A program made the position numbers and the translations under genes. The notes beneath the pieces were generated by a model. That model was not told the DNA's origin. It saw only the letters and a program-made list of their open reading frames with translations, and ran no database searches. This document shows positions 1-64,000 of a stretch of DNA of 64,000 nucleotides, piece after piece; position 1 is the first letter of the stretch, and each line of letters begins with the position of its first letter. The stretch is from Riemerella columbina (lineage in GTDB: Bacteria > Bacteroidota > Bacteroidia > Flavobacteriales > Weeksellaceae): contig NZ_CP103950.1 in assembly GCF_030517065.1 (NCBI RefSeq), positions 930,001-994,000 on the forward strand, given 5' to 3'.

Positions 1-110
1 TTCTCTCCTACAAGGCGTAACTCTTTAGCACGGATTTTATCGTTAATCATATGCGCGTCTTCTTGCTGACGACGCGGTACACTCCTGTTATTTTTCTTTC
101 TAATTGCTAT
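1..110 (-). CDS. infC: Translation initiation factor IF-3, N-terminal part (cut by window edge)
   Basis: Reading the minus strand from about 110 to the window edge gives an open frame with the IF-3 N-terminal signature INDKIRAKELRLVGE preceded by a basic Arg/Lys/Gln leader. IF-3 binds the 30S subunit and polices start-codon choice. It lies 26 bases downstream of thrS on the same strand, the usual thrS-infC order. There is a TAA just upstream in frame (minus-strand codon at about 125-123) and no ATG, GTG or TTG before the conserved region; the first internal ATG (at about 51-49) would remove the basic leader. The plausible starts are ATA (110-108) or ATT (104-102), fitting the known use of a non-AUG start for IF-3 autoregulation in other bacteria. 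The exact start is inferred. Confidence 0.85.
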   Translation of the reverse strand, partial: MAIRKKNNRSVPRRQQEDAHMINDKIRAKELRLVGE

Positions 111-136
111 GGCTGTATGTTTTTAAAATTAAACTT

Positions 137-2065
137 TTATTTTTTTATGACCTGAGCTTCCTTCTTAAAAAGCTCTACAAAGGCTTCTATACTCATTTCT
201 CCTAAATCACCCTCGCCGCGTCTTCTTACAGAAACGGTGCCATGACCTTCTTCATTCTCGCCTACAATGAGCATAAACGGTATTTTATTGATTTCCGCAT
301 CACGGATTTTTTTACCTGTTTTCTCGTTACGCTCATCTATCAGTCCGCAAATATCGTGATTTTCTAACAATTGTGAAACTTTTTTGGCATAATTTGTATA
401 TTTTTCACTAATTGGCAATAAGATATATTGGTCTGGACTGAGCCAAAGTGGGAAGTCGCCAGCGGTATTTTCTATTAAAATCGCGATGAAACGCTCCATA
501 GAACCGAATGGCGCACGGTGGATCATAATAGGTCTATGCTTCTCATTATCACTACCTATATAAGTAAGGTCAAAACGCTCTGGCAAGTTGTAATCCACTT
601 GTATGGTTCCCAATTGCCAACTTCTGCCCAAGGCATCTTTCACCATAAAATCCAATTTAGGACCGTAGAAAGCGGCTTCTCCATACTCAATGACCGTATT
701 TAGCCCTTTGTTTTTGGCAGCGGTGATGATGGCATTTTCCGCCTTTTCCCAATTCTCTTCAGTACCGATGTACTTGGCTTGGTTTTCCTTGTCTCTTAGG
801 GAAATCTGCGCTACAAAATCTTCAAATCCTAAAGATTGGAATACATAAAGCACCAAGTCTATCACCTTTTCAAACTCTTCTAAAAGCTGGTCTGGTGTAC
901 AGAATAAGTGGGCATCATCTTGGGTAAAGCCACGCACGCGGGTCAGCCCGTGGAGCTCGCCACTTTGCTCATAGCGATAAACGGTGCCAAATTCTGCATA
1001 ACGCTTTGGTAAATCTTTATAAGACCATTGATGAGATTTGTATATTTCGCAATGGTGAGGGCAGTTCATTGGTTTTAATAAAAACTCTTCGCCCTCGTGA
1101 GGGGTTTTTATCGGTTGGAAGCTATCGGCGCCATATTTTTCGTAATGCCCCGAAGTTTTATAAAGTTCTATATTCCCGATGTGTGGCGTCATCACAAATT
1201 CGTAGCCGCCTTTTTTCTGTGCATCGGTCAAGAAGTTTTCTAATTTTTTTCTTAAAGCCGTTCCTTTAGGTAGCCATAATGGCAAGCCAGCACCTACTTT
1301 TTCAGAGAAAGTGAAGAGCCCTAATTCTTTACCTAACTTTCTGTGGTCGCGGCGTTTAGCCTCTTCTAACCGCTCTAAATATTCGGTGAGCTCCTTTTGT
1401 TTAGGGAAAGAGATGCCATACACTCTGGTCAGCTGCGGATTTTTCTCATCGCCACGCCAATAGGCACCTGCAGCGTTGAGGATTTTTACCGCTTTAACGA
1501 GCCCTGTAGATGGAATGTGCCCTCCTCTACAAAGGTCTGTAAAATCATCGTGGGTACAGAAAGTGATTTCGCCATCGTTCAGGTTTTCAATCAGTTCTGT
1601 TTTATAAGGATTGTCGGCGTATTCTTTTAGAGCATCAGCTTTGGAAACTGGATAAAGGTTGAAAGTGGCGTTTTTCTTCGCGTTTTCCAACATTTTTTTC
1701 TCTATCTTTTCAAAATCTTTTTCGGATAGACTCTCATCACCAAAGTCAACATCATAATAGAAGCCGTGCTCAATGGCAGGTCCTATGGTCAGTTTGGCGT
1801 TAGGATAATAGAATAAAATCGCCTGCGCCAATAGGTGAGCCGAGGAGTGCCAGAATGCTTTTTTACCAAGTTCATCATTCCAAGTGAGCAACTGCAGCGT
1901 GGCATCTGTGGTAATGGGCGTGGTGACTTCCACTTGTTTCCCATTCACAACGGCAGAAATGGTGTTTCTTGCCAATCCTTCGCTAATAGATTTCGCCACT
2001 TCTATGGGCGTCACCGCTTGCTCAAACGCTTTGATGCTTCCGTCAGGAAGAGTAATTTTTACCAT
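137..2065 (-). CDS. thrS: Threonine--tRNA ligase
   Basis: Charges tRNA-Thr in the cytoplasm. Full-length (642 aa) with the family's order of domains: N-terminal TGS (residues ~1-60, starting [10 protein letters not shown]), editing domain with zinc-type ligands HSSAH and CRGGH, class II catalytic core and C-terminal anticodon-binding domain. The three catalytic zinc ligands are visible in MNCPHH, QDDAHLF and MIHRAPFGS (motif 3). I chose the ATG at 2065 rather than the in-frame TTG at 2071, because the ATG begins exactly at the TGS domain. A TAnnTTTG element sits 18 bases upstream of that ATG. infC follows 26 bases downstream, so the two are probably co-transcribed. Nothing looks damaged. Confidence 0.97.
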
Positions 2066-2083
2066 ACTCAAATTTTAAATATG

Positions 2084-2091
2084 CAAAAATA
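2084..2091 (-). promoter_or_regulatory. Probable -7 element for thrS-infC
   Basis: The minus strand reads TATTTTTG, matching the Bacteroidota consensus TAnnTTTG, 18 bases upstream of the chosen thrS ATG. No convincing -33 TTG at the usual spacing. Confidence 0.5.
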
Positions 2092-2210
2092 CAAAATTTG
2101 TAGCAATAATAAAAGCGGCAGCGTTCGGAAAATTTATTCTCCTAAATAGGGTTTTATCTCATTGATTTTCAATTGAAAATGGCTCAGTTTTAAGTCTGGT
2201 TTTTATAAGT

Positions 2211-5200
2211 TTAAAAACTCGCTTTTACTTGCACGCTCCCTGTGTGGATGGTGCGTTGCCCAGAATTTCGCCCTTCGTAACTGAGGTTGAGGCGGAGGAA
2301 AGAATTGATGGCTTGTTGCCAAAAAACGCTCCATACTTGGTTTTTTCCAGCTTTTAGCCCATTGAGCATTTGGTTGCCCACGATGCTGAAACTCTGCCCC
2401 GAAAAATCATTGTTGATAAAGGAAAAACTACCTCTTAGTGCGGTGTTACGGTGTTCCCATTGCAGGCTCCCTGTCCATTCTAAGGCTTTCAGCCGCTCTA
2501 TGCCATCGGTTCTTTGCTTATGGGTGAGGGCAGAAGAGGCTTCAGCTTGTAGAGCATCGGTGAGTTGGTAGGTCAGTTTGGGGCGCGTAGACCATTCATT
2601 CAGTTGATAATCTCTTGATGAAAATAACTCTGAGTGGTTTTGGATTTGTTGCCATTGATTTTCCCAATCTGCCCTTAGCGCTGGCGAAATTTTATACCCT
2701 AAATTGATAAAATGGGTGTGTTGCTGTTTTTCTTCTTGGCTAAAATTGGCTTTCAGAATATGATGGTTTAAAATCAACCGATACGAGGTATTCCACCCCG
2801 AAGTGGCGTTCGGTAAAAACTGGGCGGTGGCTAAGAGGTTTTGCTGTTTTAAAATCTGGTTAAGTTGGCGCTCAAAAGGATTCCAAACCAAGGCTTTATC
2901 TTGTTTGTAATAGGCATTTTCTGAGAGGAATGAAAGGTTGAAATTCCAGCGTTTTAAGAATGGATTTTCGGAATTAAACATCACGGAAGGGTTGAGGAAA
3001 ACTGCCAATTGCAATTTATTTTTGTTGGAGGGCAGGTATTTAATCGTGTTGGTATAAACCCTGATGTATTGGGCTAAATCGGCATATTCAGCAATTTCAA
3101 ATTCGTCGATTTGTTGGATGCCATCGCCGTTGTAATCCGTCCATTTGTAGATGCCTTGCCCATCGTTCACTTTTAGGTACTGAAATTCACGCTGCGCCTC
3201 TTGCCCGTTGCCCAATTCATAGAAGGCTTGCAGGCGCATTCCATTTTGAAACCATTGTTGATGATAAACAACATTCCCCACCAAAAAATCTTGATTGCCC
3301 TGCGCTCCATCTTTCGGGAAAATTTTGCGGTAATGGAACTGCGTGTTGAGCGTAGTGCGCTCCGTTTTTATCCATTCATTCTCCGAAACGATGCCTAAAA
3401 TCTGATTTTTATGGGTCAGTTGGTTTACTTGTACAGAATCGTTTTCTCGCCAATAAACTTTTGCGGAGAGCCACGCTTTTTTATCGGTTTTTAGCTCTTT
3501 TTTGATGAACACTTCTCGCCAAGAAAAACTACTGGTATCTAAGAGATTTTGGGCGTTCAGGTGTTTTTCATTATGTTCCGTTTCGGCGCCAGCGGACCAA
3601 AATCCTTTTTTACCTTTATAGATGAGCTCCACGCCGCTTTTTAGAAATCGTGTGTTCTCTACTGGCGACTGCGAGCGGAGTAACGACAAATGCCCCTGGG
3701 CTTTCCATTGATTTTTAAGCCATTTAAAATCCAAATCATTTTTAAGACCTTGGTAGGTGCCTTGCTCGTTAAGGAGGTTGAGTTGATAATGTAGAAACGA
3801 ACCCTGCGCCCAATCATTATCAAAACTGAAAATCAGTCGGTTTTGTGTTCTTTGGTTGAACTCTTGGCTGAGGTTAAAATCTCGTGCAAATTCCACATTA
3901 TTGATTCTATCTAAAATATGAAAATTAGCGTTGATATGCTGAAATTCTAACGAAGGCTTACCGCTCCAGTTGCCCTTTCTAAAAGTCTTTTCCGCCATAA
4001 TGCGAGTGGCATAACCGCGCTGCCCTACGGTGGGAGAAAAGAGGTTGGCATTGTACCAACTCATTGAAACATCGGCGGCTATTTTGCCCTCTGGGAGTGC
4101 GTATTCTGCGTGGGTGGAGAGAACTTGCGTTTTCTGCGGTGCAGGCAGTTTTCGCAGCGCTGAATAATCGCCGCGGTGGGCGCCCACATACTGAAACACA
4201 CGCCCATTATTGGTGGTTTGTTTGAGTTCATAATCGCCTTTACCAGTGCCTGAATAAGTGAAAGTTACGGTGTAGAGCGTTTCGGTTTCATCGGTAGAAA
4301 ATTCATAATAATCGCCAGAAGCCGTGCTGATTTTCCGATAGAGAATTTTGTTCACATCATAAGAGGTAACCACGCCAGAAGGAGCAAACATTAGGTCTTG
4401 TCGCCCGCCCGCTTGGGCTAAAATTTTTCGGTCGGCATCGCTTAAATCTAAGGCGAGGGGCGCATTTTTATTATCGCTTTCTAAAAACCAATCTAAGCCT
4501 AATTTTAGGCGTTCGCGCTGGTGCTCTATACCACCAGTGGCTAAAAATCGTGTGTAGTTTCGGTTGGTGTAGTTGTAAGATACGGTAATGAAATTCTGGC
4601 TGTAAATGGGTCTAAACGAGGTAAAAGTGATCTCCCCTGTATTATAATTGATGGTGTAGTCTAAATTTTCGCCTCGTTTAAGGAGAACACCATCGATGAA
4701 AACTTGCTCAGAACCAGAGATAATGGTAATAAAAACCTCGCCATTTTTACCCAACAGTCGGTAGGGGCCTTGGTTGCCTTCTCGCCCTTGGAACCTCATT
4801 CTGTGGAATTCACTCCGTGCCACGCCGCCCGATAGGTGGAGCGTGGTTTTGTTCTCGTTGCCCCATTGCGTATTGAGCGCTAAACCGAGGCTGCGGCGTT
4901 GGTATTTCCCGAAGTAAGTTTGATCATCGTTAAGATCCAGATGTCCTGCTTTTATTGTGGTGTGTTGTTTAATGCCTAACTGAATATAGACCTTATCAAA
5001 CTCCTCCAAAGTCTGCGTGTAGCCATCGGCTTGTATGGGGAGGTTGTGGTCAGAGATGCTGGCTAAAATAGAAATATCGGGACTTAGCCGTCCTGAAATT
5101 TGCAAATCCATAGAACTCTGCACGGCGGAACCTTGGGCGTTGCCAAAGCTTATCCCCCTAATAATGGAGCCTTGGGTGTCTATATTCTCTAAAAAATGTC

Positions 5201-5420
5201 GTGTAGGCGCGCTGATTTTGACTTCCTCGGTGTAACGGTGTTGGTTTTTGATGAAGTTGAGGGTATCCCGCTGAAAGACTTCGCGTTCCAGTTTGGCTGC
5301 CAAGAGGCTATCGCGTTTTAGGCTGTCTTTTAGATTGGGGTTCTGCCACACAAAAATCTGCCCTTGAGAAAGTACAGAACACAGCAAACACCACATAAAA
5401 ACGAGTTTAAAACGCTTCAT
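2211..5420 (-). CDS. Large outer-membrane beta-barrel protein of unknown function with an EF-hand-like loop
   Basis: A 1069-residue exported protein. Residues 1-21 form a signal peptide (Lys/Arg, then a hydrophobic stretch ending LSQGQ). After it come a conserved-looking region around residues 60-290 (short alternating beta-strand patterns, e.g. LQISGRLSPDISILASISD), then a very long run of alternating polar/aromatic strands to the C-terminal Phe, the pattern of an outer-membrane barrel. Near residues 761-772 the segment DYNGDGIQQIDE is a textbook EF-hand/dockerin-type calcium loop, probably in an extracellular loop or plug. The N-terminal region recalls SprA-type barrels of Bacteroidota, but I cannot assign it to a named family. 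No T9SS sorting domain. It stands alone between thrS and a divergent T9SS cargo gene. Confidence 0.75.
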   Translation of the reverse strand: MKRFKLVFMWCLLCSVLSQGQIFVWQNPNLKDSLKRDSLLAAKLEREVFQRDTLNFIKNQHRYTEEVKISAPTRHFLENIDTQGSIIRGISFGNAQGSAVQSSMDLQISGRLSPDISILASISDHNLPIQADGYTQTLEEFDKVYIQLGIKQHTTIKAGHLDLNDDQTYFGKYQRRSLGLALNTQWGNENKTTLHLSGGVARSEFHRMRFQGREGNQGPYRLLGKNGEVFITIISGSEQVFIDGVLLKRGENLDYTINYNTGEITFTSFRPIYSQNFITVSYNYTNRNYTRFLATGGIEHQRERLKLGLDWFLESDNKNAPLALDLSDADRKILAQAGGRQDLMFAPSGVVTSYDVNKILYRKISTASGDYYEFSTDETETLYTVTFTYSGTGKGDYELKQTTNNGRVFQYVGAHRGDYSALRKLPAPQKTQVLSTHAEYALPEGKIAADVSMSWYNANLFSPTVGQRGYATRIMAEKTFRKGNWSGKPSLEFQHINANFHILDRINNVEFARDFNLSQEFNQRTQNRLIFSFDNDWAQGSFLHYQLNLLNEQGTYQGLKNDLDFKWLKNQWKAQGHLSLLRSQSPVENTRFLKSGVELIYKGKKGFWSAGAETEHNEKHLNAQNLLDTSSFSWREVFIKKELKTDKKAWLSAKVYWRENDSVQVNQLTHKNQILGIVSENEWIKTERTTLNTQFHYRKIFPKDGAQGNQDFLVGNVVYHQQWFQNGMRLQAFYELGNGQEAQREFQYLKVNDGQGIYKWTDYNGDGIQQIDEFEIAEYADLAQYIRVYTNTIKYLPSNKNKLQLAVFLNPSVMFNSENPFLKRWNFNLSFLSENAYYKQDKALVWNPFERQLNQILKQQNLLATAQFLPNATSGWNTSYRLILNHHILKANFSQEEKQQHTHFINLGYKISPALRADWENQWQQIQNHSELFSSRDYQLNEWSTRPKLTYQLTDALQAEASSALTHKQRTDGIERLKALEWTGSLQWEHRNTALRGSFSFINNDFSGQSFSIVGNQMLNGLKAGKNQVWSVFWQQAINSFLRLNLSYEGRNSGQRTIHTGSVQVKASF

Positions 5421-5485
5421 AACACTTGACCAATCTTATATAACGCAGAATTAACAAAACTTAATATAAATCATAGAATTAAAAT

Positions 5486-5516
5486 TTTGTGCATTACTAA
5501 AAACTTTATAACTTTG
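5486..5516 (+). promoter_or_regulatory. Promoter (TTTG-N19-TAACTTTG)
   Basis: A full Bacteroidota-type promoter: TTTG at 5486-5489, 19 bases, then TAACTTTG at 5509-5516, 39 bases before the ATG of the T9SS cargo gene. Both elements and the spacing match the consensus. Confidence 0.75.
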
Positions 5517-5555
5517 GCGCAGCAAAATTAAGTTAAATTTTAAAATGAAAATCTT

Positions 5556-6347
5556 ATGAAAAAATTTTATTCTTTATTAGCCGCCACAGCGATGGTTGCA
5601 ACAGTAAGTGCGCAAAACTTAGTTCAAAATCCATCTTTTGAAAGTGGTTTTACAGGAGGATGGGCAAAAACCTCTACTAATTATACAGAGCCAGTAGTAG
5701 TAGAAGGAGGAGCCCAAGATGGTAATAAGTATGTGAAGTATGAGAATCTAACAAAAACAACAGGTTTTTATCAGAATATACCAGTAAATGCAGGTGAAAA
5801 ATATGTTCTTACATTCTATTATAAGGCAAAATCAACGGAATCAGGCAAAACTAGACTTGTACGGTTATGGTCTGTTTTTAGAGATAAAGACGGAGAAGTT
5901 ATTTATTTAGCTGGAGATAAAAACAATGCAACAGAAGATCCATTAAGAACCAAAAATGATTATTTACCTGTGGTTGAAAATTGGACTAAGCATGAAGTTG
6001 AGTTTACAGCACCTGCAGAAGTGGCATCTCTAGATTTAGCTGTAAGAGCTTATAAAGGGGGAACTGTAAGTTATGACAACTTTTCTTTAGTAAAAAAATC
6101 AGATTTAGCTGTTATTGAAACAGATGCTAAAATCAATAATATCGTTAAAAACACCGTAGTAGAAAACCAAATTCTTTTTGGTGCTAAGGCTAATGTGAAA
6201 ATCTACAACGCTAATGGGCAAGTGGTAAAAACTGCCAGCGTAAACGATGGAGAAGCGCTTAATGTTTCTGCATTACCAAAAGGTTTCTATGTGGTAGCCG
6301 CAGAAGTCAACGGACAAGCTGTTTCTCAGAAAATTATCAAAAAATAA
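5556..6347 (+). CDS. T9SS-secreted protein with carbohydrate-binding-like domain
   Basis: A 263-residue secreted protein. Residues 1-19 are a signal peptide ending in VSAQ. The next ~160 residues look like a jelly-roll carbohydrate-binding module of the CBM4/9/22 type: the opening NPSFESGFTGGW and the later motif SYDNFSLVKK are characteristic. Residues ~190-263 are a type A T9SS sorting domain (VKIYNANGQVV, then LPKGFYVVAAEVNG, ending KIIKK), which directs export through the type IX system and attachment to the surface. No catalytic domain is present, so it probably acts as a binding or adhesion protein; the ligand is unknown. It has its own promoter and a strong terminator, so it is monocistronic. 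Confidence 0.8.
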   Translation: MKKFYSLLAATAMVATVSAQNLVQNPSFESGFTGGWAKTSTNYTEPVVVEGGAQDGNKYVKYENLTKTTGFYQNIPVNAGEKYVLTFYYKAKSTESGKTRLVRLWSVFRDKDGEVIYLAGDKNNATEDPLRTKNDYLPVVENWTKHEVEFTAPAEVASLDLAVRAYKGGTVSYDNFSLVKKSDLAVIETDAKINNIVKNTVVENQILFGAKANVKIYNANGQVVKTASVNDGEALNVSALPKGFYVVAAEVNGQAVSQKIIKK

Positions 6348-6373
6348 GTTTTCATAATCATAGTTTTTTGATG

Positions 6374-6405
6374 AGCCTCGCATCTTCGGATGTGGGGCTT
6401 TTTTT
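6374..6405 (+). terminator. Rho-independent terminator
   Basis: Eleven-base stem AGCCTCGCATC / GATGTGGGGCT (two G-T pairs) closed by a TTCG tetraloop, followed by a run of T. It ends the T9SS cargo gene. Confidence 0.9.
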
Positions 6406-6438
6406 GATTTGAAGAAGCTTTGTTTGAGAAAAAAATTG

Positions 6439-6446
6439 TAAGTTTG
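6439..6446 (+). promoter_or_regulatory. Probable -7 element for thyA
   Basis: TAAGTTTG, 22 bases before the thyA ATG. A TTTG lies 16 bases upstream (6419-6422), slightly short of the usual spacing. Confidence 0.45.
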
Positions 6447-6468
6447 AGCGTTAAAAAAGACAGATCCT

Positions 6469-7263
6469 ATGCAGAATTATTTAGACCTCCTCCAGCATAT
6501 TTTAGACCATGGCACGGATAAAACCGACCGCACAGGTACGGGCACGCGCAGCATTTTTGGCTACCAACTCCGCTATAACCTTGCCGAGGGCTTCCCGTTG
6601 GTAACCACAAAAAAGGTGCACCTAAAATCCATTATTTATGAATTGCTTTGGTTCCTCAGGGGCGATACCAACATCCGTTATCTTAAGGAAAATGGCGTGA
6701 GCATTTGGGATGAATGGGCAGATGAAAATGGCGACCTCGGTCCCGTGTATGGCGCACAGTGGCGCAGTTGGAAAGGCGCAGATAACCAAGTAATAGACCA
6801 AATTTCGGAAGTGGTACAGCAGATTAAAACCAACCCAGACAGCCGCCGCCTCATCGTTTCAGCGTGGAATGCCGCCGAGATTCCCAATATGGCATTAGCG
6901 CCGTGCCACGCTATGTTCCAGTTCTATGTTGCCGATGGCAAACTCTCGCTACAGCTCTACCAGCGCAGCGCTGATGTCTTTTTAGGCGTGCCGTTCAACA
7001 TTGCCAGTTATGCTCTTCTCACTATGATGGTGGCACAGGTTTGTGGCTTGCAGGTGGGGGATTATGTCCATTCCTTTGGCGATGTCCATATTTACAACAA
7101 CCACTTTGAACAAGTTCAAAAGCAACTCGCCAGAACCCCGAAACCGTTGCCGAAAATGAGCCTCAACCCAGAGGTTAAAGACCTCTTTGACTTCACTTTT
7201 GAAGACTTTAAATTAGAGAATTATGATCCTTATCCAGGCATCAAAGCGCCTGTTGCGGTATAG
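6469..7263 (+). CDS. thyA: Thymidylate synthase
   Basis: Makes dTMP from dUMP using methylene-tetrahydrofolate. At 264 residues it has exactly the length of the E. coli enzyme. The phosphate-binding DRTGTGTRS is near the N terminus, the catalytic cysteine is residue 146 within [12 protein letters not shown], and the dUMP-binding stretches [15 protein letters not shown] and HIYNNH follow. Everything needed for activity is present. Downstream folA is not adjacent; instead there is a 165-base gap without recognisable features and then an M1 aminopeptidase. Confidence 0.97.
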
Positions 7264-7428
7264 AACAAGCGGGATAGGGGTAAAATTTATAGCCCAGAGG
7301 TCTAAGATAACAGTCTAATAGGGTTAAAATAAGAACAAAAACATTAAAAAATAGAACAATTAGAGCAAATGAACGGCATTGCCCAAGAGGTCATTACCGT
7401 TAAATCTTAAAATAACAAACCATAGATT

Positions 7429-9939
7429 ATGAAGAAACTTTTAATTTCCGCCTTGGCATTAGGCGTTTTACTGACCAGCCAACAGGCATTGGCGCAGACC
7501 GAAACTTCGGGAAGAGTACCCCTTTACCGTGCTGCACACACCAAAACTACGGAGCTCAAACACACCAAGCTCCGCGTAAGTTTTGATTTTGACAAAGAGC
7601 AAATGAACGGCGAAGAATGGCTTACCGCCAACCCTTATTTTTACCCTACGGATTCCCTCGTGCTGAATGCCAAAGCAATGCTCATCCACGAAGTGGCAAT
7701 GGATATTCAAGGCAAGCGCGCCCCATTAAAATATACCTATCAAGATGATTTGTTGAACATCAATTTAGGCAAAACCTATCAAAAGAACCAAGATTATACG
7801 GTTTACATCAAATACACCGCTCGCCCCAACGAGGTGAAGGCGAAGGGCAGCGCTGCCATTACCGATGCCAAGGGCTTGTATTTCATCAATGCTCAAGGTA
7901 AAGACCCTGATAAACCCACCCAAATATGGACCCAAGGCGAAACCGAGTCTAACTCTGTGTGGTTCCCAACCATCGACAAACCCAACCAAAAGACCACGCA
8001 AGAAATTGAGATGACGGTGCCAGATCGGTTTGTAACGCTTTCTAACGGCGTGCTTAAAAACTCAACGAAGCAAGGCAACCTCCGCACAGACCATTGGGTG
8101 ATGGAGCAAAAGCATGCGCCTTACCTTTTCTTTATGGGCGTGGGGGACTATGCCGTGATTAAAGACCATTGGCGCAACATTCCCGTAGATTATTATGTGG
8201 AAAAAGATTATGCAGATGTGGCACAACAAATTTTCGGCAATACCCCAGAGATGATGGAGTTTTTCTCTAAGAAAGTGGGTGTAGACTATCCTTGGGTTAA
8301 ATATTCTCAGTTGGTGGGTAGAGATTATGTGAGCGGTGCGATGGAGAACACAACTGCCGTTATCCATGGCGAAGGCGCACAACAGAAAGCGGGCGACCTC
8401 ATTGATGAAAACCGCTGGGAGTCTACCATCGCTCACGAACTGTTCCACCATTGGTTTGGAGATTTAGTGACCGCCGAAAGCTGGAGCAACCTTACCGTTA
8501 ATGAAAGTTTTGCCAACTACTCCGAGTACCTTTGGGAGGAATATAAATATGGCAAAGATGCCGCCGACTACCATATGGCGAACAACAGAGGGCATTATAT
8601 CCATAGTTCGTTTGATTTTAATAAAGATTTGGTGCGCTTTGACTACGCCAGCCGAGAGGATATGTTTGATTTGGTGTCTTATAATAAAGGCGGCAGCATC
8701 CTCCATATGTTGAGAAATTATTTAGGCGATGATGCCTTTTTCGCGGGGATTCAGGATTATTTAAAAACCAATGCGTATGGCACTGGGGAAGCCCACCAAC
8801 TCCGACTTTCTTTTGAAAAAGTATCGGGCAAAGATCTCAATTGGTTCTTCAATCAATGGTATTTTGATAATGGCAACCCGCAGCTCAACATCTCTTACAG
8901 CTATGAGCCTGTGAAGAAGCAAGTGACCGTGAGTATTGCGCAAACGCAGTCTAAATATTTCCAATTTCCATTGGCTATAGACCTCCACGAGGGCAAGAAT
9001 GTAACCCGCAAAACGGTTTGGGTAGATGCCAAAGCCAAAAATAACTTCAGCTTTAATGTCGGTAAAAACCCAGACTTGATTAACATAGACCCAGATGGCG
9101 TGCTATTGGCACAAGTAACGGACAGCAAAACACCAGAGCAATATTACCTCCAATACACCAAAGCTGGTGCCGCCTACAAAAGCCGAGCTTTAGCGGTAGA
9201 AGACGCCGAGAAACACAAAGACAATGTTACAGCGCAGAAATTGTTATTGGCAGCTCTTAAAGATCCATTTTTCCGCATTCGTATTCAGGCGCTCAATGCG
9301 TTAGACCTCGCCAATGCTGCAGAGGCTAAACTCTACGCCAGCGAGGTGGAGAGACTTGCCCAAAACGATGATAAAACGCTGGTGAAAGCCGCCGCTATTA
9401 TCGCATTATCTAAAACGAAAAACAAAAAATACCTTCCGATTTATGAGAAGAGCATCAATTCGCCGTCTAACGCTGTAAAAGCCAGTACGCTGGCAGCGAT
9501 TGCGCAGACCGACCCAGAGCGCATCAAAACTTTGGCTGACCAAGTGGATTTATCGGGGGCTTCGGAAGATCTTGTGATGGAGTTGCTGCCCGTTATTGTT
9601 AAAAACAAGGTGGAGAAACAACGCCCTTACATCGGTTCTATTGTGGCATTTTACCCATTTTTGAAGTTCCAAAATCCAGAGTTGGGCACGGTAGCGGAGG
9701 AGGGCTTCAATTGGATTATGACTTCCGATGATGCCAAGGCTACGGAGCGCATTGCTAAGGTGCTCACCCAAGCGAAATCCCAGATGCCAGACAATCCGCA
9801 AGTGAAAATGATGATTGTCCAAATGCTGAAAGATGGCATCGCTAAAAAGATGGAGGCACTCAAAAAGAACCCTAATAGCGCTTCGCTCAATGGACAAGTG
9901 GAACGCCTTAACCAAGTTTTAGAACTTTATAATAAGTAA
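7429..9939 (+). CDS. M1 family metallo-aminopeptidase, exported
   Basis: A zinc aminopeptidase of the M1 (gluzincin) family, 836 residues, releasing N-terminal amino acids from peptides. A signal peptide (residues 1-22, ending ALAQ) sends it to the periplasm or beyond. The substrate-binding GAMEN motif is at residues 303-307, the zinc motif HELFHH at 336-341 and the third ligand Glu at 359 in NESFA, exactly 18 residues on as the family requires. The C-terminal third looks helical and repetitive (HEAT-like). There is no T9SS sorting domain, so it is probably periplasmic or outer-membrane associated. Likely role is peptide scavenging. It is monocistronic, with a strong terminator after it. Confidence 0.93.
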   Translation: MKKLLISALALGVLLTSQQALAQTETSGRVPLYRAAHTKTTELKHTKLRVSFDFDKEQMNGEEWLTANPYFYPTDSLVLNAKAMLIHEVAMDIQGKRAPLKYTYQDDLLNINLGKTYQKNQDYTVYIKYTARPNEVKAKGSAAITDAKGLYFINAQGKDPDKPTQIWTQGETESNSVWFPTIDKPNQKTTQEIEMTVPDRFVTLSNGVLKNSTKQGNLRTDHWVMEQKHAPYLFFMGVGDYAVIKDHWRNIPVDYYVEKDYADVAQQIFGNTPEMMEFFSKKVGVDYPWVKYSQLVGRDYVSGAMENTTAVIHGEGAQQKAGDLIDENRWESTIAHELFHHWFGDLVTAESWSNLTVNESFANYSEYLWEEYKYGKDAADYHMANNRGHYIHSSFDFNKDLVRFDYASREDMFDLVSYNKGGSILHMLRNYLGDDAFFAGIQDYLKTNAYGTGEAHQLRLSFEKVSGKDLNWFFNQWYFDNGNPQLNISYSYEPVKKQVTVSIAQTQSKYFQFPLAIDLHEGKNVTRKTVWVDAKAKNNFSFNVGKNPDLINIDPDGVLLAQVTDSKTPEQYYLQYTKAGAAYKSRALAVEDAEKHKDNVTAQKLLLAALKDPFFRIRIQALNALDLANAAEAKLYASEVERLAQNDDKTLVKAAAIIALSKTKNKKYLPIYEKSINSPSNAVKASTLAAIAQTDPERIKTLADQVDLSGASEDLVMELLPVIVKNKVEKQRPYIGSIVAFYPFLKFQNPELGTVAEEGFNWIMTSDDAKATERIAKVLTQAKSQMPDNPQVKMMIVQMLKDGIAKKMEALKKNPNSASLNGQVERLNQVLELYNK

Positions 9940-9962
9940 AACATGATGAAGTAAAATCATCT

Positions 9963-9994
9963 AAGCCATCGTAATTTTTGCGGTGGCTTTTTTT
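9963..9994 (+). terminator. Rho-independent terminator
   Basis: Stem AAGCCATCG / CGGTGGCTT with a nine-base loop and a T run, 23 bases after the aminopeptidase stop codon. Confidence 0.85.
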
Positions 9995-10055
9995 ATGGAC
10001 TTATTTTGAATTGAAAAATGAATTTGAAAAAAATAAGGCAGATCAAAAAAATGTT

Positions 10056-10063
10056 TATATTTG
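10056..10063 (+). promoter_or_regulatory. Probable -7 element for the GLPGLI gene
   Basis: TATATTTG, a perfect TAnnTTTG match, 95 bases before the ATG. No -33 element at the expected distance, so the call rests on one motif. Confidence 0.45.
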
Positions 10064-10158
10064 TAGAGATAATGCTGATTTTCAGTTAAAAAAGAAAATG
10101 ATGAGCGTTATCGCTTAGAGTGAAATCTTAATCAATCATCAATAAAAACCATAGTATT

Positions 10159-11025
10159 ATGAAAGCAAAATTAGTCCTCGCCGTTGTAGCGTTATGCCTT
10201 AGTTTTGGAATGTCTTTCGCACAAGACTACAAAATCACTTATGAAATGAAGTGGAAGCCCACCAAAACTGCCAGTGAATATCAAAAAGAGTTGTTTGTCC
10301 TTCTGACCCACGAGAACGCACCTTCTGATTTTTTGCAATACAATAGATTTCACCAAGATTCCACAGCTACCAAAGTCATCACCGAATATTTTAAAAAGAA
10401 TACAGGTGGCGATTTGATGATTCCTAATGGTGGTCGTGAACCCATTTTCAGCGCTATTATTACGAAAGATATTGCCAACAAGAAAATAAAAGTGGAAGAC
10501 AAGGCGTTTGCGAGCGTTTTTGAAACCACTTATCCGTGTGCCATACATTGGAATTTGGAGAAGGAAGCCACGCCAGAGAACATCATGGGCTATAGCGTTC
10601 AGAAAGCTACGACACAGTTTGGCGGTAGAGATTGGACAGCCTTCTATACGCCAGAAATCCCGATTTATGATGGGTCATACAAATTTTATGGGCTGCCAGG
10701 TCTTATTTTAAAAATAGAAGATGCCACAGGAGATTATGCTTTTGAGATCAAAGCCATCACCAAAGAATCAACCGACATCAGCCAACGGAATTTTATGCGC
10801 AAAAAAGATGAACTTACCCCAAAACAATGGGAAGCTTTTTGGAAAAAATACCATCAGCAACCCTCTATGATTTTAGAAAATCTCAATTCCGAAAACCTGA
10901 CTTATGTGATTGAGGGCAAAAGTGTAGCCGACCGAGAGGTTAAAGAAAACTACGATAAAAAAGAGAAAGCGCGCTTGGCACATTTTGAAAACCCTATAGA
11001 ACTTAAAAACACTTGTACGAAGTAG
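10159..11025 (+). CDS. GLPGLI family protein
   Basis: A 288-residue exported protein with a signal peptide (residues 1-21, ending SFAQ) and the family-defining motif YGLPGLILKI at about residues 174-183. GLPGLI proteins occur almost only in Bacteroidota and have no established function; they are often secreted or periplasmic and frequently found near TonB receptors or peptidases. Here the upstream neighbour is an M1 aminopeptidase, but a terminator separates them. Two cysteines (one near residue 130, one at the C terminus, ENTCTK-like ending) could form a disulfide; this is inference. It looks complete. Confidence 0.88.
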   Translation: MKAKLVLAVVALCLSFGMSFAQDYKITYEMKWKPTKTASEYQKELFVLLTHENAPSDFLQYNRFHQDSTATKVITEYFKKNTGGDLMIPNGGREPIFSAIITKDIANKKIKVEDKAFASVFETTYPCAIHWNLEKEATPENIMGYSVQKATTQFGGRDWTAFYTPEIPIYDGSYKFYGLPGLILKIEDATGDYAFEIKAITKESTDISQRNFMRKKDELTPKQWEAFWKKYHQQPSMILENLNSENLTYVIEGKSVADREVKENYDKKEKARLAHFENPIELKNTCTK

Positions 11026-11139
11026 TTAGCGCCACACCATAGTGGCAAGAGTGGGCATTAATCTTGATAAAACCACCGCTGAAGATGGGAGAGCCTTGAG
11101 TTCTTATCTTAGGATAAGGCGTTTTGGATTTTTCTACCG

Positions 11140-11147
11140 TATCTTTG
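11140..11147 (+). promoter_or_regulatory. Probable -7 element for the Fe-S/OsmC/GNAT group
   Basis: TATCTTTG, 29 bases before the ATG of the small Fe-S protein gene. Only this element matches; a TTTTG 13 bases upstream is too close for a normal -33. Confidence 0.5.
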
Positions 11148-11176
11148 CATAGAAAAACCATTAAAAACAAAGTAAA

Positions 11177-11395
11177 ATGTCAACAACTAAAACTTATACC
11201 AACGGCGAGCTTACCATCATTTGGGAGCCTGCTAAATGTACCCATTCTGGCGTTTGTGTGCGCACACTGCCTAAGGTGTATCACCCGAAAGAAAAGCCTT
11301 GGATTACAATAGAAAACGCCACCACGGAGGAACTTAAAAACCAAATAGCCCAATGTCCATCAGGGGCACTCAGCTATGAAATGAATAAAAAATAA
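11177..11395 (+). CDS. Small divergent 4Fe-4S mono-cluster protein (Fer4_19-like)
   Basis: A 72-residue soluble protein with the spacing of a divergent mono-cluster ferredoxin: CTHSGVC around residues 16-22 and CPSGAL near residue 56, plus the family's KPWI segment between them. Three cysteines are visible, so the cluster would use a non-cysteine fourth ligand or be incomplete. It is a likely electron carrier or Fe-S/redox sensor. Its stop codon overlaps the start of the next gene (TAATG), so it is translationally coupled to the OsmC-family peroxidase. Together with the GNAT gene 18 bases further on, this forms a compact redox-stress-like operon. Confidence 0.8.
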   Translation: MSTTKTYTNGELTIIWEPAKCTHSGVCVRTLPKVYHPKEKPWITIENATTEELKNQIAQCPSGALSYEMNKK

Positions 11396-11811
11396 TGGCT
11401 TATAAACTACTTAAAATGAGTACAGAAGTAAAAACCCAGTTAGGAACAGAAAAATACCTGATGAATATTTCAGCGGGTAAAAATCAAATTATCGCAGATG
11501 AGCCTATCGCAAAAGGTGGGCAAGAAAAAGGTTTTAACCCTTATGAACTCTTGGCTTCCTCGCTATCGGCTTGCACGGCTGCCACGGTTAAAATCTTTGC
11601 AGACCGCAGAGAGTGGGCATTAGATGAGGTAGAGGTAAAAGTAGTCTTTGAAGACAAAACCGCCGAAGGTCACGCGTTATTTAAAAAATACATTACCCTC
11701 CACGGTAACTTAGATGAAGACCAAAAAGCCACACTCATGAAGGCGGCACACGCTTGCCCTGTGCAGAAAATTTTAACAAGCGAGATTGCTGTAGAAGCAG
11801 AATTGGTGTAA
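11395..11811 (+). CDS. OsmC/Ohr family protein (thiol peroxidase-like)
   Basis: A 138-residue member of the OsmC family, which reduces organic hydroperoxides with two cysteines. The two family cysteines are visible: one in SSLSACTAATVK (about residue 60) and one in HACPVQKIL (about residue 122), with the expected Glu/Arg environment (DRREWALDEV). The ATG at 11395 overlaps the preceding stop; a second ATG at 11416 (MSTEVKTQ) is an equally good start and would give 131 residues, closer to the common family form. It is encoded between the small Fe-S protein and a GNAT acetyltransferase, consistent with an oxidative-stress role. Confidence 0.9.
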   Translation: MAYKLLKMSTEVKTQLGTEKYLMNISAGKNQIIADEPIAKGGQEKGFNPYELLASSLSACTAATVKIFADRREWALDEVEVKVVFEDKTAEGHALFKKYITLHGNLDEDQKATLMKAAHACPVQKILTSEIAVEAELV

Positions 11812-11829
11812 CCTCTAAATTTAAAAACA

Positions 11830-12111
11830 ATGATTTCATTTAAACAAACCAACAACGAAAAAAACGGACAGTTTGAAATTTTCTTTGATGGCCATCCCGC
11901 AGGACTGATGACCTACACTTGGGCAGGAGCGGATAAATTCATCATAGACCACACCGAAATTTCGGAAGCCTATAATGGCAAGGGTTTCGGTAAAGAATTG
12001 GTGCTGCAAGCCGTAGATTTCGCAAGGAAAGAAGGCGTTAAAATCATTCCGCTGTGTCCTTTTGCCAAGGCTACCTTCCAAAAAACTGAAGAAATTAGAG
12101 ATGTCCTCTAA
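11830..12111 (+). CDS. Small GNAT-like N-acetyltransferase (YidJ/NATD1 type)
   Basis: A 93-residue minimal acetyltransferase-like protein. It has the central acetyl-CoA-binding region GKGFGKELVLQAVDFAR (pattern Q/R-x-x-G-x-G/A) and the following strand VKIIPLCPFAKATFQ with the family's CPFA. Such one-domain proteins are widespread but their substrates are unknown. It is the last gene of the Fe-S/OsmC group, followed directly by a strong terminator. Confidence 0.85.
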   Translation: MISFKQTNNEKNGQFEIFFDGHPAGLMTYTWAGADKFIIDHTEISEAYNGKGFGKELVLQAVDFARKEGVKIIPLCPFAKATFQKTEEIRDVL

Positions 12112-12116
12112 ACTTG

Positions 12117-12146
12117 AAAGCCTAAACCACGCGTTTAGGCTTTTTT
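12117..12146 (+). terminator. Rho-independent terminator
   Basis: Perfect 11-base stem AAAGCCTAAAC / GTTTAGGCTTT, five-base loop and T run, starting 6 bases after the GNAT stop codon. Confidence 0.92.
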
Positions 12147-12158
12147 GTAGGATTTATT

Positions 12159-12166
12159 TACCTTTG
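12159..12166 (+). promoter_or_regulatory. -7 element placed for a leaderless trmH-type mRNA
   Basis: TACCTTTG, with only five bases between its final G and the ATG at 12172. Transcription would start at or next to the start codon. Confidence 0.6.
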
Positions 12167-12171
12167 CAAAT

Positions 12172-12840
12172 ATGAAAACCGAAAAAGATTTAGCCCACAT
12201 TTTTGAGTATATGTCGGCATTTATCACTCCAGAGCGTTTGGAGAAAATCAACCACTATGCAGAGGGAAGTTCAGACTTTATATTACCTGTTTTGGAAGAT
12301 GTGTACCAATACCGAAATGCGGCTGCCATCATCCGAAGTGTGGAGGCGTGCGGCTTTCATAAAGTAGTGGCACTGGAGCAAGAAAATCTTTTTGAACCCA
12401 ACCTTAGCGTAACCAAAGGCGCCGATACTTGGGTGGAAGTGGAGAAAATGCCACGGAATAAAACCTCGTTGGAGCAAATTCGGCAGCGCGGATATAAAAT
12501 TGTAGCAGTATCCCCAGAGCGCGATGCCATTATGTTGCCAGATTATGAACTGAAAGAACCTATTGCATTGGTATTCGGCACGGAGTGGGAGGGCGCTTCT
12601 GATGAACTTTTGGAGATGGCAGACGAGACTTTAGCCATTCCGATGTATGGTTTTACCAACAGTTTTAATGTTTCCGTGGCGGCAGCCATTTGTATGTATG
12701 AGCTGAAACAGAAACTCTTAAAATCAACCCTCAACTACCGCCTATCAGAAGAGAAGAAATGGGCGCTTAAAATCAGGTGGGCGACCAATTCTGCTAGAAG
12801 TGGCGCAGCGATTTTAAAACAAAAACTCAGCACCGAATGA
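12172..12840 (+). CDS. trmH: TrmH/SpoU family RNA 2'-O-methyltransferase
   Basis: A SPOUT methyltransferase of 222 residues, probably methylating the ribose of G18 in tRNAs. The three SpoU motifs are present: motif 1 around NAAAIIRSVEACGF (residues ~43-56), motif 2 in LVFGTEWEGASDELLE and motif 3 in NSFNVSVAAAICMYEL, which together form the knotted SAM site. The C-terminal region rich in Lys/Arg (EEKKWALKIRWA) fits tRNA binding. The TrmH assignment over other SpoU members rests on length and overall pattern. Its stop overlaps the next start (ATGA), so the following unknown gene is co-translated. Confidence 0.88.
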   Translation: MKTEKDLAHIFEYMSAFITPERLEKINHYAEGSSDFILPVLEDVYQYRNAAAIIRSVEACGFHKVVALEQENLFEPNLSVTKGADTWVEVEKMPRNKTSLEQIRQRGYKIVAVSPERDAIMLPDYELKEPIALVFGTEWEGASDELLEMADETLAIPMYGFTNSFNVSVAAAICMYELKQKLLKSTLNYRLSEEKKWALKIRWATNSARSGAAILKQKLSTE

Positions 12841-13292
12841 TGAAAAAATATACTCCGATTTTATTTTGGGTCAGCCTCACGCTGTCGGCGTTTTCCTATG
12901 TTTTGGCTTCTAATGGCGGCTCGGAGATTTATCCATTTTACTTTTGGAAGTTGTTTACTAAGCCTTCTGGCGCCGCTATGGAAGAGCGTTTTTATAAAAT
13001 CTACGGCATCCGTGGCACAGACACCCTCCGACTTCAATATCAAGATACGCCGCTGTATGATGGCAACGACCAATTTTCCTTTATCAACCGCTGGGGCAGC
13101 CAAATAGATGCAGGTATTAACCCCACCGCTAACGAGGAAAAACTTAAAAAACTTTTGAAGGCAACGGCGCCTCAGTATGAGCGCTATCTTTTGGTGGAAG
13201 AAACTTTTAATCCACACCACTTGAAGGCTGACCAAACGCCTACGGAAATTAAAAAACGAATCATCATCACGCTGAAAAATGAAAGATTATAA
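12837..13292 (+). CDS. Unknown protein with N-terminal membrane anchor
   Basis: I do not recognise this 151-residue protein. Residues ~7-25 are hydrophobic (ILFWVSLTLSAFSYVLA), giving either a signal anchor or an uncleaved signal peptide; the rest is soluble, aromatic-rich and probably faces the periplasm. The start overlaps the trmH-type stop by four bases, and its own end overlaps the start of the next, multi-pass membrane gene by 14 bases. The tight coupling suggests the two unknown proteins work together, perhaps as a soluble/membrane pair. Confidence 0.75.
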   Translation: MMKKYTPILFWVSLTLSAFSYVLASNGGSEIYPFYFWKLFTKPSGAAMEERFYKIYGIRGTDTLRLQYQDTPLYDGNDQFSFINRWGSQIDAGINPTANEEKLKKLLKATAPQYERYLLVEETFNPHHLKADQTPTEIKKRIIITLKNERL

Positions 13293-14151
13293 ATATCAAA
13301 CGGTTTTTAATTATCAGGTTTCCTATTTTATGATGAGGATTTTCACGCTGTATTGGCTGTGGGAACAGATACAGATTTTCAACATTAATGCACAGAGACC
13401 TGCAGAATTCTACACACCGAGCGTGTGGCTGCAACATTTAGCCGTGCCTACAATGCCTTCATATTCTTATTATTACGCGTTGTGTTTGGCGCTTTTGGGG
13501 TGTTTGGTGGTCAGTTTTTTTAGACAGCGGATGTATCTTAATATTTTAGTTTTGGTGTTGGTTTCCCTTGTGGGCGTGGTGAATGCAGGTTATAATGGGA
13601 TGCGGCACACCAATCATCTTTTGATATTGTATTATTTCCTCTCTTTATTTTTGTTGCCCAACCGCTTATCGCCTCGGGATTATCGGAATGTGCAATATCT
13701 CAATTTGGGCTTGTTGACCACTTATAGTTTGGCGGGGATGTGGAAATTACTTTCGGTAGTGAAACACGAGGTGCTCAATACGCCAGAACTCTCTTGGATA
13801 GACACCAACGCCGCCAAAGTGAATTCTTGGTACAACTATTATATGATAGACCAGCCTTTGCCAGAATGGATGCTCACGCTCTACAGCTACGAGGGATTTT
13901 GGATTCTATTAACTGTGGTCGGGATTATATTGCAATCGTTATGTTTTTTAGGGGCGTTCAGTAGGAAGTATCTTACTTTTACATTGATATTTTTGCTTTC
14001 GTTTCATTTTTACACGAAATATTTTATCATCGCAGATTTAAAATCAATGAAGTTGGGGCTTGTATTTTTGTTCTTCCCATACCATATTTTTTACCGCCAA
14101 TTCCAGCACTGGGCGTGTTTTAGAACGGATAATTTTGTAAAAGAATTATAA
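13279..14151 (+). CDS. Unknown multi-pass membrane protein
   Basis: A 290-residue integral membrane protein with about seven hydrophobic helices (for example around residues 55-75, 85-100, 110-130, 140-155, 205-230 and 235-270). The layout, with a motif NGMRHTNHLLILYYFLS near residue 110, resembles HTTM/MauE-like membrane proteins, but I cannot confirm the family or the carboxylase residues of HTTM. It overlaps the preceding unknown gene and ends back to back with rsmE: its last two codons, TTATAA, form a palindrome whose other half is the rsmE stop codon. No terminator separates the convergent genes. Confidence 0.75.
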   Translation: MKDYKYQTVFNYQVSYFMMRIFTLYWLWEQIQIFNINAQRPAEFYTPSVWLQHLAVPTMPSYSYYYALCLALLGCLVVSFFRQRMYLNILVLVLVSLVGVVNAGYNGMRHTNHLLILYYFLSLFLLPNRLSPRDYRNVQYLNLGLLTTYSLAGMWKLLSVVKHEVLNTPELSWIDTNAAKVNSWYNYYMIDQPLPEWMLTLYSYEGFWILLTVVGIILQSLCFLGAFSRKYLTFTLIFLLSFHFYTKYFIIADLKSMKLGLVFLFFPYHIFYRQFQHWACFRTDNFVKEL

Positions 14152-14838
14152 GCGAAGGTAGTTCCACGCCGCGACAAAGATGCCCGCAGTTTCCGTTCTC
14201 AGCCGCTGGTTGCCCAATTGTACCGCTTTGATGTTCATCTCAGAGAGGAGTTGGATCTCATTAGGACTAAAATCGCCTTCGGGACCGATAAGGAAAGTGC
14301 AATGCTCTTGCGGCGGAATTTGATGAATGGACACCCGCTCAAAATGTGTATCACAATGGGCGATGTAGGTATTTTCAGGCGTGATATTTTTGATAAAATC
14401 CGTTAATTTTTGCATTTCGTTGATAATAGGGAAGTGGAACCTCAAACTTTGCTTAGAGGCAGCGATGGCTTTTTTCCTTATTTTATCGATGTTGAGGTGC
14501 TTTCGTTCAGATTGTTCCGTCAGGAGGAATGAAATTTCCGAAACGCCCATTTCCGTAGCTTTTTCAACAAAAAATTCCGTTCTATCGATGTTTTTGGTGG
14601 GCGCAATGCCAATGTGTAATTTTGGTGAAAACGATGGCAGGTCGGTTTGTAATTCCTCTACTTCTATCATTGCTTTTTTGCCTTCTATATAGAGTTTCCC
14701 AGTCGCCAATTGTCCCTTACCATCGGTAATGTGGAGCGTGGAGCCCTCGCGCATACGGAGGACTTTTAGGATGTGGTGTTGCTCATCTTCGTAGATGCTG
14801 ACTTGCGTTGGGGTAATATCGCCGTGGAAAAGTTTCAT
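14146..14838 (-). CDS. rsmE: 16S rRNA (uracil(1498)-N3)-methyltransferase RsmE
   Basis: Methylates U1498 of 16S rRNA at the decoding centre. 230 residues, with an N-terminal PUA-like part (residues 1-70) and a SPOUT domain. SPOUT signatures are IGIAPTKNIDRTEFFVEKATEMG (positions ~93-115, quoted in part: KATEMGVSEI), the SAM-binding IGPEGDFSPNEI and the C-terminal QLGNQRLRTETAG, all characteristic. It lies 14 bases downstream of tsaD on the same strand, so the two tRNA/rRNA modification genes are probably one transcript. Confidence 0.95.
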   Translation of the reverse strand: MKLFHGDITPTQVSIYEDEQHHILKVLRMREGSTLHITDGKGQLATGKLYIEGKKAMIEVEELQTDLPSFSPKLHIGIAPTKNIDRTEFFVEKATEMGVSEISFLLTEQSERKHLNIDKIRKKAIAASKQSLRFHFPIINEMQKLTDFIKNITPENTYIAHCDTHFERVSIHQIPPQEHCTFLIGPEGDFSPNEIQLLSEMNIKAVQLGNQRLRTETAGIFVAAWNYLRL

Positions 14839-14852
14839 AGGATTAAAAAAGA

Positions 14853-15887
14853 TTAAAAATGAAGACTGTCGTCTAAAGAATAGCGCGCTGTTGCCGTGGT
14901 TTTTAGGTCGGTAAATTGTCCTTTTTCGTATTTTAGTTGGGCAACCAAGGCAATCATGGCGGCGTTGTCCGTGGTGTATTCAAATTTAGGAATGTAGATG
15001 TTCCAACCGTATTTTTGGGCAGCCTCTTGCATCGCGGTTCTCAGCGCAGAGTTGGCAGAAACGCCGCCTGCAATCGCCACTTCTTTGATGTTTAAATCTT
15101 GTGCCGCTTTTTTGAGTTTCTGCATCAGCACGGTTACTATGCAACTTTGCACCGAGGCACATAGATCGTTGAGGTGTTCCGCAATAAAGTTAGGGTTTTT
15201 CCGAATTTCCTTTTGGATAAAGTACAGCACAGAGGTTTTAATACCACTAAAAGAATAATCGTAGCCGCTAATTTTAGGTTGGCTAAATTGGAACGCTTCG
15301 GGGTTTCCAGTTTGGGCTTTTTGGTCGATGATGGGGCCTGCGGGATAATCTAAATTAAAGATTTTTCCAATTTTATCAAACGCTTCGCCTGCGGCATCAT
15401 CTATGGTTTTCCCGATGATTTCCATATCAAAATAATCCTTCACCAAGACAATCATCGTATGCCCACCACTCACGGTAAGGCATAAGAAAGGAAACTGCGG
15501 CGGCACAGGATTTGCATCTTCAATAAAATGAGCTAAAATATGGGCTTGCAGGTGGTTAACCTCAATAAGAGGCACCGCTAAGCTCATCGCTAAAGACTTA
15601 GCAAATGAAGTTCCCACCAATAAAGAACCCAAAAGCCCAGGACCTCTGGTAAAACCTATGGCGCAAATGTCTTTTTGTTGTATATTTGCCGTGCGAATGG
15701 CGTGCTCTACTACGGGGATGATATTTTGCTGATGCGCCCGCGAGGCAAGCTCTGGCACTACACCACCATATTCATTATGTATGGCTTGGGTTGCCGCAAC
15801 ATTGGAAAGGATTTTCCTTCCGCTAATAATGGCAGAAGAGGTATCATCACAAGAGGATTCTATGCCTAAAATAATAGATGGTTTCAT
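14853..15887 (-). CDS. tsaD: tRNA N6-threonylcarbamoyladenosine transferase TsaD
   Basis: Catalyses the last step of t6A formation at position 37 of ANN-decoding tRNAs. 344 residues with the ASKHA fold: N-terminal ILGIESSCDDTSSAI, the metal-binding pair in EVNHLQAHILAHF, and VSGGHTMIV and the C-terminal GGVSANSALR nucleotide motifs. The frame stays open about 100 codons further upstream, but that extension lies inside tamB and looks non-coding, so I start at the ATG at 15887 (MKPSIILG). That ATG is separated from the divergent tamB ATG by only four bases; the tsaD promoter must therefore lie inside tamB. A TAAATTTG (minus strand, 15903-15896) is a possible -7 element. Confidence 0.96.
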   Translation of the reverse strand: MKPSIILGIESSCDDTSSAIISGRKILSNVAATQAIHNEYGGVVPELASRAHQQNIIPVVEHAIRTANIQQKDICAIGFTRGPGLLGSLLVGTSFAKSLAMSLAVPLIEVNHLQAHILAHFIEDANPVPPQFPFLCLTVSGGHTMIVLVKDYFDMEIIGKTIDDAAGEAFDKIGKIFNLDYPAGPIIDQKAQTGNPEAFQFSQPKISGYDYSFSGIKTSVLYFIQKEIRKNPNFIAEHLNDLCASVQSCIVTVLMQKLKKAAQDLNIKEVAIAGGVSANSALRTAMQEAAQKYGWNIYIPKFEYTTDNAAMIALVAQLKYEKGQFTDLKTTATARYSLDDSLHF

Positions 15888-15891
15888 AATT

Positions 15892-18800
15892 ATGGCAAAT
15901 TTAGAGAATAATAACGACAAGAAAAAATCTACAGAACAATTGGACGCACATCCGCCTAAAACACCCGAGAGAAAGCAAAACCGCTGGTACCGTTTTTTTA
16001 AAATCGCATTCCTTTCTTTTTTAGGTTTGTTGGTAGCGCTGTGGATTATTCTGAGCTTATCTTCTACCCGAAATTGGGCGGCACAGCGGGTGGTTAATAT
16101 TCTCAACAAAGATCTGAAAACCCAAATAAGCTTTGACAAAATAGACCTTAGCATTTTTGGAAACATCACCATATATGGGCTTAAAATCAAGGATTATAAA
16201 GGTTTAGATTTCATTAAAGCCAAAGAAGTTTATGCCGATTCTGACTGGTTTTCACTCATCACCAATACCGATCATCTTGATTTCCAATCGTTGAAGGTGA
16301 GTGATATGGAGATGAAAGTGATTACTTATAAAGGCGATAGCATTGCTAATTTTAATCGATTTATCGCATTGTTTGATAATGGCAAAAAGCGTGATCCCAA
16401 TAAACCGCCTTTTGAGTTGGATGCCCGCATTAGCATTCTGAATTCCCAACTCTCCATTGTGAATCAAAACCACGCTGGCGATGAGGGCAGATGGCTGGAT
16501 GCTCAGCGTTTGAATGTCCAAATTCCACGCTTGAAGGTCAAAGGTTCCGATGTTTCTGCGCAGGTGAATAATTTTAGCTTGGTCACAGAGCGCTGGGGCA
16601 AAAAACACTTGATAGAAACTTTTTCCACTAATTTTACCCTTAATAAGGAATATTTATGGTTAGAAAATTTGGTGCTAAATACCGACCATAGCCTTTTGCA
16701 AGGGGATTTAAAGCTTCTCCTCAACGAAGGTAAGTTTGAAGATTTTGCCCACAAAGTACGCTGGGATATGCAGTTGGACCGAGGCAGCCAAATGAACGGT
16801 TATGATTTGAGTTATTTCGTGAAGGATTGGGACAATTATAAACCCATCAATGTCTCTGGAAAAATGGATGGCGTGCTCAATGATTTCTACCTTACGCAGT
16901 TCCAGTTGGGCAACCACGATACCCACATAGCGACACAAAAAATAAGAGTAGCTAAAATTTTAGAGAAGAGTTTCGCTATAGAAACGCAGAATTTAGCCAC
17001 AGATTTTACCTACCAAGGGCTTAAACAGATGTTCCCAAGTTTTATCGCCAATAAAATGGGAAATGTCGCAGATGATTTCGGTAGAATGAAATTCAACGGG
17101 GCGCTCACAGCCAATCCGAATGCTATCACCACTAAGGGAACCCTGATTTCTGGCGTGGGGCAGGCGGCAATTAAGCATTTGACTTTATTAGAATACAGCA
17201 CGCCTCAGCCTAAATATACGGGAGAACTCAGCCTTAGTCAACTGAATGTAGCTGCCATCACGAAGAACAACCAAGTGGGGTTAGTTTCTGGGCATTTTAA
17301 TGCCAAGGGCGAAGGTTTCAATCTTAATACAATGCACCTCAACACCCAATCGCAGATTACCAGCATAGAAATTTTGGATAAAACGCTGACCAATGTGTTG
17401 TTAGATGGGACTTTGGCGCAGAAACAATACAACGGCTTGGTGAGCATCAAAGATCCTCACGCCCAAGCGAATGTAAAGGGTAGGTTTGATTTCAGCAATC
17501 CGAGATTGGTTGCCGATGTTTTAGCTGATGTAGCCCATTTGGATATCGCTTATTTCACAGGGAAAGCGGAACGCCAAGTGGTGAGTGGTCTTTTTGATGT
17601 TAAAATGGCGATGAAAGATCTCAACGATTTGAACTTAGATGCTAAAATGAAATCGGTGCAGCTGATCTCTGCCAACCAAACCGTGAACCTTCCAGAGGCA
17701 GATGTGAAAGCCTATTTAGATGGCAACAACAGAATCGTGGATATTGATGCACCGCAGGCGGTTAAGGGTAAAGTTTCAGGGCATTTCAATATTAAAGATG
17801 TGGCTGGAATGGTGCAGAACAGTATGGATAAAATTTTAGCAGGCACCGCGCCTCGCCAATATTACCGTGGACAATATTTCAATTTTGATTTTGATATAGC
17901 TCAAGGTTTGGTCAACTTTTTTGAACCTCGCCTTAAAATAAGAGATGGCGTTAAAGTTTCAGGGAATTATGATGGCAATGCCAATAATCTCGTGCTGAGT
18001 GCTGAAGCGCCACACCTTAAATATATGATCACGAAAGAAGATGCCAAAGCCGCCAACGAGGTGCTGGCACAATCAGATATTGATTATCAAATAGAAACTT
18101 CATCTGTTGCTAATGAGAGTGTTACGGTAAACCAATTGGCGCTAAACATCAACACAGCGAGTAGCACCGAGCAAGTGGTATTGAGTGTGGATAAATTGGC
18201 GTTTAGCGATCACATTGTGCGAGATTTAAGCCTAAAAGGAAGCAATGAAAACGGCGAAATTCTACATTTGGCAGCCTCGCTAAAGCATGGTAATCCAGAT
18301 GATGATGAGCACAATAGGCTTAAAGAATATGCCGTTAATCTTAGCCAAACCACAGATGCACAAGGGGATTATGTAATTCGCTTTGAACCTACGGAGGTTA
18401 GATTTAACAATTTTGTTTGGCGTGTGGATACTTCGCCAGAGCTTAACCACTCCATTACTTATAAGAGAAAAACAGGTGCTATAGACCTCCATAACCTTAA
18501 ATTTTACTCTGATAATAGTGAGATTTTGGTGAATGGTATTTTTAATAATGGTAAAGATTTTGACATCAATGCTGAGGTTAAAAATGTGGAAGTCAGCAAG
18601 TTGATGGCGCTGAAAGGCGGCGGCGATACCCAAATGGAAATGGGCGGCACCATTAACGGAACGATTGACATCAAGATGAATAAAAGCATCTTGGAGCCGC
18701 TGGTAGATTTAAAAGTAGAGCAACTGAGTATGAACCGCCAAGCGATGGGGGATATCATCATCAATGCCCAAAAAACCGAAAAAAGGAATATTTTTGCGAT

Positions 18801-20508
18801 GGAAGCGCGCGTGCTATCGCCAGAATTGTTAGGCGCGGATAAACTGAAACTCACAGGGACTATTAACAACAATACCGCATCACCAACGCTGGATTTATTG
18901 GCAGATATGAACGAGTTTGATTTGGCTTTTGCACAAGAGTTTGTGAAGTCTGTATTCAGCAACTTCCGAGGCAAAGCCAGTGGTCAGCTCAAAATAGGTG
19001 GTACGATTAAAGATGTGGATTATCAAGGGGATATTGCACTAAAAGACTTTGGGTTAAAACTCAACTTTTCGGGGGTAGACTACGCTTTTGATGATACGGT
19101 CATTCCGTTGACCAAAGGCTATGCGGTACTCAATAACATTGGAGTGAAAGATGGCAGAGGCAATTCTCAGGGGACGATTTCTGGAGCTATACAGTTTGCG
19201 GATGCTGCGTCTATGGGGCTCAACCTCATTATGCGGGCAGATAACTTGTTGTTGCTCAATACCACTCAAAAAGATTTTGATACCTTCTGGGGGCGTGTGT
19301 ATGGCAGGGGCGATATCTTCGTGGAAGGTCCTGTAACGGCGCTCAACATTGATGCTAATATGGATGTCCTTAATAATAGTACCTTTACGCTGAATAGCAA
19401 TTCGGCATCGGCAGTAGATGAGTTTAAGATGCTTCGTTTTGTAGAGAAAGGCAAAGATGGGCTCCTCACGGTGGCAGAAAAGAAAAAATCTGGCGCTAAT
19501 ATGAACATTAAATTTGATATTAGCATAGATAAAGGCTCTACGGTTAATGTTTTGGTGGGCGATGATGTGGGCGATATCAGCGTGCGCGGTATGGCAGAGC
19601 ATTTGAAGTTTAATTTGAGAAGAAACGGACAAATGTCAATGAGCGGTACTTTCGTGGTGGATAACGGAACCTTCGTTTCAAAAGCCATTCTGGAGCGGAC
19701 TTTCCAAATCGCGAAGGGCAGTAGTATGGGTTGGGACGGAAATGTGATGAATCCGTCGCTTAACATTTCTGCCGATTATTTCCGTACGGTGACCAACGCT
19801 GGCGAGTACCTTAATATAGGAAAATTGCCGCCAATCAATGTGATGCTCACCACGCATATCACACAATCTCTACAAAATCCGAAAATTGATTTTAATGTTT
19901 CGGCACCAGATGTATCCAGCCAAATTAAGGAAGCTTTGGCGTTTAAGATGAGCAATTCTGATGAGAAAATTGTGCAATTTGGAGCGATATTGGCATTAAA
20001 TAACTTTAATGTCGCGGATACAGGGGGGGTAGATTTTAATGTGGGGAATACACTGGTATCGCAGGGTTATAACTTGTTATTCAAGCAGTTGGGTTCTGTG
20101 CTGAATACTATTAGCAACCAGTTTCAAGTGGATTTAAACTATATCAAAGGTGACCAAGCCTCTAACACAGGCGACCGTGCCAATGCTGGCGTGAATATAG
20201 CACTATCACCAAGGGTAAACATAAAAACAGGTTTGGGGGTACCGCTTTCTAAAACCGAGTATACCGATGCCAATTTCCTTTCTGGAGAAGGGATTTTGGA
20301 GTACGATTGGTCTAAGAAAAATGATGGCAGTCGCTTATTTAGAGTGTATTCTAAGCCATCTAATGTGACCAATATTTCTGGACAGGCTGGCGCTAACCAA
20401 ACTTGGGGTGGCGGTGTGGTTTATAGCAAAAGTTTTAATAGATTTTTCCCAAAAAAGAAAAAAGACAGCATGCGCCAACCTAAGGATACCACGGCAGTTG
20501 CAAGGTAA
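15892..20508 (+). CDS. tamB: Translocation/assembly module TamB-like protein
   Basis: A giant envelope protein (1538 residues) of the AsmA/TamB family, thought to bridge inner and outer membrane and move lipids or assist barrel assembly. After a short charged cytoplasmic segment, residues ~36-58 form one membrane anchor (IAFLSFLGLLVALWIILSL). The body is long repetitive beta structure with AsmA-like features early and a TamB (DUF490) domain over roughly the last 400 residues, ending near Phe/Arg-rich strands. I use the ATG at 15892; a longer in-frame start at 15781 would overlap tsaD and adds a sequence that does not look like a membrane anchor. Divergent from tsaD; no terminator visible after it. 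Confidence 0.9.
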   Translation: MANLENNNDKKKSTEQLDAHPPKTPERKQNRWYRFFKIAFLSFLGLLVALWIILSLSSTRNWAAQRVVNILNKDLKTQISFDKIDLSIFGNITIYGLKIKDYKGLDFIKAKEVYADSDWFSLITNTDHLDFQSLKVSDMEMKVITYKGDSIANFNRFIALFDNGKKRDPNKPPFELDARISILNSQLSIVNQNHAGDEGRWLDAQRLNVQIPRLKVKGSDVSAQVNNFSLVTERWGKKHLIETFSTNFTLNKEYLWLENLVLNTDHSLLQGDLKLLLNEGKFEDFAHKVRWDMQLDRGSQMNGYDLSYFVKDWDNYKPINVSGKMDGVLNDFYLTQFQLGNHDTHIATQKIRVAKILEKSFAIETQNLATDFTYQGLKQMFPSFIANKMGNVADDFGRMKFNGALTANPNAITTKGTLISGVGQAAIKHLTLLEYSTPQPKYTGELSLSQLNVAAITKNNQVGLVSGHFNAKGEGFNLNTMHLNTQSQITSIEILDKTLTNVLLDGTLAQKQYNGLVSIKDPHAQANVKGRFDFSNPRLVADVLADVAHLDIAYFTGKAERQVVSGLFDVKMAMKDLNDLNLDAKMKSVQLISANQTVNLPEADVKAYLDGNNRIVDIDAPQAVKGKVSGHFNIKDVAGMVQNSMDKILAGTAPRQYYRGQYFNFDFDIAQGLVNFFEPRLKIRDGVKVSGNYDGNANNLVLSAEAPHLKYMITKEDAKAANEVLAQSDIDYQIETSSVANESVTVNQLALNINTASSTEQVVLSVDKLAFSDHIVRDLSLKGSNENGEILHLAASLKHGNPDDDEHNRLKEYAVNLSQTTDAQGDYVIRFEPTEVRFNNFVWRVDTSPELNHSITYKRKTGAIDLHNLKFYSDNSEILVNGIFNNGKDFDINAEVKNVEVSKLMALKGGGDTQMEMGGTINGTIDIKMNKSILEPLVDLKVEQLSMNRQAMGDIIINAQKTEKRNIFAMEARVLSPELLGADKLKLTGTINNNTASPTLDLLADMNEFDLAFAQEFVKSVFSNFRGKASGQLKIGGTIKDVDYQGDIALKDFGLKLNFSGVDYAFDDTVIPLTKGYAVLNNIGVKDGRGNSQGTISGAIQFADAASMGLNLIMRADNLLLLNTTQKDFDTFWGRVYGRGDIFVEGPVTALNIDANMDVLNNSTFTLNSNSASAVDEFKMLRFVEKGKDGLLTVAEKKKSGANMNIKFDISIDKGSTVNVLVGDDVGDISVRGMAEHLKFNLRRNGQMSMSGTFVVDNGTFVSKAILERTFQIAKGSSMGWDGNVMNPSLNISADYFRTVTNAGEYLNIGKLPPINVMLTTHITQSLQNPKIDFNVSAPDVSSQIKEALAFKMSNSDEKIVQFGAILALNNFNVADTGGVDFNVGNTLVSQGYNLLFKQLGSVLNTISNQFQVDLNYIKGDQASNTGDRANAGVNIALSPRVNIKTGLGVPLSKTEYTDANFLSGEGILEYDWSKKNDGSRLFRVYSKPSNVTNISGQAGANQTWGGGVVYSKSFNRFFPKKKKDSMRQPKDTTAVAR

Positions 20509-20553
20509 TACATAAAATCTAATAAAATTATAGAAAAAATATTAATATTTTTA

Positions 20554-20586
20554 TTGTGTAATATTGAATGTTTTTTTGTAATTTTG
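20554..20586 (+). promoter_or_regulatory. Promoter for the Lrp-type regulator
   Basis: TTG at 20554-20556, 22 bases, then TAATTTTG at 20579-20586, 48 bases before the ATG. Motifs match; spacing is at the long end. Confidence 0.6.
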
Positions 20587-20634
20587 CAAGGTATAAAAAA
20601 TTAAATTAGTAATAAAATAAAAAAACAACACATT

Positions 20635-21105
20635 ATGAACTACCGTTTAGATGAAATAGACAAAAAGATTCTTGATTACTTAGTGAAAAATACAAGAATG
20701 CCTTTTACTGAAATTGCAAAAAACCTAAGCGTTTCAGCGGGAACCATCCACGTAAGAGTTAAAAAAATGGAAGATGCAGGGATTATTTTAGGCTCTTCTC
20801 TTAATATTGATTACGAAAAACTCAACTACACATTCACGGCATTCATCGGTATTCTTCTTACCAAGTCTAACAAGACTCAAGAGGTGCTTAAGAAATTATC
20901 AGAAATCCCTAACATCGTGGAAACGAGCGTGGTATCTGGTAAATACAACATTTTCTGCAAAATGAAAGCTAAAAATACAGAAGATGCTAAAAATGTAATC
21001 TATAAAATAGATGATATAGAAGATGTGATGAGAACGGAAAGTATGATTTCTATGGAAGAGTACTTAAGCGACAGAAACAGACTCATCTCTGCATTAGAAG
21101 TTTAA
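20635..21105 (+). CDS. Lrp/AsnC family transcriptional regulator
   Basis: A 156-residue leucine-responsive-type regulator. The N-terminal winged HTH is typical: LDEIDKKILDYLVKNTRMPF followed by TEIAKNLSVSAGTIHVRVKKM; residues ~70-150 form the RAM ligand-binding/oligomerisation domain (FTAFIGILLT, VSGKYNIFCKMKA). Lrp/AsnC proteins sense amino acids. The neighbours (tamB and a small membrane protein) give no hint of the target. It has its own promoter and terminator, so it is monocistronic. Confidence 0.93.
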   Translation: MNYRLDEIDKKILDYLVKNTRMPFTEIAKNLSVSAGTIHVRVKKMEDAGIILGSSLNIDYEKLNYTFTAFIGILLTKSNKTQEVLKKLSEIPNIVETSVVSGKYNIFCKMKAKNTEDAKNVIYKIDDIEDVMRTESMISMEEYLSDRNRLISALEV

Positions 21106-21124
21106 TTTTAGTAAATAAAAGAAG

Positions 21125-21155
21125 AAAGCCTTTGTTATATCAAAGGCTTTTTTTA
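21125..21155 (+). terminator. Rho-independent terminator
   Basis: Perfect ten-base stem AAAGCCTTTG / CAAAGGCTTT with a six-base loop and T tail, 20 bases after the regulator stop. Confidence 0.93.
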
Positions 21156-21165
21156 TTTTTACCCT

Positions 21166-21543
21166 ATGGAAAATAAAAACGATTTTAGCCAAGAACCTAA
21201 AAAATCTAGTAGCTTTTATGTGAGTATGGCGGTTTTAGGTTTCTTTACCCTTATGGGCTTAGGGATAGATATAGATGAATACCTCCAGCACGAGAGCATC
21301 CAAATTCCTACGGCGTATTTCTACCTCATTTTTGCCATAGATGCCTTGGCGCTATTGGGGCTGTTGGCGATAGTCAATTTTCGGAAAATAGGCGTTTACC
21401 TCTTTCCGCTGGCGGTGTTTTTGCACTTTATTTTTCATCAATTTTACCTATCTACCTTTTTATATACAGATATCACCACTTTATTTTTGTATGTAGGCTT
21501 AGGTTTGTTAATGATTATCCCCAAATGGGCTCACTTTAAATAA
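21166..21543 (+). CDS. Unknown small membrane protein
   Basis: 125 residues with about four hydrophobic helices (residues ~18-38, 48-68, 75-95 and 100-120) and a polar N terminus rich in Lys, Asp and Ser. No family recognised. It starts 11 bases after a terminator, and the Rrf2-type regulator begins 8 bases after its stop, so the two are probably co-transcribed. Confidence 0.75.
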   Translation: MENKNDFSQEPKKSSSFYVSMAVLGFFTLMGLGIDIDEYLQHESIQIPTAYFYLIFAIDALALLGLLAIVNFRKIGVYLFPLAVFLHFIFHQFYLSTFLYTDITTLFLYVGLGLLMIIPKWAHFK

Positions 21544-21550
21544 TAAAAGA

Positions 21551-21985
21551 ATGTTCTCTAAAGCGTGCGAATATGCCATACGGTCCGCCATCTATGTGGC
21601 ACAAAAAAGCCTCGGTGGCGAGAGAGTGAATGTAAAAGAAGTGGCTAAGGAAGTGGATGCACCCGAAGCGTTTACAGCAAAAATCCTCCAGCAACTTTGC
21701 AAAGCCCAATTGTTAGACTCTGTGCGTGGGCAACAGGGCGGTTTTATGGTGCAAATAGACCAGCTGCAGCATATTAGCATCTATCACATCATCATCGCGA
21801 TAGATGGCGATACACTCTTTACCCAATGCGGTTTGGGGCTAAAAAGGTGCTCCTCAGCCAACCCTTGTCCCGTTCATAATGATTTTAAGGCACTTAAAAA
21901 CAAACTCAAACACCTCACACAGCAATATTCCTTATATGATTTAGCCGTAAAAACCGAACAAGGCTTGGCGTGGCTTAAGATTTAA
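21551..21985 (+). CDS. Rrf2 family transcriptional regulator, likely Fe-S or NO sensing
   Basis: A 144-residue regulator with the Rrf2 N-terminal winged helix (FSKACEYAIRSAIYVAQK, then LQQLCKAQLLDSVRGQQGGF). Three cysteines close together in CGLGLKRCSSANPCPVH (residues ~94-110) have the spacing used by IscR/NsrR-type members to hold a 2Fe-2S or 4Fe-4S cluster, so it probably senses iron-sulfur status, oxygen or nitric oxide. The target is not evident from the neighbours: upstream a small membrane protein in the same operon, downstream secDF with its own promoter. Confidence 0.9.
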   Translation: MFSKACEYAIRSAIYVAQKSLGGERVNVKEVAKEVDAPEAFTAKILQQLCKAQLLDSVRGQQGGFMVQIDQLQHISIYHIIIAIDGDTLFTQCGLGLKRCSSANPCPVHNDFKALKNKLKHLTQQYSLYDLAVKTEQGLAWLKI

Positions 21986-22143
21986 TTTTAGATTTATTGT
22001 TTTGATAATCAATGTTTTAAATATTATTTCCATTGAAGGGAATGAAAAAAAGGAAAGGGATAATTTTAAATAATGCTAAACGAACTTAAAACCAAGCATT
22101 GAAATTCATAACAGATGATACCCTTTTTTAGACTTAAAAACAC

Positions 22144-22151
22144 TATATTTG
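22144..22151 (+). promoter_or_regulatory. Probable -7 element for secDF
   Basis: TATATTTG, 35 bases before the secDF ATG; no clear -33 element. The rest of the 201-base gap before secDF shows nothing recognisable. Confidence 0.5.
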
Positions 22152-22186
22152 CCGACTATAATTTTTAATGTTGTAAATTACTCAAA

Positions 22187-25066
22187 ATGCAAGGAAAAGG
22201 ACTTATTACCATTGTAGCGATTATTTTAGGGCTCATCTGCCTTAATGAAATGCTACCTACTTTCTATGCAAGTAGAATAGAAAACGAGGCAAAAGCCATT
22301 GCGGGGAATGACCAAGCCAAATACCAAAAAGAAATTGCAAGGCTCTCCAAAGACACCTTAGATTTAGGCTTTACCAAACTCTATTACACAGATGCCAAAG
22401 AACGCGAGATGAAACTCGGGTTAGACCTAAGAGGCGGTATCAATGTATTGTTAGAAATCAACCAGAGAGATTTGGTGATGGATTTAACCAACTATTCTTC
22501 TAACCCTATTTTGTTGGAAGCGTTGGACAAAACAGACCAAGCGCAGAAGAACTCAACCCGATCTTATATTGATGATTTCTTCACGCAGTTTGATTTGGTA
22601 AATAAAGCCAAAGGGGCTAACCTTAAACTTGCCAACCCAGAGATATTTGGAACTCAAAAGTTGAGTAACGAAATTAAATTCAACACCTCAGACGAGGAGG
22701 TTAAAAGAATCATCACTAAAAAAATAGATGATGCCGTAGGCTCTGCGTATGAGGTGATTAGAACCCGTATTGATAAAATGGGGGTTACTCAGCCTAATGT
22801 GCAGCGCGTGCCAGGAACAGGAAGAATCTTGGTGGAAATGCCAGGGATTAAAGACATAGACCGCGTTAAAAAAATGCTCCAAACTTCGGCGAAACTTCAG
22901 TTTTGGGAAGTACAGCAATTGCCAGAAGTGGCGCCTTACTTTGAGCAACTTTCTAAATTGGTGACCGCCAAAGCCGACTCTATGGGCGTGGCTAAAAATA
23001 GCAATTGGGTGAGTTTAATCAACATCAACACCTTGAGAAGCAATGGCGTAGCCAATGTAAAACTAAGCGACACCGCTGCGGTCAACAAAATTTTAAATAG
23101 TAAAATCGCAATAGATGCTCGACCTGCCAACATCAAATACACGCAGTTTATGTGGGGCTACAAGCCAGAGTCTAACGACCCTGACCATTTGGTGCTTTAT
23201 GCCATCCGTTCTAACATTACAGGGAAAGCGCCAGTGGATGGAGCGGTGGAAAAAGCTAACATCAGTTATGATCAAATCGGTCGCGTGGTGGTAGATATGC
23301 AGATGGACAGCGAGGGAACGAAAGATTGGAAAATCTTAACTGAGAAAAATGTAGGCAAGCCTGTGGCAGTAACTTTGGATAACAGAGTTTATACCGCGCC
23401 AAATGTGGTGAATGCCATTCCGAATGGGCGCACGCAGATTTCAGGGAACTTTACACAAGATGAAGCCCAAGACCTTGTGAATGTGCTTAATACAGGGAAA
23501 CTCCCTGCCAGCGCTAAGTTGGTACAATCCGAAGTGGTAGGACCTTCATTGGGACAAGCATCTATTGAAGCTGGGATGTGGTCGTTCATCATCGCCTTTA
23601 TTTTCATCGTTATCTATATTATTTTCTACTACGGTGGCGCTGGGGTTTATGCGGTAATCGCAATGATTATCAACCTATTTTACATCTTCGGAATTATGGA
23701 TTCTATGGATGCCACGCTGACTTTGCCAGGGATTGCGGGTATTGTGCTCACCATGGCGATGGCGGTGGATACCAATGTGATTATTTACGAAAGAACCAAG
23801 GAAGAGTTATTTGCAGGAAAAAGCATTAAAGAAGCTTATAGAGACGGATTTAAACACGCCCTTTCTGCGATTATAGATGGTCAGCTGACTACATTATTGA
23901 CCGCCGTTATACTTTATATTTTTGGTACAGGACCTATCCAAGGTTTCGCCGTAACGCTTATTATCGGTCTATTGATGACTTTATTTACTTCGGTATTATT
24001 ATCCAGAGTGATGATTTTCAGCCGATTGAATAAAGGGAAAGGGTTGTCTGTATGGACGCCTATGACCAAAAATATGTTTAGAAATGTATGGATAGATTTC
24101 ATCGGAAAGAGAAAAATTGCGTATGTTATTTCCACGATCCTAATGGTGGTGAGTATCGCCTCTATTGCAATCAATGGCTTTAAGTTAGGCGTTGATTTTG
24201 AGGGGGGTAGAAACTATGTGGTTAAATTCAACAAGCCTGTAGATGCCACCAAAGCCGAAGCCAATTTATCTAAATTATTCCAAACCGAAAGTGGTAAAAA
24301 TAATTCTGTAGATGTAAAAACTTTTGGTAATGATAATCAGCTGAAAATCACTACAGATTACAAAATTGATGATGAATCTTTAGCAGCAGACCAAGAGATT
24401 GAAGCCAAATTATATGAAGGCTTAAAGTCTGATTTCCCAGCGGGTTATACTTTAAATCAGTTTAAAACCTCCGAAGGCGATGATTTAGGAATCGTGTCTT
24501 CTACCAAGGTGGGACCTACCGTGGCTGATGATATTAAAACAGGTGGAACTTTGGCGGTGCTCGTTTCGTTAATTGGCATTTTCATCTATATTTTAGTGAG
24601 ATTTAGAAGGTGGCAGTTCTCTTTGGGCGCCGTGGCAGCACTCTTCCACGACTCTGTGATTATCTTAGGAGCGTACTCTTTATTCTATAAAGTAGCACCG
24701 TTTAATATGGAGATTAACCAAGACTTCATCGCCGCGATACTAACCGTTTTAGGTTACTCTATTAACGATACCGTGATTGTCTTTGACCGTATCCGTGAGT
24801 ACCTTAGAGAGCGCAAAGCCACCACGCTTGCCAAACTCTTTGATGACTCTATCAGTAGTACTTTAGGAAGAACTTTCAACACCTCGTTTACGGTGCTTAT
24901 GGTGATCTTAGCGATTTTCATTTTCGGCGGCGAGAGCTTACGAGGCTTTATGTTTGCGCTATTATTAGGGATAGGTTTTGGTACTTATTCATCTATATTT
25001 ATCGCATCAGCTATCGCGTATGATTTCCTAAAAGGTAAAAAATCAAAAGACGAAAACAAAAAATAA
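22187..25066 (+). CDS. secDF: Protein translocase SecDF (fused SecD-SecF)
   Basis: A single 959-residue chain combining SecD and SecF, the usual arrangement in Bacteroidota. It uses the proton motive force to pull proteins through SecYEG. SecD part (~1-620): N-terminal helix, first-domain motif LGLDLRGGINVLLEI, periplasmic P1 domain, then five more helices with the conserved AVDTNVIIYERTKEEL. SecF part (~640-959): LGVDFEGGRNYVVKF, and GYSINDTVIVFDRIRE near residue 860. Both halves are complete and in one frame. Monocistronic with a terminator downstream. SecG is encoded 4 kb away at 29153-29533. Confidence 0.96.
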   Translation: MQGKGLITIVAIILGLICLNEMLPTFYASRIENEAKAIAGNDQAKYQKEIARLSKDTLDLGFTKLYYTDAKEREMKLGLDLRGGINVLLEINQRDLVMDLTNYSSNPILLEALDKTDQAQKNSTRSYIDDFFTQFDLVNKAKGANLKLANPEIFGTQKLSNEIKFNTSDEEVKRIITKKIDDAVGSAYEVIRTRIDKMGVTQPNVQRVPGTGRILVEMPGIKDIDRVKKMLQTSAKLQFWEVQQLPEVAPYFEQLSKLVTAKADSMGVAKNSNWVSLININTLRSNGVANVKLSDTAAVNKILNSKIAIDARPANIKYTQFMWGYKPESNDPDHLVLYAIRSNITGKAPVDGAVEKANISYDQIGRVVVDMQMDSEGTKDWKILTEKNVGKPVAVTLDNRVYTAPNVVNAIPNGRTQISGNFTQDEAQDLVNVLNTGKLPASAKLVQSEVVGPSLGQASIEAGMWSFIIAFIFIVIYIIFYYGGAGVYAVIAMIINLFYIFGIMDSMDATLTLPGIAGIVLTMAMAVDTNVIIYERTKEELFAGKSIKEAYRDGFKHALSAIIDGQLTTLLTAVILYIFGTGPIQGFAVTLIIGLLMTLFTSVLLSRVMIFSRLNKGKGLSVWTPMTKNMFRNVWIDFIGKRKIAYVISTILMVVSIASIAINGFKLGVDFEGGRNYVVKFNKPVDATKAEANLSKLFQTESGKNNSVDVKTFGNDNQLKITTDYKIDDESLAADQEIEAKLYEGLKSDFPAGYTLNQFKTSEGDDLGIVSSTKVGPTVADDIKTGGTLAVLVSLIGIFIYILVRFRRWQFSLGAVAALFHDSVIILGAYSLFYKVAPFNMEINQDFIAAILTVLGYSINDTVIVFDRIREYLRERKATTLAKLFDDSISSTLGRTFNTSFTVLMVILAIFIFGGESLRGFMFALLLGIGFGTYSSIFIASAIAYDFLKGKKSKDENKK

Positions 25067-25095
25067 AATATTGTTTTTTTGTTTATTTAACTAAG

Positions 25096-25121
25096 GCTGC
25101 TCTGAATGGGGCGGCTTTTTT
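25096..25121 (+). terminator. Rho-independent terminator
   Basis: Stem GCTGCTC / GGGCGGC (with G-T pairs) and a T run, about 30 bases after the secDF stop. Beyond it, 25122-25203 is AT-rich without a visible feature. Confidence 0.75.
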
Positions 25122-25203
25122 ATAAATTATAAATGGTTTTGTATGTTTTTATGATGGTTTTTATGTGTGAGATAATTAATTAGGGCTTGGTTTTATTTGA
25201 AAT

Positions 25204-25247
25204 AAGCGCGTATAGAGACTGAAAATAGTTGTTTTCTAAACGCGCTT
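25204..25247. repeat. Inverted repeat with GC-rich arms
   Basis: Arms AAGCGCGT (25204-25211) and ACGCGCTT (25240-25247), with an inner partial pairing GAAAA / TTTTC. It could be a weak terminator for the minus-strand gene remnant that ends at 25272, but there is no clean T run. Confidence 0.4.
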
Positions 25248-25271
25248 AGGTTTATAAAATTGCAAAAGGTT

Positions 25272-25487
25272 TTAGCTTCTTACGAATTTACCGATGCTTT
25301 CCATGAGCTGAGGGCGGTCATCTAAGGCGATTTGGGCTACGGTGTAGAATTCTCGTACCCAATCGGATAGGTTGGCAAAGGCTTTGTTTTTCTGTTGGGT
25401 GGCGTTTTGGTTTTCGCCTTTTTCTTTTTCGTACTTGGCGCGTAGGGTTTCTACTTGCTGTATTTGTGCTACTTGGGTATCTACAAC
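25272..25487 (-). pseudogene. C-terminal remnant of an unknown gene
   Basis: An open frame of 71 codons with no start codon of its own, running on the minus strand to TAA at 25272-25274. It reads like real protein: a charged coiled-coil-like stretch (QIQQVETLRAKYEKEK) followed by FANLSDWVREFYTVAQIALD and ending SIGKFVRS. This C-terminal pattern reminds me of small hypothetical proteins common in Chryseobacterium-type genomes, but I cannot name a family. The frame is broken at about 25487, where it meets a truncated transposase gene in another frame. The natural N terminus is missing. Confidence 0.65.
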
Positions 25488-25693
25488 TTCTTTCCTGCTT
25501 CAATGAACTCTTTGCTCCATTTGTAATAAGTGGCTTCGCTGATGCCATATTTTCTGCACAGCTCTGCTACACTGAGCTCTGCACGTAAGCCTTCCATGAC
25601 GATTAAAATCTTTTGTTCTGCATTGTACACTTGGCGTGTGTTACGGCGAACTTCCTTGATAAGCTTTTCGCTTTTTGTTTGTTTTTTTACCAT
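25481..25693 (-). pseudogene. Truncated IS3-type transposase OrfA (N-terminal part)
   Basis: 70 codons starting at an ATG at 25693. After a basic leader comes a helix-turn-helix typical of IS3/IS911 OrfA: ILIVMEGLRAELSVAELC, then RKYGISEATYYKW. The frame ends abruptly with Glu-Ala-Gly-Lys-Lys-Leu-stop; intact relatives continue into a leucine zipper and are followed by an OrfB integrase, both absent here. The truncation point coincides with the start of an unrelated gene remnant, so this is the head of an insertion sequence joined by deletion to another gene's tail. It would not make a working transposase. Confidence 0.75.
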
Positions 25694-25776
25694 GTTCTAA
25701 GTGGTTTTTGTAAAGTTAGTTTTTTTATTTTTTTAACTATACTATTTTTAACCTAAACTGGTAAACTTTTTGCTGA
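25694..25776 (-). mobile_element. Probable upstream terminal region of the broken insertion sequence
   Basis: Non-coding AT-rich stretch between the transposase start and the first codon of the TonB-receptor remnant. The minus strand has a TTAACC-like segment (complement of 25748-25753) and poly-A/T runs, as found at IS ends. The exact end of the element lies somewhere in 25755-25776; no terminal inverted-repeat partner was found because the other end of the element is missing. Confidence 0.4.
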
Positions 25777-25920
25777 CGATTTACAGAAAACTTCCTTGAT
25801 ACAAGGCAGACACGTTTTGACAACATCTATACAGGCACAATAACCAACCCTGTTTTTAGAGACATCTATGCACCGTTGGACGGATTTGTAATTAATGGTG
25901 GAATAAAATTTAAACTTTAA
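25777..25920 (+). pseudogene. C-terminal fragment of a TonB-dependent receptor
   Basis: 47 codons open from just after a TGA (25774-25776) to TAA at 25918-25920, without a start codon. The translation (FTENFLDTRQTRFDNIYTG, then VFRDIYAPLDGFVINGGIKF with terminal Lys-Leu) has the pattern of the last barrel strands of a TonB-dependent receptor: RDIYAPLDGF followed by NGGIKFKL at the very end. It stops three bases before the cation transporter start, so the receptor and transporter were once one operon. Everything upstream of the last ~47 residues has been lost at the insertion-sequence boundary. Confidence 0.7.
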
Positions 25921-25923
25921 AAT

Positions 25924-26718
25924 ATGAACAAAACCATATTCAATATTACCAAAATGGATTGCCCCAGTGAGGAGCAATTAATCCGTATGAAATTGCAGGA
26001 TTTTGATACGGTAAAGTCATTGGAATTTGATATTCCCAATAGGGAATTGAATGTTTATCATAGTGGAAACCCCGAGCCGATTTTATCGGCTTTGGAAACT
26101 TTGAACCTAAATACAACGTTGATTTCAACCGAAGAAACTGACGGAGTTATTGAAACGGATACAAGCAATAGACAACGGAGGCTACTTTGGACGGTACTGG
26201 TTATCAACTTCGTTTTCTTTGGAGTGGAAATGTTGTTCGGTATTTTTTCCAACTCAATGGGATTGGTAGCGGATAGCTTGGATATGCTTGCCGATAGTAT
26301 CGTCTACGCTTTGGCTCTGTTTGCTGTAGGGGGTACGGTCGCAAGAAAAAACAACATAGCCAAATTTGCAGGGTACTTCCAAATCTTGTTGGCTGTTATC
26401 GGTTTTGTGGAAGTAATAAGACGTTTTTTAGGTTTTGAAAAGATGCCCGATTTTCAAACGATGATTATCGTTTCAGTTTTGGCACTAATGGCAAATGTGC
26501 TTTGTCTTTACCTGTTACAAAAGAACAAAAGTAAGGAAGCCCACATGCAGGCAAGTATGATTTTCACATCGAACGATGTCATTATCAATTCGGGCGTTAT
26601 CGTTGCAGGTCTCTTGGTTCATTGGCTTAATTCAAGCTACCCCGATTTGATTATCGGAGCAATTGTATTTGTAATTGTGGCAAGAGGGGCATATAGGATA
26701 TTGAAGTTAGTAGAATAA
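25924..26718 (+). CDS. Cation transporter with degenerate HMA-like N terminus and CDF-type membrane domain
   Basis: 264 residues. The N terminus (1-70) resembles a heavy-metal-associated domain, but the MxCxxC site is reduced to MDCPSEE with a single cysteine. Residues ~80-264 form a cation diffusion facilitator-like membrane domain: the helix MGLVADSLDMLADSIVYAL carries the two Asp of a metal site, and FTSNDVIINSGVIVAG carries a second Asp/Asn pair. It probably exports a divalent metal. The gene appears intact, but the receptor gene that preceded it is only a fragment, so its native promoter is lost. Codon choice looks more AT-rich than in neighbouring core genes; I judge it to be horizontally acquired cargo. 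Confidence 0.8.
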   Translation: MNKTIFNITKMDCPSEEQLIRMKLQDFDTVKSLEFDIPNRELNVYHSGNPEPILSALETLNLNTTLISTEETDGVIETDTSNRQRRLLWTVLVINFVFFGVEMLFGIFSNSMGLVADSLDMLADSIVYALALFAVGGTVARKNNIAKFAGYFQILLAVIGFVEVIRRFLGFEKMPDFQTMIIVSVLALMANVLCLYLLQKNKSKEAHMQASMIFTSNDVIINSGVIVAGLLVHWLNSSYPDLIIGAIVFVIVARGAYRILKLVE

Positions 26719-26757
26719 GTCGTTATATTTTCAAGTGATAAGCAAGTTGTTTTAGAA

Positions 26758-26806
26758 ATGCCCTTTTTCCGGCCAATTTTTTATTGTGGTTGGCGAAAAA
26801 GGGTAT
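26758..26806. repeat. Imperfect inverted repeat / possible terminator
   Basis: Arms ATGCCCTTTTTC (26758-26769) and GAAAAAGGGTAT (26795-26806), with an inner CCAA / TTGG pair. It follows the cation transporter by 39 bases. It may be its terminator or the edge of the acquired segment; there is no T run after the right arm beyond TTTT. Confidence 0.5.
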
Positions 26807-26832
26807 TTTGCAAATCCTGGAAAAGTGGATAG

Positions 26833-27531
26833 GTGGTATTCCACCACAGAACCACCAAGGAGGATAACGGACTTTATTTAGGCTTAGACAATATAGAAGT
26901 AGGCTATGATAATAAAGATACTGCTGCAGCGGTTAAAACTTCACCAAAATTAACTGATGAAAAAGACATCAAAGCAGCTTTAGCCCAAGGAGTAGAATTG
27001 ATAAAAGCCAGCGATTTTGAAACTTCAGAAACGCCAACGAGCCCTCAAAGGTTTGAGAAAAAACAATTCGGTTTCGTTAATCAAGCTTACCTTACAGGTT
27101 ATGAGGTGATTAAAGATGGTGTGGTGGTAGAGAATATAGATGATTTCAATAAAACCACTTACGGCGAAACAATAGACACAAACGGCACTTATACCTATGA
27201 TGTAGTTGCACTATACTCAGATGGCGTTAAGTCTCAGAAAGAAACCGTCGTGGTAGAAATCACCACTCTCGGCACCAACGAAGCGACTGCCAATGCAGGC
27301 TTAAAAGTGTATCCAAACCTATCTACAGGGCAGTTTGTAGTGGAGGCAGACGCAAGCGTAAGCACACTCAAAGCCAGCGTTTATGATATGTCAGGCAAAC
27401 AAATTTTGAATAATACCTTTAAAGGTCACCGATTTGAGTTGAACTTGACGCAGTATCCTAAAGGCATTTACATCCTCAACCTTGTAGACAACCAAGGCGT
27501 GAAACACAATGTGAAACTTATGGTGAAGTAG
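26833..27531 (+). pseudogene. 5'-truncated T9SS-secreted protein (cleaved-adhesin-like tail)
   Basis: The frame starts at a GTG with an in-frame TAG directly before it (26830-26832), and has no signal peptide. The first residues (RTTKEDNGLYLGLDNIEV) are the closing strands of a cleaved-adhesin/choice-of-anchor domain, next comes a fibronectin-like stretch (NQAYLTGYEVIKDG, TYTYDVVALYSDG), and residues ~160-232 are a type A T9SS sorting domain (LKVYPNLSTGQFVVEADAS, YPKGIYILNLVDNQG, ending KLMVK). This is the C-terminal part of a larger surface protein, probably a protease or adhesin, whose 5' end was lost at the left border of the mosaic region. Without a signal peptide it cannot be exported. 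Confidence 0.75.
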
Positions 27532-27560
27532 TAGCACGCTCTTCAGCCTATTTTTAAGCA

Positions 27561-27592
27561 AAGCCAGTGATAAATTTCACTGGCTTTTTTTG
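27561..27592 (+). terminator. Rho-independent terminator
   Basis: Perfect ten-base stem AAGCCAGTGA / TCACTGGCTT, six-base loop, T run, 30 bases after the truncated T9SS gene. Confidence 0.92.
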
Positions 27593-27612
27593 TAAACCTA
27601 ACAAATTAAAAC

Positions 27613-27620
27613 TATCTTTG
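27613..27620 (+). promoter_or_regulatory. -7 element placed for leaderless recR mRNA
   Basis: TATCTTTG with five bases between its G and the recR ATG at 27626. Confidence 0.6.
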
Positions 27621-27625
27621 TTTTT

Positions 27626-28237
27626 ATGAATTTTCCCAGCAAAGTTTTAGAAAGAGCGGTAGAAGAAATATCGGAGTTGCCAGGTATCGGGAGGAAATCT
27701 GCGCTGAGGTTGGCATTGCACCTCCTTAAGCAACCTAAAACCCAAGGCTTAGCCCTAAGCGAGGCGATAAGGCACTTGGTTTCGGATATTCAATATTGCA
27801 AAAAATGCCATAATTTCTCTGATGATGAGGTTTGCGACATTTGCTCTAACGAGTATCGGCAGGGCGAGTTACTCTGCATTGTGGAGGATGTAAGAGATGT
27901 TATGGCGATTGAAAACACCAACAAATTCAAAGGTAAATATTGGGTGCTCGGTGGTAAAATATCGCCGATGGAAGGCGTGGGACCACACCAATTGAATATA
28001 GAAGGCTTAGAACAAAAACTAAGAGAAGAGCCCATCAAAGAGGTGATTTTCGCCCTTTCTGCCACGATGGAAGGCGATACCACGGTGTATTATATCTACA
28101 AAAAACTGAAAAAATTTGAAGTCCAGTTTTCCAATATAGCCCGAGGCATTGCCGTGGGTGATGAGTTAGAATACGCTGATGAAATCTCGCTGGGCAAGTC
28201 CATCATCAATAGAGTGCCGTACGATGAAACGGCTTAA
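27626..28237 (+). CDS. recR: Recombination mediator protein RecR
   Basis: 203 residues, works with RecO (encoded at 47188-47865) to load RecA at gaps and damage. N-terminal helix-hairpin-helix (ELPGIGRKSALRLALHLL), a four-cysteine zinc finger at residues ~57-72 (CKKCHNFSDDEVCDIC), then the Toprim domain (LCIVEDVRDVMAIENT, VIFALSATMEGDTT) and C-terminal Walker-B-like part. All features are intact. A glycosyltransferase gene follows 17 bases downstream in the same direction. Confidence 0.97.
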   Translation: MNFPSKVLERAVEEISELPGIGRKSALRLALHLLKQPKTQGLALSEAIRHLVSDIQYCKKCHNFSDDEVCDICSNEYRQGELLCIVEDVRDVMAIENTNKFKGKYWVLGGKISPMEGVGPHQLNIEGLEQKLREEPIKEVIFALSATMEGDTTVYYIYKKLKKFEVQFSNIARGIAVGDELEYADEISLGKSIINRVPYDETA

Positions 28238-28254
28238 AAAAACGAAATGTAAAA

Positions 28255-29109
28255 ATGAAAAAGTTAAGCATCATCATCCTTAATTATAATGTCACAGCAT
28301 TGCTGAGGAGTTGTTTGCGCTCTATTCAAAAATATGCAGACGGCATAGATTATGAAATCATCGTGGCGGATAACCATTCTACCGATACCTCTTGGAAGGC
28401 TTTAGAATCGGAGTTTCCTGAGGTTTTGTTTTTAGGCTTAGAGCACAATTATGGCTTTTCCATCGCGAATAACAAAGCTGTCCAGCGCGCCACTGGCGAG
28501 TATATCCTATTGCTCAACCCTGATACAGAATTGGTGCAAGAGGGACTTTCCAAAGTCTTAGAATTTGCAGAATCTCAGCCTAATATGGGTTGCCTTGGGG
28601 CAAGAATGTACAATGCTGAAGGTCATTTTCTACCTGAAAGCAAGCGCTCCGTTCCAGATTTTGCCAATGCTTTTGAAAAATTATTCCTCCCATTTTTTGT
28701 AACCAAAACTTCCAGAAAAAACTATTACAGAAACGATGTTGATGAGTTGGAAATAGCCCCCGTAGAGGTAATTACAGGCGCTTTTCTTTTGATGAAAAGA
28801 GCACTGTACAATCAAGTGGGCGGTTTAGATGAGCGCTATTTTATGTATGGCGAAGATATAGACCTCTGTTACACACTACTGAAAAAGGGATACCAAAATT
28901 ATTATTACGGCACCTATGCGATCCTGCATCACAAGGGACAAAGTACAGTAAAAGATGAGCGCTACATTCAACGATTTTATGGGGCAATGCATTTATTTTT
29001 AGACAAATATTATAAAGATCAACCTCTTAAATATTTTATGCTCAAACAAGGGCTTCGGCTTAAAACTTTTATAGAATATAGAAAAACAAAACCAGCAAAA
29101 TCAACTTAG
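28255..29109 (+). CDS. Family 2 glycosyltransferase
   Basis: A cytoplasmic-face GT-A glycosyltransferase of 284 residues. N-terminal nucleotide-sugar domain: LSIIILNYNVTALLRSCLRS, then EIIVADNHSTDTS; a DXD-like site in LLNPDTELV (residues ~92-100); catalytic region GAFLLMKR and GEDIDLCYTLLKKGY with the Glu-Asp base. The pattern is that of rhamnosyl- or similar transferases used for polysaccharide or O-antigen assembly; the sugar is not predictable. It is probably co-transcribed with recR. Its last codons form the left arm of the downstream terminator. Confidence 0.9.
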   Translation: MKKLSIIILNYNVTALLRSCLRSIQKYADGIDYEIIVADNHSTDTSWKALESEFPEVLFLGLEHNYGFSIANNKAVQRATGEYILLLNPDTELVQEGLSKVLEFAESQPNMGCLGARMYNAEGHFLPESKRSVPDFANAFEKLFLPFFVTKTSRKNYYRNDVDELEIAPVEVITGAFLLMKRALYNQVGGLDERYFMYGEDIDLCYTLLKKGYQNYYYGTYAILHHKGQSTVKDERYIQRFYGAMHLFLDKYYKDQPLKYFMLKQGLRLKTFIEYRKTKPAKST

Positions 29110-29125
29110 ACTTTGCTGGTTTTTT
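29088..29125. terminator. Bidirectional terminator between the glycosyltransferase and secG
   Basis: Twelve-base perfect stem AAAACCAGCAAA / TTTGCTGGTTTT flanked by A and T runs on both sides, overlapping the last codons of the plus-strand gene. It can stop transcription from both converging genes. Confidence 0.93.
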
Positions 29126-29152
29126 ATAAAATTGAGAAAAAATCCTTACGAC

Positions 29153-29533
29153 TTATTTTGATGTTGCAGGAGCATTTTCTGTGCTGTTTGCTGGCTGTTG
29201 TGGCGCTGTTGTCGTGTTGATATCCACTTTCTGATTAGGCGCTTGCGGTGCATTAGGCAACTCTTTTTTAGGCGCTGCAGGGGCTACGCTAACTGTAGGT
29301 TTTGCGGTAAGTGCCACACTGAGGACAATCAAAACCACCACGGTAATTCCTAAAGTCCAAGTGGCTTTTTCCATAAAATCATTGGTTCTCTGTACCCCAA
29401 AAGATGCAGAAGAAGTCCCACCAAAAGTCCCAGAAAGACCGCCTCCTTTCGGATTTTGTGCCATAATAATGATGATTAAAAGCACACAAGCGATAATGAT
29501 AAGAACCATAAATAAAGTAAAAACTGTACTCAT
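29153..29533 (-). CDS. secG: Preprotein translocase subunit SecG
   Basis: 126 residues, small SecYEG subunit. Two membrane helices: residues ~2-22 (LFMVLIIIACVLLIIIIM) and ~52-72, flanking the signature AQNPKGGGLSGTFGG. The C-terminal ~50 residues are a low-complexity Pro/Ala/Thr/Asn tail, longer than in Proteobacteria but usual in this phylum. It is monocistronic and convergent with the upstream glycosyltransferase gene. Confidence 0.95.
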   Translation of the reverse strand: MSTVFTLFMVLIIIACVLLIIIIMAQNPKGGGLSGTFGGTSSASFGVQRTNDFMEKATWTLGITVVVLIVLSVALTAKPTVSVAPAAPKKELPNAPQAPNQKVDINTTTAPQQPANSTENAPATSK

Positions 29534-29561
29534 AATAATAGACTGATGTTTTTTAAGTCTG

Positions 29562-29569
29562 CAAATATA
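29562..29569 (-). promoter_or_regulatory. Probable -7 element for secG
   Basis: Minus strand TATATTTG, 28 bases upstream of the secG ATG; no clear -33. Confidence 0.5.
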
Positions 29570-29675
29570 AGTATTATAATTTTAAAATGATAATCAGAAG
29601 CAAGAAAAATGTCTTAGAATTTCAATGATGATTTAAAACATCAGAGTTATAGTATAAAAATTCCGTTTATTCTCG

Positions 29676-29683
29676 TACTTTTG
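29676..29683 (+). promoter_or_regulatory. Probable -7 element for the TauE-type transporter
   Basis: TACTTTTG, 19 bases before the ATG at 29703; no TTG at the usual -33 distance. Confidence 0.5.
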
Positions 29684-29702
29684 CCTCTCAAAAAAACAAA
29701 AG

Positions 29703-30740
29703 ATGGTGATTAAAATAATAGTGCTGTTGGCGAGTACGGTGGTGGCGTTTTGGCTGAGTGCCATTTGCGGCGGCGGCGCGAGTTTGATTCTCATTCCCGT
29801 GCTCAATTGGCTGTTACCCAGCTCGGTGGTGCCGTTTTCCCTCACGATAGGGACTTTTACCAGTTCTGCCTCGCGGATTGCGGTGTTTAAGAAGCATATC
29901 AGTTGGAAAATTTTCTTCTGGTTCGTGCCGTTTTCCATTCCTGCCGTGCTTTTGGGGGCATATTTCATCAAATTTGTGAACCCCGTGTATTTGCAGCTCA
30001 TCGTGGCGATTTTTCTCATTGCCAATGTGCCACAACTGTTCATCTCTCGCAAGGAACAGAAGAAGGAAGAACGCCCGTATCCGCAGTGGGTGCTGGGTTT
30101 GGTGGGTTTTATGGCGGGCTTTGTGTCGGGGATTACGGGGGCTATTGGGCTGTTATTCAATCGGTTTTACCTTAAATATGGGCTCAGCAAAGAGCAAATT
30201 GTGGCGACGCGTGCAGCGAACGAAATCTGCCTGCACCTCATCAAATTGGTGATTTACATCGCCTTAGGTTTGTTCTCCAAAATGGCGATTCTCTTGGGGC
30301 TCATCATTGCCCTCGGAGCCGTGATTTCCTCGTATACCGTCAAGTTTATTTTGCCCCATTTGAGCGAGTTTTTGTTCCGAAAAATTGGCTACGGCGCGAT
30401 GGTGCTTTCTGGGGTGATGCTCTTGGTGAGCACTTCGCAAAAAATCATCGAACAAGACCAAATCAAAGTTCATAATTCGGGCATAGCAGGCGAGAGCGAA
30501 ATAAGTATCCAATGGCGAAAGAGTAATTTTGTGCTGGAATTTGCCCTTGATGATGGCTTGGAGGTGGAGCGACCGATTTCGGCGGAGGAACTGCCCGAAA
30601 ATCTCTATATAAAATACGAAATCCTACGCCCACAGTACGACCGCATAGAGCTGGAAAAGGTGTACCGCTTGGGCGAGGAACCGAGTTTTGAGTTCTATCT
30701 CTACAAAAATTCTACCTTGAAGAAATTGGAATTTGAGTAA
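29703..30740 (+). CDS. TauE/SafE family membrane protein (anion exporter-like)
   Basis: 345 residues. The first ~255 contain the eight-or-so hydrophobic helices and the two repeated motifs of the TauE/SafE family (AICGGGASLILIPVLNWLLP near residue 20 and GFVSGITGAIGLLFNRF near residue 145), a family linked to sulfite, sulfonate or similar anion export. The last ~90 residues are soluble and charged (EISIQWRKSNFVLEFALDDG), an extension not usual for the family; its role is unknown. Substrate cannot be told from context: the next gene is an HdeD-like membrane protein with its own promoter. Confidence 0.85.
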   Translation: MVIKIIVLLASTVVAFWLSAICGGGASLILIPVLNWLLPSSVVPFSLTIGTFTSSASRIAVFKKHISWKIFFWFVPFSIPAVLLGAYFIKFVNPVYLQLIVAIFLIANVPQLFISRKEQKKEERPYPQWVLGLVGFMAGFVSGITGAIGLLFNRFYLKYGLSKEQIVATRAANEICLHLIKLVIYIALGLFSKMAILLGLIIALGAVISSYTVKFILPHLSEFLFRKIGYGAMVLSGVMLLVSTSQKIIEQDQIKVHNSGIAGESEISIQWRKSNFVLEFALDDGLEVERPISAEELPENLYIKYEILRPQYDRIELEKVYRLGEEPSFEFYLYKNSTLKKLEFE

Positions 30741-30819
30741 AAAAAACGAAATTTTAAAAAATCTTAAAAACCGTGCGAAAAAATCGGAGCAAATAGCGTT
30801 TTATTTAGAAAAATAAATT

Positions 30820-30827
30820 TACCTTTG
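30820..30827 (+). promoter_or_regulatory. Probable -7 element for the HdeD-like gene
   Basis: TACCTTTG, 27 bases before the ATG; no clear -33. Confidence 0.5.
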
Positions 30828-30854
30828 TTGTATCACTTTTAAAATTATAAGATT

Positions 30855-31490
30855 ATGGGTACATTTAAATTTATTAAAAATACGGTGACCAACTGGTACA
30901 TTCCCCTAATTGTGGGGCTGATTTTCATCGCTACGGGCGTTTATACTTTTGTGCAACCGCTGGCATCTTATGCGGCGCTGTCGTGGGTTTTTGCCTTCTC
31001 ATTCTTGATTTCAGGATTTTCGGAAGTCTTTTTCGCCCTCAGTAGCCGCCGCCAGTTAGAGGGTTGGGGCTGGACTTTGGTCTTCGGCTTGGTCAATGTA
31101 TTTGTGGGCTTTTTGTTGCTGTCTAACACGGCATTGTCGATGGAAGTTTTGCCGTTGTATGTTGGCTTTACCATTTTGTTCCGCTCCATTTCGGGCGTAT
31201 CGATGAGTTTAGAACTGAAAGACCACGGCGTTTCCGACTGGGGCACGCTGATGCTCTGGAGCGTTTTAGGGATTTTATTCGCGTTTATGATGATTTTCAA
31301 CCCGATTTTTGGCGGACTCAACATTGTGATTTGGACAGGTTTAGCCTTCTTAATATCAGGAATTTACAGCGTAATGTTAGCTTTTAAACTCAAAAAACTA
31401 AAAGACTACGCCGAGAAAATCCCAGCCGACCTAAAAGCCAAATGGGAACAACTCCAATCCGAAATTAAATCCAAAATCACAGGGAAATAA
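30855..31490 (+). CDS. HdeD/DUF308 family membrane protein
   Basis: 211 residues with six hydrophobic helices in three hairpins, each repeating a pattern such as PLIVGLIFIATGVYTFVQP and VFGLVNVFVGFLLLSN, the internal repeat typical of HdeD/DUF308 proteins. In enterobacteria HdeD is linked to acid resistance; the biochemical function is not known. A charged, probably coiled-coil C-terminal tail (~35 residues) is cytoplasmic. Monocistronic, with its terminator just downstream. Confidence 0.85.
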   Translation: MGTFKFIKNTVTNWYIPLIVGLIFIATGVYTFVQPLASYAALSWVFAFSFLISGFSEVFFALSSRRQLEGWGWTLVFGLVNVFVGFLLLSNTALSMEVLPLYVGFTILFRSISGVSMSLELKDHGVSDWGTLMLWSVLGILFAFMMIFNPIFGGLNIVIWTGLAFLISGIYSVMLAFKLKKLKDYAEKIPADLKAKWEQLQSEIKSKITGK

Positions 31491-31527
31491 GGAATACAAA
31501 CATCTTTGTTTAAGGATATTAAAAAAT

Positions 31528-31558
31528 CTCTGTCTCAACATTGAGGCAGAGGTTTTTT
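31528..31558 (+). terminator. Rho-independent terminator
   Basis: Stem CTCTGTCTC / GAGGCAGAG (one G-T pair), six-base loop, T run, 38 bases after the HdeD-like gene. Confidence 0.9.
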
Positions 31559-31628
31559 GTGGAATTTGCTTTGAAATTCAATTGCACCTTGCATGACCTT
31601 TATAGAGAAAACGACCGATTTAAGTGAG

Positions 31629-31815
31629 GTAAAAGTTACCTTAGTTGGAGTAGAAGTTACCTTAGTTGGGGTAAAGATTACCTTAGTTAGAGTAAAGGTT
31701 ACCTAAGTTGGAGTAAAGATTACCTTAGTTAGAGTAAAGGTTACCCAAGATGAAGTAAGAGTTACCCAAGTTGGAGTAAAAGTTACCTAAGATGAAGCAA
31801 AGGTTACCCAAGATC
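31629..31815. repeat. Tandem array of nine 21-bp units
   Basis: Nine head-to-tail units of exactly 21 bases, the first GTAAAAGTTACCTTAGTTGG+A at 31629 and the last, 19 bases long, ending at 31815. Units 3 and 5 are identical; others differ at 2-7 positions. The core GTTACC or ATTACC is present in all. Twenty-one bases are two DNA helical turns and also seven codons: on the plus strand the units read Val-Lys-Val-Thr-(Leu/Gln/stop)-Val-Gly, with TAA in units 4 and 8. An ATG at 31593 opens a 37-codon frame into the array that ends in unit 4. The array lies between two terminators, in the gap between convergent genes, so it is probably non-coding. There are no spacers. Confidence 0.92.
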
Positions 31816-31834
31816 ATTTTTTTCAAATTCCAAT

Positions 31835-31871
31835 AAAAAACAGTTCTTATTATTCATAAGAACTGTTTTTT
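31835..31871. terminator. Bidirectional terminator for the TonB receptor gene
   Basis: Perfect 16-base inverted repeat AAAAAACAGTTCTTAT / ATAAGAACTGTTTTTT with a five-base loop. It stops minus-strand transcription from the receptor gene (stop at 31892) and possibly plus-strand read-through from the repeat array. Confidence 0.93.
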
Positions 31872-31891
31872 GATATAAGGGTGACCATTTT

Positions 31892-34630
31892 CTAAAAACT
31901 AAAATTAAGCCTTGAGAAAAGATACCTTCCGTTCAGCCCAAACTGAGATGTAGAACGCGTGTACACAAACTGACCGTTGTTGGCAGAGGCAGGCAAGTTC
32001 TTACTTGGGTAGATGTCAAAAAGGTTGTTAGCTCCCACGGTGAGCGTGATGGCTGGCGTAAACTGGTAGCCGATAGACAAATCCGTCACGATTTTGTCCG
32101 CCATAATTTGGTGCTCGTTGTATTCCTTAATGCCATCATTGTTCACATCAATGTTATCCGCGCCTGTCACCTTGCCGAAATAGCTGTTTCTAAGGTATAG
32201 CGAAAACTGTTTCCAACTGAGGTTGTGGGACAATCCGGCTTTGATTCTTGGAATGGCTTCTTCGGTGTAAACTCTGGAGCGCTCAGAGAAATAATTGCTT
32301 TCCTGTCCTGCATTTTTCAAAATTTCGGAACTGTGGATATCGCCCACACGGCGCGTTTGGTTAAGGTTTAAAGCAAAACTATTGCTCAAACGCCAGTCGC
32401 CAGATTTATAATCGTGGGTAATCACGATGTCTAAACCTTTGGTTTCGGTGTCTATGGCATTGGCAAAAAACTGCGCTTGGTTCACATTGGCTTCTCGGAA
32501 AAGTTGGATCAGCGTGGCATTGTTCCCAGGTTTAAAGGTGTCCGTTAGCACAATCCTATTCTTGATTTTTGTGAAATAAGCATCTCCTGTCAGCGTTAGG
32601 CGCCAAGTTGGAATTTTGAATGTAAATCCAGCACTCACCGATTGGGAGGTTTCTTGTTTTAGCTTAGGGATACCCAATAGTTCTGCAATTTTAGAATCAT
32701 TGCTGAAGGTGCCCACCTCAAAAAGTTCGCCGTTGCTATAAAGGGTAGAGGTGGCATTATAATAAATCTGATGGATCGATGGCGCTCTAAATCCTGTAGA
32801 TCCTGCCACACGGAAGTTGAGGTGTTCTGTGGCTTTAATTCTGGAAGCCAATTTATAAGTAAAGGTAGAGCCAAAATCTGAATAATGCTCAAAGCGCGCG
32901 GCAGCATCTACTAAAACCCGAGGGCTTAGGTTGGCTTCTACATCGGCATAGGCGGCGTAGGAATAACGATTTTTGTCCACCGTGTTAGAGGGTCTATAGC
33001 CTGCAAACACCTGTGAGCCACCAGGGAGCGAAGCCCCGAAAAAGTCGGTAGGGTTGGTAGAAGTAGCCGTTTGTACCTGACCAAAAACATCATAAGCGAG
33101 GTAAGAGGCAGGCTCTCCAGCGGAGATTTTGAAATTTTCAGTTCTCTGTTCTGCACCAAAGGCGAGGTTAAGCCCACCCCAAACATCATAAGCTTTAGAA
33201 ATATCTAAATTGAGTGTGTTTTGAGAAAACTGCAAGCCTCCAGCATTAAACTCGTTCGGCGATTGAAATCTCAGCGAGGTATTGCCAGTGTTTTTTATGA
33301 TATAATCAAAGCTGTTGCGCCCAAAAGTGTTGCTTAAATCAATATGCCAATCGCCAATGTTTCCTTTGGTACCCGCAGAAAGCGAGAGGTCGGTAATATG
33401 GGTATTGATGTTCGGTAAAAATCCGTTAATGTGCAATCCAGTGAAGGTTCTTGCTTGGTTAGGGCGTCTGTAAAACCCTGCCGAAGTCCCATCTCTATAG
33501 CTATATCCCCCGAAAGTATAGACTTTCCATTGGTCGCTAATGGGCACTTCTATATTAGCGAAAAATTGGTGGCTACTCAGTTTAGATTGCCCCACTTGCA
33601 TATTAAAATCTCTACGAGTTAAACCTCTATACGCCAGCTCTTGGTCGGTATAATCGGCATTGAGGAGACCTTGTAGCGCTGCAATGCTATTGGCAGATTG
33701 GATTTGATTTTTAAAATCCGCCGAAAAATACCCCACCTGATTGGCGTACTGATGGATATAATCAACCAACTCTTGTCCGTGCGTGGTGGTATTGATATTG
33801 CTAAAAAGCTCGGATAGATTAACGCCATTTTCTAAGGCTCGCTTTTCTATCGCATTATAGGCATTAAAAATTTTTCCACCCTCCTCACTGGCACGGAAGG
33901 TTGGGTTTCTAAACTGTGAAGACCAAGTGAAGTTATAAAAACCACCTCTCGCCCCGATTTTGTTGCCGTAGTTCAAATCCACTTGTACGCTTTGTCCATC
34001 GGTGCCGCCGGTGTGGTCGTTAGAGGCTTGGCTGGGGTTCAGTCCATACGACACTTGCCCTGCCAGTTTTCCTGTATTTCTTTTGAGGTTGAGGTTCATC
34101 ACCCCTGCAATAGCATCAGAGCCGTATTGTGCTGCGGCGCCATCTCTAAGCACCTCTATTTTGCTTATCGCAAAAGACGGAATGGCGTTGAGATCTGTGC
34201 CCACGGTGCCTCGCCCAGGGGTGCCATTCACATTGACCAATGCCGAGGTGTGTCGGCGTTTACCATTGATGAGCACTAAAACTTGGTTAGGTCCCAAACC
34301 TCGGAGTTGGGCAGGGTCTAAATGGTCGGTGCCATCAGCATTGGTTTGCACGGTAGAGGTGAAGGAAGGCGCAATGGTATTGAGCATTTGGTTGAGGTTG
34401 GTTTGAGGCAGGCTGATCGCCATTTTTTGCACATCAAACACATCAACAGGCACAGGGCTATCGGTTTTGGAACGCCCAGTACCACGGGAGCCGAGGAGGA
34501 CCACTTCTTCCACAGTTTTGGTTTTCAGCGAATCCTTTTTAGGAGTTTGCTGACCATAGACTTCGTTAGCGGAAAGGAATAAAACCACCGCTGTAGTCCA
34601 CATATTTCTTTGGGTTATTCTTAATTTCAT
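31892..34630 (-). CDS. TonB-dependent outer-membrane receptor
   Basis: 912 residues, energy-coupled uptake across the outer membrane. Signal peptide at residues 1-26 (ending VYGQQ). A TonB-box-like segment VEEVVLLGSR follows at ~40-49, then a plug domain with LRGLGPNQVLVLINGKRR and IEVLRDGAAAQYGSDAIAGV, and a C-terminal 22-strand-type barrel ending in aromatic Phe (RLNFSF). The plug motifs resemble iron-complex/siderophore or vitamin receptors rather than the SusC class; there is no carboxypeptidase-like N-terminal extension and no SusD partner. The substrate is unknown. It is divergent from a tripartite exporter operon. Confidence 0.9.
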   Translation of the reverse strand: MKLRITQRNMWTTAVVLFLSANEVYGQQTPKKDSLKTKTVEEVVLLGSRGTGRSKTDSPVPVDVFDVQKMAISLPQTNLNQMLNTIAPSFTSTVQTNADGTDHLDPAQLRGLGPNQVLVLINGKRRHTSALVNVNGTPGRGTVGTDLNAIPSFAISKIEVLRDGAAAQYGSDAIAGVMNLNLKRNTGKLAGQVSYGLNPSQASNDHTGGTDGQSVQVDLNYGNKIGARGGFYNFTWSSQFRNPTFRASEEGGKIFNAYNAIEKRALENGVNLSELFSNINTTTHGQELVDYIHQYANQVGYFSADFKNQIQSANSIAALQGLLNADYTDQELAYRGLTRRDFNMQVGQSKLSSHQFFANIEVPISDQWKVYTFGGYSYRDGTSAGFYRRPNQARTFTGLHINGFLPNINTHITDLSLSAGTKGNIGDWHIDLSNTFGRNSFDYIIKNTGNTSLRFQSPNEFNAGGLQFSQNTLNLDISKAYDVWGGLNLAFGAEQRTENFKISAGEPASYLAYDVFGQVQTATSTNPTDFFGASLPGGSQVFAGYRPSNTVDKNRYSYAAYADVEANLSPRVLVDAAARFEHYSDFGSTFTYKLASRIKATEHLNFRVAGSTGFRAPSIHQIYYNATSTLYSNGELFEVGTFSNDSKIAELLGIPKLKQETSQSVSAGFTFKIPTWRLTLTGDAYFTKIKNRIVLTDTFKPGNNATLIQLFREANVNQAQFFANAIDTETKGLDIVITHDYKSGDWRLSNSFALNLNQTRRVGDIHSSEILKNAGQESNYFSERSRVYTEEAIPRIKAGLSHNLSWKQFSLYLRNSYFGKVTGADNIDVNNDGIKEYNEHQIMADKIVTDLSIGYQFTPAITLTVGANNLFDIYPSKNLPASANNGQFVYTRSTSQFGLNGRYLFSRLNFSF

Positions 34631-34689
34631 AAGCTTGATTTTTATGGTTTGTGATAACTAAAATCGTTTGGTTAAATTTTTTGAATCTG

Positions 34690-34697
34690 CAAAGATA
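34690..34697 (-). promoter_or_regulatory. Probable -7 element for the TonB receptor gene
   Basis: Minus strand TATCTTTG, 59 bases upstream of the receptor ATG. The 314-base intergenic region holds this element, the divergent promoter at 34844-34874 and otherwise AT-rich sequence without a recognisable riboswitch or operator. Confidence 0.45.
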
Positions 34698-34843
34698 TTG
34701 TTTTTCTCACTTTCTAAGCACAGTTGTTTAAAATGAATCTATATAATTACAAGAAAATAGGGTTGTTTTATATTTAATAAATTGATTTATAGTGGTTTGT
34801 TGATTTAGCATTGCTAATGAAAAAGAGAAAGCCATAATGAAAG

Positions 34844-34874
34844 TTGATACAATGAAAAAAATAGTATATATTTG
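34844..34874 (+). promoter_or_regulatory. Promoter for the ABC exporter operon
   Basis: TTG at 34844-34846, 20 bases, then TATATTTG at 34867-34874, about 70 bases upstream of the first gene. Both motifs and spacing match the Bacteroidota consensus. Confidence 0.7.
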
Positions 34875-34944
34875 CGAAAGGATGAAATTAGCATAAAAAA
34901 TCAAGGGTAATGCTTGCTTTCATCACTCAAAAAAACTAAAAACG

Positions 34945-35637
34945 ATGATAAAAATAGAAAATCTCCACAAATCTTATGATATAGGGCAGAGTAAAATCCA
35001 TGTACTCAAGGGCATCAACCTCAGCATTTCTGAGGGCGAGTTTGTGTCTATTATGGGGAGCTCTGGCTCTGGAAAATCCACCTTGCTGAATATCATCGGT
35101 ATTTTAGATGAAAAAGACAGCGGCATTTATGAATTAGATGGTTTTCCCATAGAGCATCTCACAGAAACGAAAGCCGCAGAATACAGAAGCCGTTTTTTAG
35201 GGTTTGTGTTTCAGTCGTTTAATTTGATAGGCTACAAAACGGCATTAGAAAATGTGGCGCTGCCGCTTTATTATCAAGATGTGCCACGCAAAGAGCGGAA
35301 GGAAAAAGCCTTAGAATATTTAGAAAAAGTAGGCTTGGCACAGTGGGCAAACCATTATCCTAATGAGCTTTCGGGAGGACAAAAACAGCGGGTAGCGATT
35401 GCCAGAGCGCTCATCACCAATCCGAAAGTGATCCTCGCTGATGAGCCAACAGGGGCTTTGGATAGTAAAACCACACACGATATTATGAAGCTTTTGCAAG
35501 ACATCAATAACGAGGGAAAAACCATCATTGTCGTCACCCATGAAAACGATGTCGCCGCCCAAACCAAAAGAAATGTGGTTTTAAAAGATGGTATTATAGA
35601 AACCGATGAGTTCATTACCCAAGAAATTCTTTATTAA
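34945..35637 (+). CDS. MacB/LolD-type ABC transporter ATP-binding protein
   Basis: 230 residues. Walker [12 protein letters not shown] (residues ~38-48), signature [15 protein letters not shown], Walker [13 protein letters not shown] and the His switch VVTHEND mark it as an active ABC ATPase of the MacB/LolD/FtsE class, which powers mechanotransmission by FtsX-like permeases. It is the first of five genes in one direction: two permeases, an adaptor and a TolC-family channel follow with gaps of 11-57 bases. The set probably exports a lipid, peptide or small molecule across both membranes. Confidence 0.95.
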
Positions 35638-35676
35638 ACCTAAGGCTTGCATTATTGAATTTAAAAAAATCCGCTT

Positions 35677-36906
35677 ATGTTTGAAATAGACCGCTGGCAA
35701 GAAATTTTTAGTTCTATCCGTAATAATATGTTGCGGACGGTGTTGTCTGGCTTTACGGTGGCTTTGGGCTTGTTTATTTTCATCGTGCTTTTTGGGATAG
35801 GCACAGGGCTGCAGAATGCTTTTAGCGAAAATTTTACAGGAGATGCCCAAAATCTGATTTCCATTTTTACCAATAAAACCTCTGTGGCATATGCAGGCTT
35901 GCAGTCGGATAGAGAGATTGTGCTGAAGAATCAAGATTATCAGGACCTCATCAGCCAAGAGCCCGAAAATATAGAATATTCTACCCCCAATTACGATGCT
36001 AATTTTTTAGTAAAATACGGCAAAGAAAGCGGTAACTATTCCATATCTGGCAGCCAATCTGACCAAGAAAAAATAGAAAATAGGCATATTTTAGAGGGGC
36101 GTTATATTAGCCCTGCCGATGTTTCTAACCACCAATATGTAGCTGTTATTGGGCGTATGGTACAGCGGGATTTGATTAGAAATGGCAACCCTATCGGCAA
36201 GGATCTCAACATCAATGGAACGATGTTTAAAGTGATAGGCGTATTCTCTGATGATGGCGGCGATTTTGAGGAAAGGAGCATCACCGTGCCAATTACCACG
36301 CTACAAATGATGAAAAAAAATGCCGATACGCTGAATAACATTACACTGACTTACAACCCAGCATTGTCGCCAGCGGAAGCCTTGGAATATAGCGATAGGA
36401 TAGAAAAATCCCTCAAGAGCAAGCACCAAGTGTCGCCGGATGATGATAATGCCATCATCGTGAGGAATAGGGCTAAAAATTTAGAGGACACCTTTTTGTT
36501 TATGCTCACCCTGACTTTTATTGTGGGTTTTATTGGCTTGGGGACGCTCTTGGCGGGCATCATTGGCATCAGTAATATTATGGTTTATATCGTGAAGGAA
36601 AGAACGCAGGAAATCGGCATCAGAAAAGCGATAGGCGCCAAACCGAAGAGCATTGTGGCATTGATATTACAGGAGAGCGTTTTCATCACGGTAATCTCTG
36701 GGGTGGTAGGCGTGGCTTTCGGTTGGCTGACTTTAAAATTGCTGAACAATAGCTTAGAAAAATACTTTATCAAAGACCCTCATATTAGTTTTGGGTTGGT
36801 GGTGGCAGCCTTTTTCTGCCTTGTGTTGTCGGGGTTTTTGGCAGGCTTTGTTCCAGCATATAGAGCCAGTAAGATAAAACCGATAGAAGCCCTAAGAACA
36901 GAATAA
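35677..36906 (+). CDS. MacB-type ABC transporter permease (first of two)
   Basis: 409 residues. N-terminal cytoplasmic/transmembrane start (LRTVLSGFTVALGLFIFIVL, helix at ~22-41), a periplasmic MacB_PCD domain (~45-275) and three C-terminal FtsX helices with the coupling sequence RTQEIGIRKAIGAKPKSIV. One nucleotide-free half transporter that would pair with the second permease (36918-38186) rather than form a homodimer. Ends in the family's IKPIEALRTE. It lies 39 bases after the ATPase. Confidence 0.92.
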   Translation: MFEIDRWQEIFSSIRNNMLRTVLSGFTVALGLFIFIVLFGIGTGLQNAFSENFTGDAQNLISIFTNKTSVAYAGLQSDREIVLKNQDYQDLISQEPENIEYSTPNYDANFLVKYGKESGNYSISGSQSDQEKIENRHILEGRYISPADVSNHQYVAVIGRMVQRDLIRNGNPIGKDLNINGTMFKVIGVFSDDGGDFEERSITVPITTLQMMKKNADTLNNITLTYNPALSPAEALEYSDRIEKSLKSKHQVSPDDDNAIIVRNRAKNLEDTFLFMLTLTFIVGFIGLGTLLAGIIGISNIMVYIVKERTQEIGIRKAIGAKPKSIVALILQESVFITVISGVVGVAFGWLTLKLLNNSLEKYFIKDPHISFGLVVAAFFCLVLSGFLAGFVPAYRASKIKPIEALRTE

Positions 36907-36917
36907 ATAGCGTATCT

Positions 36918-38186
36918 ATGAAGATTATTTTTAAATATGATACTTGGCAAGAAATTTATTACTCCCTACAGAATAATAAACTGCGGACCTTCCTCACGAT
37001 GATTGGTGTGGCGTGGGGGATGTTCCTCTATGTGGCTCTTTTGGGCGCAGCTAAGGGGATGGAAAACGGCTTCAATAAACTGTTTTCTGGCTTTGCGACC
37101 AATAGCATATTTATGTGGGCGCAGAACACCAATATCCCGTATGCTGGCTTCCCCAAAGGACGGAAAATGGAAATTCATGTAGATGATATAGACTATCTTA
37201 AAAACAAGATAAAAGAGATAGATTACATCTCTCCACAGGCTTCCAGAGGGAATTTTGGTAGTGCGGGCGTGGCGATGCACAGGAACGAGAAAAAAGAAAC
37301 TTATAGACTGGTGGGCGATTACGCCATCGGTAATAAAATTTCCGAAAAAAAGCTCATCTTTGGGCGCTATCTCAATGATGCCGATGTTTCGGAGCGAAAA
37401 AATGTAGCCGTGATAGGGGAGGAGGTGTATCATCACTTTTTCAATCATAAACAAAATGAAAATCCCATTGGACAGTCTATTAGCATTAAGGGCACTTATT
37501 TTAATATCATTGGGGTTTTTAGAGCCAAAGGTATGGGAGTGATGGAAAACGATGAAACGGTCTATATTCCGCTTTCTACCTTTTTACAATTGTTTAACGA
37601 GGGAGACAAAGTGGGCGTTTTGTCCATTGTAGGAAAGCCTAATGCCGACCTCAATGTCATAGAAGAAAGAGCTAAAGATATCCTCAAAAAGAAATACCAA
37701 GCATCGCCAGAAGATTCTAACGCATTTGGAAGTTTTAACTTAGGAAAAGAGTTCGCGAAACTGACGGGCTTCCTCACAGGGATGCAGTTTCTCACCATTA
37801 TTGTGGGCGTACTTACAATTTTGGCAGGCGTTATCGCTATTTCTAATATTTTGCTCATCACCGTAAAAGAGAGGACTAAGGAAATCGGTATCAGGAGGGC
37901 GTTAGGCGCCAAACCCGCCGAGGTCAGAAATCAGATTTTATTAGAAAGCGTGGTGATAACCCTCAGCTCGGGGCTGATTGGTTTTGTGATGGGGATGCTC
38001 TTGCTGATGCTTTTGGATACGATGACCCAAGGACAGTCCAGTTTTCCGTTCTATAACCCAACGGTGGATTATCTCAATGTATTTTCAGCGATGGCGGTGA
38101 TGCTCACTTTGGGACTGATGATTGGCATTATCCCAGCACAAAGAGCGATTAAAATAAGACCCATAGAGGCGCTTCGCTCGGAATAA
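36918..38186 (+). CDS. MacB-type ABC transporter permease (second of two)
   Basis: 422 residues, same layout as the preceding permease: first helix near residues 22-43 (LRTFLTMIGVAWGMFLYVAL), periplasmic MacB_PCD domain, three C-terminal helices with RTKEIGIRRALGAKPAEV and the closing IKIRPIEALRSE. The two permeases share this framework but differ clearly along their length, so they are old paralogues forming a heterodimer. It begins 11 bases after the first permease stop. Confidence 0.92.
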   Translation: MKIIFKYDTWQEIYYSLQNNKLRTFLTMIGVAWGMFLYVALLGAAKGMENGFNKLFSGFATNSIFMWAQNTNIPYAGFPKGRKMEIHVDDIDYLKNKIKEIDYISPQASRGNFGSAGVAMHRNEKKETYRLVGDYAIGNKISEKKLIFGRYLNDADVSERKNVAVIGEEVYHHFFNHKQNENPIGQSISIKGTYFNIIGVFRAKGMGVMENDETVYIPLSTFLQLFNEGDKVGVLSIVGKPNADLNVIEERAKDILKKKYQASPEDSNAFGSFNLGKEFAKLTGFLTGMQFLTIIVGVLTILAGVIAISNILLITVKERTKEIGIRRALGAKPAEVRNQILLESVVITLSSGLIGFVMGMLLLMLLDTMTQGQSSFPFYNPTVDYLNVFSAMAVMLTLGLMIGIIPAQRAIKIRPIEALRSE

Positions 38187-38230
38187 ATAAAGATGAAAAC
38201 GATAATAAAATTTAAAAAATACCAAAAACT

Positions 38231-39427
38231 ATGAATAAAAAATCTAAATTTAAAAAAGCATTATATATTGTGCTGGCTCTTGTGGGCATTGCTATTGTTG
38301 GCGCTGTTTTAAAGTATTTTATCAGTTCTAATGCACAGGATAAAGAAGAATTTTTAACCAAAAAACCAATCGTCCAAAATTTGGAAGACAAGGTGATGGC
38401 GACAGGGAAAATAGTGCCAAGAGAAGAGATTGAAATTAAGCCCAATATGCCAGGCATCATAGAGCGGGTTTTGGTCAAAGAAGGCGACATTGTTTCCGTG
38501 GGGCAGCTGATTGCCACGCTAAGGATTGTCCCTAATGTGCAGAATGTAAACGCAGCCCAACAGGAGGTTAATAACGCCAATTTGCAAATCAGCAATGCTA
38601 ATCTGAACCTGAGCAATCAGAAAAAACAGTTTGAAATGCAACAAAATCTGTACAACCAAGGGGTGGTTTCTAAGCAAGAATTCCTAACGGCACAGCAGCA
38701 ATTGCAGTCGGCGCAGATACAACTTAAAAATGCTCAGCAACAGCTTTCTACCGCGCAAAAGAGTTTACAAATTGCAAGAACAGGCGTTACGCCAGAGCTC
38801 CAGAGCCTCGCCACAACGCAAATCCGCTCTAAGGCGGCAGGAACGGTTTTAGAAGTACCTGTAAAAGCTGGTACGCAAGTGATAGAAGCCAATTCCTTCA
38901 ACGCAGGAACCACCATAGCCTCCATCGCCAACCTTAATTCTCTTATTTTTGAAGGCAGCATTGATGAGGCACAAGCTGGAAAACTCAAAGAAGGAATGGA
39001 GATGAACATCATCATTGGGGCTTTACAAAATAAAAAATTCCCAGGCAGACTCACGATGATTGCTCCGAAAGGCAAAGAGGAGGGCGGTACCATAAAATTC
39101 CCTGTGGAAGGCGATGTTTTTAACCCTAATAATGAGTATATCAGAGCTGGATTTTCTGCCAACGGCGAGGTGGTGCTGAACACTCATAAAAACGCTTTGC
39201 TTTTAGATGAAAGTTTGGTGCAGTATGAAAATAAAGATGGTAAAGACATTCCTTTTGTGGAGGTCAAGCAACCGAATGGCAAGTATAAAAAAGTCTATGT
39301 AAAATTAGGCGGCAGTGATGGGGTGAATGTGCAAGTTCTCTCAGGATTGACCAAAGATTCTGAGGTAAAAGTCTGGAATCCAAGCGAGAAAGATAAGGAA
39401 GAATTGAAAGAGAAAAATAAATCTTAA
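38231..39427 (+). CDS. MacA/HlyD-type periplasmic adaptor
   Basis: 398 residues. An N-terminal membrane anchor (residues ~9-29) is followed by the lipoyl half-motif EEIEIKPNMPGIIERVLVKE, a long alpha-hairpin rich in Gln, Asn and Ala (residues ~100-175, made of heptads such as QQLQSAQIQLKNAQQQLS), then the second lipoyl half and beta-barrel domain (STIDEAQAGKLKEGMEM-like; FPGRLTMIAPKGKEEGG). It links the MacB-type permeases to the TolC-family channel encoded next. The C-terminal tail is highly charged. Confidence 0.92.
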   Translation: MNKKSKFKKALYIVLALVGIAIVGAVLKYFISSNAQDKEEFLTKKPIVQNLEDKVMATGKIVPREEIEIKPNMPGIIERVLVKEGDIVSVGQLIATLRIVPNVQNVNAAQQEVNNANLQISNANLNLSNQKKQFEMQQNLYNQGVVSKQEFLTAQQQLQSAQIQLKNAQQQLSTAQKSLQIARTGVTPELQSLATTQIRSKAAGTVLEVPVKAGTQVIEANSFNAGTTIASIANLNSLIFEGSIDEAQAGKLKEGMEMNIIIGALQNKKFPGRLTMIAPKGKEEGGTIKFPVEGDVFNPNNEYIRAGFSANGEVVLNTHKNALLLDESLVQYENKDGKDIPFVEVKQPNGKYKKVYVKLGGSDGVNVQVLSGLTKDSEVKVWNPSEKDKEELKEKNKS

Positions 39428-39484
39428 TATAGATTTTATACAAAAAGCAATGAAGTTGCCCATCATCATCAATATTATTTAAAA

Positions 39485-40840
39485 ATGAAAAAAAACTTAA
39501 CCCTATTATTCGCATCGGCTTTTATTTTAGGTTTTTCACAGAAAAAATGGAGCCTGCAAGAATGCATAGACCATGCGAATCAAAATAATTTACAAGTCAT
39601 TGCCAATCAGTATAATAAGAAATTGCAAGAGTACAATTGGCAAGCGGCTAAAAATGAACACCTCCCTTCGGTGAGCGCTAATATGGGCAATACGCTCAAT
39701 TTTGGGCAAACCCAAGGGTTCCAAGGCAGCATTGGGCGAAATGATAATTTTAATAACAGCGCCAGTGTTGCCGCCAATGTAGTGCTCTATAACGGCGGTC
39801 GTTTGAGCAAAATGGTTAGAAAAAGCCAATATGATGTGGAGGCTTCTATCTATGATTTAGAAACGGTGAAGAATAATATTTCGCTTCAAATCTTGCAGCA
39901 ATACCTCTCGGTGCTGTTGAGTAAAGAGGTGCTGAAAATCAACCAAAGTGCATTAGAAAACGCCCAAAAGCTCTACGAAAGAGCCAAAATTACCACCGAA
40001 GTAGGCACCACCGCACAAACCGTTTTAGCCGAAGCAGAAGCCGCTTTAGCCCGAGAAAAACAAAATTATAAAAACGCAGAAATCAACATCAAAAGAAACC
40101 TTTTTGCGCTGGCACAAACGCTACAATTGAAAGATTATCAAAATTTTGATGTAGAAATGATTTTATTGCAAGACCAAATACAATCCAATGAAACGCCTCA
40201 AATAGAAAGCATTGTGGCACGCAGTTACGCTCAGCAACCTCAGATTAAAGCCTATGAAAACAGGTTAAAAGCCGCCGAAGCCCAAACGGAAGTCGCCAAA
40301 ACGGCATTTTTGCCCTCCGTGACTGCCAGCGCAAGTTTGAGTTCTTTCTATTTTAACTCGTTGGCAACGGATGTTACAGGGGTAGATGCCTCGGGAAATT
40401 CCATCAACGAAAAGGGCTTTTTTGAGCAATACAAAACGAATTTTTCCCAACAGTTGGGCGTTTCGGTCAATATTCCTATTTTCAATAAAGGCAATACAAA
40501 ACTCCAAGTGGAGCAAGCCAAAGTCAATGAGGAGGTGGCGAAAAATAACCTCGCTATACAGAAACAGGAGCTTCTCCAGAATATCCAAAAAGCCATTTTT
40601 GATTTAGAAGCCAATTACGAAAACCATTTGTCGGCATTGGAGGCGGAGAAGAGCTCAAAGTTAGCCTTAGATTTCGCAGAGAAAAGCTACGCTGCAGGGC
40701 GTGCCACCATTTATGACCTCAATACTGCCAGAAACAATTACGCCACGGCACAAGGCACCACTGCCCAAACCAAGTACAACTTTATTTTCAGCCTCAAAAT
40801 GTTAGACTTCTATAAAGATGGAAAAATAGAAGCGTTTTAA
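39485..40840 (+). CDS. TolC family outer-membrane channel
   Basis: 451 residues with a signal peptide (1-18) and two repeats of the outer-membrane efflux domain (residues ~20-210 and ~235-440), each with long coiled-coil helices (LEAEKSSKLALDFAEKSYAAG) and short barrel strands (SVSANMGNTLNFGQTQG; SVTASASLSSFYFN). It is the exit duct of the tripartite exporter and the last gene of that operon; a weak AT-rich hairpin with T run lies at 40880-40899. Confidence 0.93.
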   Translation: MKKNLTLLFASAFILGFSQKKWSLQECIDHANQNNLQVIANQYNKKLQEYNWQAAKNEHLPSVSANMGNTLNFGQTQGFQGSIGRNDNFNNSASVAANVVLYNGGRLSKMVRKSQYDVEASIYDLETVKNNISLQILQQYLSVLLSKEVLKINQSALENAQKLYERAKITTEVGTTAQTVLAEAEAALAREKQNYKNAEINIKRNLFALAQTLQLKDYQNFDVEMILLQDQIQSNETPQIESIVARSYAQQPQIKAYENRLKAAEAQTEVAKTAFLPSVTASASLSSFYFNSLATDVTGVDASGNSINEKGFFEQYKTNFSQQLGVSVNIPIFNKGNTKLQVEQAKVNEEVAKNNLAIQKQELLQNIQKAIFDLEANYENHLSALEAEKSSKLALDFAEKSYAAGRATIYDLNTARNNYATAQGTTAQTKYNFIFSLKMLDFYKDGKIEAF

Positions 40841-40920
40841 TGGTGGCATTATAGGATAAGCAGAGTTTTTACAGAAGATGATAAAACCTTTATCTTTTTC
40901 AAATATGATTAAAATTTCCT

Positions 40921-40928
40921 TACATTTG
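40921..40928 (+). promoter_or_regulatory. Probable -7 element for the GldA-like gene
   Basis: TACATTTG, 21 bases before the ATG at 40950; no clear -33. Confidence 0.5.
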
Positions 40929-40949
40929 TAGTTTCTTAGTAGAACGCTT

Positions 40950-41648
40950 ATGGCATTAGATATCATCAATTTAACCAAGAGATATGGCGAGCAAGTGGCT
41001 CTTAATCAGATCAATATCCATATTGAGAAGAATGAAATTATAGGGCTCTTAGGTCCCAATGGCGCAGGAAAATCCACTTTGATGAAAACCATAGCTGGCG
41101 TGTTGGATATTGAATCTGGCGAAGTCATTTTAAACGGAAAATCGCTTCATTCGGATGAGATTTGGTCAAAGCGACACATTGGATTTTTGCCAGAAAACAA
41201 TCCATTATATATGGAGATGTATGTTAAGGAGTATCTCGGTTTTGTAGCAGATTTACATCATATTTCTCATAAAGAAGTAGAGCGTGTTATTGATTTGGTG
41301 GGAATTACACCTGAAAAATCAAAAAAAATACACCAACTATCCAAGGGATATAAACAGCGGGTGGGTATTGCTCAAGCCATCATTCATCAACCAGAATTAC
41401 TGATTTTAGATGAACCCACCAACGGTTTGGACCCCAACCAAATTTTAGAAATTAGAAACCTCATTAAAACCATTGGAGAGAACAAAACGGTGTTGCTTTC
41501 TACCCACATTATGCAGGAGGTGGAGGCGCTTTGCACGCGTGTTATTTTGATCCATCAAGGGCGAATTTTGCAAGACGCACCGATTGAAGATTTTAAAAAT
41601 AAATTCCAAAGTTTGGAGGAGGCATTTTCAGCGTATACGATGGCGTAG
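40950..41648 (+). CDS. GldA-like ABC transporter ATP-binding protein
   Basis: 232 residues. Walker A GPNGAGKSTLM (residues ~36-46), signature LSKGYKQRVGIAQAI, Walker B LLILDEPTNGLD and switch His in LLSTHIMQEVEAL. The stretch IGFLPENNPLYMEMYVKEYL closely follows the pattern of GldA, the ATPase of the gliding-motility GldAFG transporter, which is often encoded apart from gldFG as here. GldA is commonly near 300 residues; this protein stops shortly after the ATPase domain (EEAFSAYTMA), so the C-terminal extension is missing. It may be a GldA relative with a different partner. Convergent with the GNAT gene. Confidence 0.75.
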   Translation: MALDIINLTKRYGEQVALNQINIHIEKNEIIGLLGPNGAGKSTLMKTIAGVLDIESGEVILNGKSLHSDEIWSKRHIGFLPENNPLYMEMYVKEYLGFVADLHHISHKEVERVIDLVGITPEKSKKIHQLSKGYKQRVGIAQAIIHQPELLILDEPTNGLDPNQILEIRNLIKTIGENKTVLLSTHIMQEVEALCTRVILIHQGRILQDAPIEDFKNKFQSLEEAFSAYTMA

Positions 41649-41658
41649 CGTTACAAAA

Positions 41659-42153
41659 TTAAAACCGATATTCCATCAGAAAATCATCCATTACAAAGCC
41701 ATTGCCGATGTCAAAAATCCCCTCGTCATAGATGCTAAAGCCTTGTTTTTCATAAAAGTAGCGCGCCGAATTCTCTTTATTAACATAGAGGATAATGCGT
41801 TGGTTATGTTGTTGTTGAGCCTCGGATTTTAAGAAATCAATCGCGAGCTGACCTAATTTTTTGCCTGTGGCTTCTTCCAATAAATAAAGCCGATGTAGCA
41901 TAGTGGTTTGAGGTTGATAGTCCACTTCAAATCCCATAAATCCTAACGATTGATTTTCTTGATTTTGAATGAGATAATAGTGATAATTGGGATTTTCAAA
42001 ATGCTTTAAAAGCTCATCTGTGGCATACATTTTACCGAGCATATAATCTATTTGCGCTTTGGACAAAATCTTGGCATAATGAATACGCCAAGATTGTTCT
42101 GCCAAAGTTTGGATTAACGCAATATCCTGATGATCAACTTTTTTTAGTGGCAT
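41659..42153 (-). CDS. GNAT family N-acetyltransferase
   Basis: 164 residues with the GNAT fold: LGFMGFEVDYQPQTTMLHRL before the acetyl-CoA-binding segment ATGKKLGQLAIDFLKSEAQ and the C-terminal YVNKENSARYFYEKQGF, where Tyr is the usual general acid. The substrate is unknown. Its start codon shares one base with the dapA stop, so the two are translationally coupled on the minus strand; whether the acetyltransferase acts in lysine or cell-wall metabolism is only a guess from this. Confidence 0.88.
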   Translation of the reverse strand: MPLKKVDHQDIALIQTLAEQSWRIHYAKILSKAQIDYMLGKMYATDELLKHFENPNYHYYLIQNQENQSLGFMGFEVDYQPQTTMLHRLYLLEEATGKKLGQLAIDFLKSEAQQQHNQRIILYVNKENSARYFYEKQGFSIYDEGIFDIGNGFVMDDFLMEYRF

Positions 42154-43037
42154 TAAACTGAAAATTTAAGGCTTTGCATTTCGGTTTTTATTTTTTGTTG
42201 GAGTGCTTCGGAAGCCTTTACCAGTGGCAACCTTAGATGGTTTTTAATCAAGCCTTTTTCCGCTAAAACCGCTTTGATGCCTGCAGGATTGCCCTCTGCA
42301 AAAATCAACCTCGTGATTTCTACCAAGGCATTATGAATGTCGTAAGCCTCTTTCACGCGGTGCTCCTTCGCGAGCTTAAGCATTGTGGAGAAGGCTTTGG
42401 GGTAGGCTTGTCCAATCACGGAAATGACGCCATCGCCGCCCGCCAAAGTAACAGGGAGCGTGAACTCATCATCGCCAGACATCAGCGAAAAAGCCTCTGG
42501 TTTTTGTCTTAAAATATCAAAATATTGTAAAATCTGAGGCGAGGCTTCTTTGATCATAAAAAGGTTAGGAAACTCCTTGGCTAAACGGAGTGTGGTCTGC
42601 GCTTCTATATTTTGCCCCGTTCTACTTGGCACATTATAAATGATGATGTTTTTGCCCGTTTCCGCTAAAGTTTTATAATGCTGATAAAGCCCCTCTTGGT
42701 TGGGTTTGTTGTAGTAAGGCGACACGGATAAAATGGCTTCAAAGGCGCTTAAATCCGTGGTTTCTATTTGTTTTTTTACCGCTAAAGTATCGTTGCCGCC
42801 AATCCCTAAAACGAGGGGTAATTGTCCTGCGTTGACTTTTATAATGTGTTGAATAACAGCTTCTTTTTCCTCTTTAGAGAGGGTGGCAGCTTCGGCGGTG
42901 GTGCCTAAAACCACAAAAAAATCGGTGCCGTGGTCTATGTTGTATTGAACCAATTGGGTCAGCCCATCAAAATCTATGGATAAATCTTCGTTAAAAGGCG
43001 TTACCAATGCCACGCCTAAGCCCTGTAATGTTCTCAT
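42153..43037 (-). CDS. dapA: 4-hydroxy-tetrahydrodipicolinate synthase
   Basis: Condenses pyruvate with aspartate semialdehyde, the first step of the lysine/diaminopimelate pathway. 294 residues from the ATG at 43037 (MRTLQGLGVALVTPF), chosen over an in-frame ATG eight codons upstream because this is where family members begin. The TIM-barrel active-site residues are visible: GTTAEAATLSKEEK (Thr pair), YNVPSRTGQNI (catalytic Tyr) and MIKEAS with the Schiff-base Lys. It is coupled to the downstream GNAT gene. Confidence 0.95.
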   Translation of the reverse strand: MRTLQGLGVALVTPFNEDLSIDFDGLTQLVQYNIDHGTDFFVVLGTTAEAATLSKEEKEAVIQHIIKVNAGQLPLVLGIGGNDTLAVKKQIETTDLSAFEAILSVSPYYNKPNQEGLYQHYKTLAETGKNIIIYNVPSRTGQNIEAQTTLRLAKEFPNLFMIKEASPQILQYFDILRQKPEAFSLMSGDDEFTLPVTLAGGDGVISVIGQAYPKAFSTMLKLAKEHRVKEAYDIHNALVEITRLIFAEGNPAGIKAVLAEKGLIKNHLRLPLVKASEALQQKIKTEMQSLKFSV

Positions 43038-43058
43038 AATGTATAAAAATTGATGTTT

Positions 43059-43066
43059 CAAAGATA
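43059..43066 (-). promoter_or_regulatory. Probable -7 element for dapA
   Basis: Minus strand TATCTTTG, 21 bases upstream of the chosen dapA ATG and about where the alternative upstream ATG lies (43061-43059), which argues against that longer start. Confidence 0.55.
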
Positions 43067-43140
43067 AAGGTTTTTCCGTATTTTGAAGGAAAATTTTTAT
43101 GATATTTTTTAGATCTCCAAAAGATAATCTACCTTTTTGC

Positions 43141-43148
43141 TATATTTG
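43141..43148 (+). promoter_or_regulatory. Probable -7 element for the split 5'-nucleotidase operon
   Basis: TATATTTG, 27 bases before the ATG at 43176. An in-frame TTG at 43137 lies at this element and so cannot be the start. Confidence 0.55.
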
Positions 43149-43175
43149 CAAGGAATAAAAACGAGAGAGATTCCT

Positions 43176-43928
43176 ATGAATTTGAGAACATACCCTTGGG
43201 GCTTGGCAATAATGGTGCTGACTTTGGTCGGTTGTAAAACGCCTTTTGCCGTAGCCGATGTGCAGCCTCAGAAAAATCAAAGCATCAATGCTGAAATCCC
43301 TGATGATCAAGCGATGGTGGGCATCATCCAACCGTATAAAACGGAGATGGAGCGCCAGATGAACACCAAAATTTCCCATACCTCGGTGGAGCTGAACAAG
43401 GCTGGCGATAATAGTAATTTAGGCGCTTTGCTGGCAGATTATACCTTTGAAGGGGCTGATGAATGGGCGAAAGTCAACCACCTCCCGCCGATAGATGCTG
43501 CGGTGATTAACATTGGCGGTATCCGCTCCACTATTGGAAAAGGCGATATTTTGCTGAAACATATTTTTGAGGTAATGCCTTTTGAAAACGAGGTGGTTAT
43601 CGTCAAAATGAAGGGGCAAGATATTCATCAGTTGTTTAGTTATTACGCTCATACACAGAAGAATAACCCCGTGTCTCATCTTTTAATAGAAACGGAGCAA
43701 GGGCAAATTTCTAAGGCGCTGATTAACGGTTTGCCTGCGGATGTTCATCGAGAATATTACATCGCCACTTCGGATTATTTGGCTTTGGGCGGGGATAATA
43801 TGAAGTTTTTTAGCCAAGGGCAAATCATCTCTACGGGCATAAAACTCAGAGATTTATTTATAGAAAAATTTAAGCAAAATCCAGAAATCTCCGCACCTAA
43901 TGATGTGAGGTTGATTTTTAAAAAATAA
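43176..43928 (+). CDS. Lipoprotein with 5'-nucleotidase C-terminal (substrate-binding) domain
   Basis: 250 residues. Residues 1-20 are a lipoprotein signal (AIMVLTLVGC with Cys near residue 20). The rest is only the C-terminal domain of UshA-type 5'-nucleotidases, which binds the nucleoside: AAVINIGGIRSTIGKGDI and the closing SDYLALGGDNMKFFS are its hallmark motifs. The metal-binding phosphoesterase domain is encoded as a separate protein six bases downstream (43935-44882). The two probably assemble into one periplasmic nucleotidase, with this part anchoring it to a membrane. Confidence 0.9.
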   Translation: MNLRTYPWGLAIMVLTLVGCKTPFAVADVQPQKNQSINAEIPDDQAMVGIIQPYKTEMERQMNTKISHTSVELNKAGDNSNLGALLADYTFEGADEWAKVNHLPPIDAAVINIGGIRSTIGKGDILLKHIFEVMPFENEVVIVKMKGQDIHQLFSYYAHTQKNNPVSHLLIETEQGQISKALINGLPADVHREYYIATSDYLALGGDNMKFFSQGQIISTGIKLRDLFIEKFKQNPEISAPNDVRLIFKK

Positions 43929-43934
43929 GAAAAA

Positions 43935-44882
43935 ATGAATCGTAAAGAATTTATAAAAACCATAGGTGGAGGTACTTTGGCGATGTCTTTGGCGCCGCAG
44001 ATGTTGTGGGCAAATTCAGGATTGTTACAGGCTACAGATAAGAAAATCACCATTTTACACACCAATGATCAGCACAGCCGCATAGAGCCTTTTGATGCCA
44101 GTTATAGCAAAAATCCGAATCAAGGTGGCTTTGCCAGAAGGGCGCACTTGGTGTCAGAAATTAGAAAACAAGAGAAAAATGTGCTCCTTTTGGATAGTGG
44201 CGATATTTTCCAAGGCACGCCTTATTTTAATATGTTTGGCGGTGAGCTGGAGTTTAAGCTGATGTCTATGATGGGCTATGACGCCTCCACAATGGGTAAC
44301 CACGATTTTGACAACGGTTTAGAGGGCTTCCTCAAAGTTCTGCCGAATGCTAAATTTCCATTCATTTGCTCTAACTACGATTTTAAAAACACCATTTTAG
44401 ACGGCAAAACCATTCCTTATAAAATCTTCAATAAAGAGGGCATTCGCATTGGAATTTTTGGCGTGGGGATAGAATTAGATGGCTTGGTGGGCAAAAAACA
44501 ATACCAAGAAACCGTTTGGCACCACCCTGTGGAAGTCGCTCAGCAATATGCCGAAATGTTGAGAAATGATAAAAAATGCGATTTGGTTATTTGTCTTTCG
44601 CACATCGGATACAGCTATCAAGGCGAAAATACGGACAAAATCTGCGATATAGATTTAGCCAAAGCCACCGATGGTATTGATTTGATTTTAGGCGGACATA
44701 CCCATACTTTTTTACCTGAACCACAACAGCTGATCAATAGAAAAGGCAAAACCGTGTTGGTGAACCAAGTGGGTTGGGCTGGGCTGTTATTAGGGCGAAT
44801 AGATTTCTATTTTGACCAACAGAAGAACATTAAAAATATCGCTTGGAACAATCAAGTGATTGATGATAAAATATTAGTATAA
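43935..44882 (+). CDS. Metallophosphoesterase (catalytic half of a split 5'-nucleotidase)
   Basis: 315 residues with a signal region (GGGTLAMSLAPQMLWA, residues ~12-27). All metal ligands of the calcineurin-like phosphoesterase are present: TILHTNDQHSRIEP, LLDSGDIFQGTP, MGNHDFDN, LSHIGYS and GGHTHTF. There is no C-terminal nucleoside-binding domain; that is the protein encoded just upstream. Together they match UshA/NucA-type enzymes that dephosphorylate nucleotides or break down UDP-sugars in the periplasm. The N-terminal NRKEF lacks the Arg-Arg pair of a Tat signal, so Sec export is more likely. Confidence 0.92.
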   Translation: MNRKEFIKTIGGGTLAMSLAPQMLWANSGLLQATDKKITILHTNDQHSRIEPFDASYSKNPNQGGFARRAHLVSEIRKQEKNVLLLDSGDIFQGTPYFNMFGGELEFKLMSMMGYDASTMGNHDFDNGLEGFLKVLPNAKFPFICSNYDFKNTILDGKTIPYKIFNKEGIRIGIFGVGIELDGLVGKKQYQETVWHHPVEVAQQYAEMLRNDKKCDLVICLSHIGYSYQGENTDKICDIDLAKATDGIDLILGGHTHTFLPEPQQLINRKGKTVLVNQVGWAGLLLGRIDFYFDQQKNIKNIAWNNQVIDDKILV

Positions 44883-44912
44883 TCTCCATTATTTTAGGAT
44901 AATCATAAATTT

Positions 44913-47186
44913 ATGAAGCATTTACTTCGGATTTTAATTTTATTGATTTCAGTTTTTTATCACGCACAGAAATCGGGGAAGTGGTCAGATTGGTTTTCTT
45001 ATCATCAGATAATCAAGGTTAAAAATAATGAAAATCAGCTGATTGTAGCCACTAAAAGCGGGCTGTTCTATTACGATACCATTTCTGGGGAAATCAAAAA
45101 ACAATCCAAAGTAGATGGGCTCCACGAGGTGGGCATTACCGCATTTGACTATAATCCAGAAACGCAAATAGGGCTCATAGGCTACGAAACTGGTGCAATG
45201 GATTTGCTCTCGCCAGAAGGCGTTTTTCTAACGGTGGACATTCCTATTGCAGGGAGTTTCCAAGGCGATAAAAAGATCAACCATATCTATATACAGGGCG
45301 ATTTGGCGGTTATTTCTACCAATTATGGTGTCTCAATTTTTGATTTAACCAAACGAGAGTTCAAAGACAGTGCTTTTTTTCAATCGGCGGGCGTGTTTAC
45401 CCCAGTGGCAGAGGCTTTTATAAAGGATAATACCGTGTACGCTGCCACAGCCAAAGGGCTGAAAACCCATTTGATGGATATTAAATTCCCTATTTATAGC
45501 GATTGGCAAACACAGAATTTAGGCGAACTTACCCACGCCAATGCTAATGCGCAAAATATTTTAATAGCCTCAAAAACAAAGGTTTATATGGGTAGTAATT
45601 ACCAGCCTTTGGCGCAATCTTTTTCGGAAGTGAAAGATGTGGTGCTCACAGAGGGCGGTTTTTTGGTTTTTGATGTTCATCAGGTGTATCAATTTTCGGA
45701 GGCTGGCGCATTGGTCAAATCTTACGAAATTAACCCAGAAACTCTCAACACAGGGCTACTCCTTGATGGCGAAGTTTATATCGGTACGATGAATAACGGC
45801 ATCGTGAAGTTGGGGCGGTGGAATGCCAACAACCCCAGTGATATAGTGCGGCAGGCTTTTTTAATAAAACCTGATGGTCCTTATGCCAACCTTGCTACCA
45901 AACTGACTTTGTTAGATGATAAAATTTGGGTGGCTACAGGGCGGAAAATTGCCTACAATGCCTACGATAAAAAACACAGCTTAGGCTACTATTATTTTGA
46001 TGGTCAGCAATGGCATTACCCCAATTATTTTATAGGGAACCCTATCGGTTTTAACATTTTAGATGTGGCGGTTAATCCCTCTCAACCTACCGAACTTTAT
46101 TTCTCCAACTATGTTCAAAATGTCAATAAAGGCGTTTTTAAAATGGTGAATGATGAGTTACAGAAGGTTTTTAATACAGGAGATGTGTACCATAATGTTC
46201 CAGAATATCTTAGTTTTGATTCTCAAAATAATCTTTTGGCAACTTTCGGTTTTGAACAATCGGATGTAGAAAATGTCGGAATTTATTTTATAGAGCCTAA
46301 TGCCAACCAACCCAAAGTGATGAATTTGGTGGCAGCGCATCAAAATAGCTCGTGCATCCTTTATGAAGAGGGCAGAATTTTCATCGGGGCGCCTCGTGAT
46401 GGGGGCAGCCAAGGTGGGTTAATTGTTTATGATACGCACAAAACCACCGATGTCTTTGATGATGATACTTATAAAGTCCTTAGAGAAGAGGAGGGACTGC
46501 CTACGCCGCTGGGCGTTACGGCATTGGCATTAGACCAATATGGCGATTTATGGATTGGCAACAAACGAGGCTTGAGAATCCTCACCAATCCGCTGGGCGA
46601 CCTGACCAACGCCAAGGCCAACGCTATCGTGATTACCCAAAATGGCATTCCAGAGGAGTTGTTTAAAGACGCTGAAATCCTTAGCATTGCCGTAGATTCT
46701 GGGAATAATAAGTGGGTGTCGCTTGCGGGAGGTGGCGTTTATTTCATCAGTGCTGATGGGCAAAAAGTGTATCAGCATTTTACGAAATCGAACTCGCCGC
46801 TGCCTACCGATGAGGTTACGGATATTAAAATCAATGATAAAACAGGACAAGTTTTCTTCGCTACCAGCAAGGGCATCGTGGCGTATAGGAGTGATGTAAG
46901 CCAAGTGACCGAGAAGTTTGGGCAGGTGTTGGTTTACCCTAATCCTGTGGTTTATAGCCAGTACAAAGGCTCGGTGAAGATTAAAGGTTTAGCGCAGAAA
47001 ACCAACATTCGGATTACGGATGCCGCAGGAAATCTGATCCACCAAGCAGTTTCAAGAAATGGCTATTACGAGTGGAACTTAAACAATGAAAAGGGGAGAA
47101 GGGTCGCTTCGGGGATTTATTTTGTGCTGATGACCAACAAAGATGGCACCGATACGGCAACGGCAAAAATAGCGGTAGTCAACTAA
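44913..47186 (+). CDS. porZ: Type IX secretion system component PorZ-like propeller protein
   Basis: 757 residues with a signal peptide (1-18, ending FYHAQ). Two beta-propeller domains fill residues ~25-660, with repeats such as LWIGNKRGLRILTNP and KWVSLAGGGVYFISADG, followed by a T9SS type A sorting domain (LVYPNPVVYSQYKGSVKIKG, then RRVASGIYFVLMTNKDG). PorZ sits on the cell surface with the PorU sortase and helps attach secreted cargo to the anionic lipopolysaccharide. The length is close to known PorZ (about 780). recO starts one base after its stop, a neighbourhood that I believe is common in the phylum. Confidence 0.88.
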   Translation: MKHLLRILILLISVFYHAQKSGKWSDWFSYHQIIKVKNNENQLIVATKSGLFYYDTISGEIKKQSKVDGLHEVGITAFDYNPETQIGLIGYETGAMDLLSPEGVFLTVDIPIAGSFQGDKKINHIYIQGDLAVISTNYGVSIFDLTKREFKDSAFFQSAGVFTPVAEAFIKDNTVYAATAKGLKTHLMDIKFPIYSDWQTQNLGELTHANANAQNILIASKTKVYMGSNYQPLAQSFSEVKDVVLTEGGFLVFDVHQVYQFSEAGALVKSYEINPETLNTGLLLDGEVYIGTMNNGIVKLGRWNANNPSDIVRQAFLIKPDGPYANLATKLTLLDDKIWVATGRKIAYNAYDKKHSLGYYYFDGQQWHYPNYFIGNPIGFNILDVAVNPSQPTELYFSNYVQNVNKGVFKMVNDELQKVFNTGDVYHNVPEYLSFDSQNNLLATFGFEQSDVENVGIYFIEPNANQPKVMNLVAAHQNSSCILYEEGRIFIGAPRDGGSQGGLIVYDTHKTTDVFDDDTYKVLREEEGLPTPLGVTALALDQYGDLWIGNKRGLRILTNPLGDLTNAKANAIVITQNGIPEELFKDAEILSIAVDSGNNKWVSLAGGGVYFISADGQKVYQHFTKSNSPLPTDEVTDIKINDKTGQVFFATSKGIVAYRSDVSQVTEKFGQVLVYPNPVVYSQYKGSVKIKGLAQKTNIRITDAAGNLIHQAVSRNGYYEWNLNNEKGRRVASGIYFVLMTNKDGTDTATAKIAVVN

Positions 47187-47187
47187 T

Positions 47188-47865
47188 ATGGAAACCAAAC
47201 AAGGCTTTATTTTATCTTATATTAAGTACAACGATACGGGCGCGGTGGTTAAAATTTTGGAGAAAGACACGGGCTTGCAGTCTTATTTCATTAAAAATAT
47301 TTACCTCGCAAAGAGAAAAAAAAAGGTTTACCTAAGCCCACTCATGGGGGTAGAGTTTAGCACCTCAAAGCCTAAAAATGCAGGGCTTGCCAGTATTTCT
47401 TCTATGGCGCTGTCCGATTTTGCCAAGCCTATAGAATTGAATTTTATCAACCAAGCTCAGATGGCGCTGTTGGCAGAACTTTTGCTCAAAATAATGCCCT
47501 ACGAAGATAGCGATACTAATCTGTACCATTACCTATCCGCTTTTTGCCTCAATATAGAATCTAAAAACGCCCTGATTTATTACTTCTACCACATCATAAA
47601 AGCGATGGGCTACGGTTTTTCCTTTACCGAAGGTTTATATTTTGATGTTAAAAATGGTCAATTTGATGATGTTCAGCATAGTTTGAGCATTGACCAGCAT
47701 CATTCGGCGCAGTTGAGAGCAATTGAAACGCCTCATTTTCTATCGTTGGCACTCAATTCTTCGGAGCGTAGGGTTTTGATTGATATTCTGATGAATTATT
47801 GCCAAATCCACATTCCTGATTTTACACTGCCCAAATCTTTGGATATTTTTAGAGATATTTTTTAG
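47188..47865 (+). CDS. recO: DNA repair protein RecO
   Basis: 225 residues. N-terminal OB fold (GFILSYIKYNDTGAVVKILE, then LSPLMGVEF), then the helical domain with LLKIMPYEDSDTNLYHYL, typical of RecO. It works with RecR (27626-28237) in RecA loading. The zinc-finger cysteines found in some RecO are absent, as usual here. It follows porZ by one base, so both are likely co-transcribed. Confidence 0.93.
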   Translation: METKQGFILSYIKYNDTGAVVKILEKDTGLQSYFIKNIYLAKRKKKVYLSPLMGVEFSTSKPKNAGLASISSMALSDFAKPIELNFINQAQMALLAELLLKIMPYEDSDTNLYHYLSAFCLNIESKNALIYYFYHIIKAMGYGFSFTEGLYFDVKNGQFDDVQHSLSIDQHHSAQLRAIETPHFLSLALNSSERRVLIDILMNYCQIHIPDFTLPKSLDIFRDIF

Positions 47866-48025
47866 GATTTTATTTTTTCTTTTGAAGCAGTAATGGCTTT
47901 ATTTTACGAAAAGATAAGGCAGACTTTTTTATAAAATCTCCCTATTTACTATCGGCGATAAAATATAAAAACACTATTTCAAGATATTTTTTTATAAAAG
48001 TATGAGGTTTTCTCAAAAAATCTTT

Positions 48026-48033
48026 TATTTTTG
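48026..48033 (+). promoter_or_regulatory. Probable -7 element for the amino-acid permease
   Basis: TATTTTTG, with 12 bases to the ATG at 48046. The upstream stretch 47866-48025 is AT-rich with no other feature. Confidence 0.5.
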
Positions 48034-48045
48034 TTTCTGAACAAT

Positions 48046-49734
48046 ATGAAACTTATGATGGGTAGCCAACTTTTTAGAAAAAAAACATACGATTCCAATA
48101 ATTTGAGTAGCTCTTTTATCCGAACCCTTGGGGTCTGGGATATCGTCTTTTTCGGCATTGCCGCTATTATCGGCGCTGGCAGTTTTAGTAGCTTGGGCGA
48201 GGCGGTGTTTCGTGGTGGCCCTGGCGTTATCGTTTTATATATCATTTGTGGTTTTGCTTGCGGTTTCACGGCGCTATGCTATGCGGAATTTGCCAGTAGG
48301 ATCCCCACCGCAGGCTCGGCTTATACCTATGCCTATGCCAGTTTTGGCGAGTTGGTGGCGTGGATTATCGGTTGGGCGCTCATTATGGAATACTCTTTTG
48401 GAAATATCTATGTGGCTTTTTCTTGGTCGGATTATTTTACCTCTTTCCTCTCTCGCATTGGCATCCATATTCCAGATTACCTCACTTGCAGCTATTCCGA
48501 AGCGCACAAAGCTATACTCAACGGTTCTACCCACCCCGAACTATTTTCCGCTTGGAACAATGCTCCTATAGTGGCAGGGCTTAGGCTGATTGTCGATGTG
48601 CCTGCGTTGGTCATCAATGGGCTGATTACTTGGTTGTGCTATGTAGGAATTAAAGAAAGCAAGAATTTCAATAATATTTTGGTGATTGCTAAGTTGGCGG
48701 TGATTGTTTTGGTGATTGTGGTGGGCATTTATTATGTGAATACGGACAATTGGACGCCTGTGAGCCCGATAACCAACGAGCCTTCGCTGATGCCGAATGG
48801 CTTTGCTGGGGTGATGAGTGCCGTTTCTGGTGTGTTTTTCGCTTATATCGGTTTTGATGCATTGAGTGTTTTATCCGAGGAGACCAAAGACCCGCAGCGC
48901 ACTCTACCACGAGGGATGATTATTTCCTTGGGGCTTTGTACGGTTATTTATATCGTGCTCACTCTGGTGCTTACAGGGATGGTAGATTACCGAAAATTTG
49001 ATGGTGTGGGCGATCCGCTATCCTTCATTTTTGAACCATCTAATGCGAATGTGGCGTGGATGGAGCTGGTGGTTTCCATTACGGCGATTATTGCAATTAC
49101 CACGGTGCTGTTGGTTTTCCAGATGGGGCAGCCGCGCATTTGGTACTCTATGAGTAGAGATGGCTTATTGCCGAAGAAATTTCAAGAGATAGACCCTAAA
49201 CGGAAAGTGCCTTCATTCGCAACGATTGTCACGGGTTTTGTGGTCGGCATTCCGATTATCTTTACCGATAAATCATTCATTTTAGACTTTACGAGTATTG
49301 GGACCATTTTCGCCTTTGTGTTGGTTTGTGGCGGCGTGTTGTTATTACCGCAGAAACAGAAAGTGGCAGGGCGTTTCCAGATGCCTTACATCAATGGACA
49401 GTGGCTGTTCCCGATATTATTTATAGGAGGATTGGTATTTTTCTACTTTTGGCAGCCTTCATTTTTTCATCAATTGATGGATTGGTCAGACCCCAATGAA
49501 GGAGAATTCCGCTTGGCGATATTGGTGTATATTTTGGTGAATATAGTGCTGTGTGTTTTAGCTTTTGTGAAGAAATTATCCTTAATTCCGCTGATAGGGC
49601 TGAGTTCTTGCCTGTATTTACTCACAGGAATGAGCCACGAAAACTGGTTCTGGTTTGGGCTTTGGTTCGCTATTGGGCTTTTGGTTTACTTTGGTTATGG
49701 CTACTGGCACAGCCGCTTGCACCGTGCAGAGTGA
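48046..49734 (+). CDS. Amino-acid permease (APC superfamily, cationic amino-acid type)
   Basis: About 562 residues with 13-14 hydrophobic helices. The APC helix-1 glycine motif is at GIAAIIGAGSFSSLGE and the YAEFASRIPTAGSAYTYAYA motif of helix 3 is clear, together with the conserved GFDALSVLSEETKDPQRTLP loop. The pattern fits the cationic amino-acid transporter branch. I start at the ATG at 48046; an in-frame TTG at 48031 overlaps the -7 element and is not used. Monocistronic; a terminator follows. Confidence 0.9.
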   Translation: MKLMMGSQLFRKKTYDSNNLSSSFIRTLGVWDIVFFGIAAIIGAGSFSSLGEAVFRGGPGVIVLYIICGFACGFTALCYAEFASRIPTAGSAYTYAYASFGELVAWIIGWALIMEYSFGNIYVAFSWSDYFTSFLSRIGIHIPDYLTCSYSEAHKAILNGSTHPELFSAWNNAPIVAGLRLIVDVPALVINGLITWLCYVGIKESKNFNNILVIAKLAVIVLVIVVGIYYVNTDNWTPVSPITNEPSLMPNGFAGVMSAVSGVFFAYIGFDALSVLSEETKDPQRTLPRGMIISLGLCTVIYIVLTLVLTGMVDYRKFDGVGDPLSFIFEPSNANVAWMELVVSITAIIAITTVLLVFQMGQPRIWYSMSRDGLLPKKFQEIDPKRKVPSFATIVTGFVVGIPIIFTDKSFILDFTSIGTIFAFVLVCGGVLLLPQKQKVAGRFQMPYINGQWLFPILFIGGLVFFYFWQPSFFHQLMDWSDPNEGEFRLAILVYILVNIVLCVLAFVKKLSLIPLIGLSSCLYLLTGMSHENWFWFGLWFAIGLLVYFGYGYWHSRLHRAE

Positions 49735-49749
49735 TAGCGTTAAAAAAAT

Positions 49750-49784
49750 AAACCACAGACTGGATAATCTCAGTCTGTGGTTTT
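49750..49784. terminator. Bidirectional terminator
   Basis: Perfect 13-base stem AAACCACAGACTG / CAGTCTGTGGTTT with an eight-base loop, between convergent permease and transketolase genes. Confidence 0.93.
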
Positions 49785-49816
49785 GATATTAAATGAAGAG
49801 CTAAAACGCTCAAGCT

Positions 49817-50758
49817 TTACCCCAATCGTTTTACAGCTTCTACCACCGCTTGGGCGTCGATGTTGTATTTTCGCATAAGCTCTGCAGGGGTGGCAGACTC
49901 TCCAAAGGTGTCATTAACGGCGACAAATTCTTGGCGAGTAGGGTGCTTTCTGGCGAGCAATGCCGCGACGCTTTCGCCTAAACCGCCGATGATGTTGTGC
50001 TCTTCTGCCGTTACGATTTTTCCTGTTTTCTGCACCGATTTCAAGATGATTTCTTCATCTAATGGTTTGATGGTGTGGATGTTGATCACTTCGCAAGAGA
50101 TGCCTTCTTTCGCCAATTCTTCGGCGGCCACCAGCGATTCCCAAACGAGGTGCCCCGTGGCGACGATGGTAACATCGGAACCTTCTTGGAGCAAGATGCC
50201 CTTGCCGATTTCAAACGGCATATCCTCAGGGATAAAAACGGGTACGGCAGGACGCCCAAAACGCAGATAAACAGGCCCCTCATAGTCGGCGATGGCGAGG
50301 GTGGCGGCTTTGGTTTGGTTGTAATCGCACGGGTTGATGACCACCATTCCTGGGAGCATTTTCATCATTCCGATGTCTTCCAAGACTTGGTGTGTAGCCC
50401 CATCTTCGCCCAGAGTAAGCCCTGCGTGCGAGGCACAAATTTTCACATTTTTCCCTGAATAGGCGATGCTCTGGCGGATTTGGTCATAAACTCTGGAAGT
50501 GGAAAAGTTGGCAAAAGTACCGGTGAAAGGGATCTTCCCACCGATGGTCAGCCCTGCGGCGATGCCCATCATATTGGCCTCGGCAATGCCCACTTGGAAG
50601 AAGCGCTCAGGGGCTTTTTCGATGAATTTTTCCATTTTAAGCGAGCCGATCAGGTCGGCACAAAGGGCTACCACATTGGGGTTTTTATCTGCCAACTCGG
50701 CTAAGCCAGCCCCAAAACCACTGCGGGTGTCTTTCTTTTCTGTGTAGGTGTATTTCAT
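49817..50758 (-). CDS. Transketolase, C-terminal half (split enzyme)
   Basis: 313 residues covering the pyrimidine-binding and C-terminal domains of transketolase (pentose phosphate pathway, two-carbon transfer). Motifs: FFQVGIAEANMMGIAAGLTI with the Glu that activates thiamine diphosphate, SHAGLTLGEDGATHQ and YLRFGRPAVPV. It needs the N-terminal half encoded at 53082-53933. Split transketolases are normal in some phyla, but here the halves are separated by five unrelated genes and a repeat array. It is the last gene of the minus-strand cluster, so it can still be on one transcript with the others. Confidence 0.93.
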   Translation of the reverse strand: MKYTYTEKKDTRSGFGAGLAELADKNPNVVALCADLIGSLKMEKFIEKAPERFFQVGIAEANMMGIAAGLTIGGKIPFTGTFANFSTSRVYDQIRQSIAYSGKNVKICASHAGLTLGEDGATHQVLEDIGMMKMLPGMVVINPCDYNQTKAATLAIADYEGPVYLRFGRPAVPVFIPEDMPFEIGKGILLQEGSDVTIVATGHLVWESLVAAEELAKEGISCEVINIHTIKPLDEEIILKSVQKTGKIVTAEEHNIIGGLGESVAALLARKHPTRQEFVAVNDTFGESATPAELMRKYNIDAQAVVEAVKRLG

Positions 50759-50776
50759 TTTGATATTGTTTTTTGT

Positions 50777-51193
50777 TTAGTTTCCTCTGTAAGTAGAATA
50801 TCCGTAAGGGGACAGGGTGATAGGCACATGGTAGTGGCTGTGGTCCTTAATTTCAAAAACGACTTCTACAAAAGGGTAGAAAGAATCTTGCCCCAATGAG
50901 CGGAAGTAGGGAAGGGTGAAGAAGGTGAGTTTGTACACGCCTCTGTGGTCTACATTTTGTCCTTCTTTGAGAAAATCCTTCACCCTGCCGTTTGAGTCGG
51001 TGGTTTTTTGATCGACGATTTTCCAAGCATCGTGAGCGTCTTTTTTGGAGAGCTGGATTTTTACCCCTGGTGCGGGTTTGCCTTGCGTGATGTCTAGAAT
51101 GTGGCTAGATAGTTGGTATTTTGCCTGTTGTGTTTGTTGTGCAAAGCTGAAACTTGCTAACATTAATGCGAATAAAAAGATTGCTTTTTTCAT
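50777..51193 (-). CDS. Exported 5-hydroxyisourate hydrolase (transthyretin-like)
   Basis: 138 residues. A signal peptide (1-19, ending SFAQ) precedes a complete HIU hydrolase domain: QLSSHILDITQGKPAPGV with the first active-site His, the SNGRVKDFL Arg, and HYHVPITLSPYGYSTYRGN with the second His and the family's C-terminal Tyr-Arg-Gly. The enzyme hydrolyses 5-hydroxyisourate after urate oxidation; an exported form would act in the periplasm. No urate oxidase or OHCU decarboxylase is in the window. Its signal-peptide DNA is almost identical to that of the next gene upstream. Confidence 0.88.
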   Translation of the reverse strand: MKKAIFLFALMLASFSFAQQTQQAKYQLSSHILDITQGKPAPGVKIQLSKKDAHDAWKIVDQKTTDSNGRVKDFLKEGQNVDHRGVYKLTFFTLPYFRSLGQDSFYPFVEVVFEIKDHSHYHVPITLSPYGYSTYRGN

Positions 51194-51213
51194 AATAATG
51201 AATTTTTTATTTG

Positions 51214-51720
51214 TTAATTTTTATTGATAGAATATCCCATATTTTGAATGGCTTTTTGAGCTATTGAGTGGTCATTCTCGCCACTACCTCCACCAGAAAT
51301 TCCGATGCTGCCAATCAGCTCGCCATTAAGCCAAACAGGCGCGCCTCCGCCTAGCAATAATAGTTCTGGTAATGTGTTTAAATTTTTTGCCGTTTCGCTA
51401 TTTTGTGCATTTTTCATCAAAACGAAACTCGGCGTTTTTGTGGAAAGCGCTGTATAGGCCTTTCTCCGAGAAGCCTCCGTGTTGTGAGGTCCTACATCAT
51501 CTCCTTTTAAAAGTAAGATGGTTACCCCCGAATTGTTTAATACGGCAATGGAAACTTTTTTATTGAGTTTGCTGGCTTCAAGATTGGCTTGTTCGGCTAG
51601 TTTTAATGCGCCTGCCTGATTTAAACTCGGTGCTAATGAAACATGAGCCGATGGATTTTTTTGTTGCGCAAAACCGAAGCTCGCCAACATTAAGCTGAAT
51701 AAAAAGATTGCTTTTTTCAT
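51214..51720 (-). CDS. Exported GlcG/HbpS-like (heme-degrading family) protein
   Basis: 168 residues. Signal peptide 1-19, then a GlcG/HbpS (DUF336) domain: LKLAEQANLEASKLNKKVSI opening helix, VSIAVLNNSGVTILLLKGDD, and the closing GGAPVWLNGELIGSIGISGG with the conserved Gly-rich turn. Members bind heme or cobalamin, or have no known ligand. The function here is open. Located between the HIU hydrolase and an SMR transporter on the minus strand. The first 19 codons share near-identical DNA with the HIU hydrolase gene. Confidence 0.88.
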   Translation of the reverse strand: MKKAIFLFSLMLASFGFAQQKNPSAHVSLAPSLNQAGALKLAEQANLEASKLNKKVSIAVLNNSGVTILLLKGDDVGPHNTEASRRKAYTALSTKTPSFVLMKNAQNSETAKNLNTLPELLLLGGGAPVWLNGELIGSIGISGGGSGENDHSIAQKAIQNMGYSINKN

Positions 51721-51749
51721 ATGTAATAGTTTTAAATAATGATAATTTG

Positions 51750-52079
51750 TTAATGCGCTACGTTTTTAGAAAATAGATTCATCATCAAAACTCCAGCGAT
51801 AATCAGTCCGATGCCCAAGAGCGTAGCCCAGTCGGCAGGTTGCTTAAAAACGGCCATCGAAATGATAGCGGTGAGTGCCACGCCCATACCCGCCCAAATG
51901 GCGTAGGCCGTACCCAGCGGAATGCTTTTAATCGAGAGCGAAAAGCAATAGAAACTTGCCACATACGCCACCACGACAATGGCCGTAGGCAACGGCTTGG
52001 AGAAGCCCTCGGAGAGTTTCAAACTGGTGGAGCCCACCGCTTCCAGCACAATGGCCAAAAGGAGATATAAGTACTGCAT
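51750..52079 (-). CDS. SMR family multidrug/guanidinium-type transporter
   Basis: 109 residues with four membrane helices, the minimal EmrE/SugE architecture, working as a dual-topology dimer and proton-coupled exporter of cations. The membrane-embedded Glu is in AIVLEAVGSTSLK near residue 14 and the Trp-Gly motif is in AIWAGMGVALTA. Whether it belongs to the quaternary-ammonium (EmrE) or guanidinium (Gdx) branch cannot be decided by eye. Its ATG directly abuts the stop of the preceding coiled-coil gene (TAGATG). Confidence 0.92.
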   Translation of the reverse strand: MQYLYLLLAIVLEAVGSTSLKLSEGFSKPLPTAIVVVAYVASFYCFSLSIKSIPLGTAYAIWAGMGVALTAIISMAVFKQPADWATLLGIGLIIAGVLMMNLFSKNVAH

Positions 52080-52397
52080 CTACCTCTTATCTTCAATTCC
52101 GAATTCTTTCCATTGGCTTTGTTCAATGTCGAGCTTGATGCGCTTTTTCAGGTTGTTGTAAAGGGTCTGCATTTCGCCCAGTTTGCCTTCGAGGGCTTGG
52201 GTTTTGGTTTTGAGGTCGGCTTTGAGTTTTTCCTGCTCACTGTTGAGGGTTTCAATAGCGGTGCGGAGGTTTTCCAACTCAGTGATGTGGCTTTCATTCA
52301 CCCCTGCGGGGAGGTTGCTTTTGTGTCGGTTTAACCCGTCTGCCATTACTTTGGCTTGGGTGATACTTTCGGAGTAAGATATTTTCGATTTTGCCAT
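52080..52397 (-). CDS. Unknown coiled-coil protein
   Basis: 105 residues, almost entirely charged helix. Residues ~40-92 form a coiled coil (LRTAIETLNSEQEKLKADLK, QALEGKLGEMQTLYNNLKKR). No domain family is recognised. It resembles other small coiled-coil proteins common in Flavobacteriia and, faintly, the gene remnant at 25272-25487, but I cannot prove a relation. Its stop is directly followed by the SMR start, so the two are translated in series. The second 21-bp repeat array lies just upstream of its start. Confidence 0.7.
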   Translation of the reverse strand: MAKSKISYSESITQAKVMADGLNRHKSNLPAGVNESHITELENLRTAIETLNSEQEKLKADLKTKTQALEGKLGEMQTLYNNLKKRIKLDIEQSQWKEFGIEDKR

Positions 52398-52446
52398 TTT
52401 AATATTGTTTTTTATGTTTTTACTTAAAATATTTAATATTCTATCA

Positions 52447-52560
52447 GTAGGAACTGTTCCTACTTATCATATTTTCAATCCTACACTAGTAGGAGACTTT
52501 CCTACACTAGTAGGAGACTTTCCTACACCTGTAGGAGTGTTCCCTACACTTATACTATGT
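52447..52560. repeat. Second 21-bp repeat array with palindromic cores
   Basis: Starts with a palindrome AGTAGGAAC-T-GTTCCTACT (52447-52465), then tandem 21-base units: two identical copies of TCCTACACTAGTAGGAGACT+T (52479-52520), a diverged third (52521-52541) and a partial fourth. Each unit contains the inverted pair CCTAC / GTAGG around ACTA. On the plus strand the units translate to Pro-Thr-Leu-Val-Gly-Asp-Phe repeats inside a 53-codon frame (52414-52575) that has no sign of being a gene and overlaps the end of the next gene. The array is in the gap between two minus-strand genes. Confidence 0.85.
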
Positions 52561-53028
52561 TGCAATTCTACTTAGCGTTACCCAGCGGATAATCTTTCTG
52601 ATAATCACAAAAGGCGTTACAAAAAGCCCTACGATTCCTCCCAATGTAAATTTTAAAACAAAGTACATCAACCAGCCGAATATAGACATTGAGAGAAAGT
52701 ACTTAGAAGTGAAGCGAGTGAGGAATTTCCAACCGTTATAATAGGATAAGCCCATATAGAATGCAAAAAACGGATTTATGCTCGACACGGGGCCCTCTGG
52801 GGAGGGGCGTTCTGTTATTGCTCTGAAAATAAATGCCAGCATAAGTGCCACTGCAATCATCCACGCAAAATCTTTCAGAATATCCCGCTTTTCTTGGGAA
52901 ATGCGTTTGGCGTTGCAATGCGTGCAAATGGGAATGGTGTACAGCTGGGAGCAGTCCGTGCAAAGCCCCCTGCCACAATCCACGCAAGTGGCTACGCTTA
53001 TGGTTTCTGGGTGATTATAGCAATTCAT
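52555..53028 (-). CDS. Zinc-finger (B-box-like) membrane protein of unknown role
   Basis: 157 residues. The first ~45 carry a B-box-type zinc finger with Cys/His pairs (CYNHPE, CVDCGRGLCTDC, CTHC). Residues ~55-75 and ~110-145 are two or three membrane helices. Proteins of this type (cytoplasmic zinc finger plus membrane helices) occur in many bacteria without known function. It lies between the N-terminal transketolase gene and the repeat array; its stop codon overlaps the array. Confidence 0.8.
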   Translation of the reverse strand: MNCYNHPETISVATCVDCGRGLCTDCSQLYTIPICTHCNAKRISQEKRDILKDFAWMIAVALMLAFIFRAITERPSPEGPVSSINPFFAFYMGLSYYNGWKFLTRFTSKYFLSMSIFGWLMYFVLKFTLGGIVGLFVTPFVIIRKIIRWVTLSRIAT

Positions 53029-53081
53029 TTTTATAATTATTAAGGTTAGACATTAATAGCCTGCCCGTGCTACGGGTCCAC

Positions 53082-53933
53082 TTAGTAGTCGGCTTTTTCG
53101 TCCATTTCAAGCTGGGCGAGGGCTTTTTCTAATTGCTCATCGTTCGGGGTTTTTCCGTGCCAAGCGTTGGTTCCCATCATAAAATCAACGCCGTTACCCA
53201 TTTCGGTGTGCATAATGATGGCGATGGGCTTGCCTTTGCCCGTTTCGGCTTTGGCTTGCTCTAAGGTGTGGATTACCGCCGAGAGGTTGTTGCCTTCTTT
53301 CAGCTCTAAAACCTTCCAATCAAAGGCTTCGAGTTTGGCGCGGAGGTTGCCCAAGGAAAGCACTTGGTCTACATCGCCGTCGATTTGTCGGTTGTTGTAA
53401 TCGATGGTGGCAATCAGGTTGTCCACCTTGTTGTGGCTGGCATACATCAGGGCTTCCCAGATTTGACCCTCTTGGAGTTCGCCATCGCCGTGAAGGGAAA
53501 AAACAATGCCTTTATCGTGGTTGAGTTTCTTGCCCAGCGCCGCCCCGATGGCTACCGAAAGCCCTTGCCCGAGCGAACCTGAGGCGATGCGCACCCCCGG
53601 CAGTCCTTCGTGCGTGGTAGGGTGCCCTTGCAGGCGCGAGTTGAGTTTTCGGAAGGTGGCGAGTTCCTCCACGGGGAAGAAGCCGAAGCGTGCCAAAGTG
53701 CTGTAAAACACGGGGGAAATATGCCCGTTGGAGAGGAAGAATAGGTCTTCATCCTTGCCTTCCATAGTGAAGGGCAGTTTGTAGTTCATCACTTTTCCGT
53801 AGAGTGCGGTGAAGAATTCCACACAGCCTAAGCTGCCGCCAGGGTGCCCCGAGTTCACGGCGTGTACCATTCGTAAAATGTCTCTTCTGATTTGTGTGGT
53901 AAGTTGTTTGAGGTTTTCTGTTGAAGTATCCAT
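53082..53933 (-). CDS. Transketolase, N-terminal half (split enzyme)
   Basis: 283 residues with the thiamine-diphosphate-binding domain: GHPGGSLGCVEFFTALYG and the metal/cofactor loop HGDGELQEGQIWEALMYASH. It works with the C-terminal half encoded at 49817-50758. It begins 20 bases after the stop of the upstream symporter and is probably co-transcribed with it. Downstream, a B-box protein, the repeat array and four other genes intervene before the C-terminal half. Confidence 0.93.
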   Translation of the reverse strand: MDTSTENLKQLTTQIRRDILRMVHAVNSGHPGGSLGCVEFFTALYGKVMNYKLPFTMEGKDEDLFFLSNGHISPVFYSTLARFGFFPVEELATFRKLNSRLQGHPTTHEGLPGVRIASGSLGQGLSVAIGAALGKKLNHDKGIVFSLHGDGELQEGQIWEALMYASHNKVDNLIATIDYNNRQIDGDVDQVLSLGNLRAKLEAFDWKVLELKEGNNLSAVIHTLEQAKAETGKGKPIAIIMHTEMGNGVDFMMGTNAWHGKTPNDEQLEKALAQLEMDEKADY

Positions 53934-53953
53934 TGTATTGATATATTTTTTTG

Positions 53954-55417
53954 TTATTGATCAAGTTGAGAAGAATGCTGGCGTGGCTGACTGATGAGCC
54001 AAAGCCCTAAGAAAGTCAGCAATCCGTTGATGATGAGCAACTCCAAACCGATTTGGAATTCTCCAAAAATAAGACTTTGATAATGGTCTAAAAGATAAGA
54101 CAAGAGCGGCGCTGCAATACAAATGTACGGCACCCAAGCATCTTTTACGGTTCTCTTCGTGAAGATACCAAAAGCGAACAGTCCTAAAAGCGGTCCATAA
54201 GTGAAGCCTGCCAATTTCAAGATGAGCCCAATCATAGAGTTGTCATCTATCCATTTAAAAACCAAAACCATCACCAAGAAGGAAAATGCCACCCAGAGGT
54301 GTACCCGTTTTCTAAACTTTTCTTTATGTTCGTTAGAGGCTTTTTTATCTTTTAAATCAAAAATATCGATGCAGATCGAAGAGGTGAGCGCCGTCATCGC
54401 CCCATCTGCACTCGGGAACAATGCCGAAATAAGGGCAATGATAAAAATAATGGAAATAAATGGCGGCATATGGTGTAGGGCAATATCTGGGAAAAGCTGA
54501 TCGCCGCTACTGGCTACGTCCTCCTGTGCGCCATAGAGGTGGAGCAAGCCCCCCATATAGAGGAAAAGCCCAATAACCCCCAAAAGGATAAACCCAAGGG
54601 TGACCATATTTTTTTGAGAATCTTTAAGGTTGGTCACAGAGATGGACTTTTGCATCATCTCTTGGTCTATCCCTGTCATCGTAATGGTGATGAATGCGCC
54701 TGCCAAAACTTGTTTAAGGAAGAAGCCTTTCTCATTCACATTGAAATTAAAAATTTGGGTATAGCCTTTGGCGCTCATTGCGTTAAAACTTTCAGCAATG
54801 CCTAAATCCATATGGTTGAGCATATAAAAAGTGCAGATCACCAAGCCTAAAAGCATACAAGAAGTTTGCAGCGTATCGGTCCACACAATGGTTTTTACGC
54901 CGCCCTCGTAGGTGTAGAGGATGATCATACTTAAAATAATGAGCGTAGTCAAAATAAAAGGCACGCCTAAATTATCAAGAATAGCAATTTGGAGGATATT
55001 CACCACCAAATAAAGCCTTGCCGTAGCACCCACCAAACGCGAAACAATAAATATAGAAGCCCCTGATTTATACGAAAAATGCCCCAGCCGCTGTTGCAGA
55101 TACCCATAGATAGAAGTCAGTTTCAGCCGATAATAGAGCGGCAAGAGCACATAGGCAATCACAATATAACCGATAAGATAGCCCAAAGTAATTTGCAGAT
55201 AATGGAAACTATCTTTGCCCACCTGCCCAGGAACACTCACAAAAGTCACCCCAGAAAGCGAGGTGCCTATCATCCCAAAAGCCACCAACATCCAGTTGCT
55301 ATTTCGGTTACCGATAAAAAAACTATCATTGTTACTTCCTTTCCCCGTGCGGAACGCTACCCAAAGAAGAATAGCAAAATAGGCTAAAATAATCCCTAAT
55401 AAAAGTATTGGTGACAT
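53954..55417 (-). CDS. Sodium:solute symporter (SSS family)
   Basis: About 487 residues with ~13 hydrophobic helices and the SSS fold. Recognisable segments are SLSGVTFVSVPGQVGKDSFH and SADGAMTALTSSICIDIF (the helix carrying the sodium-site Ser/Thr). Substrate unknown; sugar or organic acid transport fits the neighbouring transketolase. I chose the ATG at 55417, not the one at 55444: a TAnnTTTG element at 55447-55454 would place the transcript start downstream of the longer start. Confidence 0.9.
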   Translation of the reverse strand: MSPILLLGIILAYFAILLWVAFRTGKGSNNDSFFIGNRNSNWMLVAFGMIGTSLSGVTFVSVPGQVGKDSFHYLQITLGYLIGYIVIAYVLLPLYYRLKLTSIYGYLQQRLGHFSYKSGASIFIVSRLVGATARLYLVVNILQIAILDNLGVPFILTTLIILSMIILYTYEGGVKTIVWTDTLQTSCMLLGLVICTFYMLNHMDLGIAESFNAMSAKGYTQIFNFNVNEKGFFLKQVLAGAFITITMTGIDQEMMQKSISVTNLKDSQKNMVTLGFILLGVIGLFLYMGGLLHLYGAQEDVASSGDQLFPDIALHHMPPFISIIFIIALISALFPSADGAMTALTSSICIDIFDLKDKKASNEHKEKFRKRVHLWVAFSFLVMVLVFKWIDDNSMIGLILKLAGFTYGPLLGLFAFGIFTKRTVKDAWVPYICIAAPLLSYLLDHYQSLIFGEFQIGLELLIINGLLTFLGLWLISQPRQHSSQLDQ

Positions 55418-55446
55418 AATTGGTAAGTCTATTTTTAAAAACATCG

Positions 55447-55454
55447 CAAATATA
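55447..55454 (-). promoter_or_regulatory. Probable -7 element for the symporter-transketolase operon
   Basis: Minus strand TATATTTG; expected transcript start near 55440, about 23 bases ahead of the chosen ATG. No clear -33. Confidence 0.55.
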
Positions 55455-55590
55455 ACTTTTTATTGTGGGGTAAAAAAATGAAAAGCGATGATTTTTTATA
55501 GCGCTGCGCAGAAGTCTGATCCTATCTTGCCCACAGTGACAAGATGAACGCGGGGTACATCAGAAACTTTTTAACTATTAAAAAAATCCC

Positions 55591-55598
55591 TATTTTTG
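55591..55598 (+). promoter_or_regulatory. Probable -7 element for prfB
   Basis: TATTTTTG, 17 bases before a GTG at 55616. It fixes the start downstream of the ATG at 55544. Confidence 0.6.
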
Positions 55599-55615
55599 CG
55601 GAAATTTTACCATCC

Positions 55616-56728
55616 GTGATTACATCTGACCAGTTTAAATCAATTCAGAACAGAATAGCTGATTTATATAAATACCTCCAAGTTGATAAGAAGAAAATAG
55701 AAATCATCAATGATGATGAGAAAACCGCTGCTCCAGAATTTTGGAACCAGCCCAAAGAAGCCGAAACCTTCCTAAAACAGCTGAGAAACAAAAAAAAATG
55801 GGTGGAAGATTATGAAGAAATCCACACTCGGTTAGAAGATTTGCAGGTTTTAATGGAATTCGCCAAAGAAGACCCCGAGAGCGCGCAAGAGTTGGAAACC
55901 GCTTACCCTATTTTATTAGAAAAAGTGGAAGATTTGGAGTTCAGAAATATGCTTTCTAACGAGGGCGATGAACTCTCTGCCGTGCTCCAGATTACTGCAG
56001 GCGCAGGCGGCACCGAAAGTTGCGACTGGGCATCTATGCTGATGCGAATGTACCTGATGTGGGCAGAGAAAAACGGATACAAAATCAAGGAGCTCAACTT
56101 CCAAGAAGGCGATGTAGCGGGCATCAAAACCGTAACTCTGGAGATAGATGGCGACTATGCTTTTGGCTACCTGAAAGGGGAAAACGGTGTGCATCGTTTG
56201 GTGCGCATCTCGCCGTTTGATAGCAATGCCAAGCGCCATACCAGCTTTGCCTCCGTGTATGTTTACCCTTTGGTGGATGATTCTATTGAAATCCACATTA
56301 ACCCTGCCGACATCAGCTTTGAAACGATGCGAGCCTCTGGCGCTGGTGGGCAGAATGTGAACAAGGTGGAAACGGCAGTTCGGCTAAGGCACGCGCCTAC
56401 GGGCATTATCATTGAAAACTCCGAAAGCCGTTCGCAGCTTCAGAATAAGGAAAAAGCCCTGCAACTCCTTAAATCAAGGCTCTACGAAATAGAGTTAGAG
56501 GAGCGGATGAAAGCCCGCAACGAGATAGAAGCCAATAAAATGAAAATAGAATGGGGCAGCCAGATTAGAAACTATGTGATGCACCCTTATAAACTGGTGA
56601 AAGATGTCCGCTCTGGCTATGAAACCTCGGATGTAGATGCCGTGATGAATGGCGAGATTACACCTTTCCTAAAAGCCTTTTTAATGGCTGATGGCACAGC
56701 GGTTTCTGATGACGATTTAGAATTATAA
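55616..56728 (+). CDS. prfB: Peptide chain release factor 2
   Basis: Terminates translation at UGA and UAA. 370 residues from a GTG start ([20 protein letters not shown]), with the RF2 anticodon tripeptide Ser-Pro-Phe in [15 protein letters not shown] and the catalytic GGQ in [17 protein letters not shown]. The frame is continuous through the region where many bacteria have a programmed +1 frameshift (after LYKYL comes QVDKKK), so no frameshift autoregulation is present. The upstream ATG at 55544 lies before the promoter element and is rejected. Confidence 0.95.
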
Positions 56729-56775
56729 AATGTGTTAAAAAAACGAGACATTTCTTAAATCCTAATTAAAATAAT

Positions 56776-56783
56776 TACTTTTG
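56776..56783 (+). promoter_or_regulatory. Probable -7 element for dedA
   Basis: TACTTTTG, 17 bases before the ATG at 56801. Confidence 0.5.
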
Positions 56784-56800
56784 TAGCATAACAAATATTT

Positions 56801-57478
56801 ATGGAACATTTTGAAAGTTGGAAAGATTTACTAAACCCAGAATTTTATATCAAAATAGGTGGTTTATGGTTGGTTTTATTCATTATTTTTGCGGAAACGG
56901 GACTTTTTGTAGGGTTTTTCTTACCTGGTGATAGTTTGCTGTTCATCTCAGGAATTTACGCCGTGCCTATGGTTAAAGAAACCTTTGGCATTGTAGAAAA
57001 CGATTTCCTATGCACCGTGATTTTAGCCAGTGCCATTGCCTTGGCAGCCATTTTGGGCAATATGGTGGGCTATTGGTTTGGTAAAAAGAGCGGTCCTGCC
57101 CTCTACGAAAGACCAGATTCTTTCCTTTTCAAAAAGAAATACCTTTTTAAAGCCCACGATTTTTACGAAGAACACGGTAGAATTGCCATCATCGCAGCAC
57201 GGTTTTTACCGATTGTAAGGACTTTTGCGCCTATTGTTGCAGGGATTGTAGGAATGGAGAAAGGTAAATTTATGCTTTACAACATCATTGGGGCTGTGGC
57301 TTGGGCGTTTTCGCTTATTTTTGCGGGGCATTATTTGGATAAATTGTTCCTTGACCAGTTTAATATTGATTTGAAGAAACATTTAGAGCTCATCATCCTC
57401 TTTATCGTGGTCATTACCACCGCACCAGTGATTATCAAAATGTTTTTTGGCAAAGACACCAAAGCTTCAGATAAATAA
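56801..57478 (+). CDS. DedA family membrane protein
   Basis: 225 residues, inner-membrane protein of the DedA/VTT family, implicated in flipping undecaprenyl phosphate or phospholipids. The conserved GLFVGFFLPGDSLLFISGIY (near residues 32-51) and the FEEHGRIAIIAARFLPIVRT-like motif (HDFYEEHGRIAIIAARF, then LPIVRTFAPIVAG) are present, with the Arg of FLPIVR. About five hydrophobic helices or half-helices. Followed 40 bases later by dnaG on the same strand. Confidence 0.92.
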   Translation: MEHFESWKDLLNPEFYIKIGGLWLVLFIIFAETGLFVGFFLPGDSLLFISGIYAVPMVKETFGIVENDFLCTVILASAIALAAILGNMVGYWFGKKSGPALYERPDSFLFKKKYLFKAHDFYEEHGRIAIIAARFLPIVRTFAPIVAGIVGMEKGKFMLYNIIGAVAWAFSLIFAGHYLDKLFLDQFNIDLKKHLELIILFIVVITTAPVIIKMFFGKDTKASDK

Positions 57479-57518
57479 AAACATCAACTTGATTTATTGA
57501 TAAAAATCTGTATTTCTA

Positions 57519-59447
57519 TTGATTACCAAAGAGACCATAGACAAGATTTTTGCTGCCGTTAGGGTTGAAGAAATCATCGGCGAATATGTGCAACTCAAAA
57601 GGGCGGGCTCTAACTATAAGGGGCTCAGTCCTTTTGTAGATGAGAAAACGCCGAGCTTTGTGGTGTCGCCATCTAAACAGATTTGGAAAGATTTTTCTTC
57701 GGGGAAGGGCGGTACAGCCATTTCTTTTTTAATGGAAATTGAGAATTTCTCTTATCCAGAAGCCCTTAGATATGCCGCCAAAAAATACGGTATAGAGATA
57801 GAGGAACACCACAGGGAACTCAGCGAGGAGGAGAAAAACCTCCAAAACGAGAAAGATTTGCTCTACAAAATCCACGAGGTAGCGAATCACTACTTTCAAG
57901 AGCAAATGTGGGATACCGAGGAAGGGCGTGCCATTGGGCTTTCCTATTTCAAAGAGCGAGAACTCAGAGAGGCGATTATCCGAAAATTCCAACTCGGTTA
58001 TTCACCGATGCAGAAAAATGCCTTCACAGAATATGTCCTATCCAAAGGCTATACGAAGGAGATTTTAGAAAAATCAGGCTTGTCGTTATTCTCGGAATAT
58101 TCGCCAGAGGGCGTGGACAGATTTCGTGAGCGTGTGATGTTCCCTATCCATAGTTTCTCTGGGCGTGTGCTGGGCTTTGGCGCTCGGATTTTGAAATCTA
58201 ATGTTAAGGCTGCCAAGTACCTCAATTCCCCAGAAACGGATATCTATCACAAGTCTAATGTGCTCTACGGGCTTAGCCAAAGCAAGCAAGCCATTTCTAA
58301 AAATAACCTTTGCCTTTTGGTGGAAGGCTATATGGATGTGATTGCTCTCCACCAAGCGGGTATAGAGCATGTGGTGGCAAGCTCTGGAACGGCGCTCACG
58401 GTGGAGCAAATCAAACTGATTAAAAGGCTTACAGAGAATGTGACCATCCTTTTTGATGGCGATGCTGCAGGGATCAAAGCCAGCTTCCGAAGCATTGATT
58501 TACTCTTAGCGGAGGGGATGAATATTAGGGTGCTGCTCTTCCCAGATGGTGACGACCCCGATTCTTTCTCACGCAAGCATCCACGAGAGGTGGTGGAGCA
58601 ATTTATCAGAGAGAATGCTCAAGATTTTATCGATTTTAAAGCCGAAATTCTCCTCAAAGATACCGAAAACGACCCCATCCGAAAAGCGGAAGCCATACGA
58701 GATATTGTGAAATCGGTGGCGTTTGTGGATAATGTCCTCAAACAAGAAATTTACCTTAAAGAGATTTCCAATAAATTTGGACTTTCGGAACAGTCTCTGT
58801 TCAATGAATTGGGCATCCAGAAACAGATTAAAGACAAAGAGCACGGACATAAAAAAATGCCAACTTCTCCACAATCCTTGCCGCCCAAGCTGGAAATTTT
58901 GGCACCTGCCGAAGAGAAAGCGCAGACCGCACTTTTGTATTTGGAGGAACAACTGGTGGAGATGATGCTTAAATATGGCACGCAGATTATTGACCTTAAA
59001 ACCTCTGAAAATGAGCCTTATCAAACCACGGTAATTGAGGAAATTATCCGCACGATAAAGGAAGATGATTGTGAGGTGCAGTCGCCAACGAACCAAAAAA
59101 TCATTGAAGAAATAGAGCAGGGCATAACCCAGGGTGAGCTGAGAACGGATTATTTTTTCAGAACTTTGATGGATGAAGAGATTACCGAAAGGGTAGCGTC
59201 GGTCTTAATAGAGCCTTACCAACTCAGCGATTGGTCTAAGCATAACATCCATATGAAACCTAAGGAATTTAGCGTTTCTAAACTGGTGCGAGATACCATC
59301 TATCGCTATAAAAGAGAGTATGTGATGAAAATGATTAGCACTCTAAAAGCCACAGATGCCGAAGATAAAACCGAGATATATCAGAAAATTATTAAATTGA
59401 CCCAACTTAAAAACCAATTAGACCAAGATTTATACCGCGTGATATGA
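57519..59447 (+). CDS. dnaG: DNA primase DnaG with degenerate zinc finger
   Basis: 642 residues, synthesises RNA primers at the replication fork. Begins with TTG (ITKETIDKIFAAVRVEEIIG); no ATG is available nearby. The N-terminal zinc-binding domain is recognisable (residues ~31-70) but every metal ligand is replaced: Ser37 and Val40 for Cys and His, Asp58 and Ser61 for the two Cys. The catalytic Toprim domain is intact, with Glu in LVEGYMDVIALH (~269) and DxD in ILFDGDAAGIKAS (~313). The C-terminal helicase-binding region is present. I believe loss of the zinc ligands is common in Flavobacteriia. Confidence 0.93.
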   Translation: MITKETIDKIFAAVRVEEIIGEYVQLKRAGSNYKGLSPFVDEKTPSFVVSPSKQIWKDFSSGKGGTAISFLMEIENFSYPEALRYAAKKYGIEIEEHHRELSEEEKNLQNEKDLLYKIHEVANHYFQEQMWDTEEGRAIGLSYFKERELREAIIRKFQLGYSPMQKNAFTEYVLSKGYTKEILEKSGLSLFSEYSPEGVDRFRERVMFPIHSFSGRVLGFGARILKSNVKAAKYLNSPETDIYHKSNVLYGLSQSKQAISKNNLCLLVEGYMDVIALHQAGIEHVVASSGTALTVEQIKLIKRLTENVTILFDGDAAGIKASFRSIDLLLAEGMNIRVLLFPDGDDPDSFSRKHPREVVEQFIRENAQDFIDFKAEILLKDTENDPIRKAEAIRDIVKSVAFVDNVLKQEIYLKEISNKFGLSEQSLFNELGIQKQIKDKEHGHKKMPTSPQSLPPKLEILAPAEEKAQTALLYLEEQLVEMMLKYGTQIIDLKTSENEPYQTTVIEEIIRTIKEDDCEVQSPTNQKIIEEIEQGITQGELRTDYFFRTLMDEEITERVASVLIEPYQLSDWSKHNIHMKPKEFSVSKLVRDTIYRYKREYVMKMISTLKATDAEDKTEIYQKIIKLTQLKNQLDQDLYRVI

Positions 59448-59517
59448 CAGAATGTCTGTTTTTATAATAAGGAATAAAATTTGACAAGATAGACCACAAT
59501 AAAAATACTCAACAATT

Positions 59518-60195
59518 ATGGATATTAAAAAAGAATTTAGAGACTTCTCAGTTAAGCATTTAGGAAATAATGGCTTAGCAACCGACCAATATATGGGGAT
59601 GTTTAACCCTACCAACCTTACACCTTATATTATGGAAGAGCGCCGTCTCAATGTGGCACAGATGGATGTATTCTCCCGTTTGATGATGGATAGAATCATC
59701 TTTTTAGGCACAGGGATAGATGACCAAGTGGCGAATATTGTGACGGCACAGTTACTGTTTTTAGAAAGTGCAGATCCTAATAAAGATATTCAGATTTACA
59801 TCAATTCCCCAGGCGGAAGCGTGTATGCAGGCTTAGGAATCTATGACACTATGCAAATCATCAAACCCGATGTAGCCACCATTTGTACAGGTATGGCAGC
59901 CTCTATGGGAGCCGTGCTATTAGTGGCAGGGGAAAAAGGGAAACGCTCGGCGCTTAAACATTCCAGAGTGATGATACACCAGCCAAGTGGCGGTGCACAG
60001 GGCGTTGCCAGCGATATGGAAATCAACCTACGCGAGATGCTCAAGTTGAAAAAAGAACTTTACGACATCATCTCTCACCACTCTGGGCAGTCCTATGAAT
60101 GGGTAGAAAAATCCTCCGACAGAGATTATTGGATGACCTCCACCGAAGCCAAAGAATATGGTATGGTAGATGAAGTTTTGGAAAGAAAAGGGTAG
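59518..60195 (+). CDS. clpP: ATP-dependent Clp protease proteolytic subunit
   Basis: 225 residues, forms the ClpP barrel. The catalytic triad is Ser129 (GMAASMGAVLL), His154 (VMIHQPSGGA) and Asp203 (DRDYWMTSTEAKEYGMVDEV). The N-terminal ~30 residues include an extension of charged residues ahead of the axial-loop region. It lies 70 bases after dnaG; clpX is not in the window. A strong terminator follows. Confidence 0.97.
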   Translation: MDIKKEFRDFSVKHLGNNGLATDQYMGMFNPTNLTPYIMEERRLNVAQMDVFSRLMMDRIIFLGTGIDDQVANIVTAQLLFLESADPNKDIQIYINSPGGSVYAGLGIYDTMQIIKPDVATICTGMAASMGAVLLVAGEKGKRSALKHSRVMIHQPSGGAQGVASDMEINLREMLKLKKELYDIISHHSGQSYEWVEKSSDRDYWMTSTEAKEYGMVDEVLERKG

Positions 60196-60224
60196 GGAGA
60201 CACCGTTTTTTAGAATAAATTAAG

Positions 60225-60255
60225 AAAATACCTCTCAATATTGGGAGGTATTTTT
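60225..60255 (+). terminator. Rho-independent terminator
   Basis: Long stem AAAATACCTCTCAA / TTGGGAGGTATTTT (one T-G pair) followed by T, 29 bases after the clpP stop. Confidence 0.85.
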
Positions 60256-60344
60256 GTATTTCACCAAAGTTGAAAAATACGAAGTTGATTCTTGATGATG
60301 TTAATTTTAATCAGAAACAAAACTTAATTTCTAAGTATTTTCAT

Positions 60345-60352
60345 TATTTTTG
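60345..60352 (+). promoter_or_regulatory. Probable -7 element for the polyprenyl synthase operon
   Basis: TATTTTTG, 20 bases before the ATG at 60373. A GTG at 60352 overlaps this element and so is not the start. Confidence 0.55.
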
Positions 60353-60372
60353 TGCCTTATATTTTATATCCT

Positions 60373-61344
60373 ATGAAGATTTTAGACCAGTATCAAGATT
60401 TGGTAGCCAAGGCGGTGGCGCAATATGAGTTTACGGAAACCCCAAAGGAGCTCTATGCCCCTATTAACTATATTATGTCGCACGGTGGCAAGCGCCTTAG
60501 ACCAATTATGGTGCTTATGGGTTGCGAGCTTTTCGGCGGCGATTTAGACTTAGCGATGAAACCTGCTTTAGCCATAGAGCTGTTCCATAACTTCACCCTA
60601 ATTCACGATGATATTATGGATGAAGCCCCCCTCCGAAGAGGTAAACCGACCATCCACACGCTGCACGGTATAAATGTCGGCATTCTCTCTGGCGATGCCT
60701 TGCTCATCAAAGCTTATCAATTTTTTGAAGATTTAGAACCGGAATTATTTAAAAAATGCGTGTCTTTGTTTTCGGAAACAGGCGCTGTGCTATGCGAAGG
60801 TCAACAGATGGATGTCAATTTTGAAACCGATAAAAATGTAACTTACGAAGATTATATCCAGATGATTACCTATAAAACAGGCGTGCTGAGCGCGGCATCG
60901 TTTAAAATAGGTGCGATGATTGCGGGAGCAACAGAAAAAGAAGCAGAGGCACTCTATCAATTTGGGAAACATATCGGGATCGCCTTCCAGATTATGGATG
61001 ATTATTTAGATGTCTTCGGCAACCAAGAGCAATTTGGGAAGAAGCACGCTGGCGATATTTTTGAAAATAAGAAAACCGCCCTTTACCTCCTCGCAATGGA
61101 GCATGCCAACGATGAGGAGCGCCGAGAGCTCAATTATTGGTACTCCAAAAAAACAGATAATATAGACAAAGTCTACGGCGTAGAGAAGATTTTCAGAAGA
61201 ACCCGCGTAGATGAGAAAGTCCTCCGCTTGATACAAAAACACAACCAAATAGGGCAAGATTACCTTAAAGAAATCAACCTCCCAGAGGACAAAAAACGCC
61301 CATTTGTAGAACTGGCAAACTACTTATTAAAAAGAGAATCTTAA
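60373..61344 (+). CDS. Polyprenyl (trans-isoprenyl) diphosphate synthase
   Basis: 323 residues, elongates isoprenyl diphosphates. First Asp-rich motif LIHDDIMDEAPLRRG (DDxxD) and second motif FQIMDDYLDVFG are complete, with the conserved GGKRLRP near residue 42. Product length (farnesyl, geranylgeranyl or octaprenyl) cannot be told by eye. Short gaps of 10 and 18 bases to the following SDR and HAD genes suggest an operon, so it may supply a polyprenyl carrier for the neighbouring enzymes. Confidence 0.9.
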   Translation: MKILDQYQDLVAKAVAQYEFTETPKELYAPINYIMSHGGKRLRPIMVLMGCELFGGDLDLAMKPALAIELFHNFTLIHDDIMDEAPLRRGKPTIHTLHGINVGILSGDALLIKAYQFFEDLEPELFKKCVSLFSETGAVLCEGQQMDVNFETDKNVTYEDYIQMITYKTGVLSAASFKIGAMIAGATEKEAEALYQFGKHIGIAFQIMDDYLDVFGNQEQFGKKHAGDIFENKKTALYLLAMEHANDEERRELNYWYSKKTDNIDKVYGVEKIFRRTRVDEKVLRLIQKHNQIGQDYLKEINLPEDKKRPFVELANYLLKRES

Positions 61345-61354
61345 AACCAAATTT

Positions 61355-62080
61355 ATGATTGTATTAGGCAGTAATTCTGAGGTAGCACAAGCCTTTGTAG
61401 AGAAAGTTTTATCCGAAGGACAGCGGTTTGAAAACTTATATTTGCTGACTTCCAATGTGGAAACAACGGAAAAATTGGCTCGCCATATAGAAGCCAAATA
61501 TTTACAAAATAGCCAAGTGATAGCATTAGATTTAATGCAGCCTTTGGATTGGTCAGCATTAGAAAATGTGGATTCGGACTTGTTATTTTGTGCCTCGGGC
61601 TACTTGGGACAAGGGACAGATGAAGGACTTTTAAAACACAAAAACACCGAAGCCATCATCAATATCAATTATGCGAAGTTGGTACCAGTGCTTAACTATT
61701 TTGCTGAAAAAATGGCGTCTAAAAGAACAGGGCAGATGATTGTGCTTTCTTCTGTGGCGGGTGACCGAGGCAGGCAGAGTAATTTTATCTATGGTAGTGC
61801 AAAGGCAGGGCTTACGGCTTATCTCAGTGGGCTTCGGAATTATTTGTACCCTCATAAAGTGCATGTGATGACGGTAAAACCAGGTTTTATGGCAACCAAA
61901 ATGACGGAAGGAATGCCTCTTAATCCTAAACTAACCGCTACGCCTAAACAAGCCGCAGATTGTATTTATAAAGCCTACAAAAAGCAAAAAAATATCATCT
62001 ATGTATTACCAATTTGGTGGGTGATTATGCAAATTATTAAGAATATACCAGAATTTATCTTCAAAAAGCTAAAACTCTAA
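61355..62080 (+). CDS. SDR family oxidoreductase, DprE2-like
   Basis: 241 residues, short-chain dehydrogenase with a short N-terminal nucleotide-binding loop (LGSNSEVAQAF) and catalytic Tyr-Lys in VLSSVAGDRGRQSNFIYGSA followed by KAG. The stretch around the active site and the closing VHVMTVKPGFMATKMTEGMP resemble DprE2-type reductases, which reduce a keto intermediate on a polyprenyl-phosphate pentose. This is an inference from pattern only. A C-terminal hydrophobic/basic tail (VLPIWWVIMQIIKNIPEFIF) suggests membrane association. Sits between the polyprenyl synthase and a HAD phosphatase. Confidence 0.85.
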   Translation: MIVLGSNSEVAQAFVEKVLSEGQRFENLYLLTSNVETTEKLARHIEAKYLQNSQVIALDLMQPLDWSALENVDSDLLFCASGYLGQGTDEGLLKHKNTEAIININYAKLVPVLNYFAEKMASKRTGQMIVLSSVAGDRGRQSNFIYGSAKAGLTAYLSGLRNYLYPHKVHVMTVKPGFMATKMTEGMPLNPKLTATPKQAADCIYKAYKKQKNIIYVLPIWWVIMQIIKNIPEFIFKKLKL

Positions 62081-62098
62081 GTAGCCCAAAAGTGCCCT

Positions 62099-62689
62099 AT
62101 GAAAAAACTTTACCTCTTTGATTTTGATGGCACCCTCACCACCAAAGACACGATGTTTCTCTATCTAAAATTCTACAATCCGAGGAAATATTGGCGGTGT
62201 TTTGTTCTGCATTTGCCGTTGTTTATATTGCTGAAAATGAAGTTGCTCAGCGCTCAGAGCGTTAAGGAAAGTTTTATAGGTGCCGTTCTCAAAGGTGAGA
62301 CAAAATCACAATTAGAAGCGAAATCTCAAGCTTTTTTTGAGAAATATTATCCTCAAATTTTTAGAGCCAACGCCTTAGATTTCATCGCGAATATGGATAG
62401 AGCGCAGACTTATGCTTATATAGTTACGGCATCGTTAGATATTTGGGTCAAGCCCTTTGCCGAAGCATTAAAGATGCAACTTATCGCCACGGAAGCCGCC
62501 TTTGAAAATGATGTTTTTACAGGAAAATTTAAAACCAAAAACTGTAATGGCGAAGAAAAAGTAGTGCGGATCAAACAGCAAGTAGCTCATTTAAAATACG
62601 ATAAAAGCATTGCTTTTGGTGATACTCAGGGCGATCAACCGATGCTCCAATGGGCAAACGAAGGCTTCTACCAGTTTTTTCACGAGTAG
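62099..62689 (+). CDS. HAD-IB family phosphatase
   Basis: 196 residues of the SerB-like HAD-IB family. Catalytic Asp pair in FDFDGTLTTKD near the N terminus, Ser/Thr motif in YIVTASLDIW and the acidic motif in AFGDTQGDQPML; the Lys motif is in the middle. Residues ~25-50 contain a hydrophobic stretch (FVLHLPLFILLKM), perhaps membrane-associating. Together with the SDR and polyprenyl synthase it could act on a polyprenyl-phosphate sugar, but a soluble housekeeping role cannot be excluded. Confidence 0.88.
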   Translation: MKKLYLFDFDGTLTTKDTMFLYLKFYNPRKYWRCFVLHLPLFILLKMKLLSAQSVKESFIGAVLKGETKSQLEAKSQAFFEKYYPQIFRANALDFIANMDRAQTYAYIVTASLDIWVKPFAEALKMQLIATEAAFENDVFTGKFKTKNCNGEEKVVRIKQQVAHLKYDKSIAFGDTQGDQPMLQWANEGFYQFFHE

Positions 62690-62728
62690 ATTATTTTTTT
62701 GTATATTAGCACCAAAATCACTACAATT

Positions 62729-63229
62729 ATGAAAAGTTTATTTTTAATCGGGAGTTTAAGCCTCTTTATGATGTGCACGCCCCAAAAGCAAAAAACAATG
62801 GCAATGGTAGAAAATAACGCAACAACCACAGCTTTTTCCGAGCAAGAGTTTTTATTCTATTCGGCGTTTACTGGCGGGAGCCAACAGCGCGGATTTAAAA
62901 TATTGAATAATCAAACCGAACTCAATCAAGCCATACAAGGCAATCAGATGGTGCTGCAAGATGGGCTGTCATCAGCGGAACCTCAATTAAAATTTCCAGA
63001 GCATCAGAAAGTCATTTTGTTCAACTTAGGGGAGTTCCGTTCTGGTGATCATCAGCCTAAGGGAATAGAAAGTACGCAGGTGGTAGATGGCGTTTTAGAG
63101 GTTAAAATTAAAAAATCACCACCATCTCAATCTCCAGATAGAGAAATGGCAATACAAGTGATTTCTACGCCATATATGATATTTTCTGTCCCTGAAAATT
63201 ATGAATTTAAAAATGTTATTTTAAAATAA
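62729..63229 (+). CDS. Unknown putative lipoprotein
   Basis: 166 residues from the ATG at 62729; an in-frame TTG at 62699 lies before it and is less likely. Residues 1-16 are a short signal region with Cys at position 16 (SLSLFMMCTPQ), a weak lipobox. The rest is soluble with beta pattern and a Pro/Ser-rich loop (KKSPPSQSPDRE). No family recognised. Its stop overlaps the cysteine desulfurase start (TAATG), so both are coupled. Confidence 0.7.
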   Translation: MKSLFLIGSLSLFMMCTPQKQKTMAMVENNATTTAFSEQEFLFYSAFTGGSQQRGFKILNNQTELNQAIQGNQMVLQDGLSSAEPQLKFPEHQKVILFNLGEFRSGDHQPKGIESTQVVDGVLEVKIKKSPPSQSPDREMAIQVISTPYMIFSVPENYEFKNVILK

Positions 63230-64000
63230 TGGAAAAAATATATTTAGATAATGCGGCTACCACGCCTCTATTAGAGGAGGTTATACAGGAAATGGTGGAA
63301 TCTATGCGCGCCCAGTATGGCAATCCTTCTTCTACGCATAGCATCGGGCAAGAGGCGAAAACCAAGATAGAAGCCGTAAGGCGCCAAGTGGCAGAGGCCC
63401 TAAAGGTACAGCCAGGCGAGATTATCTTTACCTCTTGTGGCACAGAGTCTAATAATATGATTATCAAATCTTGCGTAGAGCACTTGGGGGTGGAGCGGAT
63501 TATCTCTTCGCCATTGGAGCATAAATGCGTGGCAGAAACTTGCTTAGAAATGAAAAAACGCAAGGGCGTAGATTTGGTTTATATCCGTCCCAATGCCCAC
63601 GGCGACATAGAACCAGAGCAAGTGGAGAAAGCGTTAAAACAATCGGATAAGAAAACTTTGGTTTCCCTAATGCACGCCAATAACGAGATTGGCAACCTGA
63701 CCAATATAAAGAAAATTGCTGAAATTTGCAGAGAAAATGGCGCTTTATTCCATTCTGATACCGTGCAAACCGTTGCCCATTTGGATTTAGATTTTACCGA
63801 AATTCCAGTGGATTTTGCATCGTGTAGTGCTCATAAATTCCACGGACCTAAGGGGGCTGGCTTTGCATTTGTAAGAAAATCATCAGGTTTAAAAGCCTTG
63901 ATTACTGGCGGCCCTCAGGAGCGAAACCTCCGTGCAGGTACCGAAAATGTGTGCGGTATTGTAGGATTAGGGAAGGCATTAGAAATTTCCTTAAATCATC
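63229..64000 (+). CDS. Cysteine desulfurase (NifS/IscS type), 5' part
   Basis: Open to the window edge (257 codons seen; full enzyme about 380). Starts MEKIYLDNAATTPLL, with the PLP-binding motifs TESNNMII, HANNEIGNL, HSDTVQT and the Schiff-base Lys in CSAHKFHGPKG, plus the RAGTENV segment. It moves sulfur from cysteine to Fe-S or thio-tRNA biosynthesis. The active-site Cys lies beyond the window edge. The start overlaps the preceding lipoprotein stop (TAATG). NifS-, IscS- or SufS-type cannot be settled from this part; the layout favours the NifS/IscS class. Confidence 0.9.
   Translation, partial: MEKIYLDNAATTPLLEEVIQEMVESMRAQYGNPSSTHSIGQEAKTKIEAVRRQVAEALKVQPGEIIFTSCGTESNNMIIKSCVEHLGVERIISSPLEHKCVAETCLEMKKRKGVDLVYIRPNAHGDIEPEQVEKALKQSDKKTLVSLMHANNEIGNLTNIKKIAEICRENGALFHSDTVQTVAHLDLDFTEIPVDFASCSAHKFHGPKGAGFAFVRKSSGLKALITGGPQERNLRAGTENVCGIVGLGKALEISLNH

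Follow-up and report, generated by a model that had tools for sequence, protein, structure and literature searches.

Two neighbouring genes in the window, the whole 64,000-nucleotide stretch of DNA that was analysed, encode exported proteins of unrelated families behind leaders of nearly the same DNA. Signal peptides are usually viewed as fast-evolving parts of one gene, and the locus raises the question of how two unrelated neighbours came to have a signal peptide in common that can be traced at the DNA level over two genera. The explanation that fits best, and that we regard as probable, is that one export signal, most likely that of the HIU hydrolase gene, was at least once transferred, through recombination or gene conversion, to the adjacent, unrelated HbpS-like gene. 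Descent of both leaders from one sequence is supported by the alignments below; transfer as its cause, the direction from HIU to HbpS, recombination as the mechanism and export that still works after the swap are what we infer from them.

The two genes and their products

On the minus strand, in transcription order, lie the N-terminal half of transketolase (53082..53933), a 157-aa protein, the 105-aa coiled-coil-like protein cc105 (52080..52397), an SMR-type small membrane transporter (51750..52079, PF00893), the HbpS-like gene (51214-51720), the HIU hydrolase gene (50777-51193) and the C-terminal half of transketolase (49817..50758). The two transketolase halves form the upstream and downstream edges of a gap of variable content, in which cc105 recurs beside HIU and HbpS genes. 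The transporter between cc105 and HbpS has no counterpart gene in the other loci compared, and it matched 22 NCBIfam models without reaching the cut-off of any.

The mature HIU hydrolase, transthyretin-related, is encoded with its stop codon at 50777..51124 of the minus strand. It fits PF00576 with E 1e-38 and 132.7 bits (cut-off 25.3) and TIGR02962, the 5-hydroxyisourate hydrolase model, with 132.8 bits (cut-off 87.45). The residues of the HIU hydrolase family are a His, an Arg, a further His and a C terminus of the YRG[ST] type. In an alignment with 7kcn, the HIUase-TTR ancestor, the H of SSHILD, the R of NGRV and the H of YHVP correspond, and the C terminus reads YRGN as against YRGS in 7kcn, so that the last residue differs. 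The gene product scores above the cut-off of the 5-hydroxyisourate hydrolase model, and hydrolysis itself is predicted. The mature HbpS-like protein with its stop codon (51214..51660, minus strand) fits PF03928 with E 7.9e-32 and 110.4 bits (cut-off 25), and it matches the extracellular haem-binding protein 3fpv with E 7.6e-18; its score is above the PF03928 cut-off, and haem binding or degradation is putative. Against the NCBIfam equivalogs NF007275 / PRK09732, the latter being GlcG, and NF002696 it reached 45.2 and 23.9 bits, far under their cut-offs of 246 and 146. The label "GlcG-like" in the preliminary description is therefore loose, since the protein passes the Pfam HbpS-like cut-off but misses both NCBIfam cut-offs by far, whereas its view that the mature parts are unrelated is borne out by the two different families, transthyretin/HIUase (PF00576) and HbpS-like (PF03928).

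Extent and structure of the shared leader

As had been described, with correct coordinates, 51 of the 60 leading bases match between the HIU and the HbpS-like gene, the first 24 being identical. The HIU signal peptide comprises 18 codons (MKKAIFLFALMLASFSFA; 51140..51193, minus strand), with cleavage before Q expected from the Q-rule, and that of the HbpS-like protein likewise 18 codons (MKKAIFLFSLMLASFGFA; 51667..51720, minus strand). The predicted cut is FA|QQ in both proteins, with Gln directly after it, in agreement with the Q-rule of Bacteroidetes, which places Gln right after the signal peptidase I cut (PMC5837995, as far as the part covered goes). The shared stretch stops just past this expected cut, at two glutamine codons, which occupy 51134..51139 in the HIU gene, where the shared 60 nt end, and 51661..51666 in the HbpS-like gene (both minus strand). 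A repeat search returned the same segment as the direct repeat D1, whose two 62-nt copies on the minus strand (51133..51194 and 51660..51721) are 85% identical and 527 nt apart.

The nine mismatches of the window pair fall in codons 9, 12, 13, 14, 16 and 18, and the changes in codons 12, 13, 14 and 18 are synonymous. At the border of leader and body the window HIU gene has an extra TQQ of 9 nt (51125..51133, minus strand), which the other three HIU leaders of this type lack and which may either be a copy made by slippage or the scar of a junction. The 30 nt upstream of the two genes are not unusually alike, as 15.5% of 3160 sample pairs of leader-like starts score as high. A gapped alignment was suggestive of a shared stretch running upstream past the start codon, yet the likeness did not exceed that of the sample and this candidate was rejected. 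Because the upstream 30 nt are unremarkable, the likeness between the two genes is essentially limited to the leader.

The segment that moved between these adjacent, same-strand genes would thus be a Sec signal peptide together with two glutamines past the cut. Recombination or gene conversion would have placed the HIU leader onto the neighbouring HbpS-like gene, and with the junction at the signal-peptidase site both proteins would remain in frame and exportable.

Distribution of the leader in related genomes

The leaders of 84 genes were compared, 46 of HIU and 38 of HbpS; HbpS paralogues below 50% identity were left out, identical copies were dropped, and at most 30 loci entered per search, so that part of the HIU and HbpS matches in the family was used, while some of the compared genes are nearly identical (the G004/G005 units). 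Four further genes were left out for want of a start (G331 HIU, G345 HbpS, G273 HbpS and the second HbpS paralogue of G053). The leader type of the window pair, here called L1, was found on HIU in the window, G053 and G355 and on the G002 HIU copy that lies at the transketolase gap; on HbpS it was found in the window, G004 and G005. Related bacteria carry L1 on HIU, on HbpS or on neither; among the genomes examined, only that of the window has it on both genes. On HIU the type spans two genera, and on HbpS it was seen in one.

Across all 1748 HIU x HbpS leader pairs the mean identity is 0.58 (sd 0.05), and the window pair ranks first with 0.84. Type L1 comprises four HIU and five HbpS leaders; of the 20 pairs across these two sets, 19 rank within the top 25, whose other six members (0.72-0.74) fall outside the L1 set. 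Among the pairs from one and the same genome (n=33), the window pair at 0.84 stands against 0.49-0.68 for the other 32. When the 60-base HIU leader of G355 was searched against nine whole genomes, eight matches were obtained in five genomes, all of them on HIU or HbpS genes at the transketolase locus: HIU in G355, G002 and G053, and HbpS at two places in G005 and at three in G004, the HbpS matches with E 1.2e-7 to 4.3e-10. With a threshold of E <= 0.001 this search missed both leaders of the window itself, and it can likewise miss diverged copies on other genes; at that threshold G001, G003 and G033 gave no match.

Since the HIU and HbpS proteins are unrelated, the shared leader points to transfer between genes, and since the genes are also adjacent, to a leader passed between neighbours. 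The preliminary description had recognised a signal copied from one gene onto the other; the passage between neighbours stands, and its scope was too narrow, as L1 is also present in other genomes. As to the local duplication proposed there, this mechanism, gene conversion and a crossover inside the leaders fit alike, with the direction from HIU to HbpS weakly favoured.

Phylogeny of bodies and leaders

In a quick tree the window, G053, G355 and G002b are united in one clade of HIU bodies (starred, SH-aLRT 95), and L1 therefore tracks the HIU clade across two genera. In the HbpS tree, calculated from 29 rows above 60% identity and without G033, the window body groups with that of G053 (94/82; 82% identity over 146 columns), and the L1-bearing bodies of G004 and G005 form a separate clade. 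The G053 HbpS leader is not L1-like, matching that of the window HbpS at 34/60 bases (0.63 gapped). It was considered as proof of replacement and rejected, because leaders drift that far at such mature divergence: relatives at a mature identity of 0.7-0.8 have a mean leader identity of 0.62, and those at 0.8-0.9 of 0.77, against 0.79 (mature) and 0.63 (leader) for the pair of window and G053. Simple drift may suffice to account for this leader. A single clade of the L1-bearing HbpS bodies alone was not rejected (p 0.23), and the bodies of the window, G053 and G004/G005 could be held as one clade without loss.

In the best leader tree the two window leaders are not paired, and a tree that pairs them is 0.56 lnL lower (p 0.41); in 62% of column bootstraps they are mutual nearest neighbours. 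Grouping of the four HIU leaders was not rejected (p 0.11), nor was that of the three HbpS leaders (p 0.16). Altogether five AU tests rejected nothing, and 60 bases do not allow formal dating; a single ancestral transfer and several transfers are both compatible with the trees.

The strongest alternative keeps the transfer and changes its timetable. HbpS would have received the leader once, in a common ancestor, the window copies would later have been re-homogenised over codons 1-8 by conversion, and the G053 HbpS leader would since have drifted beyond recognition. Over codons 1-8 the window pair is identical at 24/24 positions, whereas each of its members matches the other L1 leaders at 17-19/24, and three bases (sites 11, 16 and 24) are confined to the window pair. 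In columns 10-24 the two window leaders are mutual nearest neighbours in 99% of bootstraps, against 4% in columns 25-60. Over codons 9-20 the window HIU leader is closer to its HIU counterparts in G002b (30/36) and G355 (29/36) than to the window HbpS leader (27/36, the same value as for G053 HIU). The lossless single clade of HbpS bodies also agrees with this timetable. On the other hand, a GENECONV-like run test on 30 variable sites was not significant (pairwise P 0.21, global 0.83), and the HbpS tree joins the window to G053 and not to the L1-bearing G004/G005. Codons 1-8 may have the look of a conversion tract, which we do not claim, and we hold an old transfer with later conversion to be a serious but tentative possibility.

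The transketolase gap in relatives

The gap between the transketolase halves varies by species. It contains no ORF of at least 55 aa in G001, G033, G321 and G323, one doubtful ORF in G003, a single 376-aa gene of another kind in G142, and HIU with a 229-aa gene in G355. The G002 gap consists of cc105, HIU, a 159-aa gene and a block with DNA-modification-like genes (judged from translations), and the G053 gap of a 164-aa gene, cc105, two HbpS and HIU. G004 and G005 have cc105, HbpS, a 215-aa protein, a second HbpS paralogue and HIU, after which come further HbpS-HbpS-HIU units, two in G004 and one in G005 (tandem units at L083 6133-11517 and L080 6689-10520, respectively). At each joint of these units the DNA encodes MKYTYTEKK, the nine residues with which the transketolase C half begins. 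Straight after cc105, the gene that starts with an L1 leader is HIU in G002 and HbpS in G004 and G005.

Pairs of HIU and HbpS are also situated at suf-like iron-sulfur assembly genes, judged as such from reading, in G001, G002 and G005 (L081, L085 and L087), with cc105 present in L081 and L085 and not in L087. A second place in G004 (L084) shows the same cc105-HIU-HbpS order.

Because the surroundings of the locus show repeated rearrangement, recombination between leaders is plausible. As direct repeats 527 bp apart, the leaders would offer a site for deletion or regain of HbpS with HIU intact, and the loci suggest that a crossover within them could drop or add HbpS while HIU is kept in frame. 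A more far-reaching reading takes the leader as a recurrent recombination handle, behind whose resident signal peptide HIU and HbpS bodies were swapped, dropped and regained at the transketolase gap; we consider it rather doubtful. It would amount to exon-like modular exchange in bacteria, with joins at the signal-peptidase site that stay functional, an idea to which we likewise give little credence. If it were true, neighbouring exported genes could exchange tags or vanish without damage to the frame, and phylogenies or orthology assignments made with the leader included would be misleading.

The genome of the window is rich in tandem arrays whose period is exactly 21 bp: of 41 tandem-repeat rows in 464 kb, counted with their overlaps, 15 are of this kind. 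They occur in the window at 52479-52550 and 31621-31808 and at the loci L188-L200, L105, L108, L110, L111 and L115. Such a row lies upstream of nine of the 13 cc105-family genes that six of nine genomes contain, with the period kept and the letters of the unit not. Arrays are also located ahead of two L105 genes resembling one small protein family.

Direction of transfer

Passage from HIU to HbpS is weakly favoured, mainly because L1 is spread more widely on HIU (two genera) than on HbpS (one) and because the window HbpS leader has six private bases where the window HIU leader has two. Branch lengths lend this direction weak support: in the leader tree the end branches of the window HIU and G355 HIU leaders have a length of 0, compared with 0.12 for G053 HIU, 0.13 for G002b HIU and 0.09-0.17 for the HbpS leaders. 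The opposite course, with HbpS as the source and HIU as the recipient in the window lineage, could explain why the window HIU has an extra QQT ahead of its own QQAKYQ, with CAACAAACA only one base off the HbpS codons CAACAAAAA. The insert may however be plain slippage in a CAA-rich stretch, and both the HIU clade that L1 follows over two genera and the private bases speak against this course, which we consider unlikely.

Comparison with the genomic background

For a null distribution, the window and twenty 20-kb stretches from elsewhere in its genome were combined to 464 kb with 405 ORFs, in which an ad hoc rule without SignalP called 80 leader-like starts, giving 3160 pairs. These pairs agree on average at 22.2 of 60 bases (sd 3.9); the window pair reaches 51 and the runner-up 37. 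Given equal amino acids, 12 of the 16 codons with synonyms agree in the window pair, where 6.7-7.1 are expected (P 0.004-0.007). With the next best pair at only 37/60, codon or signal-peptide bias is no explanation of the likeness, and the account by codon bias or a generic leader was ruled out on the null and the synonymous agreement together. An equal likeness among many unrelated genes, named beforehand as the mark of such a bias, did not appear in the 464-kb sample.

In the genome of 2,044,714 bases, the 24-mer with at most two mismatches occurs solely at the two leader sites. Three mismatches add two more places, which were rejected as leader copies, being starts of other exported proteins that look like chance. 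One of them, PorQ-like as judged from its translation, is close to a second cc105 copy, a proximity judged to be coincidence. A 94-base query found the second leader with E 2.9e-14, and the best other place with E 8.7e-5 (37 nt, 84%). The search for further copies that the preliminary description had proposed thus yielded none beyond chance in the genome itself, and the same leader type in relatives. The exact 24-mer was found 0 times in viral contigs, and a contig scan gave one distant locus, in Flavobacterium lacus.

Selection on a control element common to both messages, a translation start or a small-RNA site, could have kept the first 24 bases, in line with the identity being strongest on the start-codon side. 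This is very unlikely, considering that the likeness of the upstream 30 nt is nothing unusual and that the 24-mer with up to three mismatches is absent from five other genomes of the genus. Convergence of leaders without common descent, from signal peptides and A/T-rich codon use, can draw on the lysine start, the hydrophobic core and the frequent AQ of leaders (35 of the 80 leader-like starts) and is nonetheless scarcely credible in view of the gap to the runner-up pair, the synonymous agreement and the 32 other same-genome HIU/HbpS pairs at background.

Relation to known systems

Ectopic gene conversion homogenises short tracts between paralogous genes of one bacterial genome. The window pair resembles this in that short tracts are similar at two places of one genome, and differs in that the genes are not paralogues and share the leader alone. 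For orthologues of Enterobacterales, gain and loss of signal peptides through acquired or eliminated N-terminal regions have been reported (PMC5952966, in the parts covered). There as, probably, here, exchange of an N-terminal segment and not point mutation alters a bacterial signal peptide, but the orthologues there are with or without a signal peptide, whereas both genes here have one and the sharing with a neighbour is at the DNA level; copying of a leader between adjacent genes is not described in the parts of that source covered. As in other Q-rule substrates of signal peptidase I, each of the two leaders has a terminal A with QQ after it, yet the rule, in the part of PMC5837995 covered, is general and predicts no shared DNA. 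Among the matches listed for the open-licence literature, at the level of titles and abstract openings, none concerned leader copying between neighbouring bacterial genes. The locus is a clean example of signal-peptide exchange, for which the earlier reading was right in kind and too narrow.

Pairing of HIU and HbpS genes

Of 320 family genomes, 94 had HIU matches (E <= 1e-20) and 37 had HbpS matches, and all 37 HbpS genomes also have HIU (chance about 5e-23 if the genomes were independent, which they are not). For 35 of the 46 HbpS matches, in 27 genomes, a listed HIU lies within 1.5 kb on the same strand, and in G273 a weaker HIU also adjoins HbpS; the count covers all 46 HbpS rows and part of the HIU rows, weaker rows of HbpS-less genomes being left out. 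HIU and HbpS are a recurrent gene pair. An exported HIU hydrolase together with an HbpS-like protein may point to a joint role outside the cytoplasm, perhaps in the handling of oxidants or of haem and iron.

Published work, in the parts covered, ties both families to urate or iron (PMC4991794, PMC5429918). In Streptomyces, HbpS-SenS-SenR lowers the expression of urate breakdown genes including HIU hydrolase (PMC4991794), and iron limitation raises the expression of a transthyretin-like gene of Riemerella anatipestifer CH-1 by 1.2 log2 units (PMC5429918, Table 2). The locus number of the CH-1 gene is six away from that of an "iron-sulfur binding protein", which Table 2 also lists (PMC5429918). 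At the suf-like locus of G005, six gene steps separate HIU from the iron-sulfur gene, the same distance as between the CH-1 locus numbers, and a correspondence between the CH-1 gene and this locus is offered as a lead only.
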